A stretch of DNA of 64,000 bases from Candidatus Absconditabacteria bacterium (GTDB lineage: Bacteria; Patescibacteriota; Gracilibacteria; Absconditabacterales; Absconditicoccaceae): contig JAQUVI010000001.1 of NCBI GenBank assembly GCA_028693445.1, positions 124,001 to 188,000 of the forward strand, given 5' to 3'. The notes under the pieces are model-generated. The model was given only the letters and a program-made list of their open reading frames with translations. It was not told the origin of the DNA and did not search any database. Positions 1-64,000 of the stretch are shown in pieces (position 1 is the first letter of the stretch; each line of letters starts with the position of its first letter). A program made the translations under genes and the position numbers.

Positions 1-818
1 TCTTTTCTGTATTCTATCAATAATAAAATTCAAGTTTGAACTATCCAAGCAATCCATGCTGCTCTTGAAAATGTGGAAATTATAGCTAATCAATAAAGTC
101 ATCATCAGAAAACAAAAGCTTTCCATCATCTTCTTTTTATAGCCAATACAAAAAATAATGGCCAAAAAGCAACCAAAAAGAAACCCCAACTTATAGGTCT
201 TTCAAATAAAAACTGGTTACGAACATATCATTGATTGTATTGAGAATAATATGCGGCAGGTGGGGCTATGCCCATATCTCATTCGTAATTATACTGATTG
301 TATCAAGCAAATTCTAATAGTCTTGGAACAAAAAAAACTACAGCCCACCAAAATAAACTTCCCCACAAAAGCCATCAAATAATTTTACTCCACCATCTTT
401 CCATAGCTACTTTTTGATCAATAAACTCCCAAGAAACCACAGAAAAAATAAGAAATATTACAAATCATGTAATACTATATCTGAGCGAAATTATTGTTGC
501 ACTAAGTCATGTTTGAGTGATAGCCAATCCATTTAAAATACCAAGAACACCAAAAAACAAAGTTAATATAACAAATCGTTTAATATCAAGTTTTTCCAAA
601 AGAATTTTCCATATTTTATGTGTTCGTGTTCGATAACAAACCAAAATAAATAAAATCAGAATTATTATTTCCTTCCACATCCAAACTAAAGACCAAATTG
701 GTCAATTTCGTCAAAGTCCAAATCCAACAAATGTTTGTAAAAAAAATTGTAACAACAATCCAACGAAAAATATTTTAATCAAGATCAATAATATATTTTG
801 GATTTTTTCTTTCGTCAT
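1..818 (-). CDS. O-antigen ligase/polymerase-like polytopic membrane protein (partial, 3' end outside window)
   Basis: The reading frame starts at an ATG at 818 and is still open at base 1, giving 272 visible residues with many in-frame TGA codons read as glycine. The protein is very hydrophobic, with at least six likely membrane segments. Near residues 215-255 a motif ERPISWGFF is followed by a membrane segment, KRRGWKAF and TFSRAAWIAW. This resembles the Wzy/WaaL (O-antigen ligase, Wzy_C) family, where a T-x-SR-G/A-x-x motif follows a membrane helix. Such proteins polymerise or transfer lipid-linked glycans on the outer face of the membrane. The next gene upstream on the same strand is mraY, so an envelope-glycan role is plausible. 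The family call is from motif resemblance only, and the C-terminal part is not visible. Confidence 0.55.
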
Positions 819-845
819 TTTTTGATTTTAAAGTCATAAAGTTTA

Positions 846-960
846 TAGATGGTAGTAGGTAGAACTTAGATGGTAGTAGGTAGAACTTAGATGGTAGTAG
901 GTAGAACTTAGATGGTAGTAGGTAGAACTTAGATGGTAGGAGGCAGAACTTAGATGGTAG
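846..960. repeat. 21-bp tandem repeat, about five copies
   Basis: A 21-bp unit beginning GATGGTAGTAGG and ending GAACTTA is repeated head to tail about five times. The last copy is diverged (GGTAGGAGGCAGAACTTA). It is followed by a shorter AAGCTCTAAGTTCTAAGCTCTAA run. It lies in the 174-bp gap between mraY and the downstream membrane-protein gene and is not coding. The spacing is direct with no spacers, so this is a microsatellite-like array and not CRISPR. Confidence 0.9.
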
Positions 961-992
961 AAATAATCTAAGCTCTAAGTTCTAAGCTCTAA

Positions 993-2045
993 TTAAGAGA
1001 GTTGATAAAAGATTGCAATCAAAGTAATAGCAGCTAAAATTCATTGAAGCATCCATGCTTTCATTACAATAGTATGTTCTGCTATTCACTTATATTCCAA
1101 AAGATGATGAAGCGGAGATGTTGGAAAAAGTTTTTTTTTGAGATATTTTTTGGAAAGAATCTGTAGAAAACTTGATCAAGTATCTACGATAAAAAGCCCA
1201 AAAATCACCAAGAAAGGTATAAATATTCCCATTCTCATATTGAGAATATAGAGCAAAGACGAAAGCAATCATCCAAGTGCTAAAGCTCAACTATCTCCCA
1301 TAAAAATTTTGGCGGGATTGATATTGAAAAACATAAACGCAATAAGTGTTGCTATTGTTATACCGATAATCGTCGTTGCCAGATATGTCCCGTTTACAAA
1401 CAAAACAACAGCCAATACAAAAAGTATGATACTCATAAGTCCTCAAGCTAATCCATCAAGTCAATCCGTGATGTTAATAGCATTTACAATACTTATTGTT
1501 ACAAAAAAAGTCAGAATAGGGAAAAAGATTCCAACGTCGATTTTGCCAGCGATAGGCCAAAGATTGATATAATCTACGCCAAGTTTGGCGTAAAACCATC
1601 GACTAATAAACCCAGCAAACAAAAACATTCCAATGAGTTTTGCTTTTGCACTAAGTCATTTTGTTTTTCATTTTCCTCTAATATTGAGAAAATCATCAAT
1701 GATTCAAATAAGTCCCATACTAAAAAAACCAAACAACAAGACATATGTTTCTGATCTAGTGACAAGCGAAAAATTTGTCCATCACTTCCATTTTAAAAAG
1801 AAAGAAACGCCTATCATAATAGCCATTATCAATATGAAAAGTCATCATCACATCGTAGGAGTTCCTGCTTTATGTTTGTGAAGCTGTGAATATATAGGAG
1901 AACTTTCACCAGTAACTGAAGCCTCGCGTATTTTTTGTCCAGCTTTGAGGTTTCTCAAAACACGAATATATAGAGGATACAAAATCATAGCCAAAAAAAA
2001 CGCTCCAAGTGAGAATAAAATAATCTGATTTAATTTTATTAGCAT
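993..2045 (-). CDS. mraY: Phospho-N-acetylmuramoyl-pentapeptide transferase
   Basis: This 350-residue polytopic membrane enzyme transfers phospho-MurNAc-pentapeptide from UDP to undecaprenyl phosphate, making lipid I for peptidoglycan. Family motifs appear in order: KAGTPTMGG near residue 70, GLIGIIDDFLN near 110 (catalytic DD), NAINITDGLDGLAGG near 200, and NPAKIFMGDSGALALGG near 260, then the SPLHH motif near 310. Several glycines in these motifs are TGA codons. The length is normal for MraY (about 320-360). The ATG at 2045 places the first membrane helix directly after the start. The gene lies about 140 bp downstream of a surface-protein gene, with a terminator hairpin between them. Other mur genes are not in the window. 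Confidence 0.95.
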
Positions 2046-2118
2046 TACAAAAAATACGAATTAAACACCAAAAGATTATGGAATAAGGGAAAGGATTCAA
2101 GAGTTTTTATTAGAAGAA

Positions 2119-2140
2119 AAAAGAGCCGAAAGGCTCTTTT
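2119..2140 (-). terminator. Intrinsic terminator between surface-protein gene and mraY
   Basis: The stem AAAAGAGCC / GGCTCTTTT with a GAAA tetraloop is flanked by A and T runs on both sides, so it could act in both directions. It lies just downstream of the stop codon (2184) of the cysteine-rich surface-protein gene on the minus strand and about 75 bp before the mraY start. Confidence 0.8.
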
Positions 2141-2183
2141 ATTTTTGTTATTATAAGATTAAATTTTGCAATATATTTTATAA

Positions 2184-4541
2184 TTAAAACCCATTCATAG
2201 TCAAAGTAAGAGTTCCACTATAACTACCTGGTGCTTGATTGGCAGGTACATTAACTAATAATGATACATTATCAGCACTTACTTTACATATTTTTTTACT
2301 TTCTGAAATTTTTTCAAATATTTCATAAGGAGCACTATAAAATTGTGTAGGAGTTCAATTATTTCAAGTACAAGCTAAGTCCCCTTGGACTACAACAGGA
2401 TCATGAGAGATAAGAAGATTACTACCAGAGATAACATTTCATTTTTCATTGGTTAGATCAGTTGTTTGGATAGTAAGAGTCCAACCTCAATCAATACCTT
2501 GATAATCTTGACAATACCAAGCAGAAGGAAATGATCATGAGAATGTGTATGGGATACCAATTTTTACATCTTGAGCATTCATATCTAGAGAGGTTCCGTA
2601 GACACATTCGGTTACTCATCAGGTGATGGTGAGGGAGATATTTCCTAAATTTTGATCTGGAGATAGATAGTGAATAGAATCAAAAGTATCTGCCTCAATA
2701 GTTCATGTATTCCCATCAGTATCAAACTGAGCATAAACAGTTTTTTGTTCGTATCATTCTGTCAAAGTCCAAGAATATGTTTCGGCATAAGGTATCCAAC
2801 CAGACCAGTTAGATCAATCATTTGAAAATCTCATATTTTGAGCTCAAGGAGCGGAAATGTTTAGATTTACTTCTCTTGTATATATAGAGAGTGCATTGTT
2901 TTCTATAAAGAAAGAACCTATTTCTTCCAATATCGCAAAATAAGAGAAATGATCTGTGTTAAAGGTTGCATATCACTCAGCATCTACAACCACAACCTCT
3001 TTTTTTGTCCAGTTTATTTCGTCTGTAGAGTGATAAACAGCTACAGCATCACCAGGATTTTTATCAGTTGCGGGGATTCTCAATGTTGCATCTCCATTTT
3101 CCAATTGCAAGCTTTCTGTTTCACTACCTACTTTGATCACAGCAATACTGGTTTTACCATCGATTGTCCTATTTGTTTGTGGTTTAGGTGGTATAATTGA
3201 TCAAGTATAGTCTGTTGTTCCAGCATTTTTTTTGAAAGTTAGTCCAGAAGGTAGTGTTAATTTTATATTTTGATTTTTTAAATTTATATCTGCTGGCATA
3301 GTGTTTGTACGTTCTAGAGAAATTGCCCCACTTCATTCAAAATCTCAATTGCTAGTAGTATATCATCAGTTGTTTAGTGCATCATCAATATAATTAGAAT
3401 CTGATGGTAAAATTAGATATTCATAATTACATCATCATCGATCTTCATTTGCGTTAGGATTATAATTTGTCGCATATTCTACCATACATCATTCTACAAG
3501 AGGTTCACAAATATTTCAATTTACAAGAGAACAATCAGGTGAATGACATAGATCAAAATGGGCATTATAATTGTAATCGTAACAACTAGCAGACATTGTA
3601 GCTATACAAGAATCTCAATTCCATAAACATCCTCACCCATCTATTGAATTATCAGCACTTTCACATTTTGATTCAGATTCAGATCAAAAGTTGTTGTAAT
3701 TAGAGCATTGATATATTTCATTACAGTATCAATTTGACCAATAACAATCAGAGGGAATTGATGATGTGTTGTTTATACAATCAAGTTCTACTTGATAGTC
3801 TGTACATAGTTCTATAGGGACTGGTTTATCTTCACAAGAAGATCAGTTCCATTGACAATTATTATCGTTTGTACATTGATTTTCATTCGTTCAGTAGTCA
3901 TTACATGTTGGAGCATTATCTATACAAGAAGATCAATTCCAAAAACAACCTCGATTATTTTCATCTTCATTACATGAAGATCAATTATCATTTAGATATT
4001 CATAATCATAACATTGTGTGATTTCATTACAAGAAGATGAGTCCCAATAACAACTGAAAGGAAGTGATGAAGTATTTTCATTACAAGCGTTTTGTTCTTC
4101 ATATTGATAACATTGAGTTATTGGTTCTCATCATCCTCATATATCTTCACAGGAGCTATTTCATCGATTCCATTGACATAATGAGTCGTTATCACAATCT
4201 ATATCCATCCGTGGGTCTGGATATGTTGATGAACAATATGATCCACCACCTCATAATTCGTTACATGTCATATCCATATCATTTCGTTCACAATTTAATC
4301 ATCAGTTCATATATGTATCCTCACAGTCCATTTGGGTCCAGCCATTCCAGTCACTACAACTTGCAGCATAAGCCCCATCTTTTATAGTAAAAAGTCCAAA
4401 AATTCCTGTACTTAATACAAAAATCTTGATAGCAAGAAATCAGATTCCTCACAAAGAAATCCCAAACAAATACTTTTTGTGGTGCTTTTTGATGTGATGA
4501 TGTACCTTTGGATGTAATTTGATTTTTTTGTGTAATTTCAT
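2184..4541 (-). CDS. Secreted cysteine-rich surface protein with conserved C-terminal module
   Basis: The protein has 785 residues. The N-terminus is a His/Lys-rich cytoplasmic stretch followed by a hydrophobic signal or anchor helix (about residues 32-52). Roughly residues 60-370 hold many short Cys/Trp repeats of the form C-x-WN-x-(2,3)-SC with acidic spacers and ITQCY, which look disulfide-rich. The second half contains Ig-like beta sequence (VGSETESLQL, TDHFSYFA, SNDGSNWSG). The last 330 residues are homologous to the C-terminus of the delta-60-repeat protein at 55006-58893. The last ~150 residues are almost identical between the two (TECVYGTSLDMNAQDVKIG through GTLTLTMNGF). It is likely exported and displayed on the surface, perhaps as an adhesin. 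The function is inferred; no catalytic motif is seen. TGA glycine codons are frequent, so it is native. Confidence 0.8.
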
Positions 4542-4914
4542 TTGATTGGATAAAATAATAAAAGTTTTTGTAGAAAATTTCTACATTATCATCGGTTCAA
4601 TTATAATCACAAAATTTATTCTCACAAATTTTTGCAACAAAACTTTGTTTAAAAATCCATATTTTTGATTTTTTGTGATATGATATAGGTTTTAGGCTAA
4701 GATTACCATTTTCAAGGGAATGACAAAAAAAATGGGGCGGGATGGGATTTGTAGGGGCGGGATGTAGAGACGCGATTAATCGCGTCTCTATAGGTATATC
4801 CCAAAGGGGTATCCACAATTCCTTCAAATCTCATCCCGTCCCTCAAATCAATCATTCCTTGTTTTCTCTTTTAAAATCCATAAAAAATTCTTATTTATTA
4901 TTCACCAAGTTTTT
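4542..4914. other. Divergent intergenic region with GC-rich repeat element
   Basis: This 373-bp non-coding gap lies between the divergently transcribed surface-protein gene and the polyprenyl synthetase gene. It must hold both promoters, but I could not place them confidently. The central part (4734-4842) is a GC-rich, MITE-like element described separately. The rest is AT-rich with no ORF I would support. Confidence 0.6.
4734..4842. repeat. MITE-like palindromic element
   Basis: GC-rich against an AT-rich background. Outer imperfect inverted repeats of 17 bp (GGGGCGGGATGGGATTT at 4734-4750; AAATCTCATCCCGTCCC at 4826-4842) enclose a perfect 26-bp palindrome at 4765-4790, whose left half is TAGAGACGCGATT. 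A further small hairpin (GGTATATCCC-AAA-GGGGTATCC) lies at about 4792-4812. No ORF is present. The structure resembles a miniature non-autonomous element or REP-type repeat. Confidence 0.7.
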
Positions 4915-5952
4915 ATGGATATCAAAACATTCAAAGAAGTATTTGATCCTATACTCAGAGACTACATAGATATCAAAAACAACCAAGCAAAAGAATTATT
5001 AAATGATCAAAGAATAAATAGTTATATAGACTATATTCAGAATTTTATATTTTCTGGAGGGAAAAGAATTAGGCCTTATGTGATGCGACTTACCTATAGA
5101 TGATTTGGAGGAAAGTTTGATGAAGATGCGATGAAATTTGCAATCGTTTTCGAACTTCTTCACTCTATGGCGTTGATTCATGATGATGTGATAGACCAAG
5201 CTGATAAGAGACATAATATTCCTAGTATGCACAAATATATAGCAACAAAACTTACTGATGGCAGATGACGCGTATGAGAGAGTCAAGCAATCTTGATCTG
5301 AGATCTTATCTTTTCGCGAGTATACGAGCTTAGCAACAAAGAACATAATTTTCCATCAAATCTTCTCACCAAAGCAAGAGAAAATCTTCATAGCATGATA
5401 GAAGAAGTGATTTTGTGACAAATGATAGATGTAGATATGATGGCTTGAGATCAAGCTCCTTATGAATTAATAGAAAAAAAATGCTACTACAAAACAGCTT
5501 CGTATACATTTATTAGACCAATGCTTTGTGGAGCAATATTTGCTGATACAGCCAAAGATAATATGGAACTAACTTCAGAACTAGGTAAATATCTATGATT
5601 AGCTTTCCAGCTTAGAGATGATATGATGGATATTACTTTTTGAGATCCAACAAAATCTCCATTCTCAGATATTCAAGAAGGACAACAAACTTATTTTACC
5701 AATTATGTTTTTACTCATTGAACTCAAGAGCAAAAATGAATTTTACACTGAGCCATGGGAAATAGGCTTAACACAAAGCAGATTTTAGATTTACAAAATA
5801 TTTTCAAAGAAAGCTGAGCTCTTTCTTCAGGAGAAAAATTGTTGCAAGAATATTCAAATCAAGCAAAAAATGCACTAGAAAAAATTTCATTCCAAGATAA
5901 TATTGCCAAAGAATGATTTACTCTTTTGATACAGAAGCTTGCAAAGATTTAG
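4915..5952 (+). CDS. Polyprenyl synthetase (trans-isoprenyl diphosphate synthase)
   Basis: This 345-residue enzyme condenses isopentenyl diphosphate with allylic diphosphates to make polyprenyl diphosphates, precursors of the lipid carrier used by MraY-type enzymes. Family motifs: GGKRIRP near residue 45, the first Asp-rich motif LIHDDVID near 85 and the second RDDMMDIT near 235, both with the spaced aspartates that bind Mg-diphosphate. Glycines in this gene are often TGA, for example in RGFGGKF just after residue 62. Length is normal for the family. The 3' end overlaps the convergent gene on the other strand by 35 bp. Product chain length cannot be read from the sequence. Confidence 0.92.
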
Positions 5953-7108
5953 ATATTTTTTTGTGCTTCTTGTATGAAGAAAGATAATGTAATTTTAAAA
6001 TAAATGTTATACCAAATAATACCCAACCAAGAATTGAAAAAACAGAAAGGAAAACTGTAGATTTTGCTTTTTCTTTGTTTTGTTCAATTGATTTTATTAT
6101 CATTGTTTTATCAAAAGCACAATTTATTTTTTTACTCAATGATTCTATAGGTTCAAAAGGAAATTGTATTGTATAAGCATTACTTCATAAAAGCGATAAA
6201 GCGGCGCATTCTTCAACCGTTGCATAGATATCTTTTGCTTTTTCTGATATATTTCTATATTGAGTTGGGGTCAAATTGTTTTCAAAAACAATGCTGTTGT
6301 GTGTGGTAAAATTAAATGTTTTTGTTATTGTATTTGGTCAACCATAATTTTGTTTATCATTTACAGAAATATCTAGAGCCAATGATTTACCAACTGGCAG
6401 CCATTTTTTTGGATAAAAAGTAAGCTGATCTTCTTTCCAGACAAGAGCAGAATCTGATCACGTATATTTTACCCCATCAAAATTTATAATTACAGAATTT
6501 TTGTCAATCCCTTTTCCCAAATCTTTGATTGAAAAAACAAAATAATTATCAAGTCCCAAAAGTTGTGAAGTATTTTCTGGTTTTACCAAACTTATAGTTG
6601 GAGGGACAACATCTGGATTGCATTCAGCTACTTTTTCAAATGATAATTCTTGCTCTACAAAAACCAATATTTCTTTGTTATTTTGATCAATTACATAAGA
6701 TGGTTTGCGAATAGCCAACAATGATTCTTTTGCAAATTCGTTACTCTTAAAAGAAATATCAAATAGAGTAGTAGTCTCTCATTGAGGTATTTGTTTGTTC
6801 AACAATGAAACAATAATTTTGTCATATTCAATTTTACTATCCAAAATTCATTTATAATTATCACTCGGTTTTATGTCCAAAATTTCTACATTTTGAGGCT
6901 CATAAGATATCACAAAACGAAAACTCGAAACATTTTCTTTGCTGCTTGTTTTTATACTTACTGTTGCATTATGGACACATCCAGCATGTAGTTTGTTTGC
7001 TGGTTCAAATCTAGGATCGGCAAATTGTGGCTCTATAATTATTTGAGCAGCATAAGTAGAGGTACCCAAAAACAGCAATCCAATAGTAAATATTATTTTT
7101 TTGATCAT
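5918..7108 (-). CDS. Secreted, C-terminally membrane-anchored cohesin-like protein
   Basis: The protein has 396 residues. The N-terminus (MIKKIIFTIGLLFLGTSTYA) is a clear signal peptide. Residues about 45-150 have cohesin-like beta-sandwich features (FRFVISYEPQNVEILDIKP, LFDISFKS). A second beta domain follows near residues 170-270. Near the C-terminus there is one transmembrane helix (VFLSVFSILGWVLFGITFIL) and a short basic tail, so most of the protein is outside and anchored in the membrane. It is 27 bp downstream of, and probably co-transcribed with, the gene at 7136-7846. The cohesin assignment is from pattern resemblance; no partner dockerin was recognised in the window. Confidence 0.6.
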
Positions 7109-7135
7109 AGTAGTTACAAAAGAAAATAAATCTGA

Positions 7136-7846
7136 CTATTTTTTATTATGATATTTTTTACTTACCTTTTTTCAAATAGTTTTGATTGGTTTTTTTACAG
7201 GATATTGTAATCTAAATACTTCACAAAGATTGTAGCAAAGCTCTGCAAGAATATAGAGCTGATGAAGTGAAATTATATCAAAAAGAGAATCGCCTTCTTT
7301 GAGTTTATTAAAGGAAATGGTAACATCTAATCAATATTTTTTATTTCCTTGCCATTCTTTCCAATAGTCAGCATAAGAAAATTTAAAAGAAACAACAGGG
7401 TTTTTTGCGTAAATCAGAAAATCTCTTTGTTTAATAAATGCATCATTTTTGATGATAAGATCTGCTGTGGTTGTGTGACTAAGAATGTTTCTAATCAATC
7501 TAATAATCTGTTCAAAATCAAAGTAGTGCTCGTATAATCTAGAAACTACGAATCTTTTGAACTTTTCATTATTTTCCAAAAGTTCTCTCATAATCCCAAA
7601 AATTCCTCTAAAAGCGCTTATTTCAACTAGGTATCAGAAAATATTTTTTTGATCTGCTTTTTCATGAATTTGTTTTAATAAATTTTTTACCAAAGAAGAC
7701 CTAATTCCAAAATGAGATTTTTCACCGGTTACAATTGCAATATCCAAAACTTCTTTAGAGAAATCTTTGCTTTGAATCAAAAATTCCAAATACTTTCCAA
7801 GAGAAAGAAATCTGTAATAGCTTTGGAGGAGCTGGATATTTTTCAT
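7136..7846 (-). CDS. Uncharacterised mainly helical protein with a possible HEPN-type RNxxxH motif
   Basis: This 236-residue soluble protein is rich in helix-forming residues and has a basic tail (KKVSKKYHNKK). I do not recognise the family. Around residue 117 the sequence RLIRNILSHTTT contains R-N-x-x-x-H, the pattern used by HEPN ribonucleases, set in a helical context; this is suggestive only. The ATG at 7846 was chosen because upstream codons encode an implausible Phe/Tyr-rich stretch within an AT-rich intergenic region; an upstream in-frame ATG at 7972 exists. It precedes the cohesin-like gene with a 27-bp gap, so the two probably form an operon. Confidence 0.6.
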
Positions 7847-8054
7847 AATATAAACAATATGAATAAATAATAAGAATATACAGAGATGTAAACGATATAC
7901 AAGAAAATAGTTGAAAAACAAAAGGATTTTATTATAAAAATTCAAAAAATAAAAAACGAAGAAATTATTCAAGGAATAAAAGTATTTGCGGGGATTTGTT
8001 GTTCCACGAGATTCAACAACATAAAAAATAAAATTAACCTAAAAACAAAAATTT

Positions 8055-9308
8055 ATGAAAAGACTATTGTTAATTCCGATAGCATTCTTCTTCTTTTTAT
8101 CTTGTGAGAAAGAAGAAATAATCAAAATTCAAGAAAACGATAATAAAGAACAGCCTTTGAAAGCGTCTAGTATGCCTTCGGCTCAATTGTTATTAAACAG
8201 TATAGATGTGGGTGATTATTCTACTATTTGTCGAGGACAGATTATGCTAAGTACTGGTATTGTGGGTTCTTTTTATGTATGGCAAAAAACAGACCAAGCA
8301 GGAATTACTACAAATATTGGAAGTTCTGCAAGTATAATATTAACTCCAACAGAAAATGTTGTAAAGTATAATGTTTATGTGAATAAAAATGGTGTTATTT
8401 ATTATGATGAGTTAACATTGACTATAAATAATTTACCAATAGTTAATTCTTTTCCTCTAACATCATTTGGATATGAAGGATCTTATATCATATTAAAAGC
8501 TACAGAAAATCCATTACCATCACACACATATCAATGGTATATGGATAATGATAATACGCCGCTATCCAACAATTCATATTTTATTGGAACAACAACTTAT
8601 CAGTTAAACATACTGACTTCTTTAATTTTAATTGGTCATAAGTTTTATTGTAAGGTAATAGCTAGTTATGGATGTTATTCTTATACAAATCAAACAACCC
8701 TACAATTAGTTGATATTTTGAATGCGAATAGCACACAAGATTTGCCTCCGAAATTTTTCAGAACAGATCAAGTATATAAAAGCAATTATGTTCATTTAAA
8801 ACAAAAACTTAATGAATGTTCTTGGACATCGTACGTATTGTGTGCAGGTGCTATAGCAAAAGGAAAAGGGTATTCTTATGATGTAAGTTATAATCAAGTT
8901 ACTGTTGTTAAAAACTGGTGTACAAATAGTTATATTGAAAGATTACGAGATTATGCATTGGGGGTAGATAATACTTTTTTAGGTAATACATATTTATCTA
9001 AAAAGGATAAAAACGTTTCTAGCAGCAGATTTATTACAATACAACAAATGTTAAACAATATTTATGTATATAAATCACCGTTTATTGCTATTATTACCAG
9101 TAGCGGAGTTGGACATTATGTTATTGTCTGGAGTATAGATTGGAAACAATCTGAAACAAATTCTATTGTATATTATACAGACCCTTTAGATTTGCCGCAG
9201 ACAACATTTGATTTACAGGTCAAATCAATGGATATGACTGAATTTTTGGATAAGATGGGTCCATTAAATAATTCTGTAAGCGGTTATTGTTGTCTCTTCT
9301 TGAGATAG
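8055..9308 (+). CDS. Bacteroidota-type lipoprotein with Ig-like region and papain/C39-like cysteine peptidase domain; foreign origin likely
   Basis: The protein has 417 residues. It starts with a lipoprotein signal (MKRLLLIPIAFFFFLSCEKE; lipid-modified Cys near 17). Residues about 45-220 are two beta-rich repeats typical of Ig/PKD-like surface modules (QYT-x-W-type YQWYMDNDNTPL). The C-terminal 190 residues carry a possible papain-fold triad: Cys in LNECSWTSYVL, His in GVGHYVIVWSID and Asp in YYTDPLD. The ORF contains no TGA although it has about 21 glycines, all GGN, unlike its neighbours, where TGA is common. It is followed directly by a strong terminator. Style (LSCEKEE lipobox, no Shine-Dalgarno, Ig plus protease) matches Bacteroidota. 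It is probably an extracellular protease acquired horizontally; peptidase class is tentative. Confidence 0.75.
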   Translation: MKRLLLIPIAFFFFLSCEKEEIIKIQENDNKEQPLKASSMPSAQLLLNSIDVGDYSTICRGQIMLSTGIVGSFYVWQKTDQAGITTNIGSSASIILTPTENVVKYNVYVNKNGVIYYDELTLTINNLPIVNSFPLTSFGYEGSYIILKATENPLPSHTYQWYMDNDNTPLSNNSYFIGTTTYQLNILTSLILIGHKFYCKVIASYGCYSYTNQTTLQLVDILNANSTQDLPPKFFRTDQVYKSNYVHLKQKLNECSWTSYVLCAGAIAKGKGYSYDVSYNQVTVVKNWCTNSYIERLRDYALGVDNTFLGNTYLSKKDKNVSSSRFITIQQMLNNIYVYKSPFIAIITSSGVGHYVIVWSIDWKQSETNSIVYYTDPLDLPQTTFDLQVKSMDMTEFLDKMGPLNNSVSGYCCLFLR

Positions 9309-9315
9309 TATATTT

Positions 9316-9346
9316 AAAAGTAGATCTTTTGGGTTCTACTTTTTTG
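9316..9346 (+). terminator. Intrinsic terminator after the lipoprotein protease
   Basis: The stem AAAAGTAGA / TCTACTTTT begins 7 bp after the TAG stop of the preceding gene and runs into T residues. It would separate this gene from the native lipoprotein gene that follows. Confidence 0.8.
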
Positions 9347-9407
9347 CTTGAAAAGATGTTTGTTTTAAATAATAACTTTAACTGGTTTTTATCTTATAAA
9401 AATTATA

Positions 9408-10322
9408 ATGAAAAAATATCTTCTAGTAATTTTCTTCTTCTCATTTCTTTTCTTATTTTGATGCAATAAAAATAATAATCTCATTGAACAGGAAGAAGAA
9501 TCCATAATCCAGTCATGAGATGTTATAAACATTATATCATGAACACAATCGATTGATGATGATTCATGAATAGTATTATCTATTCAATCATGAGGAAATA
9601 CCGCAATAAAAATAGAAAATAAACCACTGTTAAACAAAAAAGAATCTATCCATATACTGATTTATGGTGGATATTGAACTTCTTGAAAAAATATAGAATA
9701 TGACGTAACATGAGTAGTGATACAAGATTTACCACACTGAGAATTTAAGCAGAAATCTTTTTTTGCAAAATATGAAGACGAATCTATTACAAAAGACTTA
9801 ATATGACATGGAAATATGAAATGAAATTTCTTGTATTATACGTTCCCAAAAGTATGAATCAAAGTATATTTTGAAGATGACGCTGCTTACTATTTTTTGC
9901 CAGAATTTACAGGAAAATCAAAATTGCTTAAATATAAAAACAACAAAATAAGTTATGTTGGAGATAATAATTATCCCAATGATAACCAATTTGTTTATGT
10001 ATTTCAAAAAGATTCAAACAAATCTCTAGAAGAAACAATTCGTCAGGACCATCCGATTTTTTTCCAACAAGGATGTGTAACAAAACCAATGCAAAACAAC
10101 CAACGAAGACATAATAAAGAAATTGTTAATTATAATGATGTTGAGGTCTATCAAATACGAAGAGCTGAATGAAACGACCAATGTTTGGTAGATAATTTAG
10201 GGTTATGAATGTTATATTTTGTTATGAGGAAAGATCGTCCAGATACATATTATATGATTTCTAAAATAGATGCCTGTGCACCTAGTTGTGAAACGTTTAC
10301 GAGTATAGAACTATTACCATAA
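9408..10322 (+). CDS. Predicted lipoprotein of unknown function
   Basis: The protein has 304 residues with a lipoprotein signal (MKKYLLVIFFFSFLFLFGCN); the glycine before the lipobox cysteine is a TGA codon. The rest is a soluble extracellular domain, with a low-complexity Ser/Asp/Gly linker (about 25-60) followed by a globular region. Cysteines near the C-terminus (QGCVTKP, DQCLV, DACAPSCETF) may form disulfides. I do not recognise the family. TGA glycines are frequent, so in contrast to the upstream lipoprotein this gene is native. It converges with rlmN, with only 7 bp between the stop codons. Confidence 0.75.
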
Positions 10323-10329
10323 TTATTTT

Positions 10330-11451
10330 CTAATCATCTTCATCCTCATTCTCTTCGTTTTTTCATTTAACTTTTTCAAATCACAACTGTCCACAAGCCG
10401 ATTTTACGCTTCTTCCCATCGAATCTCTCACGGTTGTGGTGATGCCAAATTTCTCCAAAATTCTTTGGAATTCACGGATGGTTTCCATATCACTTTCGCC
10501 CAATTTAATGGCTGGATTGGTATTGTACGGAATCAGATTTACATGAGCCAATCTTCCACGAAGCAACTGGCAAAGTTGTTTTGCAAGCTCTGGTTTATCT
10601 GTCACATCTTTGATCATAATATATTCGTAAAAAATTCTATTTTTTGTGGCTTTTACATATTCATCTATTGAACGCATCAAGTCATTTAACTTGTAAGTTC
10701 TTGCAATCGGCATAATTTTTTCACGCAAATCTTGATTTGGTGCATGAAGTGATATTGCAAGCTTTACATCGATCATATCTGTTACCATTTTTTTGATTCC
10801 TGGAATAATTCCGGCAGTAGAAATGGTTATATGTCTTTTTGATAAAGAAAATCTATCTTGTTGTAGCATAACCTGAATTGCGTGTCTCATATTGTCATAA
10901 TTCAAAAGTGGCTCTCCCATACCCATAAACACAACATTTCTCACGGCATGCAAAGTGTTATCATCTTTTTTACCAAACTTCTTTTTGATATAATTATTTG
11001 CGTAAAGAACTTGTGAAATTATTTCATCTCGAGTTAAATTCCTACTGAAACCAAGTTTACCTGTTACACAAAAAAGACAATTTACAGGACACCCTACTTG
11101 TGAAGAAATACACAAGGTGATTCTATTTATTTTTGGGGTATTGTTTTTGACGTGTTTTGTAGGTTGTCGATGATAGATAATCACAGTTTCAATCAAATGT
11201 CCATCGTGAGTTTTAAATCAGATTTTAGTTGTTTGTTTGTCCTCTTTAATTTTGTCTACTTCTAGTGAGATTGGCACAAAACTCTCAGCCAACTCAGCTC
11301 TCATTTCTTTGGAAATCGTAGTCATATCATCAAAATCAATATTTTGATTTTTGTACATTTCATAAAAAATCTGTTTAACTTTAAACGGTTGGACTTTCTT
11401 TTCTTTGGCATAATTTGCTATTGCTTGATCATCGAATAATACGGATTTCAT
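10330..11451 (-). CDS. rlmN: Dual-specificity 23S rRNA/tRNA adenine C2-methyltransferase RlmN
   Basis: This 373-residue radical SAM enzyme methylates A2503 of 23S rRNA and A37 of some tRNAs. The radical SAM motif CPVNCLFC (CxxxCxxC) is near residue 120, followed by VVFMGMGEPLLNY, SLHAPN and the C-terminal SACGQL, whose cysteine is the conserved methyl-carrying residue. The N-terminal domain (YAKEKKVQPFKVKQIFYEM) is typical. TGA glycine codons join the N-terminal 78 residues (KIGFKTHDG) to the rest, and a further TGA follows QL, so the tail continues as an acidic NEENEDEDD extension to a TAG stop. Single gene, no obvious operon partners. Confidence 0.95.
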
Positions 11452-11587
11452 AAATTGATATTAAATATTAAATTACAATAAATATTTTTTCAATCATACT
11501 CTACTTTTTTCTTCTCAAAAAACAAAGCAAAATCAGATTTGCATTATCTTCCTAAATTTCTATATTATATGTGTTATGATTATTAGC

Positions 11588-11623
11588 TAGATTCGCGCTC
11601 CAACTGGCAAAGCGGAAATGACA
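11588..11623. repeat. Short palindromic repeat (GATTCCCGC type)
   Basis: A diverged copy of a hairpin repeat: TAGATTCGCGCTCCAA ... AAGCGGAAATGACA. It matches the copies at 51101-51141 and inside tsaD (47960-47993). It is located 28 bp before the DUF4012 gene start and is not coding. Confidence 0.65.
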
Positions 11624-11650
11624 GAGCAGTGATTTATATTTCACCAATCA

Positions 11651-13264
11651 ATGAAGTTTTTTTGAATTGAAAAAAAGAATCAAAATAAATCCAAACCACT
11701 GCAAGCAGTAAGTGTAATTTTTTTTATTCTATTGGCTGTTGCATTTTCTGTGATTTTGTTCTATCATAAAATTTCATTATTCCTTTTTGAAAAAGATAAA
11801 ATAGATGTGTTCAAAGAAGATTTGCAACAAATAGCAATCTATTTTCTTCCTATAGACAAAAATGTTGCCAATTTTCTTGTTGGATTGGATCGTATTATCC
11901 AATGATATCTCAAAGGCGAAAACATACTTATCACCCAAGAAAAACAAATAGAAGAGACACGAGAATATATGCAAAAAAACAAAGATTATCTCAAAAAAAT
12001 GTGATTCGCTTGATATCAAAAAATTATGGACTTTGTAGCAGATTTACGAAAATATAAATCAGAATTTTTTGAATTGATGTGAAAAAGCAAGCCCTACAAT
12101 TATCTCGTTATCTTGCAAAATACCAATGAAAAAAGACCAAATGGATGATTCTTTTGATCATTCGCTTTTATCACAATGGATAAATGACATATCAAAAACT
12201 TGGAAATCGTTGATTCTTATTATCCAGATTTTATCGCTTATCGTACTCGTATTGAAGCGCCAGAGCGAACTTCTTCGTTTCTTCCTGATCGCAAGATATG
12301 ATTTATCGCTGGAAATAAGTTCGGTTTCACCGACATAGACGCAAAAAATCTCAAACAACTATACGAAAAAATGTTCAACGAAACCTATGAAATGCGAAAA
12401 GTAAAACAAACAATGGCTCCAGAATTATACGAAAAACTCCTTCATCAATATATCAAATGAGTTATCTTTATTAGATCTGATACCATAGAAGAGATTTTTC
12501 CTGGTTTTAGGGAAATTGTTTGGGAATGGCAATTTCTCAATGCTTCAGTAGATCTTTTGAGATGAGAGGTTCGTGGAAATAAAAAAGAAATTTATACCAA
12601 AGAAGTGAAAGATTTTTTTGCAAAAAATAAAACAAATATTATCAGAAGTGTAGTAAATAATTTTGATGAATTTACCAAAAAGCAGGCAATCAATATTTGG
12701 CTTTCAAATGTAAGTACTGGTTTTCAACAAACAATAGAAAAGCATAATCTTATAAATACATTTAAATCTGGTTATATTTACGCTTGGGATACAAATACAT
12801 CATTTGATAAAGTTGATGGTTTTGTTGCCAAACACATTCAAATAAGAGATAAAAACGATGACTTGATAAAAGAATCGCGATGAGATATTATAGATATTAG
12901 AGATCTTGATAAATGAAAATACTTTATGGAAATTTCATATGAACTCAAAGTTCCAGAGCAGTATCTTAATTTTATCAAAAATTTAGAAAAGAAATATGAA
13001 ATTCAGATAACAGATAGAGAAAAATGAATTCTTGCAATTCAACCATCGGTTTTTGAAGAACCTAGTGGTAAAAAAGTTACCAAACGATGGGAGACCAAAT
13101 CTACAATGTATGTAGACAAGAATATTTCAATAAATGATGTTAATTGAGAAATTTTAGAATACAAAAAATTTACAACACCATTTTCCAATGGCTTGTTTTA
13201 TCAAATATTAATCGATACAAATAATACCAAAAAATCAGTGAAAATAGACTTTACTATATTATAG
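11651..13264 (+). CDS. DUF4012-family membrane-anchored protein
   Basis: The protein has 537 residues. After a short basic N-terminus there is one transmembrane helix (about residues 21-41, VIFFILLAVAFSVIL-type). The large remaining part is extracellular. The signature YLVILQNTNEKRPNGGF near residue 150 is the hallmark of DUF4012 proteins, common in CPR and Gram-positive envelopes, of unknown function. Many glycines, including those in the signature, are TGA. The start ATG lies just after a palindromic repeat. The 3' end faces the basic protein gene at 13350 across an inverted-repeat region. Confidence 0.75.
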
Positions 13265-13349
13265 ATTAGATGGGTTAGATAGATTAGATGGGTTAGGAAC
13301 CTAATCTTGTCTAAACTTCTAATCCTGTCTAAAGCGAAGCGTGTCTAAT
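13265..13349. repeat. Inverted-repeat intergenic region between convergent genes
   Basis: Direct GGTTAGATAGATTAGAT-type repeats are followed by the complementary CTAATCTATC at the far end, with an inner TTAGG-AA-CCTAA hairpin. It sits exactly between the stop codons of two convergent genes, so it may act as a bidirectional terminator, although no clean T-run is present. Similar CTAATCTATCTAATCC sequence occurs at about 18005-18025. Confidence 0.6.
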
Positions 13350-13688
13350 CTATCTACCAACTGTGTTTTTTCTCATTTTAGTTCTTGTCCAACCAGACAT
13401 TGGCGCAACGACCATTTCAGATCCACCAGAAGGTGTTCTAATATATCTAAATCCATCAGGATCTAGTCTAAGTCTTGTTTCCCAACAAACTTTTCTTCCT
13501 CTCAAAAATCGATGGTAATCATGTCCTTTTGGATTTGTATAAACTCATATTGCTCAAAAATCCTTACCTTCTTCGAGGGTTAATTTTCTTTTTGGGTATT
13601 CAAATCTTTTCATTCATTTCAATCTATTTGCTTGTTTGGATTGTATCGCTTTTTTCTTAGCAATTCCTTGTTTATTGGTTCTAGCCAT
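13350..13688 (-). CDS. Small basic protein, ribosomal-protein-like, unassigned
   Basis: The protein has 112 residues and is strongly basic (MARTNKQGIAKKKA start; many Arg and Lys; TRTKMRKNTVGR end). It is rich in aromatic and glycine residues (DFGAIGVYTNPKGHDYHRF, PSGGSEMVVAPMSGW). Size, charge and lack of hydrophobic segments suggest an RNA-binding or ribosomal protein, but I could not match it to a specific ribosomal family. Two glycines near residue 48 are TGA. It lies 215 bp downstream of adk on the same strand. Confidence 0.65.
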
Positions 13689-13805
13689 TTTATGTAATGT
13701 TAATTTTTAAATATTTAATTATAGGTTAACAAATCATTTATAATAAATAGATTATGTTTATCAACTATTTTTTAATTGAATAGATTAGGTTGTTTAGAGT
13801 TTAAC

Positions 13806-13858
13806 TATTCTCTTCGACTACGCTCATAGAGACAAAGTTCAAAAGGCTCAGAGGGACA
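13806..13858. repeat. Remnant of dispersed repeat in adk downstream region
   Basis: CTTCGACTACGCTCATAGAG followed by GGCTCAGAGGGACAAAG, GC-richer than the surroundings and non-coding. It resembles the dispersed intergenic repeats elsewhere in the window in composition, but has no clear hairpin. Low-confidence call. Confidence 0.35.
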
Positions 13859-13903
13859 AAGCTAATTTAAGAATCACCTTATAATTTTATCAACTTTATA
13901 ATT

Positions 13904-14551
13904 TTATGACTCAATAACAGTTACAATATCTTCAAATACTTTTTCTGGAGATTGATTTCAATTCACAACTGTTATTACTCCTTCTTTTTGTAGATGTTCA
14001 ATTACAGGTTTTGTTTGATTTTCAAATAAATCTATTCTTGTTTCTATACTTACAATATCTTTGTCATCTTCTCTTTGATAGATATCTATACTGTCACAAA
14101 TAGGACATTTATCACAATTATGAAGATTTGTATTTAAAATAGCTCAACATGTTTTACACATACGCCTAGAAGTTAATCTTTTGATAGCTTCTTCTCTAGA
14201 AATATCCAAAACTATAGTTTTATAATCTCTATTATAAGTTTTCATCATTTCCAAGAATGCATGCATTTGAGGAATTTGCCTAGGAAAACCATCAACTAAT
14301 ATTGATTTATTTTGTTCCAAAGAGAATAAAAACAAATCAAAAATTTTCACCATAAATTGATCTGGCAATAAATTTCAGTTATCTATTATTGATCATATAT
14401 ATTTTCAAATAGCATTTGGTTTGCTTTGAAGAGCTCTTAAAATTCAACCAGCTTCAAAATAACTTATTTTGTTTCCGAATTTTTTGAGTAATAATTCGCA
14501 TTGAGTACCTTTCCCAGATCACTGTATCCCTGATAAAACGATATCTTTCAT
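13904..14551 (-). CDS. adk: Adenylate kinase
   Basis: This 215-residue enzyme interconverts AMP + ATP and 2 ADP. The N-terminal P-loop IVLSGIQGSGKGTQ has its second glycine encoded by TGA. The NMP-binding part follows, then LVDGFPRQ near residue 85 and the LID domain with a Cys4 zinc knuckle (CKTCGAI ... CPICDS) and YQREDD. Length is typical of the long, zinc-containing form. It is 29 bp downstream of truD and probably in the same transcript as truD, the baseplate-J-like gene and the Lgt-like gene. Confidence 0.96.
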
Positions 14552-14580
14552 AATATACCATAAAAAATAAAATGCTGATG

Positions 14581-15567
14581 TTATTTACTTTTTTCTTGTA
14601 ATTTTTCAAGGCTTTCTAACATTTGATAAATCAAAATACTTGCATAAGATCAACTTCCCAAGTTAAACTCTATCAATAAATCATCTCACTGATATCTTAC
14701 ATGACTTTCTGTTGGCTTTACCCAAATTGTTCTAGGTATACCAAATATTTTGTTTTTTTTAAAACAAGAAAAGAAATCAGAATTTATTTTATATTTTTCT
14801 ATAAATTGTTTTTGAAATTCTCAAGCTTTTGTATTTGGGTTTGCTAATTTTGTATCGTCACCCCAAACTGGTCAAGTTATTTCTCAATTTTTTAGTATTT
14901 CACCTTCAAGCATTTCTCTTCACAAAGATAATCTTTCTTTGAGGTATTGGTTGAATAACCAACTGGCATATGCTTGAAGCTTGAATCTTGCTTCAAAACT
15001 ATCTTTGATAGAAGTTTTTTTCTCTACGATAGCCTTCCCAATTTCCCAGTTTTTCCCATTAATACCAAATCTCTGAGTTCCAAAGAAATTGGGAAAACCT
15101 TCCGCAAAAAGTTTTTCTATAATTGATTTAGCTTTTTCTTTGGTTTCTTGTCAAAGTTTTTGAGCAGCTCTCAATCTGATCGCAAAGTGATTTGTAATAT
15201 TATCAGTCATCTGAACTGGTTTTACATGATAAGTTGTCTCAATTATTCTTGCAACATTAGATAGTTTTTCCAAAAAAACTTTTTCCCCTCAAATCCTTTT
15301 CAAAGCACTTTGATAAATACTGATTCGTTGTCTAGTGATAGCGTCTTTGTCTTTTAGTCATGCGACACCCAAAGTTAATCTAGAAATTTTTAATTCTCTA
15401 CAAAGGTGTTCTATAACTCACATTGTAGTCATATTTTGCTTTTCAAAATAAACAAAAAATGCATCACCTTTGCCGTCCAATTTAAATGGTAAAATCTCTT
15501 CAACAATGAAGTCGAATGATTTTTGTTTAAATAAAAATAACGGTTTTTTTTCTCAATAATTACTCAT
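14581..15567 (-). CDS. truD: tRNA pseudouridine synthase TruD
   Basis: This 328-residue protein makes pseudouridine at U13 of tRNA. Diagnostic motifs are GVAGLKDKDAITRQ near residue 70 (catalytic Asp in KDKDA) and NFFGTQRFG near 155. An inserted TRUD domain follows, and the C-terminal region ends with HVRYQGDDLLIEF. TGA glycines are interspersed. It lies 20 bp downstream of the baseplate-J-like gene and 29 bp upstream of adk. Length is close to the usual 340-350. Confidence 0.92.
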
Positions 15568-15587
15568 TATGACTTATTAAATATAAA

Positions 15588-17108
15588 CTACTTCCCTTGA
15601 ACTATATTAATTTTTATTCTAGATTTGAGTTTGGTTACTGATGTATACCAAGGAGGTCTTACACTAATATTTGTAGATGAAATTTCTGGAAATCAAAGAA
15701 GCATTGATTTAGCTTTTTCCTTATCCATTCCAACAATACTTGATTTGATTGTATTCAAAATATTATTAACATCTTTTTGAAAATCATATCATTGAATAAT
15801 AGTTAGTTTGGTTGGTATTATATAAGCTCATAAAGAGTCTTTTTTGATATTAGAAAAAAATACTACAGAAGATTTATCTATTGTTACAAGTTTTACTTTT
15901 TCGGAAGGTCTTTGTTGTAAATATAATTTAGTTTGATCAAGTAAATCAGACTGTTTTATATATGCAAAATAAAAACGAACAACAATAGCTCATTTGAGAT
16001 AAGGCACTTTTTCCTGTGCTTTATTTTCTATATCCATAGACAAAACTTCCATATCAATAAGATCATCAAAATGCAGAAATATTTGGCCAGGTAAAGAGAA
16101 ATTTTGATAAATAATATTTTGTTTTTGTTGCTTAACAGTAGAAACCAATTTTCCAGATAGCGCTTCAATATCTTTTTGAGTTACAATTCATTCAGAAAGA
16201 ATAGATCATCCAGAAAATTGATCCATTGAAATAGCATAGATATTTTTCATAAAAAAACTTTCTTTGAGGTTTTTTATATATAAAGTTGTTTCTTTTTCTA
16301 TATTTCCCCTTGCTCAGATTACATTTCCTTGTTCGTCTTGATCGCTTGCAATAATTTCAATTATCGCATCAGAATGTGGCTCAAGTTTGAATCGGTCTTT
16401 TGATTTAAAAACCAATCAATCTTCAGTTACAAATCTGGTTCATTTTAATAGATTATATTCTTTGTCTGTTGTATTCAAAACTCTTATTGTTCATTGTGAT
16501 GGATTTTGAATATGTTTGATGTTTTTTACACTTATTGATAATGTATATTTATAATCAATAAAACCTGTCTGATATGGAATAGCTAGGTTTTTTGACTGTT
16601 GTAAAAATTCTTTATTTCCTTCAGAATAATAACGAAAATTGTAAATAATGTTTTCTGATTGGTTTGCTGGATATATATCTATTATTGTTCTAGGAAGAAT
16701 TAATGAGTATAAAAAATACAAAACAATCAAAGCAAAGGCAATTTCAAAACCAAATATCATATAGAACATATAATTTTTTTTGGTATATGCTTGTAGATGG
16801 AATTGTCTTATATTAAAGAAAAAAAGATATACCAAATTAAGTATCTTTAGTATTTTATGTTTTTCTTGATGTATAACAGGTAATCAAATTTTTTCAAAAA
16901 ACCTTCTAGAATGTTCTGTTTTTGTAATAAAAAATGCATGAATATTTCTTTGTTGCAATAATTCTTGAATCTGTTTTCCCCATCGTTCATTATCAAAAAA
17001 AGCATGCTCGGGGTCTATGGAAATATGAACAGTTTTCCCATTAGGTAGCTTTTCGAGAGTTTTAAATATTTTGTATAAACTATGGTCTTTGAGAAAAAAT
17101 AATTTCAT
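15588..17108 (-). CDS. Membrane protein with baseplate J/gp47-like domain
   Basis: The protein has 506 residues. The first 75 residues form a small cytosolic alpha/beta segment (HISIDPEHAFFDNERWGKQ; HAFFITKTE). One transmembrane helix near residue 115 (FGFEIAFALIVLYFLYSLIL) follows. The rest is a large extracytoplasmic region. Residues about 205-255 (GTRFVTEDGLVFKSKD ... ASDQDEQGNVIGARGNI) resemble the Baseplate_J-like domain often annotated in CPR genomes. It sits between the Lgt-like gene (28 bp) and truD (20 bp). Whether it has anything to do with a contractile injection structure is unproven; no sheath, tube or tail genes are seen. Confidence 0.55.
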
Positions 17109-17136
17109 TCGTCAGATTTAAACATATATTAAATAA

Positions 17137-17931
17137 TTAATTTTCAAGTATTGGTTTAGGTGTGTTCCATTTTTTATGATAATATAGACACAACATAATC
17201 ACAAAAAACGATATATGCTGTTTTATATCAAAACTAATATTTCCAACAGATATAACCATATATCTTGGATATTGCTGCATCATTAATATAATATTTACCA
17301 TTATCAAAAGTAAAGCCAATCATTGCATTCAAATACCTCTTTTTTTCCAAATAATTTTTCTAATATGCATAAATATTACAATAAGCAATGATCAAATAGA
17401 TAGTAATAATCCTATAGGATAAACACCATCAAATTTATTCCATTGGCTTTCCATGTGTAATGATTTCATTGCAAAGAAAGAATCTGTTGTTTTTCAAATA
17501 AAATTGTCTCCCAAAAGCAAAAAGAATCATAAAGGGACAATACACAGTGCAAATCAATAAAAAAATATATCAGCCCAGGTTTTTTTATTTTCTATAGTTT
17601 TTATTTTCTTGAAAAAAACAAATAATGAAATAACGATTCCCAAAAGTATTCAAGCGAAATGAAATTTATATCAATAAGGTCATATTATAGATATAACTTG
17701 TTCTGCTGTTATTGGTATAAATGCTTGGTTTGATAAGATAAATTGAACATAAGATCATAGAAAATATACCAAAGTTATTGCCAAAGGAAGCCAATAAAAA
17801 AACTTCCAAAATCCTTGCAAAAATCTTTTGCTAAGATACCAAACAATTATTACAAATGTAATAAATGAGATTACAATACCAATTCCTGTCATATAAATTT
17901 TTGCTCACCAGACAGTAAAAAATGGAAACAT
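17137..17931 (-). CDS. Polytopic membrane protein, divergent Lgt-like (prolipoprotein diacylglyceryl transferase)
   Basis: The protein has 264 residues with about seven membrane segments. The order of features resembles Lgt: an N-terminal IYMTGIGIVISF helix, then FHFAGILLGIVISLFVFF in the place of Lgt's FHGGLIG. A loop with Asp follows, then PLGFFLLLGDNFIG, matching the family's PxGxxxGRxGNFING pattern. The usual arginine of GRxGN is missing (LLGDNFIG) and the FHGG glycine pair is altered, so activity is uncertain. At least two lipoproteins in the window would need Lgt. It lies 28 bp upstream of the baseplate-J-like gene. Confidence 0.45.
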
Positions 17932-18027
17932 TTTTTGTTATTATGTATAAAGTCATCTTTTTATATAGAATAGACAGTATTAGCTACATAATTCATCTAA
18001 CCCTTCTAATCTATCTAATCCTTCTAA

Positions 18028-19530
18028 CTAACGAAGGAATTCTATAATTTTAGTTTCTCTAATTCCTGTGATTCTAATAATTCCAGGATAATCTAGTTGG
18101 CTATCTATTTTTTCTCATATAGTTTTGAGTAATGTTTCTAATTCAAGATCTGATATTTCTTTTGGATTTACATAAACCATAATTTCTCTACCAGCTTGCA
18201 TAATATGTACTTTATCTATTCATGGTAACTCGTGAATAAGTTTTTCAAGTTCACCCATTTTTTCAATAAACAAATCTTTAGTATTAAATCTAGCTCCAGG
18301 TCTAGATGCAGACATTGCATCAGCTGCAGTTACAATCCATGCATAAGGATTATCAATTGGTACATCATAATGATGTGCTTCAGCTGCATTTACAATAATT
18401 GGATCCATACCAAATTTTCTAAGTACATCGGCTCCAACTTTTGCGTGAGATTCTCAAGTATTGGCAATAATTTTTCCAATGTCATGTAAAAGTCATGCTT
18501 TTTTAGCAAGAAGGGTATCTAGTCCAAATTCACTAGCAATTGCTTCAGATATTTTTGCTACTTCTACACTATGTTGCCATAGATTTTGTCCATAACTAAA
18601 TCTCAAGTAATATTGTCATATCATTTTTACAATTTCAGGTTTCATCATAGGAATGTTTAGCATATTCAGAGCTTCCTTACCTTTTTCTGTATAAAGTCCA
18701 TCCAAGTCACTAACTACTTGATTATATGTTTTTTCGATATAGAAAGGATTAATCTTGCCATCTTTTACAAGTCTTTCTAATGTAGTAGCAGCGATATATC
18801 TTTTTTCACTATCAAATGAAGAAAGTCTTACAACTAAAGGAGTATCATCAACAATAAGTTCTACTCAAGTCATTTTTTCGAAATAAGAAATATTTCTTCA
18901 TTCCCTACCAATCAATTTTCCTTTGAAATCTTCATTTGGAAGGTCAACAGTTTTTGTAGTAAATTCACTTACGGCTTCAACTGCAACTCTAGGTAAGGAT
19001 TGACTTATAATCATAGCAGCTTCTTTGTCCGCTTCTTCTTTTTTGATGTTTTTAAGTTTTTCTATAAATGCAGTAAAATCTCATTGATATTCTTTTTCAA
19101 TCTGATCCATTAATTGTTTCTTTGCATCTTCTTTGCTAAGTTTTGCCATTTCAGCAAGTTTGTTTACTTGTTCAGTGATTTTTTCTTCTAATTCTTTTTG
19201 TTTATCACCAAGTTTTCATTTTTCTTGTTCAAGTTTTTCTAATTTTTCATCCATTTTTTCTTCTCTTGCAAGAAGTCTGTTTTGGATAACTTCCATTTTT
19301 TGAAGTCTTTGATCTTCAATTTTTTGAGCTTTTTCTTCTGCTTGTTCCATAAGTTTTTCTGCTTTTTTCTTTGCTTCTTCTAGCATTTCTTCTTCTACTT
19401 CTTTTGCTTTTGCCATTCTTTCTTTGAATTGTATGGCTTTTTGTGTAAGGGTTCTTTTGTAACCATAAAATCCTGCTGCTCACCCGATTCATATCGCAAG
19501 CAGGTATCCCAGAATCATTAGAATATCCAT
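18028..19530 (-). CDS. rny: Ribonuclease Y
   Basis: This 500-residue membrane-anchored endoribonuclease initiates mRNA decay. An N-terminal membrane helix (MDILMILGYLLAIGIG) is followed by a long Lys/Glu-rich coiled coil (about residues 30-190). A KH domain comes next (LIGREGRNISYFEKMTGVE), then an HD domain (HSVEVAK; LLHDIGKI; ESHAKVGAD; AEAHHYD; AADAMSASRPGARF). All expected motifs are present and length is normal (about 510). Glycines such as in IGREG are GGN or TGA. It stands 143 bp downstream of gatA and 96 bp upstream of the Lgt-like gene. Confidence 0.95.
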
Positions 19531-19673
19531 TGTATATTTTGTATATTGAGATAAAAGTTTCTAATTGGTAATTGGTTTTTACATCAAAATCACCCAAAAT
19601 AATGGGCGCAAAAATAAATATAGGATTTAGACAAAGAAATGCAACGGAAAAATAATATTATAAGAAAAAATAT

Positions 19674-21089
19674 TTATTTTAATTTTTCGACCACTCAACC
19701 CAATTCCAACAATTTCTCTTCTTCCCATTTATCGCACATCAGCTGTATTCCCATTGGCAACATTTCACCATTTTCTTCTATCATTCATCATGGGACTGAC
19801 ATTGCTGGGATTCACGCCATATTGGCTGGGATTGTGTACATATCTTCCAAGTACATCGTCAAAGGATCGTTGATTTTTTCTCAGATTTTTCCTGGGAGGG
19901 TAGGGGTTGTAGGGGTAATGATTGCATCATACTTTTGGAATATCTTTGAAAAATCTGCTTTGAGTTGCTCTCTTGCTTGTTGGGCTTTGAGATAATATCA
20001 CTCATAATTTGCCGAACTTAGAACAAATGTCCCTAGCAAGATTCTTCTTTTCACCTCTTCTCCGAATCCTTCTGATCTTACTTTTTGGTAATATTCAGAA
20101 ATATCTTTATATTTAGTTGTATCATCTTGTAATCCAAATCTAATTCCATCAAATCTTGCCAAATTTGTACTTACTTCTGCAGGCATCAAGGTATAATACA
20201 TCGGCACCGCATAACCCATAATTGGCAAATCAATTTCTTCGATTTCCCATCAAAGATCTCTTAATTTTTCTATCATTTCAATAAATCTGACTTTTATTCT
20301 TTCATCCAATCCTTCTCCAAGCGCTTCTTTTGGCAAGGCGAGTTTTGGTTTTCATGTTTCATTTTTGTATTTCGGCTCTTGCCAAGTGTCAGCTTCTACG
20401 CAGCTTTGAGCATCGTGAGTATCATGTCATGATATAGCTTTGAGCAAAATTCCAGCGTCTTCTACAGTTTTCGTCATCACTCCAACTTGATCTAGACTTG
20501 AAGCCATAGATTGTACACCATATCTAGAAACTCTACCATACGTCGGCTTAAGTCATACGATACCACAAAAAGATGCTGGCTGACGGACGCTTCCTCCGGT
20601 ATCTGTTCCCAGAGCTGCTATGCAGAGATCTGCGGCTACCGCCGCAGCACTTCCGCCACTTGATCCTCCTGGTACACGATCGATTCCGTGAGGGTTGATG
20701 GTTTTACCAAAGTATGATGTCTCGGTACTAGAGCCCATCGCAAATTCATCCATGTTGGCCTTCCCGATCATCAACCCTCCGTTTTTCTCGAGGGTCTCAA
20801 AACAGGTCGCACTATAAGGACTGATAAAATCCTCCATCATCTTCGACCCACACGAACTAATATATCACTTTGTCAAAATAATGTCTTTGAGTCCAATCGG
20901 CGCACCATGCAAAGGTTTTGTAATCAAATCGTCAATATGTGAACTTACATAATCTTCATGAAACCTCACAAAAGAAAAAGTCTGACTATTTTGTTCTTTA
21001 GCTTTGTTTATATAATGATTGATAACATCTTTGACATTTAAACTTCAATCATTTACAGAGTCAATATATTGTTTCAAAGTAAGATTCAT
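19674..21089 (-). CDS. gatA: Asp/Glu-tRNA amidotransferase subunit A
   Basis: This 471-residue amidase subunit of GatCAB releases ammonia from glutamine to convert Glu-tRNA(Gln) or Asp-tRNA(Asn). The amidase-signature triad is visible: Lys in APIGLKDI near residue 80, the cis-Ser in [14 protein letters not shown] and the nucleophile Ser in [14 protein letters not shown] near 175, then [16 protein letters not shown] encodes several glycines, for example in SCGSK. gatB and gatC are not in the window. A terminator hairpin belonging to the upstream operon lies just before its start. Confidence 0.95.
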
Positions 21090-21107
21090 TATTTTTTTCA
21101 AAAACTA

Positions 21108-21135
21108 AAAAAAGTGATCTTTCGATCACCTTTGT
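21108..21135 (-). terminator. Terminator of the giant surface-protein operon
   Basis: Read on the minus strand, the stem GGTGATC-GAAA-GATCAC ends in a run of seven T residues. It is located 37 bp after the stop of the 131-residue membrane protein and 19 bp before the gatA start, so it closes the 13-kb operon transcribed from 34194. Confidence 0.85.
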
Positions 21136-21171
21136 ATTTATTTTGCTACCAACTTTCAAGGTTATTTGTGA

Positions 21172-21567
21172 TTAGTTAAACAATTCAAAAAGGACATTTG
21201 AAGAAGATGTTGTAGTAGTTTTTTTTGTAGTTGTCGTTTTGATAGTAGGTTTTGTTGTAATAGTAGTAGTCGTTGTCTGTTGTACCACTACTGGTTCTTT
21301 GATTTCAGGGTCAGTTACAACAATGCTTTTTTCAGAAACAATTTCAGGTTCCTCTCACAAAGATTCTGAGCTTGTGTCGATTACAGGATTAAATAATTCT
21401 TCAACCTCATCTTTGTCAAAACCAAAAGATTTTGCTGTTTCTTGAGTAGTAGTTACAACATTGTCTTTGAGTTCACTAGCTCATTGTCTATCAATTAATC
21501 GATAAATTGCATAAGCTATTCAAAGCAAAATTGCTACAAAAATCATCCTTTTTAATAGAGTAGACAT
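21172..21567 (-). CDS. Small membrane-anchored protein with Thr-rich tail
   Basis: The protein has 131 residues. One N-terminal membrane helix (LKRMIFVAILLGIAYAIY) is followed by an acidic Glu/Ser/Asp-rich stretch and a low-complexity Thr/Lys/Val tail (VVVQQTTTTTITTKPTIKTT) ending SSSNVLFELFN. It is probably an extracytoplasmic stalk or linker protein. It is the last gene of the five-gene operon, 31 bp after the 1562-residue protein and before the terminator. The family is not recognised. Confidence 0.65.
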
Positions 21568-21598
21568 ATTTTTTACAAAATATATAAAGAAATTTTAT

Positions 21599-24500
21599 TT
21601 ATTTTTTGTATACATCAAGCATTTTAGTGAATTCATCAGCTCCTGGAGGAAGTTGTTGCCAAAGTTCTGGACTATATTCGATAAGTACAGAAGCACCATT
21701 GAAGATCATATTTCTTCTTTGTATTCTTTTTGATTCTTCAGATCAACTTACACGGAACCATCTAGCAAGATTAGACCTTTTTTTCTCTACAAGATTTTCT
21801 ATTCATCATCATATAAGTACTCATTTTACATGTAATCATCAAGCATTACATCGTTCATCATTCAAAGTATAATTTCCATTTTTTTCTGTTGCATCAAATT
21901 CTTTTGCTATAAAAATTCCTTTTACTATTTGTTGTTTGTTGCAATTGTCGTCTTTAAATTTTATTTTACCATCATTTACAATAAACATACCATTTACATC
22001 AATATCTCCATCAACAATTAGATTTGCATTTTTTACGATGAGAGTAAAAGGTTTTGTCACATTAGCATCTTTTATTAATGTAATATCGTTACCATTACCA
22101 TATAGAATATAAATATCTTTATTTGGTACTTTTTTTGCACTAGTAACTTTATTGTCTAATCAATCAGGTATGCTTGTACCTACTGCTAATTTTTCTGCTG
22201 TATCAATAAAAGTTCTTACCATAAAGTTTACATCGTTTGATTGGTAATCATTTTCATCCAATACCATTACATCAGCAAGATCGGTTCTTGTTACAATATC
22301 ATTTCTATTTATATCATAGAAGTCTTTAAGATCAATATCTGTAGCTTTGGGGGTAATTCCAAATGCACTTTTTTGTACAAGATATGGTTTGGTAATTGTA
22401 AAGTTGGTTTCACAAACATTATCTGTTTGAGAATCTTGTACTTCTAAATCACCATCACAATAATCATAAGTAATTTCTTTGAGTCTGAGTTTGTATTCTC
22501 ATAAATCATCTCATACAAAGCTACTAAAATTATTTCAATTTACAGCATAAGCCCAAGTATTGGCTCTCATATATCAAGAGAAATAATTAAATATTTTGTA
22601 TGTTGTTCGAGGATATGAACCAAAAAATCAACATTCTTTATCATAAATAATTTCTGTATCCTGATTTCCAGCTTCTCCAGGTTTTTGAATTTCAAAAACA
22701 CAATCCATAGAACTTTTTATGATTTTACCTTTGTCGCTTGTATTATTACAATCATCGCTTCCTGCAAAAGAGTCTTGATTTATTCTCCACCAGAAAGGTA
22801 AATATTCACCTTTTTCTATAGAAATATTTTCGTTGAATACAGATAAACATTGTGCAGGAGCTATATCTTCTATAGAACAGTTATGACATATTTTATCTCT
22901 ATATTCCAAAGGAGCGTAAGTATCTTCTTCATCAAGATATCTCCCAATTTCTGATCAGTTAGGCAAAAGATCACATTGTTCATAACCTTGTCTTATTCCA
23001 TCTCCACAAACTCACAAAATACCAATATCAAGCAAAACTTCATCTTCACAAGATAACTCAGCTCAATTTACACGACATTCTATATCCATGATTTTACTAT
23101 TATTTCAATTCAAATCGCTTTGTGAATATTCACATGTATATGACATAATATTGTCTTTTTCTATTTCAGATTTATCTCAATTTCCACAAATTATTTGCAA
23201 ACTAGCTTCTTGTCAATTTTTTGTAGAACACTCTACTTCTACAGTTCCATTTTCATCAGGATCATCGACTATTACAATAGGAGCTTCAACTTCTATATCA
23301 CAAGCAGGAAGGCTTCTTCTACAAGCAGTTTGAGTTTGATTTGTAGTTATCTCAGATCATATTTGACAAGTAGCTTGAGCTAAAGTTGCAGTATTTTCAT
23401 TTGAATATGTACAAGTTTTTTCGACTAAATTTAATATATTATTAATTCCAATTCAAATATACCCAGTGAAAATATCAGAGCCACCTCAACAATCAATACG
23501 ATATGGTGTGTAATAAAAATGGTATTGAGGTACACAAAGAATAGAATTTGTTGTATCATTTATTTTATTTACTGTCACTTCATGACATCTTGGTTGATGT
23601 AGGTTTATAACACCAGAACCACACGATAACTGTACTCAATCAGATGTTTCTATACATGCAGTATTTGAAATAAATTTTGTAGTTAAAACACAAACTCATC
23701 ACTGTTCTTCACAAACTTGTCCAATTCAATAATTCATATTTAATGCAGTATCACACGGTTCATCTCTAGTAATTAATCCATCCCCACATTCATAAGGTTC
23801 TTCTATAGTTACAGAACGAATAATATTGGTCCCAGTATTATAAGAAATTGTAGCTGTTGGATTAAAGGTTTGGAAATAAGTTCAATTAATTCTTCATTGG
23901 ATACTAATTGATCCTTGTTGTCAGATTCATATTGTTCCTGGATTATTAAAAGGAGTTATTGTAAGAGGTCAAACATTTGGTAATGAAATATTTACATTGT
24001 TTGCTGGTACATTACCATTATTTACGTAATTTATAGTAAAAGAAATATTGTGACCAGAAGCCGCTCTTACAAATCAGCTATTAATATTTCAGAGTTGTCG
24101 TGATTCATTATATACTGTAAGACCAAATGTAATATTGTCATATTCTATTACAGAAGATGTTAAAATAGAAACATCATTACCAGTAGTAACCTGAGTAGAA
24201 TCTACATAAATATTGGCTCTACTAACAAATTGAGTACCCACAGCAAGGGTTTCTGTCAAAGTACCTGTTACTAAGAAACTTTCTGTTTGCCCTGCTGATA
24301 TAGATTTTCATAAGTTTCGCTCAGTTTCATCTGTTCTTACAAAAGATGGTAATGTAAGTCTTATTTCTGGATTTCGAGCAGATTCAAGACCACTATTTCC
24401 ATAAGAAATTATATAAGTAATTGTATCTCAAATCTTGAAACCACTAAAAGGCAACGATTGTAAATCTATATATACATCAGACAAAGCAGGAAGATCGTAA

Positions 24501-26287
24501 GATATAGAAAAAGTATTGTTTGTAGTATCTAATTCTAATCAAGTAAATAACGCTTCTCAAGATAAACTAATAGATGTTCAATTAATAGGATATTCTTTTA
24601 ATATTGTAGAAAAATAAATAATTTTTTCCTCTCATCAAACAAGTGTAATATTTCTAAAAGATCCTGTATAAACAACAATAGATTCGGTTTGTGGATTTCC
24701 GTCCAAAATAATATCTTCAGATGTTTCTAATTGACTTTCTGTTTCATCCAAATAAGCAGAAAAATGTTTTGTACCATCATTTTTGTAAATATTATATAAT
24801 ACGTGTCAATTTTTGGTTGACAATACTTTTTGATTATCTGATGGATAAAATAAAAGATTGATTCATGATGCTGTTTTTTCTCATTTATTGGATATTTTAA
24901 TTTCATATATTAGTTGCGATCAGCTAGAAATTGTGTTTATTGAATTTGTAAGTGTTGCTTCAATATTTACATCAGCGCTTTTTACAAAAGTGTAACAAAT
25001 TCCAGAAAAACTATTGTTATTTATACTTTCTGTCTCATTACTAGCACTAATTGTTCAAGACAAACAAAATTTTGTTCATATTGGAAAATTCTGATCTATT
25101 GTTCATGTAATAATAGTATTTCACATTGCTCCTGGATTTAAATCGGGGAGATTAAGGTCTTTTATATTCAGATTTATTCAATCAACAGAGGCATTTAATT
25201 CAATATCTTTAAGTATTTCATTTCATCTATTTTTATACCAAATTGAAAATCAGATTCTATTTCAAGAAATTTCTGGATTTTCAGTTGTTTTATCTATATT
25301 TACTATTTGTAAATCTAAAAATGTTGGTATTGTATATGATGATGTTGCTGTGTTATCTGACAATAAAACTTCGCGTCATCCTGTTATACTACTTGTTGTA
25401 GTTATAATAGTTCAAGCATCAGGAGATCCTGACAAACCAGCTTTCATAAGATATGTTTTCGTTGTTCATGAAGGAATTTGTCAAAGCTGCCATATATTTG
25501 TAGATGAATTTATTTCATTGTTATCCAAAGAGAGCTGAGGTTCTCCCAAAAAGTTTCCCAAAACACTTGAAAGTATTACATTTTCATTACTTGTTTTTGA
25601 TCAATTGTTTTTGATTTTTATTTCGTAAATAGCTTGATCTCTATCAAAAATTGGTTTTGGATCAAGTAAAATTTGTTCTATGCTGTAATTTGCTATTGGC
25701 CAAATAAAATTTGTTGTCTGGTTTATACAGCTAGTAGAACCAATATTTGTTACACAAGGAATAACATGAAATTTATCAAAACCCAAAGAAGATGAAATCA
25801 CTTGCCCAGTAATAACGACATTTATAGATCATCTTGCTGGAACTAGATATTGTGGGTTATAAAGTCATCAATATTGACCAACCAAAGAGCCATTCATCAG
25901 ATTGTATGGACTAAGGTTTGTTATTTTTATTCTAGGATTTAATCATACAGAAGGTAATTTTAGAAAAAAATGTTTTGCTGTATATTGATTATTTTCTATC
26001 TTATATTTAAATACTACTATACTTCATGAAACAGCAAAAGAAGATGCAACGTTGTTTTTGATCATTGTAGTGTTTGTTGTACAAGTAGTATTGTATGGTA
26101 TAGCCAAATTATTTGCTACACAAGTACAAAATCAATTAGTATTGTTACAACTTTGTCATTGGTCGCATATATAGCTCTGTCCATTTGTGGTAGAACAATC
26201 AGCAGGTTCTTGTAATTGAGCAAAAGTGCTTCCTGAAACAAGAAGTCCTATAATGATACTACTGATAGTGAAAAGTTGTTTTTTCAT
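21599..26287 (-). CDS. Giant secreted surface protein (1562 aa) with adhesin-like repeats and CGDG cysteine motifs
   Basis: An N-terminal signal peptide (MKKQLFTISSIIIGLLVSGS) is followed by a Cys-rich segment. About residues 60-760 hold successive beta-sandwich repeats of the DUF11/CARDB type (for example SGNRIGFSIWYKNRGNEIL and SGSQLIYEIKISNKGEKTA). After that, Cys-rich segments carry CGDGLITRDEPCD and CGDGIRQGYEQCD, the myxococcus cysteine-rich repeat signature (CGDG...E.CD). The C-terminal 300 residues form a globular domain (LIVKNANLIVDGDIDVNG), reminiscent of a beta-helix, without an obvious membrane anchor. It is a likely cell-surface adhesin or fibre. It shares the CGDG motif with the two genes upstream in the same operon. 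Abundant in-frame TGA shows it is native. Confidence 0.8.
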
Positions 26288-26324
26288 AATTAAACAAAAC
26301 AAATAAAATATTTAGATTAGTTTG

Positions 26325-28193
26325 CTACTTAATTTGTCAGATAACTTCTATAGCATATTCTTGGCCTGGTCATAGAATTGTGTTTGGAAAATTCCAAACA
26401 AGATAACCTTCATTTGTGGTTATAGGATTTAGATCTGTGTTAGTTCCTATTAATATAGAATTCATATATTGAATTGTGTTTGGTCGATAATCAATAATTC
26501 TAAATCATTGCAAAGGAGCTGTTCAATTGTTTCTATATCTTATAGTAAATCTAACTATATCTCCGGGTCAGGCAGCTTCTGGACTAGCAGTTTTTGTTAC
26601 TTGTAAATTATATGATGGTTGAGATATTATTACGTTTGTGTTTGTTTGTGTTTGTGCAATTCATTGACCATCAGTAAAAATTATTTTTCAAGTATTTGTA
26701 TGTGTCCCCACACAACTAGGGTTACTGTTTGCCAATCAAGAAAAGCTAACAACAAAAGATTGTCCTGGTGTCAATCAATTTGGTAAGGTCCACTGAGTCA
26801 TATTTCCAGCAGAATTTTGTGTCGCCTGAATATTTGTAGTTACACTTCATTCTATCAAAGAAAAACAACTTGGCCATATATCTTCAACACGAACATCTGT
26901 TATAGTATTTGGAGTAGCGTTGTTTGCTGTGATAGTAAATCTTACGGTTTGCCCTCATTGAATAGTATTTGGATTGGCTGTTTTGCTTATACTTACTGGA
27001 TCTGTAGCACAAAGTACTTGTTTTGTAGTGTTTCCTGAAATAGTTTGTCAGTTGCTTAATGCAGATCGATTTACAATATTAAGCGCAGCATTACAAGCAA
27101 GAAGTTTTGCATTTATCAAAATATATCAGTTTTGTCCAGCAGCAAGATTAAACCCAGTATATGCTATTCTCAAATTTCATCATACATCTCCTGTACTAAA
27201 AAGAACATTTGTTACTCAATTTATTTCACTAGAAACATACTCCAATCCACTTGGTAAAAAATCTTCAATTGACACGTTTTCTAATATTTGTGATCCTGGA
27301 TTTGAAAAACTTATTCTAAATTGAAGAGTATCCTGAGGCGCATAGTTTTGTTCTACTGTTAGAGTTTTTGTAACTATCATACTTCCTGTTTCTGTCCCAT
27401 CTCAAATTCCACTACAATCAATTTTACATTTACCTGCTTGTCCATTTTCTGCTCAGTCATCACAGATTTCGTTTGGTTTAATAGAATTTCCATGCCAAGG
27501 TAAAAATGTTCATAATTGATTTGTTAGTCATCAAAGACCATCACTTGTTCCTGTCTCTTTGTCAATTACACCATCCCCACATCTTGCTACATAATAATTG
27601 GTACAAGATATTTTTGTGGTAAGATTTGGGTTTATAATTACATTTAGTGATCCATTATGGAGAGAAAGATCATTTGCTCTTATATAATAATAATTTAATG
27701 ATACACCATTTGCGTTTTGGATAACAGATCTTTCATTATTAAATGTTACAAATTGTCCTGCAGGTTCGTTTCTTGCTATAGTTGTTGATCATAATAAATT
27801 GGCTCCAGTAGCGTCAACAGTTAATATATTAGAACTGTCAGAATCTATGCTTGTAGATGGTACAAAGTTAGCAACATAAGGAAATTTAATATCTCCAACA
27901 AAAGTGGCTTGATTATATCCTCTTATATATGTTTCTGTTTTATCAAAAACATAGCTTACCGGTCCTTTTGGTTGACCAACACGAAGATATACAGGAGATC
28001 AATCATAAAAAGCTAAATCTTGGGTGATATCACAAGTTCAATTGTAAATAGTTGTTTCTCGGTTTAATGTTCTGTTTTCGTTTGCACTACTTGGAACATC
28101 ACCAATTACATTATCAGCAAATGTTGTACTTGTTATTCATAGTACAATACAAAGAACCAATATTTTTTTGAGCTGTCATTTTAGGCTTTTCAT
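26325..28193 (-). CDS. Secreted DUF11-repeat surface protein
   Basis: The protein has 622 residues with a signal peptide (KKILVLCIVLGITSTTFA). The N-terminal beta domain reaches about residue 215. A myxococcus-type Cys-rich segment follows (RCGDGVIDKETG ... EICDDGAENGQAGKCKIDC). Three DUF11-type repeats come next, each starting with a T-K-T / K-T-A-x-P motif (IVTKTLTVEQNYAPQDTLQF, VSISKTANPNTIQGG, LQVTKTASPEAAGPGD) and ending with W-x-P/L-P-x-L-x-P-G. DUF11 repeats are found in large surface proteins. Internal gene of the operon, with gaps of 33 and 37 bp to its neighbours. No anchor segment is visible. Confidence 0.8.
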
Positions 28194-28226
28194 TACAATT
28201 AACTAATAGTATAAAGATTGTTATAT

Positions 28227-29285
28227 TTAATTGATAAACACTTCGACAAATGCTTCAGTAAATGTTGGAAGACAAATACTACTACAGAAGTGAAAGCTTG
28301 GATCGTCTCCATTTATCATTCCATCAGTATCGTTTTCTGTATCTCAATCATCACATTCTTCAAAACTCATATTATTTGGATCTCCATTATAGAAGTCTCC
28401 TGCTGGCTGTATAATTTCATCTCCACATTTTTCATCTGCTCATCCAAATCAACTACATGTACTATTACAACATCAAAGTGTTCAATTCACACAAGCAGCA
28501 CCTGTTTCTGTGTTGGAATCACATATTTCTGGAGTAAATCAGGTGCTTACCCAAGAATTTACAGGATAGAAAGAATCATTTGATTTATATCATGTATGGG
28601 TGCTGATTTTTTTATCACCACATCGTTGAATAATATAATTTGAACATGTAGAATTGTTAAAAGAATTAGATCGTGCTCTTCTTCTCAAATTACTTACCAT
28701 TCAAGTAGTAACTCAAACATCAGAAAAGTAATCCAGAGATGGAACTATTCTGCGTCGATAGCTTGAATTTGTTTCATTTGCATATCATTCTGCTTTTTTA
28801 ATAACAAAGTTGTATTTAAATCAAACCACAGGGTTATTTATTCATGTTATTCATGTAACAGTCGGAATTTCTATATTTACAAATTTTGTTGCTCAAATAG
28901 CTCTTACTGATTGTTTGTATTCGAAAGCTCGAGATCTAAGAACAAATAAATAATCATCTATTGCTCAAATATTTCATCCTATATCTTTTGTATACAACAT
29001 ATTTCCTGTGGACATAAAGTATTGTACATTGGTTGTGGGCATAAGTTGGATAAGATTATATGCTTGTGTCGGATTTATATTGTATACATAATTTGCTTTT
29101 GGTACAAAAGAGTAGTCTGGAAGACCATTCTGGTTGTTGTCTTGATATAGATACATATGTTTTGTTGTACAATTGGAAAATGCTGTTGATGATTGTGTAC
29201 ATCAAATTTCATTTGCTGCATATCCAATAGATACAAAAGATATAAGCAATATAATATATGATAATATTTTTTTTGGTTTAAGCAT
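28227..29285 (-). CDS. Secreted Cys-rich surface protein paralogous to the downstream genes
   Basis: The protein has 352 residues with a signal peptide (MLKPKKILSYIILLISFVSI). The middle region is beta-rich. The C-terminal 130 residues contain CSNYIIQRCGDKKIS, CGDEIIQPAGDF and EECDDGDTEND, the same myxococcus-like CGD...E.CDD cysteine repeats as in the two downstream proteins; CTNYYVARCGDGVID in the next protein is clearly homologous. The gene is 25 bp downstream of the 1627-residue protein and 33 bp upstream of the DUF11 protein. It is a likely partner subunit of the same surface structure; function unknown. Confidence 0.75.
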
Positions 29286-29310
29286 TTTATTTATATGATA
29301 TATAAATATA

Positions 29311-32300
29311 TTAGTCTTCATGGTCTATTTCTCAATCTTCATTACCATCTAAATCTTCTCCTTCTCATGATTGTGACTCTGAAGGGTCCTTATCATTTTT
29401 GCTATCGGGAATTTCTTTAATTTTTTTATGTACTGATAGACCTAGATTTTTCATTTCTGATTGTATTTCTCCACTAATTGAATTGCTTCTACCAAAGAGA
29501 TTAGAAGTATATTTTTTATCTGGTGTCTGTTCTGCTTTATACGTATCTAATTCTTCTACAACTTCAACATCTTTGATTCTTAATCATACAGATTCATTTA
29601 AACATTCGCCAAGAAGATAGAATATTACATCTGAGTTTAATTTAATTATTTTAGAAGAAATGTCAAGTGGATTATTGGTTTCTGTGCTTGGTATTTTTAT
29701 TTCTTTTTTTATGATTAATTCAGCTAAGTTGTCTTCATTAATATGTTTTGAAATATCGTCATTATTTATAGCCTTCTGAATTTGTTTTACTAGGAGCTTT
29801 CTATGTCTAGGATCTTGTTTTAGGTTAGCTATAATTCGTTGTTTTCCATCTTGTTGTAATTTTATTTGTTCTTTTTCATCCTTATCTTTCCCTATTTCAT
29901 ATAGAGAACCTTTGATTATATTAGTTTTACCAAATGGAGTAGCTCCATATCAACGATCTGTTACTCCAGATCTATAGAATGCTGTATATCAAAAAATATT
30001 TTTAGGAGTTTCTCTTTCAAAAGTTTCATATTTATTATTTTTTTGTTTTTCAATAAAAGATTTTCTATTCGCTAAAAGATCTTTTTTTAGTTCTCCTGAA
30101 AAACTAGTTTTTCCAGGTCATTCATAATTCAAAAATAAATTTCATCTTCACTTTCTTATAGTTTTTCAATTTTCTATTTTTCAGTTAAAAACTTCATTGA
30201 TAGTCATTCCTTCATAGTTTTTTTCATAAGCAAAAATACTTACATAATTATCAATAATATTTTGTTTTTCTTCAGCGGATCAATTTTTTAGTTTGTTTCC
30301 AATAGTTGAATTTGATCCAATAATATTCAAAAGAGACGTTTCTGCTTTATCAAAATTTCCAGAAGAAATATTTTTGATAAAATTATTGAAGTCTATTGTT
30401 TTTTCATGTTCTATATCAGGAACATCTTTTGCGTTAGGTAAGTTTATATTAGTAAATGTTTCTGATAAATCAGGATTTGAAACATTTAGAATTGTATTTT
30501 GATTAGTTCCAATAGTTTTGTACTCCATAATTAATTTGTCATCTGGAGAAGATTGGTAGTCCAAAATATATTTTCAATCAGATTTTTTGTATAATGTTAG
30601 TGTACCTGTGTTAAATTTTTGTCATAAAACCAATCAATCATTTAAAGTTACGTCTGTATTAGACAATAATTTTCCTTCATTATCAAAAAGTGATTTATAG
30701 AGTGTCTTTTCGTTAGCTATATTATTTCATGTTAAATTAATAGTGTCTATTATTTGATCAATTTTTGTTTTGTTGAAATATTCAAAACCATTTTCTTTGA
30801 ATTCTATATCTTGTATATCAATTGGAGGAATATTGTTTCAATCCAAACGTTTTGCATCATCTAGATTTTTTGCTCAAAGACAAAGTACACGATCTATACC
30901 TCCAGGCATGGTTGTTGTGTAAGCAGCAATAGGTCAAACATTTCCTATTATTAAAGTATTGTTTGTATATATAAATTGTTCATTTGATCATTCTGGTGAA
31001 TAGTGAATATTTAGTAATTTATAAAGAGGTACTTGTTTTTCATCACTAGAAAAAGGTACGTAACTAATTTTTATTTTATTTTGATCTGATATTTTTTCTA
31101 TAATAATTCATCTTTTGGTTCAGTTTATAGTTTCTGTTTTATTGAATAATCCTTCAAGATATAAAGCATACTTATCCAAATCTTTTCCTGCATCGATATG
31201 GTCAATAACTCCTTGATTCATTTCTTGTTCTGTCATAAGAACTTGTTTTGAATTTGGAAGATATTTATTTTTCCATGTAGAAATTCTTGCACTAACATAT
31301 ACTCCCAAAAATCATATTTTATTTGATCATCAAGAAGAAGATCATACTGCATCTCAACCTGTTTCAAAAGGAATTTCTGGATCTACTTGTCAATCTAAAT
31401 TATCTCATTCTCCACCATTACTATCTCCTGTATAGTTATCTGATTTTGTTCAGAAGAATCGGCTACCAGCAGTGATTCCCGCAGAAAATCTAGTCAGATC
31501 TAGTTTTCAATTGAGATTCATGATTACATCTCATTTCCATTGGTCAATATTTCCTTGTTGTATAATTCTCAAAAGAGATCAAATTGCATCTTCTTTTTCT
31601 TTAGTGTTTTTGTATATAGAATTTATTTCTGAAATAATGCCTGATTTTTCTAAATAATCAACAACAAAACGAATATTTTCTTTAAATCTATTTAAATTAT
31701 TTCCTATAAAATCTTTGTATATACCTTTTTGCAAAGAATTGAGATTTGTTTCTAAGTGCGACTTGATAGACTGTTTAGTAAATATTTTAAGTCAGCTAAT
31801 ATCAAATACTCTATTTGAAGTATTTTTATAGGTTTTTTCCAATTGCATAATTCCCATCAATGGATCTTTTTCATATGAAGCTCAAAGTGCAGCATAAAGA
31901 CCAATTCAGTTTGTTCCTACTTTTGCTCAAGCTCCTCATTCTATACCAAGATATTTGGCATTTTGTACAGCATCCAAAGAAGCAGAACTTACTTTTGCAT
32001 AATTTATTTGTTCTGCACGAGTAAAATTTATATCAATACCTCAACTAATTCAATTTTTTCATAGATAAAATGCTGGTCATCCAGCTATATGGTATTTACT
32101 TCTTCAGTCTGAAGATACATTTCCTTTCCCTATTTTATAAGACAATTTTATATCAGATAGATTTGTTCAAATCTCAATATTTTGAATATTAAAATCATCA
32201 AGAATTTTCTTTTTAGCTTGTTCTTTATAAAAAGTTTTGTTTACATTGGACATAATCATGTCCTTTTCTGTTGCCGCATCAAATGAAATTTGCAAACCAA

Positions 32301-34194
32301 TATTGTCTACCGTATCCATTATTTTTTGTAGTATAGTTTCTCTAAGTTCTACAGATCAGTATTCATTTATTATATCTACAAAATCTGAATTTCATTTTAT
32401 ATATGTATCCAAAGATCTTCTCAAATCTTCCATTTCTTTGATTGTATCAATTTGTTGTAATCTTTTTCCTTCTTGTCATGTTAGTACATCATAGAGATCT
32501 GCTTGATTAATTGATGATCATCAAGTTACTTTTTCAACCGCGGCAAGAAAAAATACTTTTGATTCAGGAAATTTTATAAGAAGATTTATTAGATCTTGAT
32601 TTGTTGGATTTGTTTTTGCTAGAATATTATTGATTTCATTTATATGTTTTTTTGAATATACATCTTCAAATCATGATAAAATATTAGCATAGTTGGATAA
32701 ATAATCTGGATTTTTTTCTGATTCTTTTACCATCAAAGAAATCATTTTTGTTATATTTTTTACAACAACTTCATCTCATTTTGTCCCTCATAGTATAGCA
32801 TTTTGAGTTTTTCTTGCTTGTTCTATGGTGAAATATAATTGTTGCCCAGAAATATTACCGACATCACCAACTTTAAATTGGTCTTTATTTTTGTTGTCAG
32901 CAGATATGATTCAATCACTATTTATATCACTTAAAAACAATAAAACATTTTCTTTTGTTATGTTTCATGATTTTAGTAATATTTTATTATTATATCGTTC
33001 TTTTGTAACTCTAGAAATATTGGTTCTAGACTGTAATAAGTTTGCAAAAGTCACAAGATCTTTTCGTTGTGCGTTGTTGAAAAGTTTTGTAAGTTTTATA
33101 AAATCCTTGAATGCTCAATCTTTTCTATAAGGAATATCCAAGTTATCTAGGACTTTTTTTGTATCTTTTTTTGTCATTTCAGATTGAGTCGGATCATCTG
33201 TAATTTCTCACAAATCTTTTAATATTAGAAATATATTTGTATCTTCTTCGATTATAATGTTTTTTTGTTTTGCTTTTTCTTGTATATCCAAAATGATACT
33301 TGCAAGACCATTTTCTGCACTTAAATTTATTTCAAAATGCCTTCTTTTTATTTCTTCATTATCTTCTTTAAATATCTTTGCCAAAACTTTAGAAATATTT
33401 TTGTCACTATAAATATCTTCAATATTTTCCTCTGTTAAGAATTCTTTGTGATTATCAGGATTATGATAACTATAATTACCATCTTTTCATACAATATCAT
33501 ATTTATCTATATGATCTTCGTCAGTTTTATATTTTTGTCTTTCAAAATTTGCATTTTGATTATTTGCGTTTATATCATAATTATCTCATGATTGATAATT
33601 TTGTGATTCTTGATACACTCAATCTCCATGATAAACATTTTCGCGAGTAAGTCCTGGATGACTTATTCTTGATCACCTTCAAAGGCCACTACCATCACTA
33701 GTAGATGCCAAAGCAATAATCTCATCTTGGAGAAGATTGAGTTCAAGTTTTGTTAATTCTATATTTGTTTTTCATGCTTCTTCTTTTTCTTTGTTTATTA
33801 TTTCAAAATGGGTTTGAAAAGTACTTACTGAGTTTTGAATATCTGGTGAAGATTTTGAAATATCTATTTTATTATCAAAAATATCTTTAAGAAATTGTTG
33901 GAAATATTCATGAATTTTTTCGGTTTTTTGTTTAGGGGTAGTTAAGCTTTTATCTCATATTATATTCTTTAGATTTTTTCAGGTATTCCAATTTTCTATA
34001 ACAAAAAAATCAAATAACGCTTCAGAAGCAAGATCAAGATTTTTAATTTTTTCGTGGCTTTTATGCTCTTCTAAACTAGAAAAATCTATTACATTATCAT
34101 GTTTGTTTCTTATGATATCTCTTAGTTTGTCTAATTCATTTCTTGTAGATATTTCTCTATTATCAGAGTTTTCTATCCTGCTAAGTCTAGCCAT
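29311..34194 (-). CDS. Giant protein of unknown function (1627 aa), first gene of the surface-protein operon
   Basis: A single reading frame of 1627 codons, open across many TGA glycines. There is no signal peptide and no clear transmembrane segment. The N-terminal 900 residues are mostly helical, Lys/Glu/Asn-rich and may include coiled coil (RNELDKLRDIIRNKHDNVI). Residues about 730-850 contain Gly-rich beta sequence (GGPAFYLGKNGISGGIDINF, GIEGGAGAKVGTNGIGLYA) that resembles outer-membrane-barrel-like strands. The C-terminus ends in a strongly acidic tail (GNEDGEIDHED). I do not recognise any family. It heads the operon whose other members are secreted, so a role in making, exporting or anchoring the surface proteins is possible but purely inferred. 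Confidence 0.75.
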
Positions 34195-34424
34195 AGCTAA
34201 ATTGGTTAAATAAAATAGTATACAAAATTAATAATACTCAAAATTCGAAAAACAGCTAAAAAAACAAAAAAAAGTCACTAAATTACAAACCATTTTTATG
34301 CAAAAGTTATACAGTATGATATAAATGAAATAGTATATAAACATAAAAAATGAAAAAACTATGTTGACTTTCTTGTTTAGATTATTATAAAACCAAAATC
34401 AGATTTTAAATTTTATTTGTAGTC

Positions 34425-35462
34425 ATGATAAAAGGGAGATTATCAAAATGAGCTGTTTTTGTTGTGCTTCTTGCTATTTTTTTATGATGAATAACAAAGG
34501 CAGAAACTAGTTCAGTAACAGATATCAAACAGCTTTTTGGTATGTCATGTGAGATGACTAGAATCCCTGCTATATGAAAACCTATAAAAATGACTTTTGA
34601 TCCAAGTCAATATACTCAAGAATTAGAATTACTAACAAAGAAATGATACAATAGAATAGATATGATTAAAGAATTTGTCTACAATGGTCAGCCTATAAAA
34701 ATTCTTTTGTGAGAAAAATGTGATTTACCAGTTCTTAGGATAAATCAACAAGAATCTGTAAATGACATTTGAGTTGATCATATAGAAAAAAGAAATAATA
34801 AATTATTGATGTACTGATCAAAAGATTGATTTGCAACATTGATTTCATGTGATTTATGAACTTTAATATGAAATTCTTATATACCTTTTGATTTACCAAA
34901 ACAAAAATTAGAGTCAGAAAACAATTCAGATCAAGTCGCTCAAATCGACACAAATATAGTCACAAAAAACACAAATATATCTTCTAAACAAACTTTTTAT
35001 CAACCAAAATTATTACCACCATTGAAATTAGAAAATAAAATAATTCACCCACAAGATGCTTTATATTTGCTAGGTAAACCAGTATCGGAATTGATAACTT
35101 TTTTTGATTGAAATTGGAAGCGTGATAAAAAAGAATTAGCTGAAATATTGAATATAACAAATTATAGATGAACAAAAGAACAAAACATCCAGATTAGAAA
35201 CTACCTACTTTCTTATATAACTATTCAATTTGAGGCAATAGAAACACCAGAAATTGAGTTATCGGTAAAGGAATACCAGTTAATTCAACAAAAGGTTGTT
35301 TCAGATATTGTTAAAATGCGATGATATATACGAAAGTATGATAGGCGAGCTCTATTTCAAGAAATAGGTGAAGATATTTCTTTCTATGAATGAACAAGAG
35401 CTCAAAACTTAAAAATAAGAGAGTTTTTACTAAAGAAAATAAAAACAAAACCTAAAAATTAA
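34425..35462 (+). CDS. Secreted protein with C-terminal internal duplication
   Basis: The protein has 345 residues. A signal peptide (about residues 8-26: KGAVFVVLLAIFLGGITKA) includes two adjacent TGA glycines. The N-terminal half contains three cysteines (MSCEM, EKCDL, ISCDL). The C-terminal half holds two copies of an unrecognised helical motif: LAEILNITNYRGTKEQNIQI and LFQEIGEDISFYEGTRAQNL, each followed by RNYLLSYI or REFLLKKI. TGA use marks it as native. Only 4 bp separate its TAA from the next ORF, which lacks TGA entirely, so the two may be co-transcribed. Function unknown. Confidence 0.7.
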
Positions 35463-35466
35463 AGAA

Positions 35467-36045
35467 ATGGAAAAAGTTGTTTACTCAAAAGAAAACAGAA
35501 AAGAATCATATCCTTTCATAGGATGTTTCTGTGATATTGGGGGGATATATTATGAATTAACATCTTTTTGTGAACGAAAAAAATTCTTTAAAGAAGAAAA
35601 TAGTTCACAGGAAAAAAAGGTTGACGGAGAAAAAACTGTCAACGAACTCTTTAAAAAAATTTTTCCAAAAGAAAATAATGTAGAAAAAACGAAAAAAAAA
35701 TACATTCTTTTTTATGGAAAAAGTGCAATGGAAAATCTTTCATCTTTCTATAACCATTTACTTTTCTCAATTACACAAGAATGGATAGACGATGAAGAGG
35801 ATATTGTGATAATGCTTTTCTTGGAATATTTTAATTCAGGAACAGCGAAAGCATTAATACAAATAATAAACATAATTGTTAGTGATTTCAAAAAAAGAGC
35901 TAGATTTATCTGGCTATCGGATATAGATGATAGCGATAGTTTTGATTCTGGAAAAGAAATACGTGAAATTGTTTCATTCGAAGGTCTTAATCCTGATGAA
36001 ATGTTTCATATTGACGAAGTGGTTTATTATTTTAACAAGAAATAA
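35467..36045 (+). CDS. SiaC-like (DUF1987) protein; TGA-free, possibly acquired
   Basis: The protein has 192 residues. The C-terminal two thirds align with SiaC/DUF1987: GKSAMENLSSFYNHLL matches the family's GRSxPExxxxFYxPxLxW region, and LEYFNSGTAKALIQII matches the diagnostic LEYFNTSSSKxLLxIL, whose Ser/Thr residues are the site of partner-switch phosphorylation. A Lys/Glu-rich insert separates the N-terminal strands from this core. SiaC proteins act with SiaB kinase and SiaA phosphatase in biofilm or c-di-GMP control; neither partner is visible here. None of its roughly 8 glycines uses TGA. A strong terminator follows. The family call is by motif, not alignment. Confidence 0.6.
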   Translation: MEKVVYSKENRKESYPFIGCFCDIGGIYYELTSFCERKKFFKEENSSQEKKVDGEKTVNELFKKIFPKENNVEKTKKKYILFYGKSAMENLSSFYNHLLFSITQEWIDDEEDIVIMLFLEYFNSGTAKALIQIINIIVSDFKKRARFIWLSDIDDSDSFDSGKEIREIVSFEGLNPDEMFHIDEVVYYFNKK

Positions 36046-36057
36046 TTTATAGTTATT

Positions 36058-36090
36058 TTAAAAAGGAGGGTTTTATGCCTCCTTTTTTTT
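36058..36090 (+). terminator. Intrinsic terminator after the SiaC-like gene
   Basis: The stem AAAAAGGAGG / CCTCCTTTTT with loop GTTTTATG runs into T8. It lies 13 bp beyond the TAA at 36043-36045 and overlaps the end of the convergent gene (stop at 36073), so it probably serves both directions. Confidence 0.88.
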
Positions 36091-36537
36091 GTTTTTTCTA
36101 AATAATTCAATTGTTTTGTTATCCATAATTCTAGCAGCTATATGCATTTCTGTTTCGTTGTTTTTAATTTCTTCCATTTGTTGTACATAGTCAAATTCTC
36201 ACTTATTTTCAAGAAGCGTTTTGCGAAATATACGTTGATTTAGGACAAAAAATACATCAGCTTTTGTGAAACTATTGAGTAGCTTATAAAAATTCTCATC
36301 ATTTATTTTTTCTGATCAACAAGAAAGAATTGGTTGAAAAAATCATTTTTTTTCGTTATTTGATCTTGCTTGATATGCCATATTTAAAGCTTCTATTGTG
36401 TCACGATAAATATCATCCATATTGTTTAGATAATTAACAGCGGCTCTTCTTCTAGATGATGCTAAACGTTGGATATGAATTGATTCTTTTTCTGTTAACT
36501 CAATTGTTTTTAGTTGTTGTACTGAATTAAATTGCAT
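36073..36537 (-). CDS. Conserved-looking helical protein of unknown function
   Basis: The protein has 154 residues, soluble, mainly helical and charged. It has an Arg-rich helix (RLASSRRRAAVNYLNNMDDI) and a basic tail ending FRKNKKKEA. Two TGA glycines interrupt it. There are no catalytic motifs or membrane segments that I recognise. It lies 15 bp upstream of nothing else on its strand except the terminator, and its start is 15 bp before the ftsK stop codon end, so it may be independently transcribed or co-transcribed after it as the operon's last gene. Confidence 0.55.
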
Positions 36538-36552
36538 ATTATTGTATTAGTT

Positions 36553-38688
36553 TTATAAAAATATATCTCTAGGTTTTGCTCAATCCTGTGGTCAAATAAG
36601 ACCTCTTTCTTCCATCTGATCCATAATTCTAGCTGCACGAGCAAACCCTACTCCAAGTTTTCTTTGTAAAAGAGTGGCTGATGCTTTTCTAGTTTCTGAA
36701 ATTACTTGGATAGCTTGTTCTATAAGTTCATCATCATCATTACCTCATCATCCAAATAAACTATTTCCAGCTTCCAGTTTGCTTTCCAACATTTGTATTA
36801 TTTCAGGATTATAGATATCATCTTCTGTTAATCCTCACATATATTTATTTTTTAGTGTTTGTACAACTTTTTCTATTTCTTCTGTGGAAACAAATGGAGC
36901 CTGAATTCTAATTGGATGTTTTGTAGAAGGATCAATATACAATAAATCTCATTTTCCAAGTAAAGCTTCTGCTCATTTTCTACCAATTATAGTTCTACTA
37001 TCAATTTCAGAAACAACTCAAAATGCAATTCTAGTTGGGATATTCGCTTTGATAAGTCATGTAATTACGTTTACCGAAGGTCTTTGTGTAGCTACAATTA
37101 GGTGGATTCCTACAGCACGGGCTTTTTGAGCTATACGTGTGATACAGGTTTCTACATCTTTTTTATTTCCGGACATCATCATATCAGCAAGCTCGTCTAT
37201 TACAAATACGATACGATATATTTTTTCTCATATAACTTTGTTATTATATTCGTCTATGTTTTTTACTCTTTTCTCCTTGAGTAACGAATACCTTCTTTCC
37301 ATTTCATTAACAGACCATTTCAATAATTTCAAAGCTTTTTCTGATTCATGTACAATTGGAGCTAATAAATAAGGTAGCCCAGAATATAATTCCAATTCTA
37401 CTTGTTTTGGATCTACCATCAAAAATTTTAATTCAGATGGTGTGTTTTGATACATTAAACTCAATATAAAATCGTTTACTCATACTGATTTACCAGATCA
37501 GGTTGCTCATGCAACAAGAAGATGTGGCATCGATTCCATCGTCTTTATAATAATAGATCAATCGATTGCTTTACCAAGAGTAAGATTTGTGTCAGAATTT
37601 TTGATAGCTTCTTGAAACTCATCGCTTGAAAGTATATCCGCAACTTTTACCATAGATGGTTTCGGATTTGGAATTTGAATTCATACACAATCTGTTCATG
37701 GAATAGGGGCAATTATTCTTAGAGATTTTGATTTTAAAGACATTGCTATATCATTTGTTAGTCATTCAATTGTGGTTATTTTGATTCCAGATTCTGGTTT
37801 AATTCTAATTTGAACAATAGATGGTCATATATCAAATCATTCAATCATAATAGGAACATTAAATTCCAATAGTTTACTTTGCAAAGATTTTGCTTTTTCC
37901 ATGAGAAAATTTTCATCTATTGATACTTTTTGATCCCCAGATTCCAAAATATTTAGCATAAATGTTGGTTTCTCTCCAGAAAAATTGATAACAGGTCTAG
38001 GTTTCCTATCTTTTTCTTGAATTTTTTCTTCTACTTTTTTCTTGAGTAGAGTAGAAACAAATGAACGAGAAATATTTTGTGGAGTATAATCTTCTTCCTC
38101 GTCTTTTTCTTGATTTTTACTTTTTGAGATTTTTTTTGCTATATCGTGATCTTGTTGTCTAATTGGTTTATTTGGCTTCTGCTCTTCTCTTATATTGATG
38201 TTTATTCTTGGTAAAGAAAAATTAAATATATATAAAATCCATCATATCAACAAAATAAGAAGTATGATTATAAATACTTTGACAGCCAAAGCATTGTTTC
38301 CGAAAACTGTATTTAACAAATAAATCAATGGCCAAGAAATATATCAACCAAGTTTTTCGTATTGAGTTGCGTCACCATCAATAATAGAAAAATTCAAAAC
38401 AGCAGAAATTAGCAACATAACCAGTAAAAATTGTTTTATAAGTAGTTTTATTAGATGGCCTTTGACCAAAATCATAATTCCGACAAGAATACAAAGAGCA
38501 AAGAATAATAACAATCAAATTTCTCCAAAAGGAACACTAGCGTATTCTTGCAAGAAAACAAAAAGAGGAGAACCCTCCGCCAAATAAAATGAAAAAAAGA
38601 AAATTCATCACAAAGCGATGAAAGAAACTCAGAGTCTATATTTGTTTAAGACTATACTTTTGCTTTTTCTTCTTCTCTTTTTTACCAA
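36553..38688 (-). CDS. ftsK: DNA translocase FtsK/SpoIIIE
   Basis: The protein has 711 residues. The N-terminal four-helix membrane domain (about 20-165) is followed by a charged Lys/Glu linker (170-240) and the RecA-like motor. The motor carries Walker A LLVAGATGSGKS with two glycines encoded by TGA, Walker [13 protein letters not shown], and [12 protein letters not shown]. The C-terminal winged-helix gamma domain ([20 protein letters not shown]) recognises KOPS-type sites. It segregates chromosomes at the division septum. No ATG precedes the first membrane helix in frame; an in-frame TAA lies 12 bp upstream, so a TTG at 38688 (VKKRRRKSK next) is the most likely start. Confidence 0.93.
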
Positions 38689-38804
38689 AATATTTTTTTA
38701 TATAAATAAAATTTAATTAGCTCTTAGTACTTATGGTTTAGCTCTTAATTCTATAAACATTTATAAGGTTTATAAACTTTAAGAGTTTTTTCAACAGCAA
38801 AATT

Positions 38805-39791
38805 TTATTCTGTACTTTCCAATTCTTTTAATTTTTGACAAACAGATCTAAATGTACATCAAGCGCATTTTTTTTCACTACTTGTTCTAGTAAATGTTGT
38901 GTGGCTCAATGGTTCATTTCTTTCTACATCTTGTTCTACTATAAATTGTTTTTGATACTCTACATCTTCCAAAATTTTATTTATAATATGGTCTATATCT
39001 TCTTGCTCAATAGTCCCAGATTTTTCATTTAAAGATGGAAGATATACTTCGTATACGTCTATTTGACGATTTCAAAGATCTTTATTTTTTTGTTTCAACA
39101 AAATCTTGAGAGCATACATACGTAATTGATCAGTAATTCCAGATACATCCAAACTCTCTTTTCCTGATTTCCAATCTAATATTAGATAATTATTTTCTCC
39201 AAACATAATTCCAAAGTCTGGACTTGCTAATATAGATACATTTTCCAGTCATGGTATATGGCTTACATCTACTTTCATCATTTCAAAATTTGGTCTACGA
39301 GGATCTTCTATGTAAATATGGTGTCATTTACGAAATCGTTGCTGTATTTTTTCGTGATATTCACTATTTACAAAAGATTCTAGGTTATTTACTACTTTTT
39401 TTATAACAGGTTCGAGAGCAGTATCATCAATTTCATTATAAAAATGTTCTGATAATCCAAATTTTACAAAATCATTATAATCATTTGCTTTTGACTCAGC
39501 AAAGGTTGTTTCCATATTTTTTCTAATAGTATTGGTTATCCATTCTTTATCAGGTGTTGGTCAATTATCCAAAATATGTTTCTTCAACTGAAATAGATAC
39601 ATAGAAACTATTCTATGAGTCATTTCTCACATCCACATATCTAGGCTTTTTAGTTTTCTCAGAATTTTTGTTTCTTTCCAAACTTCTGGATATTTACTTT
39701 TTAATCAGTCACTATAATAGGTAAAGAAATATTTTTTTTGACAATATTCCAAAACAGTAATCCTCGTGTTTGACCAAGATAGTGATGCCAT
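38805..39791 (-). CDS. PD-(D/E)XK nuclease family protein (RecB/Cas4-like)
   Basis: The protein has 328 residues. The start MASLSWSNTRITVLEYCQKKYFF matches the typical SxSRLxxYxxCPxxYxF N-terminus of the PDDEXK_1 family (first Fe-S cysteine). Then come a conserved MTHRIVSMYL helix, the nuclease core ASPDFGIMFGENNYLILDWKSGKE (D...DWK) near residue 205, a QLRMYALKIL helix, and the C-terminal CAGCTFRSVC. Together with the N-terminal Cys this suggests an Fe-S cluster as in Cas4/AddB. Such proteins process DNA ends. No cas genes or RecB-type helicase neighbours are visible, so it is a stand-alone nuclease. Confidence 0.8.
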
Positions 39792-39936
39792 ATTGTTTCC
39801 AATAATATAAAACATTAACACTAATGATAAAAAAGTGCTTGTCTTTTGCAAGAAAAAGTAAGATATATAATTTTACATTTGATTTATTAATAGTTTTCTC
39901 TATTAATAATTTTTTTTATTAATAATTTTATAAACT

Positions 39937-40836
39937 ATGAAAAAGAAAATATGGCTAACGCTATTGTTGATTTTTTGATGATTTATATGTGTAGCTATTA
40001 ATACTCGACAATCATGATATAGGTCGGTTAAAAATACTACATCAACAGTAAATTGAGGTGATAACTGAGCATCTTGTAAAATAGTGAGAAATGATTGTTG
40101 ATTAGATGTTTTTGTTCCAACAAAAACCAATGGAGAACGACAAAATGTTTGATGATTTGTTTATAATCATCCAGATTGTATAATGATTAGATCTTGTATA
40201 ACAAATCCACTAACTATTAATTGTACAATGAGTTCTACAAGTACAGCGACACCTCTTCCTAATTGATGGAATGTTTTTTTAAATGCAACAACTTTACGCG
40301 CAGGATGCACACAAACAGATTTATTGTTGAGACATTGAATAACTTGGCGAGATGCTGATGCAAAACGATTATGACCAAGAACAAATTGTACGGCTATTTG
40401 ATGATATTATTTTTTGTATAATGCTTTTTTTGTTCCAACAAATAATGCTATTGTTGAAGTAGCTGGAATGGCAGACGATCAGATGAAAGCTTGGATTTGG
40501 AAGAATATGGATAAGAGTCAAGGAATAAATTGATGAAACCCAATAATGACCTTTTATCCAAATACACTTGATGCATGGAAATGTGGTGCTAAATATTGGA
40601 AAACAACAAGTTTATTGCCTAAATGATGGCATACAATAGTACTGCTTATTGATGATACAAAGGGAGCATATTCAGCTGGAATAATTTCTGTTAAGGTTAA
40701 TTGAAATATTGTTTTATCATCTAAAGATGATTGAAGTTGGTGTGGTTGGAATACAACTAGACAAAATGAATCTGATCGTAAAATAAATCCAGGTGGAAAT
40801 ATTTGTATAGAGAACTATTGAAATTGAGTTCAATAA
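39937..40836 (+). CDS. Secreted protein of unknown function, Cys/Trp-rich
   Basis: The protein has 299 residues. The signal peptide (about MKKKIWLTLLLIFGGFICVA) has two TGA glycines. It contains about ten cysteines (NGASCKIVRNDCGLDV, HPDCIMIRSC, CTQTD, RTNCTAIGG, WKCGAKYW, CGWNTT, NICIEN), probably paired, and many Trp, Asn and Gly residues. The central part (WIWKNMDKS, KGWHTIVLLIDDTKG, IISVKVNGNIVLSS) reads like a concanavalin/lectin-type jelly-roll sheet, but I cannot name a family. TGA use is high. Probably an exported binding protein. Confidence 0.65.
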
Positions 40837-40889
40837 TTTTTTAAAAATATTTCATAAATCTTAATATACCATATTTTTCCAATCTTCCC

Positions 40890-40917
40890 TTGAAAAAAAA
40901 CCAAATTATCGTATACA
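40890..40917 (+). promoter_or_regulatory. Candidate sigma-70 promoter for ppdK
   Basis: A -35-like TTGAAA at 40890-40895 and a -10-like TATACA at 40912-40917, 16-bp spacing. The predicted start of transcription near 40924 leaves a short leader containing the palindrome AAATGT-G-ACATTT (40923-40935) and ends 51 bp before the ppdK ATG. Prediction only. Confidence 0.4.
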
Positions 40918-40967
40918 ATACCAAATGTGACATTTGTCAGATTTTTTTATTTGCTTAGAAAAAACAT

Positions 40968-43601
40968 ATGTGTTTGTTTAAAAAGTCAAAAAAGTATGTG
41001 TATGCCTTCGATGAAGCGAAAGGAGTAGCAAAAGACATTGTAGGTGGAAAGTGAGCTAATTTAGCAGAAATGGTAGCTATGGGATTACCGATTCCTCAAT
41101 GATTTACCGTGACTACAGAATCTTGTGATTTGTATTACAAAAACAATAAAAGTAATTCTAAAGAAGTCTTAGACCAAATAGAAGCAAAACTTCAAAAATT
41201 AGAAAAACAAACAGGGAAAAAATTGGGAGATCCTGTTGATCCTTTGTTGGTTTCTGTTAGATCTGGAGCAAAAGATTCTATGCCTGGAATGATGGATACA
41301 GTTTTAAACTTAGGGCTTAACGACGAATCTGTTGAAGGTCTTGTTGCAAAAACAAATAATCCAAGATTTGCATGGGACAGTTATAGAAGATTTATCCAAA
41401 TGTTCGGTGATGTGGTGATGGAAGTTCCTCATCATGATTTTGAGCATGCATTGCAATCAGTTAAATCTGAAAAAGGAGTGAAATTAGATACAGATTTGGA
41501 TGTTGAAGATCTTAAAAAAGTAGTAAAACTTTACAAAGAAGCTATCCAAAAAGCAACCGGAAAAATGTTTCCAAATGACGGAAGAGAACAACTTGCTATG
41601 TCAATCAATGCCGTGTTTAATTCATGGAACAATGACAGAGCTATTATTTATAGAAGACTCAATGATATCAAAGGATTACTTGGAACTGCAGTAAGTGTAC
41701 AAGCAATGGTATTTGGAAATATGGGAGAAACTTCAGGAACTGGAGTATGTTTTACTAGAAATCCATCAACTGGAGAAAATAAATTTTACGGAGAGTATTT
41801 GATGAATGCACAAGGTGAAGACGTGGTTGCAGGTATTAGAACTCCATTGGAAATTGCAGAATTAGATAAACAAATGCCAGATTGCTACAAAGAATTGGTA
41901 GACATTTATCATGGATTAGAAAAACATTACAAAGATATGCAAGATATGGAATTTACTATCCAAGAAGGGAAATTATATATTCTTCAAACAAGAAATGGAA
42001 AAAGAACTGCTGCTGCTGCTGTAAAAATGGCAGTTGATATGGTAGCTGAAGGATTAATTGATGAAAAAACAGCTATCCTTAGAGTAAAACCAGAACAACT
42101 TGATGCATTGCTTCACAAACAAATCGAAGCTTCTGCAAAAACATCAGCAGAACTTTTGACTAAAGGACTTCCTGCATCACCAGGTGCTGCGGTTGGACAA
42201 ATCGTGTTTACTGCTGAAGCTGCTCATGATCGAGCTGAAGAAGGTAAAAAAGTAGTTCTTGTAAGAACGGAAACATCGCCAGAAGATATTCAAGGAATGC
42301 ACGCTTCTCAAGGTATCTTGACAGCTAGAGGAGGAATGACATCTCATGCTGCTGTAGTTGCAAGATGAATGGGTAAATGTTGTGTAGCTGGAGCAAGTGA
42401 AATTACTGTAGACGAAAAAGCTAAAACACTTATTATCGGTGGTAAAACATACAATGAAGGAGATATGATTACTTTAGATGGTTCAACTGGTGAAGTATTT
42501 GCCGGAGCACTTAAAGTAGTAGATCCTGAATTAAGTGGAGATTTCGGAACATTAATGTCATGGGCTGATAAATATAGAACAATGTGAGTAAGAACAAATG
42601 CTGATACTCCACATGATGCAGGAGTTGCTAGAAAATTCGGTGCTGAAGGTATCGGACTTTGTAGAACAGAACATATGTTCTTCGCTGAAGATAGAATTAA
42701 AGCTGTTAGAGAAATGATTCTTGCTAATGATCTTGATGGAAGAAAGAAAGCTCTTGCAAAATTACTTCCTTTCCAAAAAGAAGATTTTGTTGGATTGTTT
42801 AGAGCTATGGAAGGATTTCCTGTTACTATCAGATTTTTGGATCCTCCTTTGCACGAATTCTTGCCAACAGCTGAAGAAGATATCGTAGAACTTAGCAAAG
42901 AAATGAATGTTGATCTAGCTGTTCTCAAAGAAAGAATTGAAGGGCTTCATGAATTCAATCCTATGCTTGGACACAGATGATGTAGATTAGTTGTTACTTA
43001 TCCAGAAATTGCAGAAATGCAAACTGAAGCCGTAATATCTGCAGCTTGTGAATTAGAAAAGGAAGGTAAAAAAATAATTCCTGAAATAATGATTCCATTG
43101 GTTGGATTCAAACAAGAATTAGATTTTAATCTGGATATTGTTCATCGTGTAGCTAAGGAAACTATGGCTAAATATAATACAACGATCGAATACAAAGTTG
43201 GTACAATGATTGAAGTACCTAGAGGTGCAGTTACTGCTGACAAGATTGCTGAGTCGGCTGAATTCTTCTCATTTGGAACAAACGACCTTACTCAAATGAG
43301 TCTTGGTTTTTCAAGAGATGATGCAGGTAAATTTATCAAAGAATATGTAAACCAAAATATCTTCGAAAAAGATCCTTTCCAAACATTGGATCAGGAAGGA
43401 GTAGGTGAACTAGTAAAAATGGCTGTAGAAAAAGGTAGAAAAACAAGGCCAGACATCAAATTAGGAATCTGTGGTGAACATGGCGGAGATCCAGAGTCAG
43501 TTAAATTTTGTCATAGAATCGGATTGTCGTATGTAAGTTGCTCTCCATTTAGAGTACCTATCGCAAGACTTGCAGCCGCACACGCAGCATTAGAAAAATA
43601 A
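40968..43601 (+). CDS. ppdK: Pyruvate, phosphate dikinase
   Basis: This 877-residue enzyme interconverts ATP + pyruvate + Pi and PEP + AMP + PPi, a key energy step in fermenters with PPi-linked glycolysis. Seen in order: the N-terminal nucleotide-binding start [22 protein letters not shown] (residues shown in part), [29 protein letters not shown], the phospho-histidine motif [13 protein letters not shown], and the PEP/pyruvate domain ([21 protein letters not shown] with catalytic Cys). Normal length. Only five TGA codons occur, all at conserved or expected glycines, against dozens of GGA/GGT: strongly reduced TGA use, as for an abundant protein. Terminator pair downstream. Confidence 0.97.
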
Positions 43602-43612
43602 TAAAGCTATAT

Positions 43613-43645
43613 CATTCCGACCTAAAGGATTTGGAGTCGGAATCT
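43613..43645. repeat. Short palindromic repeat (ATTCCGAC type)
   Basis: A hairpin CATTCCGAC ... GTCGGAATC with an 18-nt AT-rich interior, located 12 bp after the ppdK stop. Nearly the same sequence occurs at 51055-51090. It could fold in the ppdK mRNA 3' end ahead of the terminator. Confidence 0.75.
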
Positions 43646-43670
43646 ATAGGTAATAAACCGTATAACAAGA

Positions 43671-43697
43671 AAGCGTCCCAAATGGGGCGTTTTTTTT
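43671..43697 (+). terminator. Intrinsic terminator of ppdK
   Basis: The stem GCGTCCC-AAAT-GGGGCGT (one wobble pair) is followed by eight T residues, 70 bp after the ppdK stop. Confidence 0.85.
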
Positions 43698-43702
43698 ATA
43701 TC

Positions 43703-43731
43703 AAAAAAAACGCCCCGATTTCTCGAGGCAT
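43703..43731 (-). terminator. Intrinsic terminator of dnaK
   Basis: On the minus strand the stem GCCTCGA-GAAA-TCGGGGC is followed by GTTTTTTTT. It faces the ppdK terminator, giving a clean back-to-back pair between the two convergent, probably strongly expressed genes. Confidence 0.85.
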
Positions 43732-43752
43732 TTTTCTATATAAATTTAATTG

Positions 43753-45642
<1,890 letters not shown>

Positions 45643-45690
45643 AATAAAATATAATAAAATAAAATGTGTCACTAAAATACAACGCGTGCT

Positions 45691-45718
45691 ATATTATCTA
45701 TTTTTTTAGAAATTTCAA
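45691..45718 (-). promoter_or_regulatory. Candidate dnaK promoter
   Basis: On the minus strand, TTGAAA (45718-45713) and TAATAT (45696-45691) with a 16-bp spacer lie about 50 bp upstream of the dnaK start. The region is very AT-rich, so chance matches are likely. Confidence 0.35.
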
Positions 45719-45929
45719 GTTTTTTATCACTTTTTTTATCTAGGTGCTATATCTTATATTGTATTTCTATAAAAAATAGTATCAATAATTGACAAACGTA
45801 TAATAAAATCTGACTTATAAACTTATAAATATATTTTCTAAAAAATAGACTTGACTTTTTATATAAAATAATTAAATTACAAATTGAGGTGATCATTAAT
45901 TATTATTAACGAAAATAAAACATAAAAAT

Positions 45930-46436
45930 ATGAAGAAACTAATTATTCTAGTTTCCACGTTGATTGTAATCATAATGGGAACACCTGGATTCGCCCAGGA
46001 AAAGAGCGAAACTAAGTCACTTCTTACAGAAGCCTACAAAGAGCTTCTGATAGATGCTCTTGCTATTCTTCAGTTAGGGAATCAAGATGTAGATCTTTAC
46101 ATGAGTCAACAGATTGATTCGTTGCTTAGGGTTTGTTATATGGCTGATGCCGAAGCAATCTTAGCAGCACAAGAATCTGCTATTGCTGATGGTAAAATCA
46201 AGAGACCGAAATTAGCGCACGACAAAGTCGATGGGAAGACAGTGTTAAAAAGATCTACAATAAGGGCATACGAAAAAGGATTTGCGAAATTTTTAATTTC
46301 GCTTCCTCGTAATGTCAAAGAACAATCTTATGCGGATTTTGTAAAGAATAATCGTAGAATTGTATCAAGGCCAAAAAGCAAGCTTATGAAAGAGTATAAG
46401 GATCACCTCAAAACTTTACTCCGAGTTAAGTCATAA
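45930..46436 (+). CDS. Small secreted protein of unknown function; TGA-free, possibly acquired
   Basis: The protein has 168 residues with a typical signal peptide ending at an AxA-like site (MKKLIILVSTLIVIIMGTPG then FAQE). The mature part is charged and helical with basic C-terminal half (FVKNNRRIVSRPKSKLMKEY). I recognise no family. The gene has no TGA codon in its glycines, uses more G/C-ending codons (CTT, GCC, AGG, GGG) than its neighbours and is followed by a strong hairpin terminator. These features suggest acquisition from a standard-code bacterium, but the ORF is short, so chance absence of TGA is possible. It is transcribed divergently from dnaK. Confidence 0.65.
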   Translation: MKKLIILVSTLIVIIMGTPGFAQEKSETKSLLTEAYKELLIDALAILQLGNQDVDLYMSQQIDSLLRVCYMADAEAILAAQESAIADGKIKRPKLAHDKVDGKTVLKRSTIRAYEKGFAKFLISLPRNVKEQSYADFVKNNRRIVSRPKSKLMKEYKDHLKTLLRVKS

Positions 46437-46444
46437 ATTTTTGG

Positions 46445-46483
46445 TAAGTCTCATCACAGATTTCTGTGGTGGGACTTTTTTTA
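46445..46483 (+). terminator. Intrinsic terminator after the small secreted protein
   Basis: A long stem AGTCTCATCACAGA-TTTC-TGTGGTGGGACT is followed by T7. It begins 9 bp after the TAA of the preceding gene and reaches the stop codon of the convergent patatin gene. Confidence 0.9.
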
Positions 46484-47260
46484 TTCAAATTTTTTGATTC
46501 CATCTTGATATCACAAATCAAAAATTCTTTTCATTTGTTTTTTATTGGTATTCAACATAGAAAGGTCTAAGTCTCTATAAAATAAATCATCTACAATATG
46601 AAATTTTTCTTTATCTCTAGCTCTCATAAGTATTTCGTAACTCAAAGATAATGAATTAATAATAGAAGATGTACTTTGGTTTTCTATAAATTTATTGAGA
46701 AATATTCAGATAATATGACTGGATGGATGGTCTTTTTTTGCGAGGTCTACGGGAAAATTGTTGATTAGGCCTCCATCCATCAGAGTATGTCATTGGAACA
46801 AAATCGGAGGAAAAACGCCAGGAATAGACATGCTCCCCAAAAGAGGAGAAATCAGATTTCCTTTTTTATAAAGAATATATTTTCATTTAGCACAATCTGT
46901 AGTTCCAATAGCCAATGGAATATTTAATTTTTTAAATTTTTCTGGCAAATCTTCTTTGAATATATTATGAATAAAATCATTTTTCAGAAAACTTTTCTTG
47001 GAAAAAATATTAAATGTTTTCAATCTAAAAAGAGAAATTTTGGAAAATCTATCAAAAATCCAATCAGCAGAATATCCGGCACTTCGATAAGCTCCGACTA
47101 TAGCTCATGCGCTAACTCAATAGATTGCATCGATATCTTTTTTCATATTAAGATCTTCCAATGCTTTTAGAATTCATAAAGCATAAAATCATCTTACTCA
47201 ACCTCAAGATATGACAAGAACTTTGGATTTTATCTGAAAAAGTTTTTTTAGAAATCTCAT
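46481..47260 (-). CDS. Patatin-like phospholipase
   Basis: This 259-residue acyl hydrolase has a Ser-Asp dyad. Motifs: oxyanion-hole GGGVRGF near residue 20, nucleophile elbow GVSAG (GxSxG) near 48, and the active-site Asp in LMDGGLINNFP near 170. Several glycines of these motifs are TGA codons. It lies 15 bp downstream of tsaD and is probably the third gene of a thrS-tsaD-patatin operon. Patatins release fatty acids from phospholipids; in an episymbiont that lacks lipid synthesis, a role in using host lipids is plausible but inferred. No signal peptide, so the enzyme appears cytoplasmic. Confidence 0.9.
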
Positions 47261-47275
47261 AACAAACGATAAAGA

Positions 47276-48442
<1,167 letters not shown>

Positions 48443-48455
48443 ATCTTAAAGTATT

Positions 48456-50414
48456 TTATAAACTTCTTTCCTCATTTTCTCTCACTTTCTCATTCACAAA
48501 TTCATCAAACTTCATAGTCAATTGTTCCTTAGTTTTGTAGACTCTGACACTAACAGTAGAATCAGATTCTTCTTTCTCTCCAACAATAACAATATAAGGA
48601 ACTTTCATCAATTCTGCGTTTCTAATTTTCTTACTAAAACTATCTGCACTATCATCCACAACAACTCTGATTCATTTATCTTTTAGTTTGTTATATACAT
48701 TGTCTGCATAATCCACGAATTTGTCTGCTACGGGTACGATTCTTATTTGTTCTGGTGCCAACCAAAATGGAAATGCTCCAGCATAATGCTCGATTAGAAC
48801 TCCGATAAATCTTTCAAAACTTCCAAACAAAGCTCTATGAAGCATATATGGTCTTTCTTCTTCTCATTTATTGTTGATATAAGTCATATCAAATCTTTCT
48901 GGTAGATTGAAGTCAAATTGCAAAGTAGAACATTGCCATTCTCTTCCTAGACAATCTTTTACTTTGAAATCAAGTTTTGGGCCATAAAAAGCAGCTTCTC
49001 CTTCTTCAGTTGTATAATCAAGTTTCATATCATCAGCAACCTTTTTGAGTACATTTTGAGTAAGTTCCCATCCTTCATCGTTTCCAGCATATTTCTTTGT
49101 ATTTTTTGGATCTCTTAGTGAAAGATAAACTTTTACATCTTCTTTTTTGAATCCAAAACTTTCGTATATATACAATATAAATTTTACCACTCTTTGTAAT
49201 TCGTCTTCAACTTGATCTTTTCTACACATGATGTGCGCGTCATCTTGTGTGAAACCTCTTACTCTAGTCAAACCACCAAGCTGACCTTTTTTTTCAAATC
49301 TATATACAGTTCCAGTTTCACATCGGCGAAGTGGAAAATCTCTATAACTTTTTGGTTCTGCTTTGTAAATTTCTACATGGAAAGGGCAGTTCATAGGTTT
49401 GAGAAGATATTGTTCAGAGTCAGCTTCGTTTACTTTTTTACCAGCTTTTTGATCTTCCAAAGTTTGTCCAGCTTCCATTGGAGGGTACATACTCTCAGAA
49501 TAAAATCCCCAGTGCCCAGAAATTTCCCAAAGTTTTTTGTTTCCAATATGTGGAGTTCTTACAAATTCATATCAATTTTTTCTGTGAGCCTCATTCCAAA
49601 AATCTTCGATAGTTCTAAAAAGTCCAGCTCCTTTTGGCAACCAGAGAGGTAATCCAAGTCCTACATTTTCAGAGAAAGCAAAAAGACTTAGCTTTTTTCC
49701 AAGTACTCTATGATCACGTTTTTTTGCTTCTTCCATCATCAATTGATAGTTTTTCAGTTCTTCTTTTGTTTCAAAAGAAACCCCATAAATTCTAGTCATC
49801 ATAATATTATTTGAATCTCATTTCCAATACGCTCCAGCAAACTTATCCAAAACAAAAGCATCAACAGGAATTTCCTTGCTATTTTCTACATGAGGACCTT
49901 TACACATATTTACAAAAGTCACGAATTTTCCTTCAAGATCTGTGTGTTTCGCCAATCGATTTGTAGCTTCTTGATATTTTTTGAAATATTCTGGTTTTGT
50001 GTGAGCAAGAAGCTTTTCAGCTGCTTGTCCGTTGATAGTATTTATATAAATTCCAAGTTTTGTCTCACCTTCTTTTGTCAAATCTTGGCAAAGTTCCAAA
50101 GTATATGGTTGTCCCAAAAAAGTTAATAATTCTTTTGTTTCTTTTCCTGGTAATTCAATATACAAAAAATTCTGATTTTCTTTTACTATTCTTTGCATTT
50201 CTTTGAAAGTTGTCTTAACTATGCTTTCTTCTGCTTTTATCAGTTCTTGATCAGCTTGTTTTGACCACAAAAAATCATGGTAAAACCCATTTTCGATCGC
50301 AGGACCAACCCCAAGTTCCAATCCAGGATCAATCAATCTTTGTATAGCTTGCACCATAATATGAGCCAATGAATGGCGTTGATTATGTAGTAGAGAATTT
50401 TCTTGATTAGACAT
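48456..50414 (-). CDS. thrS: Threonyl-tRNA synthetase lacking the TGS domain
   Basis: This 652-residue class II synthetase has an editing domain that starts almost at once ([11 protein letters not shown], HxxxH zinc-type motif at about 15). A catalytic core follows with motif 1, the [10 protein letters not shown] / [14 protein letters not shown] region, the zinc Cys/His (MNCPF), [17 protein letters not shown] and the C-terminal anticodon domain ([14 protein letters not shown]). The N-terminal TGS domain (about 60 residues in most bacteria) is absent. Only about four TGA codons are used, fitting a well-expressed gene. It leads the thrS-tsaD-patatin operon. Confidence 0.96.
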
Positions 50415-50438
50415 TTTTGTAATAGTTAAAAATAAAAT

Positions 50439-50858
50439 TTATGAGATATATGGTAAAAATTCTTTAAATATATTTGGTTCATCAAATAGTTTTAGTTCTT
50501 CCAGGTTTAACCATTTGATGTCTTCAGTATCTTCCAAAGCTCTGGCTTCTCCAGATTTCCATAAACAATGAAATGTTGTGTAAATTATAGTATTTTTTGT
50601 AGTTGTCATAAAGTTTCCTATTAGTTTTATATTGTCAACCTCAATTCAGACTTCTTCTTGGATTTCTTTTTTTACATTGTTTTGCAATATATCATATCAT
50701 TCTTTGTAGTCAAGTTTTCAACCAACTAATCATCGATAACCAGGTTTATAAGGATCTGTTTTTGATCTCTGTGCTATCAAATATTTATCTCATTTTTGAA
50801 TCCAAGCGTTTGTTATTACTAGATGAATTCATTCTTTTATATCATCAAAATCTTTCAT
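50439..50858 (-). CDS. NUDIX hydrolase
   Basis: The protein has 139 residues. The complete NUDIX box lies near residue 46: GKLDYKE, then seven residues, then KKEIQEEVGI (GxxxxxEx7REUxEExGU, with Lys for Arg at one position). The N-terminus ITNAWIQKGDKYLIAQRS is typical of housecleaning NUDIX enzymes or of IPP-isomerase-like members. The substrate is unknown; it hydrolyses a nucleoside-diphosphate-X linkage. It lies 24 bp upstream of the thrS start on the same strand, so it may be the first gene of the thrS operon. Confidence 0.88.
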
Positions 50859-50875
50859 GGTTATTATTAAGTTTA

Positions 50876-50899
50876 AAAAAACCTACCTTTCGGTAGGAA
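50876..50899 (-). terminator. Terminator of the rel/zinc-ribbon operon
   Basis: On the minus strand the stem CCTACC-GAAA-GGTAGG is followed by T7. It ends the transcript coming from the genes at 51159-54830 and separates them from the NUDIX-thrS group. Confidence 0.85.
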
Positions 50900-51054
50900 T
50901 ATTGTAAGTGAAACAATACAAAACTCCTACCAATTTATTGGCTTGTAGTAGTTGTAGTAGTTGTTCCAAGATGCATCATATTTCACTTGATAGTGATTAA
51001 AGGTGTTTCTATAATTAGGTTTTTTTCAATAAAAAACAAGAGATTTTTGTTTTT

Positions 51055-51141
51055 GTCATTCCGACTTAAAGAATTTGGAGTCGGAATCTCAGATAAATAG
51101 CTTAGATTCCCGCTCCAATATAATAAGGCGGGAATGACATA
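51055..51141. repeat. Composite of two palindromic repeats
   Basis: Hairpin 1 (51055-51090): GTCATTCCGACT ... AGTCGGAATCTC, as at 43613. Hairpin 2 (51101-51141): TTAGATTCCCGCTCC ... AAGGCGGGAATGACAT, as at 11588 and in tsaD. Both sit in the 300-bp gap between the zinc-ribbon gene and the NUDIX gene. The gap also contains a short Thr-rich ORF (50935-51183) that I do not accept as a gene. Confidence 0.8.
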
Positions 51142-51158
51142 TACCTCCAAATAAAAAT

Positions 51159-51623
51159 TTAATCTATATTCGGTGCTCCGCAAAAATGACAGTACCCATA
51201 TGAATGAGGAAAATCTTTACCACATTGCTTACATTTTATTTTCAGAGCTTCGCCACATGCTAAACAGCATTCGTGATCTTTTGGATTTAGTGTCCCACAA
51301 TTATAGCAAACAACTAAGTTCATAACTTGTGCTTCTCTCCAAGGCAATCTATCACGAACAAACCCTATAGGTCTAATAACCCAATAAATAGGAAGACCTA
51401 AAATAGGTGAAAGAAATGTAACCAAAAAAACACAAAGAACTTGATATGATAATTTACTTGTCCTTGCCATAATATCTTTTGCAACCCAAATTATACTTAA
51501 TACCCAAAATAATATAATAATCAACAACATAATATTTATCCAGAATCACAAACCTTGAGTAGCAAATATTGATGAAAAATTCCATGTTGATTTATCTACA
51601 ACCATACCTACTTCTTCTAACAT
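51159..51623 (-). CDS. Membrane protein with C-terminal double zinc ribbon
   Basis: The protein has 154 residues. Two membrane helices (about 30-50, LLIIILFWVLSIIWVAKDI; and about 60-80, VLCVFLVTFLSPILGLPIYW) are followed by a cytoplasmic tail with four CxxC pairs (CYNCGTL, CCLACGEA, CKQCGKD, CHFCGAP) that would bind two zinc ions. Such small membrane-anchored zinc ribbons are common but of unknown function. It lies 30 bp downstream of rel. The ATG at 51623 gives a full N-terminus; a TGA glycine near residue 25 joins it to the helices. Confidence 0.75.
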
Positions 51624-51653
51624 TATATATTTATGATAAAAAATAAAATTTTC

Positions 51654-53870
51654 TTAAGATATTTTTTTACTATTAACTTTTATCGAATCATCATATTTTT
51701 TCAAGCTATTTAACAAGAAAGCTATACGTGCAGGATTTTTAAATTCTGTATCTAGAAAAATATCACTAGTTCAGTCTCAGTTGTTTTTTATTGATATCTG
51801 TAATATAACAATATGTAGATCACTAAATATATTCATAACATCAAGTAAACTAGAATATTTGTTGAATATTTTTAATTCTATAGATACTTCGTAGTTATTT
51901 ATTTCTTGTCATTCTCGATGAGCTTCCAATAGTTTATCAAAGTTTATCGTTTTAAGAGATTTACAGTTGGTTTTATGAACTTTTACTCCATCTCTTCATG
52001 ATTTTGCAATAATTTTGTCATGTATTCCAGGATGACATTCTTTACATAAACTATAATTTGAAAGACGGTCTCAATCAATTAAAATTCTTCCTATAGCATC
52101 TTCTTTTATTTGTTGTAATTGTGCTTGAAAAAAGTTTTGGTTTGTTGATTTGTTTTGTTTTTCTCGTTCTATTGGATATGCGGATTTAATTAATTGACTA
52201 TAATTAGATTTTCTATCCAAAATTTCCATAAACTTCTTTTCCAATTCAGTTTTAGAATACATTTTTGATATTTTGTCTTGACCTGAATCTAATTTTGGTA
52301 ATTTTATTTTCTCCAAATGAGTATTTAACTCACTAGTTGCTTTTTTGACTAATTCAAGTTTTTGTTGTGATTTCAAATGTTTATTCAAGTTTGATTTTGC
52401 TCACATGGTATGCAAAAAATCAAACCAATGTTTATTGGCAGAATATTTGTTTTTAAAAGTATTTATACTAATTACATCTCCAGTTTTTGGTCTATAACTT
52501 ATTGGTTTTATTTGTCAATTAACAATAGCATTTTTAAATCTCAATCCAATATCAGAATGAATCAAGAATGCGAAATCCAAAACAGAGCTTCAGTTAGGTA
52601 TTTCTACTACATCTCATTTTGGTGTGTATAAATATATACGTTTATCTAAAACCTCAATTTTTAGTTCATCTTTGAATCTTTCTTTATCATCAGATTCTCT
52701 GTAATTTTGCACTATTTCTTGTAATTTTTTTATCCATTGTCATTGATATTTTGCTACTAGTGTTGGTTTGTTAAATTCGCTATAAGCAAAATGCGCTGCA
52801 ACTCAATATTCAGCTACTTCATCCATATCATGAGTTCTTATTTGTATTTCTATTGGAAAAGAGAACATCCCCAAAACAGTTGTATGAATACTTTGATAGC
52901 CATTTGATTTTGGAACTGCTATATAATCTTTAATCTTTTTAATAAGTGGTGTGTAGTATTTATGAACTACTCAAAGTATCATATAACAGTCTGCTACAGT
53001 TTTTGTGATAACTCTAAATGCCAAAAGATCCATAACTTCTCAAATATCATCGGTTTTATATTTTTTTTCCAATTTTTCATATACTCTATATGGACTTTTA
53101 ATCCTTCACTTTAATTCAAAATCTTCTACTCATTCTTTTTTGAGAAGGCTGTTAATAGCATCAATTCATTTGTATGTATATTTTTCTCAAGTTCAAAAAT
53201 ATTTTTTGAGATAATTGAAAATTTTATTAAATGCTGGTTCATCCAAATGTTTAAAAGATCAATTCTCCAAATATAATTGATAATAATATAATCAGAGTCT
53301 TTTTGCTATAGGCACATAAATTTTCATTGTTTCTTGTGCAATTTTTTGTATTTTGGATGGATTGGGATGATATTGAAGAGTCTGAATATTGTGAATACGA
53401 TCACAAAGTTTAATAAAAATTACCCTCAAATCATTTGCCATTGCAAGAAATGTTTTTTTTATTGTTTCTAGATGCCTATCTTCTCATTTATATTTAATTT
53501 TAGATACTTTTACCATTCATTCACAAAGATTAGATACCTCTTCTCAAAAAGATTTTTTGATATCTTCTTCTGTTATTGGAGTATCTTCTATTACATCATG
53601 CAAAATACTAGCTTGAATAGTTTGAATATCTGGTTTAATTTCCATCAAAAATTCAGTCGCTTTGAGTGGGTGTACAATGTATTCTTCTCCAGAAAGTCTA
53701 AGCTGTCAGCCGTGAGCTTGTCTAGCATATTCATATGCTCTTTGAATTTCAGAAATCTGATTTTCTGACAAATATTCTTTTGCTTTTTGGATAATATCGT
53801 CCACTATATATTGTGGATTGCCTATGTGGGGTATATAATTTAGATACTGTTCTAGGCTTTTTACATCCAT
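51654..53870 (-). CDS. rel: RelA/SpoT-family (p)ppGpp synthetase/hydrolase
   Basis: The protein has 738 residues. The HD hydrolase domain (RAYEYARQAHGGQ, ILHDVIEDTP, LCDRIHNIQTL) is followed by the synthetase domain (PYRVYEKLEKKY, AFRVITKT, NGYQSIHTTV, EIQIRTHDMDEVAEYG), a TGS domain (IYLYTPKGDVVEIPNG), a helical region, and a C-terminal zinc-finger/ACT-type region (LCKECHPGIHDKI, SIELKIFNKYSSLLDVMN). It makes and degrades the starvation alarmone (p)ppGpp. All motifs of a bifunctional Rel are present. It lies 54 bp after the flavin reductase gene and 30 bp before the zinc-ribbon gene. Confidence 0.95.
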
Positions 53871-53924
53871 ACTTTTCAATATTTTAAAGTTCTAAATTTA
53901 CTCAATAATAATTTAACATTATAG

Positions 53925-54569
53925 TTAGTATTTCTCCGTGTAAATATTCTTATATCACTTTGATTCAATAGTTTCTACAAGAGAATTAACCACAGTAGGA
54001 TTCCCACAGAGATAAAATTCCGCGTTATCTGGAAATGATTCCTTTGATAAATCAATTCTTCCTGGTTCACATCATTCAACTTCTTCTCTAGAAATATGAA
54101 TATGAGATTCCAAATTTTCTATATTTTTTATACGATCTACATAAAATAAATCAGATTTATATGATACTGAAAAATATAATTTTTTCTGACTTTTGGTTTC
54201 GTTTGCCATTGCTATCAACGGTACAAGTCAAGTTCATGTACCTACAAAAACTTTTGGATTATTATTTTCTTGCAAAACGAAATGTCCAAAAATTCCTACA
54301 ATTTCAAATTCATCTCATTCTTTGGCTTGTCTCAGATATCATCAGCTTTTTGATCATTCAAGCATTTTGATAGCCAATGTAATCTGACAGCCCTGAGCAA
54401 CAACCTTATACTCAGCAATAGAGTATGCCCTTTTGAGCGGTTGCTCAGCATCCTTATAATCTATCAACGCCCATTGTCCCGGTTTGTAATTTAAAACTTC
54501 AGGTAGCTGAAAGATTATTTCTACAACATCATGATTTAGCATTTGGTAAGATATTATTTTCCCGATCAT
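53925..54569 (-). CDS. Ferredoxin-NAD(P)H reductase-like flavin oxidoreductase
   Basis: The protein has 214 residues. An FAD-binding beta-barrel (YKPGQWALIDYKDAEQPLKRAYSIAE; the RAYS motif binds flavin) is followed by a nucleotide-binding half (KVFVGTGTGLVPLIAMAN) and the C-terminal YLCGNPTVVNSLVE. These are the marks of the FNR superfamily. It transfers electrons between NAD(P)H and a partner that is not visible here. TGA glycines occur at several points. It lies between a small charged protein gene and rel on one transcript. Confidence 0.88.
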
Positions 54570-54590
54570 TCTTTATTTTACTTAATAAAA

Positions 54591-54830
54591 TTATAAGTCT
54601 TTAATCAATCTTTTGATTCTTTCTCTTTTATTTTTATCGAGATTTTTGGATTTAAGTAATTTCAAAAGCTCTTCTTTTGTTTTGAGTTTTTCTTTTTTTC
54701 TGTTTTCTTTGTCGTTATCCTCAACTGATTCCAAAAAACTTCTTTTGGCTTCAAAATCATCATTATCTATTGGAAAAGAAAAAGGTGATTTAAATTCATT
54801 TCTCTCTTCAGGATGAATTCAGAAAGGCAT
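54591..54830 (-). CDS. Small highly charged protein of unknown function
   Basis: The protein has 79 residues and is rich in Lys, Glu, Asp and Arg; the C-terminal two thirds look like a single helix (KKEKLKTKEELLKLLKSKNL). The family is not recognised. It is the first gene of the transcript running through the oxidoreductase, rel and the zinc-ribbon gene (21-bp gap to the next start). It could be an RNA- or ribosome-associated factor, but nothing in the sequence proves it. Confidence 0.55.
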
Positions 54831-55005
54831 TATTTATTTTTAGATAAATAAATACATATAGTGCTTTCAATATAAATATTTTTTCCATTTAATCAATGAT
54901 TAAATACATATTGATAAATTTAATCAAAAAAATTTCAAATTTTTGACAAAAAAACCTTTTCGCATATAATTAATTTAATAAATTTATTTTTTTACAAATA
55001 AAATA

Positions 55006-58000
55006 ATGAAAAAATCATTTCTTCGTATTTTTGGTATGGCTACCTCTTTCTTATTGATTTTTAGTAATTTTTGATCAGCATGGCAAGCCGTCATAGATAC
55101 TTCTTTTTGAGATTGAGGAATAACTGATTTTTTTAATATTTGAAGTGGCTTTTTTAATAGAGTAAGGGCTCTTGTAATTCAAAATGACTGAAAAATTATC
55201 GTTGGTTGAAGTTTTACTTCCTATAATTGAGAAAATATAAAACATATAACTAGATTAAATCCTGATTGATCTAGAGACGTTTCATTTATGACAGGTATTG
55301 GTTTTGAGGATGAATATTATTGATATTTAATAGAAACAATAGCACTACAAAATGATGGGAAAATTTTGATTGGTTGAAGTTTTACTTCCTATAATTGACA
55401 AGAAACAAATAATATTATTAGATTAAACAATAATGGTTCTATTGACAACTCTTTTATAATATGAAGTGGTTTTAACTCATCAAATAACTGATCAGTAAGA
55501 AAAATAGCACTACAAAATGATGGGAAAATTTTGGTTTGAGGAATTTTTACTTCTTACAATGGAATTTCTGTAAATTGATTAGTTAGATTAAATCCTGATT
55601 GATCTATAGATTCTTCTTTCAATGTTTGAGAAACATTTAATAATATATACTGATATACAGATTTAAGCACAATTACACTACAAAATGATGGTAAAATTTT
55701 GATTGGTTGAAGTTTTGAAACCCCTATTAATAATTATTATTGTGTAAATAAGTATCAAGAAGAACAACCACAATACACAACAGAAGAAAGTTGTTTATCG
55801 GCGGGTTATTGTTATAATAAAGATTGTTTCATTGAATGAGAAACAGAACAAAGTTGTATAGATAACTGAAACCGTCGAGAAAATTCAGGTTTTATGTGGT
55901 CTCAATCAACAATAAAAAACCTAGCAAGATTGAACTCCGATTGATCTATTGATACATCTTTTTTACCAAAAAATAATTTATATAAAGTAAATGATATAAA
56001 TATACAAAACGATTGAAAAATTATTGTTTGATGATTTAACGAAACATATATTTATACATTTAGCCCTTTTTCTGTTTTTGCAGATATAGCGCAAAATCCT
56101 AATATATTTAGATTAAATCCTGATTGATCTATAGACAATTCTTTTATTGCCTGAGAGTGATTCCTCAAATGATATGATACAGCTATCATAAATAAAACGA
56201 TAATTCAATCAGATTGAAAAATTATTGTCATATGAGATTTTTTATCATATAATTGACAATGAGCTAATTCAATAGCAAGACTAAATTCTGATTGATCTTT
56301 TGACTCTTCTTTTAATATTTGAGATTGATTCGGTTCAAATATTTGAGATTGATTTATTGAAGATTGATGATTTTGATGATATAGAATTGCCTACGACATA
56401 AAACTAACAAATGATTGATGATTTATGGTTGGCGGTGAATTTGCTTCTTACAACAAAAACGAAGTAAATAATATTGTCAAGTTAAATCCTGATTGATCAA
56501 ATAATACAAATTTAAACAAAAATGACATAAAATGATTTGACAACACTGTACATGAAATAAAAACACAAGATGATGGGAAAATTTTAGTTGGTTGAGAATT
56601 TTCTACTTACAATGAACAATCTGCAAACTGACTTATAAGACTAAATGCTAATTGATCTATAGATAGTTCTTTTGATATTTGAATATGATTTGACGACTTA
56701 AAATGATCTGCATATATAACAACCATAGAAATACAAGATGATGATAAAATTTTAGTTGGCTGACGATTCACTTCTTACAACTGACAACCTGCAAACTGAC
56801 TTATAAGACTAAATGCTAATTGATCTATAGATAGTTCTTTTGATATTTGAATATGATTTGACGACTGAGAATGATCTGCATATATAACAACCATAGAAAT
56901 ACAAGATGATGATAAAATTTTAGTTGGCTGACGATTCACTTCTTACAACTGACAACCTGCAAACTGACTTATAAGACTAAATACTAATTGATCTATAGAT
57001 ACTTCTTTTGATATCTGAGATGGGTTTGATGATTGATATTGATACGCTTACATATATACCACAAGAATACAAGATGATGATAAAATTTTAGTTGGCTGAC
57101 GATTCAATAATTATAATACATATTATGTAAACAATATTGTAAGATTGAATTATGATTGATCTATAGATACTTCTTTTGATATCTGAGATGGGTTTGATGA
57201 TGAAGTATATAAGATTGAAATATGAAAAGAATGATGAATTTTAGTTTGATGATACTTCACTTCTTACAACCGACAACCTGCAAACTGACTTATAAGACTA
57301 AATGCTAATTGATCTATAGATAGTTCTTTTGATATTTGAATATGATTTGATGACTGAGAATGATCTGCATATATAACAACTATAGAAATACAAGATGATG
57401 ATAAAATTTTAGTTGGCTGACGATTCAATAATTATAATACATATTATGTAAACAATATTGTAAGATTGAATTATGATTGATCTATAGATACTTCTTTTGA
57501 TATCTGAGATGGGTTTGATGATGAAGTATATAAGATTGAAATATGAAAAGAATGATGAATTTTAGTTTGATGATACTTCACTTCTTACAACAAAGAACTA
57601 ATAAATTACATATCATCATTGATATGAAATACCCCTGTTTATCTACCAAACTCTAACGAATTATTGGATATAAAAAACGAATTCAGCAAAAAAGGTTATA
57701 ATTATCAAAATATTGATTTTTGGGGAGATACATTTTTTGGAGATTCAAAAATATCTCTAAAAGAAACTAACTGAAAAATATTTAGAAATTTAAATATAAT
57801 TACAGATGCAGGAGTTCTTTATTTACCAGAAAATTTAGAATTCAAAAAATCTGATAATTCCAATTATACTTTAACTATATCACCTCCAAGTAATTATACA
57901 GGAACTACTACTGTAGACAGCAAACCTGTCCTCTCAGCTATCTCTGTTGGTAGTACTACAGAATCACTTACTCTAACAAATTGAGCCGCTACTTTGGGGA

Positions 58001-58893
58001 TGTCTGTTGTTTGATCCACTATCTGAGATCCTGTTTCTATCTACTCATCTCAAGATTGATCTTCTTGGACCTATGAAAAATGAGGGATTGTTTCTGATAT
58101 CGACGGACAACCATATGTTTCTTTTACTACGGATCACTTTACATACTTTGCTATAGCTTGATCTACCTGATCTTTTGTGATCAACAATGATGAAGCTTCT
58201 ACTACTTCTCAAATAGTTAACTTGACTATCTCTGCTCCTACTGCTACTGGTATGATGTTTTCTAATGATGGTATTACTTGGTCAGGTCGAGAAGTTATCT
58301 CTACTACAAAAACTTGGGAGCTTTCTGAGTGATACGAAGAAAAAACTGTTTATGCACAGTTTATCGCCAACTGAGAAATTTATTCTACCTCTGATTCTAT
58401 CTTGTATTGAATTGTTTGAGATTGAACTCAATGAAATCTAACGCTAACCATCACATGATGAGTAACCGAGTGTGTCTACTGAACCTCTCTAGATATGAAT
58501 GCTCAAGATGTCAAAATTGGTATCCCTTATACCTTCTCAGGAACTTTTCCTTCTACTTGGTATTGTCAAGATTATCAAGGTATTGATTGAGGATGGACAT
58601 TAACTATCCAAACAACTGATTTAACAAATGAAAAATGAAATACCATTTCTGGTAGTAATCTTCTTATTTCTCATGATACTGTTGTAGTTCAAGGTGACTT
58701 AGCTTGTACAGGTGATGTTTGAACTCCTATACAATTTTATAGTGCTCCTCATGTAATTTTTGCAAAGGCTTCAGAAAGTAATAAAATTTGTAAAGTAAGT
58801 GCTAATGATGTATCATTATTAGTTAATGTACCTGCCAATCAAGCACCAGGTAGTTATAGTGGTACTCTTACTTTGACTATGAATGGGTTTTAA
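55006..58893 (+). CDS. Secreted delta-60 (DUF5122) repeat surface protein
   Basis: The protein has 1295 residues with a signal peptide (MKKSFLRIFGMATSFLLIF). About residues 30-875 hold some 14 repeats of the delta-60/DUF5122 type, each near 56 residues: NPDGSIDxSFxIGxGF, then IxIQxDGKILVGGxFTSYNG, then RLN. They should fold as beta-propellers. Several repeats around 56641-57591 are nearly identical at DNA level, so duplication is recent. One repeat carries a Cys-rich insert (YCVNKYQ ... SCLSAGYCYNKDC). After residue 880 come Ig-like domains and a C-terminal module nearly identical to that of the protein at 2184-4541. TGA supplies many glycines. It is probably a cell-surface adhesin. Confidence 0.85.
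56641..57591 (+). repeat. Recent tandem duplications in the propeller gene
   Basis: The 168-bp unit (56 codons) recurs with very high identity at spacing 168 bp (ACTAAATGCTAATTGATC at about 56640 and 56808; one variant at 56976). Within this block a stretch of 205 bp is identical at 57066-57270 and 57387-57591, 321 bp (107 codons) apart. All offsets keep the reading frame. Copy number may vary between strains and may be collapsed or expanded in assemblies. Confidence 0.85.
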
Positions 58894-58899
58894 GAAAAA

Positions 58900-59376
58900 T
58901 TACCCAAATAATCTATTTATCCCTATACCTGTCAAATAAGTTAAGAAAATAACCAATATAGTAATAAACGCGTGTTCAAATACGCTATGCCATGGGTTTT
59001 TGTTTTGAGAAATATCTATTTTGTAACTAACAAAAGTGATTACAGCCAATCATCGTATACTACTTATTATTACAGCAGACAAAAGAGGTAATAATAAAAC
59101 TGGAATAATAAAAGTACATGCAAATATAAATTTAGTAAAAAAAGTTGCTATTGTTGATTCCCATACCTGTTTATGGGAGTTTTTTATATTTGATTCCTGA
59201 GAGATATGAATACCCAATGCATCAGAAAGAGAATCAGCAATCGCTATTGTCAAAATTCCAGCAATAACAATCGATTTCATTTCACTACCAGCTGCTAATC
59301 ATACTAATAGTCAAAGTGTCGTTATTATACCAGATGTTATTCCAAAATTTATACCAATTTTTAGAGATGTTTTCAT
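58900..59376 (-). CDS. VIT-type / small polytopic membrane protein
   Basis: The protein has 158 residues with four to five membrane segments. IADSLSDALGIHISQES near residue 46 resembles the conserved loop of VIT1/CCC1-like families (D-G-x-x-D/S-A-x-G-x-x-x-S-x-x-S). Those are iron/manganese transporters, but the acidic metal-binding loop of true VIT proteins is not evident. The gene converges with the propeller gene, with only six bases between stop codons. It is transcribed away from nrdD, and the 312-bp gap between them holds NrdR-like boxes. Confidence 0.55.
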
Positions 59377-59688
59377 AAAACAAAATCAGAATTTAAATTA
59401 TTTTTTATATTATATAGTAATTTCCTTTTAATTATTTGATAAAAATATACAAGTAATATCGTTTTTACAAATAAAACAATAACAACAATCTTCCCACAAA
59501 AATGATAAAAAAATGTCAAAAAATCCCTTGCTTTTTTGTAAACCTGCTAACTAAAAGATATCATACTAGTAAAAGTTCGAATGATTTTTCTGTTGATTTT
59601 CTTTATTGAAACACAATATATAGGTCAATAACAAAACGAATACTACTAGATATAGTGTTTTTTATTTTTATTTCAAAAACATCTTGTA
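59377..59688. other. Divergent intergenic region upstream of nrdD
   Basis: A 312-bp non-coding gap. It contains the paired NrdR-like boxes (59611-59658). Otherwise it is AT-rich with no convincing ORF, terminator or repeat. It should hold the promoters for both the VIT-like gene and nrdD. Confidence 0.6.
59611..59658 (+). promoter_or_regulatory. Paired NrdR boxes upstream of nrdD
   Basis: Box 1 is ACACAATATATAGG at 59611-59624 and box 2 is CTAGATATAGTGT at 59646-59658. Both fit the NrdR consensus ACACTATATATAGTGT with few mismatches. Their centres are about 32 bp apart (three helical turns), the spacing expected for cooperative NrdR binding. The gene that follows is the anaerobic ribonucleotide reductase, which NrdR commonly represses when dATP is plentiful. 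nrdR itself is not in the window. Confidence 0.7.
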
Positions 59689-61896
59689 ATGGCGATTTAC
59701 AAAGTAAAAAAACGTAATGGCGCTATTGTTTCTTTTGATAGAATCAAAATTGAGCAAGCTATTAAAAAAGCAATTGAGTCTGTATGAGGTACAGATTTTA
59801 GTAAAGTGTCAGCAATAACAGACAAAGTTATAGAATCTGTTATAGCAAAAATAGGGAATGAAATACCAGATGTAGAAATTATTCAAGATGCAGTAGAACA
59901 AACACTTATAAAAGAATGACACGATACAATAGCAAAAGCTTTTATCTTGTACCGTGAAAAAAGATGACAATCTAGAGAATCCAAAAAAGTTGTTGTTGAG
60001 GTTGGTAAAACTATGGATGAATATCTTCAACAAACAGATTGGAGGGTAAATGCAAACTCAAATCAATGATATTCTTTGTGAGGTTTGATTCTCAATGTTG
60101 CAGGTAAAGTTATAGCCAATTATTGGCTTTCTCATGTATATCCAGAAGAAGTTTGAGGTGCTCATAGAAATTGAGATTATCATATTCATGATTTGGATAT
60201 GTTCTCTGGGTATTGTGCTGGTTGGTCGCTTAGACAGCTTTTGGAAGAGTGATTCAATGGTTTAGATAATAGAGTACAATCTGCACCACCAAACAATCTT
60301 CAATCTGCAGTAAATCAAATGATTAATTTTTTGGGAACTTTGCAAAATGAATGGGCTGGTGCACAAGCATTTTCATCTTTTGATACTTATTTGGCTCCAT
60401 TTGTTCACAAATATAAAGTTGGAATAGAACAAGATCTTGACGAATTAAACGTACAATTTGATTCTCCAGAGGCAAGAAAAGCTCACGTTGATTTTAAGGT
60501 ACATAAATATGTAACACAACAAATGCAGAATTTTGTATTTGGTCTCAATGTTCCTTCACGTTGGGGAACACAAACTCCATTTACAAATATTACTTTGGAT
60601 TGGAGATGTCCAGAAGATCTCAAAGATAAAGCATTGATGCTTGGAGGTATAGAAAAATGATATTATCCAAAGAAATTTTCTGAACTTGAAGAAGAAATGA
60701 AACTTTTAAATAGGGTTCTTATTGAAATTTATACAAAAGGTGATTGGACTGGTGCTGTATTTACATTTCCAATTCCTACATATAATATTACAGAAGATTT
60801 TCCTTGGGATGATCCTGATGTAAATTTATTGTTTGAAATGACTGCTAAATATTGAATTCCTTATTTTCAAAATTTTATTGGTTCTCAATTTAAAACAGTA
60901 AAAGATGAAAATTGAAATATAACTAAAGTAGAAAATCCAAATGCATACAAACCATGAGCAGTTAGATCTATGTGTTGTAGATTACAACTTGATCTCACTC
61001 AATTAGAAAAAAGATGATGAGGCCTTTTTGGTTCTTCAGAGATGACATGATCAATTGGGGTAGTTACCATAAATATGGCTAGAATTTGATACAACTACAA
61101 AAATGATTTTGAATGATTTAAGAAACAAGTCAAAAGATTAATGGATTTAGCCAAAATTTCTCTTGAATTAAAAAGAAAAGAAATTACAAAATGGTTGGAT
61201 AATGGATTTTATCCTTATACAAAAAGGTACCTTCATTCCTTTAGAAATCACTTCTCAACTATCGGTTTAAATTGAATGAATGAAGCAGTGCTAAATTTCA
61301 CTAATGGAAAAGAAGATATGACCACAGAGGATGGTAAATCTCTCTCTATTGAAATATTGGATTATATGAGAGAAATTCTCAAACAATATCAAGAAGAAAC
61401 AGGAAATCTTTACAATCTTGAGGCTACGCCAGCAGAAGGTACAACCTATAGATTTGCAAAAGAAGATAAAAAACAACTTCCAAAAATTATTCAAGCTGGA
61501 ACAGACGAAGCACCTTATTATACAAATTCTACTCAAATACCTGTTGGATACACAGACGATCCATTTGAAGCATTAGAACTACAAAACGAATTACAATGTA
61601 AGTATACATGAGGAACAGTTCTTCATTTATACATGTGAGAAAGATTGTCAGACGCTCAGTCATGTAAGATGTTGGTTAAAAAAGTTATTGAAAATTACCA
61701 ACTTCCTTATATTACTATATCTCCAGTTTTCTCAATTTGTCCTAAACATTGATATATTGTAGGTGAGCATGATTATTGTCCAAAATGTGACAAAGAACTT
61801 GGTTATGTTGGTGATGAATTTAATATGGAAACAAGACAAAAACACACATCAGATCCAGAAAAATTAAGAATATTGACAGAGAAAAAAATCAAATAA
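59689..61896 (+). CDS. nrdD: Anaerobic (class III) ribonucleotide reductase, catalytic part without glycyl-radical domain
   Basis: The protein has 735 residues. An N-terminal ATP-cone (KKRNGAIVSFDRIKIEQAI) is followed by the ten-stranded barrel with DYHIHDLDMFSGYCAGWSL, MCCRLQLD, GSSEMTGSIGVVTINM and FSTIGLNGMNEA. The zinc site is CPKHGYIVGEHDYCPKCDKEL near the C-terminus. It then stops at TAA after KIRILTEKKIK-type residues, before the expected C-terminal glycyl-radical motif RVxGYLRPV. That motif is found in the next ORF. TGA encodes many glycines. Radical generation should come from the NrdG-like activase at 63453. NrdR boxes lie upstream. Confidence 0.93.
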
Positions 61897-61944
61897 AACA
61901 AAGCTTGTTATTATATTATTTTATTTATCTTATTCTTATCCGTT

Positions 61945-62205
61945 ATGCAAACATTCACCAACAAAGAAGGAAAAGAAATCCAAAGAACTCAGTGCCAAGT
62001 ATATACTAGAGTTATGGGATACCTAAGACCTGTTAGTCATTACAACACAGGAAAAAAATCAGAATTTTATTCTCGCAAGTATTTCGACGAAAGTAAAACT
62101 GCTAATTCAGAGTTTGTTAGACAATTTTCAAATCCAACTAATGCATATAATTTGGTGAATGAATATCAAGAAGTGAAATTTGTAGGATGTGGCTGTGCTG
62201 CGTAA
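61945..62205 (+). CDS. Separate glycyl-radical domain of anaerobic ribonucleotide reductase
   Basis: The protein has 86 residues. RTQCQVYTRVMGYLRPVSHY near residue 14 carries the glycyl-radical motif RVMGYLRP, normally the C-terminal end of NrdD; NTGKKSEFYSRKYFDESK continues the family's W/YNxGKxxEFxxRKxFD sequence. The ATG is 48 bp after the nrdD TAA and in the same frame. The intervening codons would encode a hydrophobic, AT-driven peptide (NKACYYIILFILFLSV), so this is a real gap and not a single sequencing error. It ends with an unusual Cys-rich tail (FVGCGCAA). It probably assembles with NrdD as a split subunit, like the spare domain GrcA/YfiD. The function is a strong inference from the motif. 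Confidence 0.85.
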   Translation: MQTFTNKEGKEIQRTQCQVYTRVMGYLRPVSHYNTGKKSEFYSRKYFDESKTANSEFVRQFSNPTNAYNLVNEYQEVKFVGCGCAA

Positions 62206-62249
62206 ATATTTTGCTATTGCGAGCGATAGCGTGGCAATCTAAAATATTG
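62206..62249. repeat. Short palindromic repeat (ATTGC type)
   Basis: The hairpin CTATTGCGAGC ... GTGGCAATCT is extended by AAATATTTTG / AAAATATT arms. It begins directly at the stop codon of the glycyl-radical ORF. The same type is found inside tsaD (47882-47921). Confidence 0.75.
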
Positions 62250-62254
62250 ATTTT

Positions 62255-62297
62255 CAGAAGGCGGAGTAGGGGGGAAACCTTCTGCTTCGCTTTTTTT
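62255..62297 (+). terminator. Probable terminator after the split nrdD
   Basis: The stem CAGAAGG / CCTTCTG with a 16-nt G-rich loop is followed by CTTCGCTTTTTTTATT. The structure is looser than the other terminators in the window but the T-run is good. Confidence 0.55.
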
Positions 62298-62314
62298 ATT
62301 TTCATGTTTTTTAA

Positions 62315-62734
62315 ATGACTGATCTTAGACCAAAAATAGGTGTTGGAGTAATTGTATATAAAGAAGGAAAAATTCTTTTTGGAAAAAGAAAAAATGCCCA
62401 TGGGGATGGTACTCGATCTTTTCCTTGATGACATCTTGAATTTTGAGAAGAAGTATTTGACTGTGCAAAAAGAGAGGTGCTTGAAGAAACATGATTAACT
62501 ATAAAAAACCTTCGTATTGGTCCTTATACTAACGATATTTTTGATCAAGAAAACAAACACTATATTACCCTATTTATTATAAGTGAATATGAATCTGGAA
62601 TATTAGAAATAAAAGAACCTGAAAAATGTGATGCCTGGGAATGGAAATGAATATGAGAGATACTAAATAATGTTTTTCTTCCTATACAAAATCTTATTAA
62701 ACAATGATATGATATTTTTGACCTTATTAAATAA
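62315..62734 (+). CDS. NUDIX hydrolase (MutT-like)
   Basis: The protein has 139 residues. IGVGVIVYKEGKILFGKR is a typical NUDIX start, and the box GHLEFGE-x7-REVLEETGL is complete near residue 40 with two TGA glycines. The later WEWKGIGEI is characteristic of MutT/NTP-sanitising members of the superfamily. A role in cleaning oxidised or unusual nucleotides fits its place beside the ribonucleotide reductase and uracil-DNA glycosylase, but the substrate is not determinable. The start MTDLRPKIG follows the terminator; 8 bp separate its stop from the next ATG, so it is probably co-transcribed with the glycosylase. Confidence 0.85.
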
Positions 62735-62742
62735 TTCTTGTT

Positions 62743-63402
62743 ATGCACGCACTACAATTACCAGAGCTGTTTCCACTTTTTGATAAGTTACAACTGAAAT
62801 ATGGAGAAAAAAGTTTGGCTCCTATTTATGGAGCGGGTTGTATCAAAAAGCCAAAAATTCTTTTCTTGTTTATGAATCCCACCGGGAGGAATGTTTCAGC
62901 GCAGAAAGAGCGAAAAGGTATGCGTGCAGCCTGGCTTGGGACGAAGAATATCTGGAAGCTGTTTCTTGCCGTAGGTGTCATATCCAAGCCAGCATTCACT
63001 TCCATACAAAATTATAAACCCAACCAATGGACTACCAAGTTTTGTCAGCAAGTATACCAAGAATTAAGTCAGAATAAAATATATGTGACCAATCTTGCAA
63101 AGTGTACTCAGATCGATGCAAGACCCTTACACAATGATATTTTCAGAGCATATCTAGAAGCTATCGAAAAAGAAATTGCTTTGGTTCAACCTACGCATAT
63201 TGTCTCGTTTGGAAATCAAGTAAGTTCATTGTTGCTTAGGAAAAATATCAAAGTCTCTGACTATCAAGGAAATGATCACGAAGTCTTTGAAATACATTGA
63301 ACAAAATATAAGGTATATCCTACCTTCTATCCTGTAGGACAAGGTATGAGAAATATTGATAAAGCTATCCAAAGGATAAAAATCATAGCAAACTCTACAT
63401 AA
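62743..63402 (+). CDS. Uracil-DNA glycosylase superfamily protein
   Basis: The protein has 219 residues. The core motif KILFLFMNPTGRN near residue 42 matches the UDG superfamily active-site loop (GxxPGxxxx-type; here MNPTGRN). LAKCTQIDARPL near 122 and THIVSFGNQVSSLLL near 152 are the central-sheet and DNA-binding segments. It removes uracil or related damaged bases, or acts as a DUF4918-type relative. Only one of about twelve glycines (near residue 186) is TGA, and the gene is GC-richer than its neighbours, suggesting fairly recent acquisition with partial recoding. It follows the NUDIX gene by 8 bp. Confidence 0.75.
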
Positions 63403-63452
63403 AAAACAGGATTTTAGATTGAAGATAAAATATTAATTCTTAAAAAGAAAAT

Positions 63453-64000
63453 ATGCATATAGCTTGAATTCAAAAATCAACTTTAGTAGATTATCCAGGT
63501 CACGTATCCTGTGTAATTTTTACGCAAGGCTGTAATTTTCGTTGTCCTTTTTGTCATAATCCTGAGTGTGTACTCCCAGAAAAGATGAAACTTTTCCAAA
63601 ATGACTTAATTCCTGAAGAGGTTTTTTTTAATTTTCTGGAAAGCAGAAAATGATTTTTGGATGGTGTAAGTATTTGTGGTTGAGAACCTACTTTACAACC
63701 AGATTTATATGAAATTGCAAAAAAAATTAAAAATATGGGATTTAAAGTAAAACTTGATACCAATGGTAGAGACTATAAAATAGTTAAAAGAATGATTCAA
63801 GATGGGATTTTGGATTATGTTGCTATTGATCTTAAGCATGCTTTTTATAATTATGATATTGCTGTTGGCATTCATCAACCACCAGAATTTTATCTTAGTT
63901 ATCAAAAATTATTGCAGATATTATTGGAATGAAACATAGATTATGAATATAGAACCACTGTGATAAAAGGTATGCACACCGTAGATGATATAGAAAGTAT
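63453..64000 (+). CDS. nrdG: NrdG-type anaerobic ribonucleotide reductase activating protein (partial, 3' end outside window)
   Basis: About 182 residues are visible. IQKSTLVDYPGHVSCVIFTQGCNFRCPFC carries the radical SAM CxxxCxxC motif (shown here CNFRCPFC; Cys4 of the cluster site from residue 30). The later SICGGEPTLQPDL (G-G-E-P) and LDTNGRDYK strands are typical of glycyl-radical activases. It uses SAM and a 4Fe-4S cluster to place the radical on NrdD; here the target glycine would be in the separate 86-residue protein 1.3 kb upstream. The gene starts 51 bp after the glycosylase stop. TGA glycines are present. The gene runs off the window end. Confidence 0.88.

What the first reader, a model, noticed from the sequence alone, without database searches (positions are those of the whole stretch)
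21108..34194. Thirteen-kilobase operon of giant surface-type proteins
Five minus-strand genes with gaps of only 25-37 bp end in one terminator: a 1627-residue cytosolic-type protein, three secreted proteins of 352, 622 and 1562 residues that share CGDG/E-CDD cysteine repeats and DUF11-like modules, and a small Thr-rich membrane protein. Shared motifs and tight spacing suggest one multi-subunit surface structure (fibre, adhesin complex or host-attachment apparatus). This is the best candidate in the window for an undescribed system.
Basis: partly seen in the sequence, partly recalled or inferred. Interest (0 to 1): 0.75.

Follow-up and report, generated by a model that had tools for sequence, protein, structure and literature searches.

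The report
Giant paired surface-protein operon, Gracilibacteria
An operon in an ultra-small SR1-type (Absconditabacteria) bacterium pairs a giant protein of unknown fold, without an export signal, with exported modular cysteine-rich proteins; the giant plus one exported partner recur side by side across the bacterial class, which points to an undescribed surface system probably used to contact host cells.

Summary
Five minus-strand genes lie 25-37 bp apart and end at one terminator: A (1627 aa, no signal peptide, 2 Cys), B (352), C (622), D (1562; B-D have signal peptides and CGD...CD cysteine motifs, DUF11 in C and D) and E (131, membrane, Thr-rich).

The conserved core is A followed by D; B, C and E vary. 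All five recur in order, followed by gatA, in the genus. In 45 loci from many families of the class a Cys-poor giant precedes, on the same strand, a secreted Cys-rich partner (median gap 40 bp). This includes standard-code relatives. There the giant no longer matches A significantly by profile, but it keeps a lone C-x-N-x-S/T motif about 100 aa from its C-terminus, a D-type partner with the same C-terminal beta-solenoid, and in most loci a nearby gatA.

A has no significant match in Pfam, NCBIfam, PHROGs, PDB or Foldseek, and diverges fastest (29% identity where gatA has 90%).

Best reading: a two-protein surface/host-contact module, with D the modular Sec-exported fibre or adhesin and A its dedicated partner, possibly acting at or outside the membrane. 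The function is inferred. Where A acts, and how it would get there, is open.

The parts
29311..34194 (-). Gene A: giant protein of 1627 aa (code 25), no signal peptide or TM segment, 2 Cys, family of unknown fold
   Evidence: homologues; no family or fold match
32890..32928 (-). A aa 423-435: EF-hand-like calcium-loop motif DINSDGIISADNK
   Evidence: such a loop in 16 of 27 A-type proteins, 2.6 expected in shuffles
31270..32100 (-). A aa 699-975: six predicted long (14-16 residue) amphipathic strands with a helical insertion
   Evidence: AlphaFold model m8a5fca0100d7, local pLDDT about 75-92 for most strands, overall pTM 0.38; face composition
29602..29604 (-). A Cys1531 of the motif FYLLGECLNES, invariant in the family alignment
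28227..29285 (-). Gene B: 352 aa (ATG 29285; 364 aa from ATG 29321), signal peptide, two CGD...CD motifs, head domain shared with C
26325..28193 (-). Gene C: 622 aa, signal peptide, B-like head with CGDG...CDD, three DUF11 repeats
21599..26287 (-). Gene D: 1562 aa (ATG 26287), signal peptide, DUF11-type repeats, three CGDG-type motifs, conserved C-terminal domain
21602..23029 (-). D C-terminal domain, last 476 aa: family-wide; its distal part a predicted beta-solenoid ending LPPGA-EF
   Evidence: alignment A3; model pLDDT 72, pTM 0.73; distribution; no PDB fold match
21172..21567 (-). Gene E: 131 aa, N-terminal membrane segment, Thr-rich tail; found only in the genus
21110..21133 (-). Intrinsic-terminator-like hairpin after E
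19674..21101 (-). gatA, the downstream housekeeping neighbour; a gatA-like gene also lies near the pair in most loci of other families of the class
   Evidence: identified by sequence, not by a family search

Best explanation
The operon encodes a two-protein surface/host-contact module of Gracilibacteria-class ultra-small bacteria, elaborated here to five genes. D (with its offshoots B and C) is exported by Sec, stabilised by cysteine pairs, and made of exchangeable repeat modules (DUF11 here, InlB-type repeats in a relative) between a conserved head and a conserved C-terminal solenoid: a fibre or adhesin that reaches the host. A is its obligate partner, made from the same transcript. I think A most likely acts at or outside the cell envelope as the base, anchor or membrane-inserting part, exported by a route other than a classical Sec signal. 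Shown: gene order, conservation, repeats, family boundaries. Predicted: signal peptides, solenoid, long amphipathic strands, calcium loop. Inferred: single transcript, location of A, physical A-D contact, host attachment.
For: Same-strand adjacency of A and a secreted Cys-rich partner in 45 loci, median gap 40 bp, 30 of them under 100 bp. D C-terminal profile in 37 of the 49 own-family genomes held and A profile in 29; a second, diverged A type in 40 genomes of other families of the class. Module swapping in D: DUF11 against Flg_new_2/InlB repeats with the same C-terminal domain. Fast divergence against a conserved neighbour: A 29%, B 46%, D 51%, C 62%, gatA 90%, rny 94% to RAAC1_SR1_1. For A outside the cytoplasm: homologues L042 and L046 (E 1e-31, 2e-24 over most of A except its C-terminal domain) begin with signal-peptide-like sequence; EF-hand-like loop in 16 of 27; Pro/Glu/Gly-rich C-terminal tails. 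Relatives attach to hosts through fibrous surfaces and have giant surface proteins with DUF11 (PMC8080830; also PMC13059738).
Against: A lacks a signal peptide and TM segment in nearly all homologues, in line with a cytoplasmic protein. The two Sec-signal homologues lack the C-terminal domain and have other neighbours. The fold model of A has low global confidence (pTM 0.38) and no library match. No expression, localisation or binding data. Some genomes with D show no detectable A, which may be divergence or loss.
Confidence: 0.5

Rival explanations
1. A is a cytoplasmic scaffold or dedicated chaperone for a surface attachment structure whose exposed part is D. It would work like the cytoplasmic proteins behind surface adhesins in the attachment organelle of Mycoplasma pneumoniae (an analogy from general knowledge, not a homology claim).
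For: No signal peptide or hydrophobic segment in over 40 A-type proteins from two genetic-code groups; very low cysteine content beside a Cys-rich partner; acidic/proline-rich tails in several.
Against: Two homologues carry Sec-like signals; calcium-loop motif and fast divergence are more usual outside the cell; poor coiled-coil or scaffold signature, with long amphipathic strands instead.
Confidence: 0.27
2. A is a secreted or delivered membrane-active protein (beta-barrel pore or effector) acting on the prey/host envelope, and D presents or delivers it.
For: Six long strands with one hydrophobic face and one face rich in Gly/Ala/Ser/Thr (50% against 32% for other strands of A) and relatively few charges; weak fold resemblance to outer-membrane barrels only; relatives kill their hosts (PMC8080830).
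Against: No significant fold match (E above 2), low-confidence model, no export signal, no known toxin domain. Charged residues still make up 20% of the polar face.
Confidence: 0.13
3. Ordinary co-location: B, C and D are structural surface-layer or adhesin proteins, and A is an unrelated protein kept next to them by ancestral gene order with gatA.
For: The gatA neighbourhood shows that gene order around the locus is old in general; A and D diverge at different rates.
Against: In several own-family genomes the A-D pair lies away from gatA, beside ribosomal protein genes or elsewhere, yet A stays directly before D; gaps are 25-40 bp in most.
Confidence: 0.1

Closest known systems
Giant DUF11-containing membrane/surface proteins of Vampirococcus lugosii and other Absconditicoccaceae (PMC8080830, PMC13059738)
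   Same: Same lineage, same code 25, very large surface proteins with DUF11, proposed role in host recognition and a fibrous surface
   Different: Those papers list long proteins with membrane localisation or adhesion domains one by one. In the passages read they do not describe a conserved A-D gene pair, a signal-less giant partner, or its class-wide spread
DUF11 / B_ant_repeat proteins (PF01345, TIGR01451)
   Same: C and D carry these repeats above the curated cut-off
   Different: The repeat is a generic spacer module. The head and C-terminal solenoid of D and all of A lie outside it, and relatives replace DUF11 by other repeats
Myxococcus-type cysteine repeat / DUF4215 (TIGR02232, PF13948)
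   Same: CGDGxxxxxExCDxG spacing resembles this repeat
   Different: Scores stay below the curated cut-offs (best 4e-4 and 0.0025 among 20 members); the motif here flanks larger domains rather than forming arrays
Mycoplasma attachment organelle (adhesins plus cytoplasmic partners)
   Same: Works-like analogy: adhesins at the surface, large signal-less partners
   Different: No sequence relation was tested or claimed; from general knowledge only
Type IV pili of Patescibacteria used for episymbiosis (PMC12206443)
   Same: Also proposed for host contact in ultra-small bacteria
   Different: No prepilin, PilB/C/T or PilY1-type domain in this operon (Pfam)

Membership tests
DUF11 repeat proteins (PF01345 / TIGR01451) | Repeat matches above the curated cut-off | tested here: met
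   C: 97.8 bits against 24.6 and 107.1 against 24. D: 37.9 bits against 24.6. B, A, E: no match
Myxococcus cysteine-rich repeat / DUF4215 | Score above the curated cut-off | tested here: not met
   TIGR02232 15 bits against 20.8 for the D C-terminal region; 9 of 20 homologues match weakly, best E 4e-4
Sortase-anchored (LPXTG) adhesins | C-terminal LPXTG motif, hydrophobic segment, positive tail | tested here: not met
   B, C and D end without such a sequence; D ends LPPGADEFTKMLDVYKK. A separate gene beside A in another family does end in an LPKTG-type signal
S-layer proteins with SLH domains | SLH domains | tested here: not met
   No SLH match in Pfam at E 0.1 in any of the five proteins
Type IV pilus tip adhesins (PilY1-like) | PilY1 beta-propeller domain with pilus genes in the operon | tested here: not met
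   No such Pfam match and no pilin in the operon
Two-partner secretion (TpsA/TpsB) | TpsB with POTRA domains and TPS domain in the partner | tested here: not met
   No matching Pfam families; relatives are described as having a single membrane (PMC8080830)
The A family defined here | Giant signal-less, Cys-poor protein with lone C-x-N-x-S/T near the C-terminus, directly before a secreted Cys-rich protein with terminal solenoid | tested here: met
   Motif in 19 of 19 standard-code-type and 24 of 25 code-25-type proteins examined (variant C-x-N-E-A/G in three of the latter); adjacency; homology between the two types not significant by profile
EF-hand / dockerin calcium loops | DxDxDG-type loop | tested here: inconclusive
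   Loop pattern enriched (16 of 27 against 2.6 expected) and an EF-hand match in homologue L046 only below cut-off
Transmembrane beta-barrels / pore-forming proteins | Closed barrel fold with lipid-facing strands | tested here: inconclusive
   Long amphipathic strands predicted; Foldseek E above 2 to any barrel

The most novel reading that the evidence does not exclude
A-D is a class-wide, previously undescribed host-contact machine of Gracilibacteria/Absconditabacteria/Peregrinibacteria-type bacteria, in which a 1100-2250 aa protein of a new fold leaves the cell without a classical Sec signal (or inserts into a membrane) and works with a modular Sec-exported fibre. It would have been kept in place across the change of genetic code while its sequence diverged beyond profile recognition.
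Probability: 0.3. Interest if true: 0.85.

Novelty: new variant of a known kind. Interest (0 to 1): 0.66.

Why it matters
How ultra-small episymbiotic and predatory bacteria recognise, hold and feed on hosts is largely open outside Saccharibacteria. Here is a gene pair recurring across a whole class, single-copy in this genome, fast-evolving and with an unknown fold, in a lineage whose cultured members attach to other bacteria and in some cases kill them. It gives named protein targets for localisation in cultured Absconditicoccaceae. It also shows how code-25 genes and extreme divergence hide conserved systems from ordinary annotation.

Tried and rejected
1) Reading the window with table 11 gives no relevant ORFs. 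2) A single-sequence scan of genome contigs with A found nothing; the scan with the D C-terminal alignment worked. 3) Viral contigs hold no relative of D and PHROGs has none for A or D, so a phage origin is not supported. 4) Fold search of the D C-terminal domain gave only immunoglobulin-like and other hits with E above 0.01, taken as uninformative. 5) Fold search of A against PDB and viral structures gave nothing significant. 6) Profile-profile comparison of the two A types was not significant (probability 10% or less), although the second comparison's top hit aligns exactly the C-x-N motif; I therefore claim motif plus synteny, not proven homology. 7) Tested whether the published hypervariable PTD-repeat gene of a Gracilibacterium (PMC6851277) belongs to this pair: its locus (L086) holds no A or D. 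8) Wide-alignment A5 at phylum level found no relative outside the own genome, so A of this type is not seen elsewhere in the phylum at that sensitivity. 9) Promoter scan is at chance level and was not used.
Full report
Origin and code. The window lies on an 1.17 Mb, 11-contig assembly. Standard translation gives fragments; code 25 (TGA=Gly) opens every gene. The closest named relative met here is Candidate division SR1 bacterium RAAC1_SR1_1 (CP006913.1), of the same genus by the tool's kinship, with gatA 90% and rny 94% identical. This is therefore an Absconditabacteria/SR1-type member of the Candidate Phyla Radiation.

The observation. The five genes, sizes and spacing are as described. A has no hydrophobic segment anywhere. 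B, C and D start with strong hydrophobic stretches typical of signal peptides, and E with a membrane segment. A terminator-like hairpin follows E. DUF11 is above cut-off in C and D only; the CGD...CD cysteine motif is in B, C and D.

Conservation in the genus and family. A homologues were found in 8 of 40 relatives with a single sequence and in 34 of 288 class genomes with a profile, 29 of them in the own family. The D C-terminal profile hits 44 of 288, 37 of them in the own family. Reading the neighbourhoods: A-B-C-D-(histidine kinase)-E-gatA in L016 and L017/L024, A-B-C-D in L015, L027, L029 and L030, A-C-D in L025, and A-D in L018-L021, L028, L034, L035 and L037. Where B and C are absent, D carries their type of head at its own N-terminus. 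So A + D is the core, and B/C look like split or duplicated parts of the D architecture. The inserted gene in the two genus relatives is a PAS-HisKA-HATPase histidine kinase, absent here.

Spread beyond the family. The A profile reaches other families (f14, f22): there the order is [about 240 aa secreted, ending in an LPXTG-like signal in one] - A-type (1112-1151 aa) - secreted Cys-rich protein of 771-805 aa (in L045 preceded by a 394 aa one), and the C-terminal solenoid of the latter matches that of D (hhalign 95%). A profile of these D-type proteins then found the same solenoid in families with standard code. In L060, L061, L063, L065 and L066, and again in 14 further loci from families f18, f20, f21, f23, f26 and f27, the secreted Cys-rich protein directly follows a giant, signal-less, Cys-poor ORF, and a gatA-like gene lies nearby in most. 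In L076 and L077 the D-type ORF is cut by the contig end and its solenoid is not seen. Two f7 loci (L057, L058) have the solenoid protein without a giant partner. The 45 compiled pairs are all on one strand; the median gap is 40 bp and 30 are under 100 bp. The compiled list was put together by hand from the neighbourhood tables, some genomes appear more than once under different loci of the same species group, and in L047 and L049 the two genes are not directly adjacent.

Are the two A types one family? Within each type, profiles match strongly. Between types they do not (hhalign probability 10% or less). What they share is gene position, size, lack of signal peptide, cysteine poverty, and one motif: C-x-N-x-S/T, in 19 of 19 of the second type (x-G in one) and C-x-N-E-S/T in 21 of 25 of the first, with three C-x-N-E-A/G variants and one without the Cys, lying about 80-250 residues (mostly 90-130) before the C-terminus. 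This makes common descent likely but not proven.

What A is. No match in Pfam, NCBIfam (only one sub-threshold hit), PHROGs or PDB sequences. The AlphaFold model of residues 390-1560 from 14 sequences has mean pLDDT 68 and pTM 0.38; it predicts six long strands with a helical insertion, well scored locally, and no significant fold relative. The strands have one hydrophobic face and one face rich in Gly/Ala/Ser/Thr. That fits a membrane barrel but also other sheet folds. An EF-hand-like loop is enriched in the first type, not in the second. Two homologues, lacking the C-terminal domain, start with Sec-like signals. These points favour an extracytoplasmic role; the missing signal in all others speaks against.

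What D is. A Sec-exported modular protein: conserved head, exchangeable repeats, conserved C-terminal domain (model pLDDT 72, pTM 0.73; the distal part a beta-solenoid) without a recognisable anchor. In relative L050 the repeats are InlB-type. It occurs once in this genome. The fast divergence of A to D against gatA and rny fits contact with a changing partner such as a host, which is an inference.

Comparison with the literature. Papers on Vampirococcus and Strigamonas note giant surface proteins with DUF11 and other adhesion domains and suggest host attachment (PMC8080830, PMC13059738). In the passages found I saw no mention of this gene pair; the library holds only open-licence papers and I did not read supplements. 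The novelty claim is limited accordingly.

Verdict. The unit is, however, the A-D pair rather than the five genes, and the surface location of A is unproven.

Noticed in passing
window 55006-58893 (+): 1295 aa protein with 14 DUF5122 beta-propeller repeats (E 8e-166) and 110 TGA-encoded glycines; another probable giant surface protein.
   Followed up: no
window 34425-36045 (+): Divergent neighbours of the operon: a 345 aa secreted protein of unknown family, 66% identical in RAAC1_SR1_1, and a SiaC-family protein (Pfam 2e-11) only 31% identical there.
   Followed up: partly
L016:13680-14603, L017:3634-5172: A PAS-HisKA-HATPase histidine kinase inserted between D and E in both genus relatives but absent in the window.
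   Followed up: partly
L042:6249-12286, L046:5851-11547: Tandem exported proteins in other families: an A homologue with a Sec-like signal followed by a second exported protein whose sequence looks like repeated amphipathic beta strands.
   Followed up: partly
L043:3937-4653, L044:5548-6270, L045:13229-13942: A small secreted protein directly upstream of A in other families, in L045 ending with an LPKTG sortase-type signal and related in sequence in the other two.
   Followed up: no
L038, L054-L056: Very large solo D-type proteins (over 3000 aa, 70-134 Cys) with the same C-terminal domain, apart from any A.
   Followed up: no
L015:16804-19077 and equivalents in L027, L029, L030: A conserved 745-758 aa secreted protein directly after D in several related genomes; function unknown.
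   Followed up: no
standard-code A-type proteins, N-termini (L067, L068, L073, L081): A short shared N-terminal motif resembling F-K-E-x-R-L-V-F in proteins without signal peptides; could be a targeting or docking signal.
   Followed up: no
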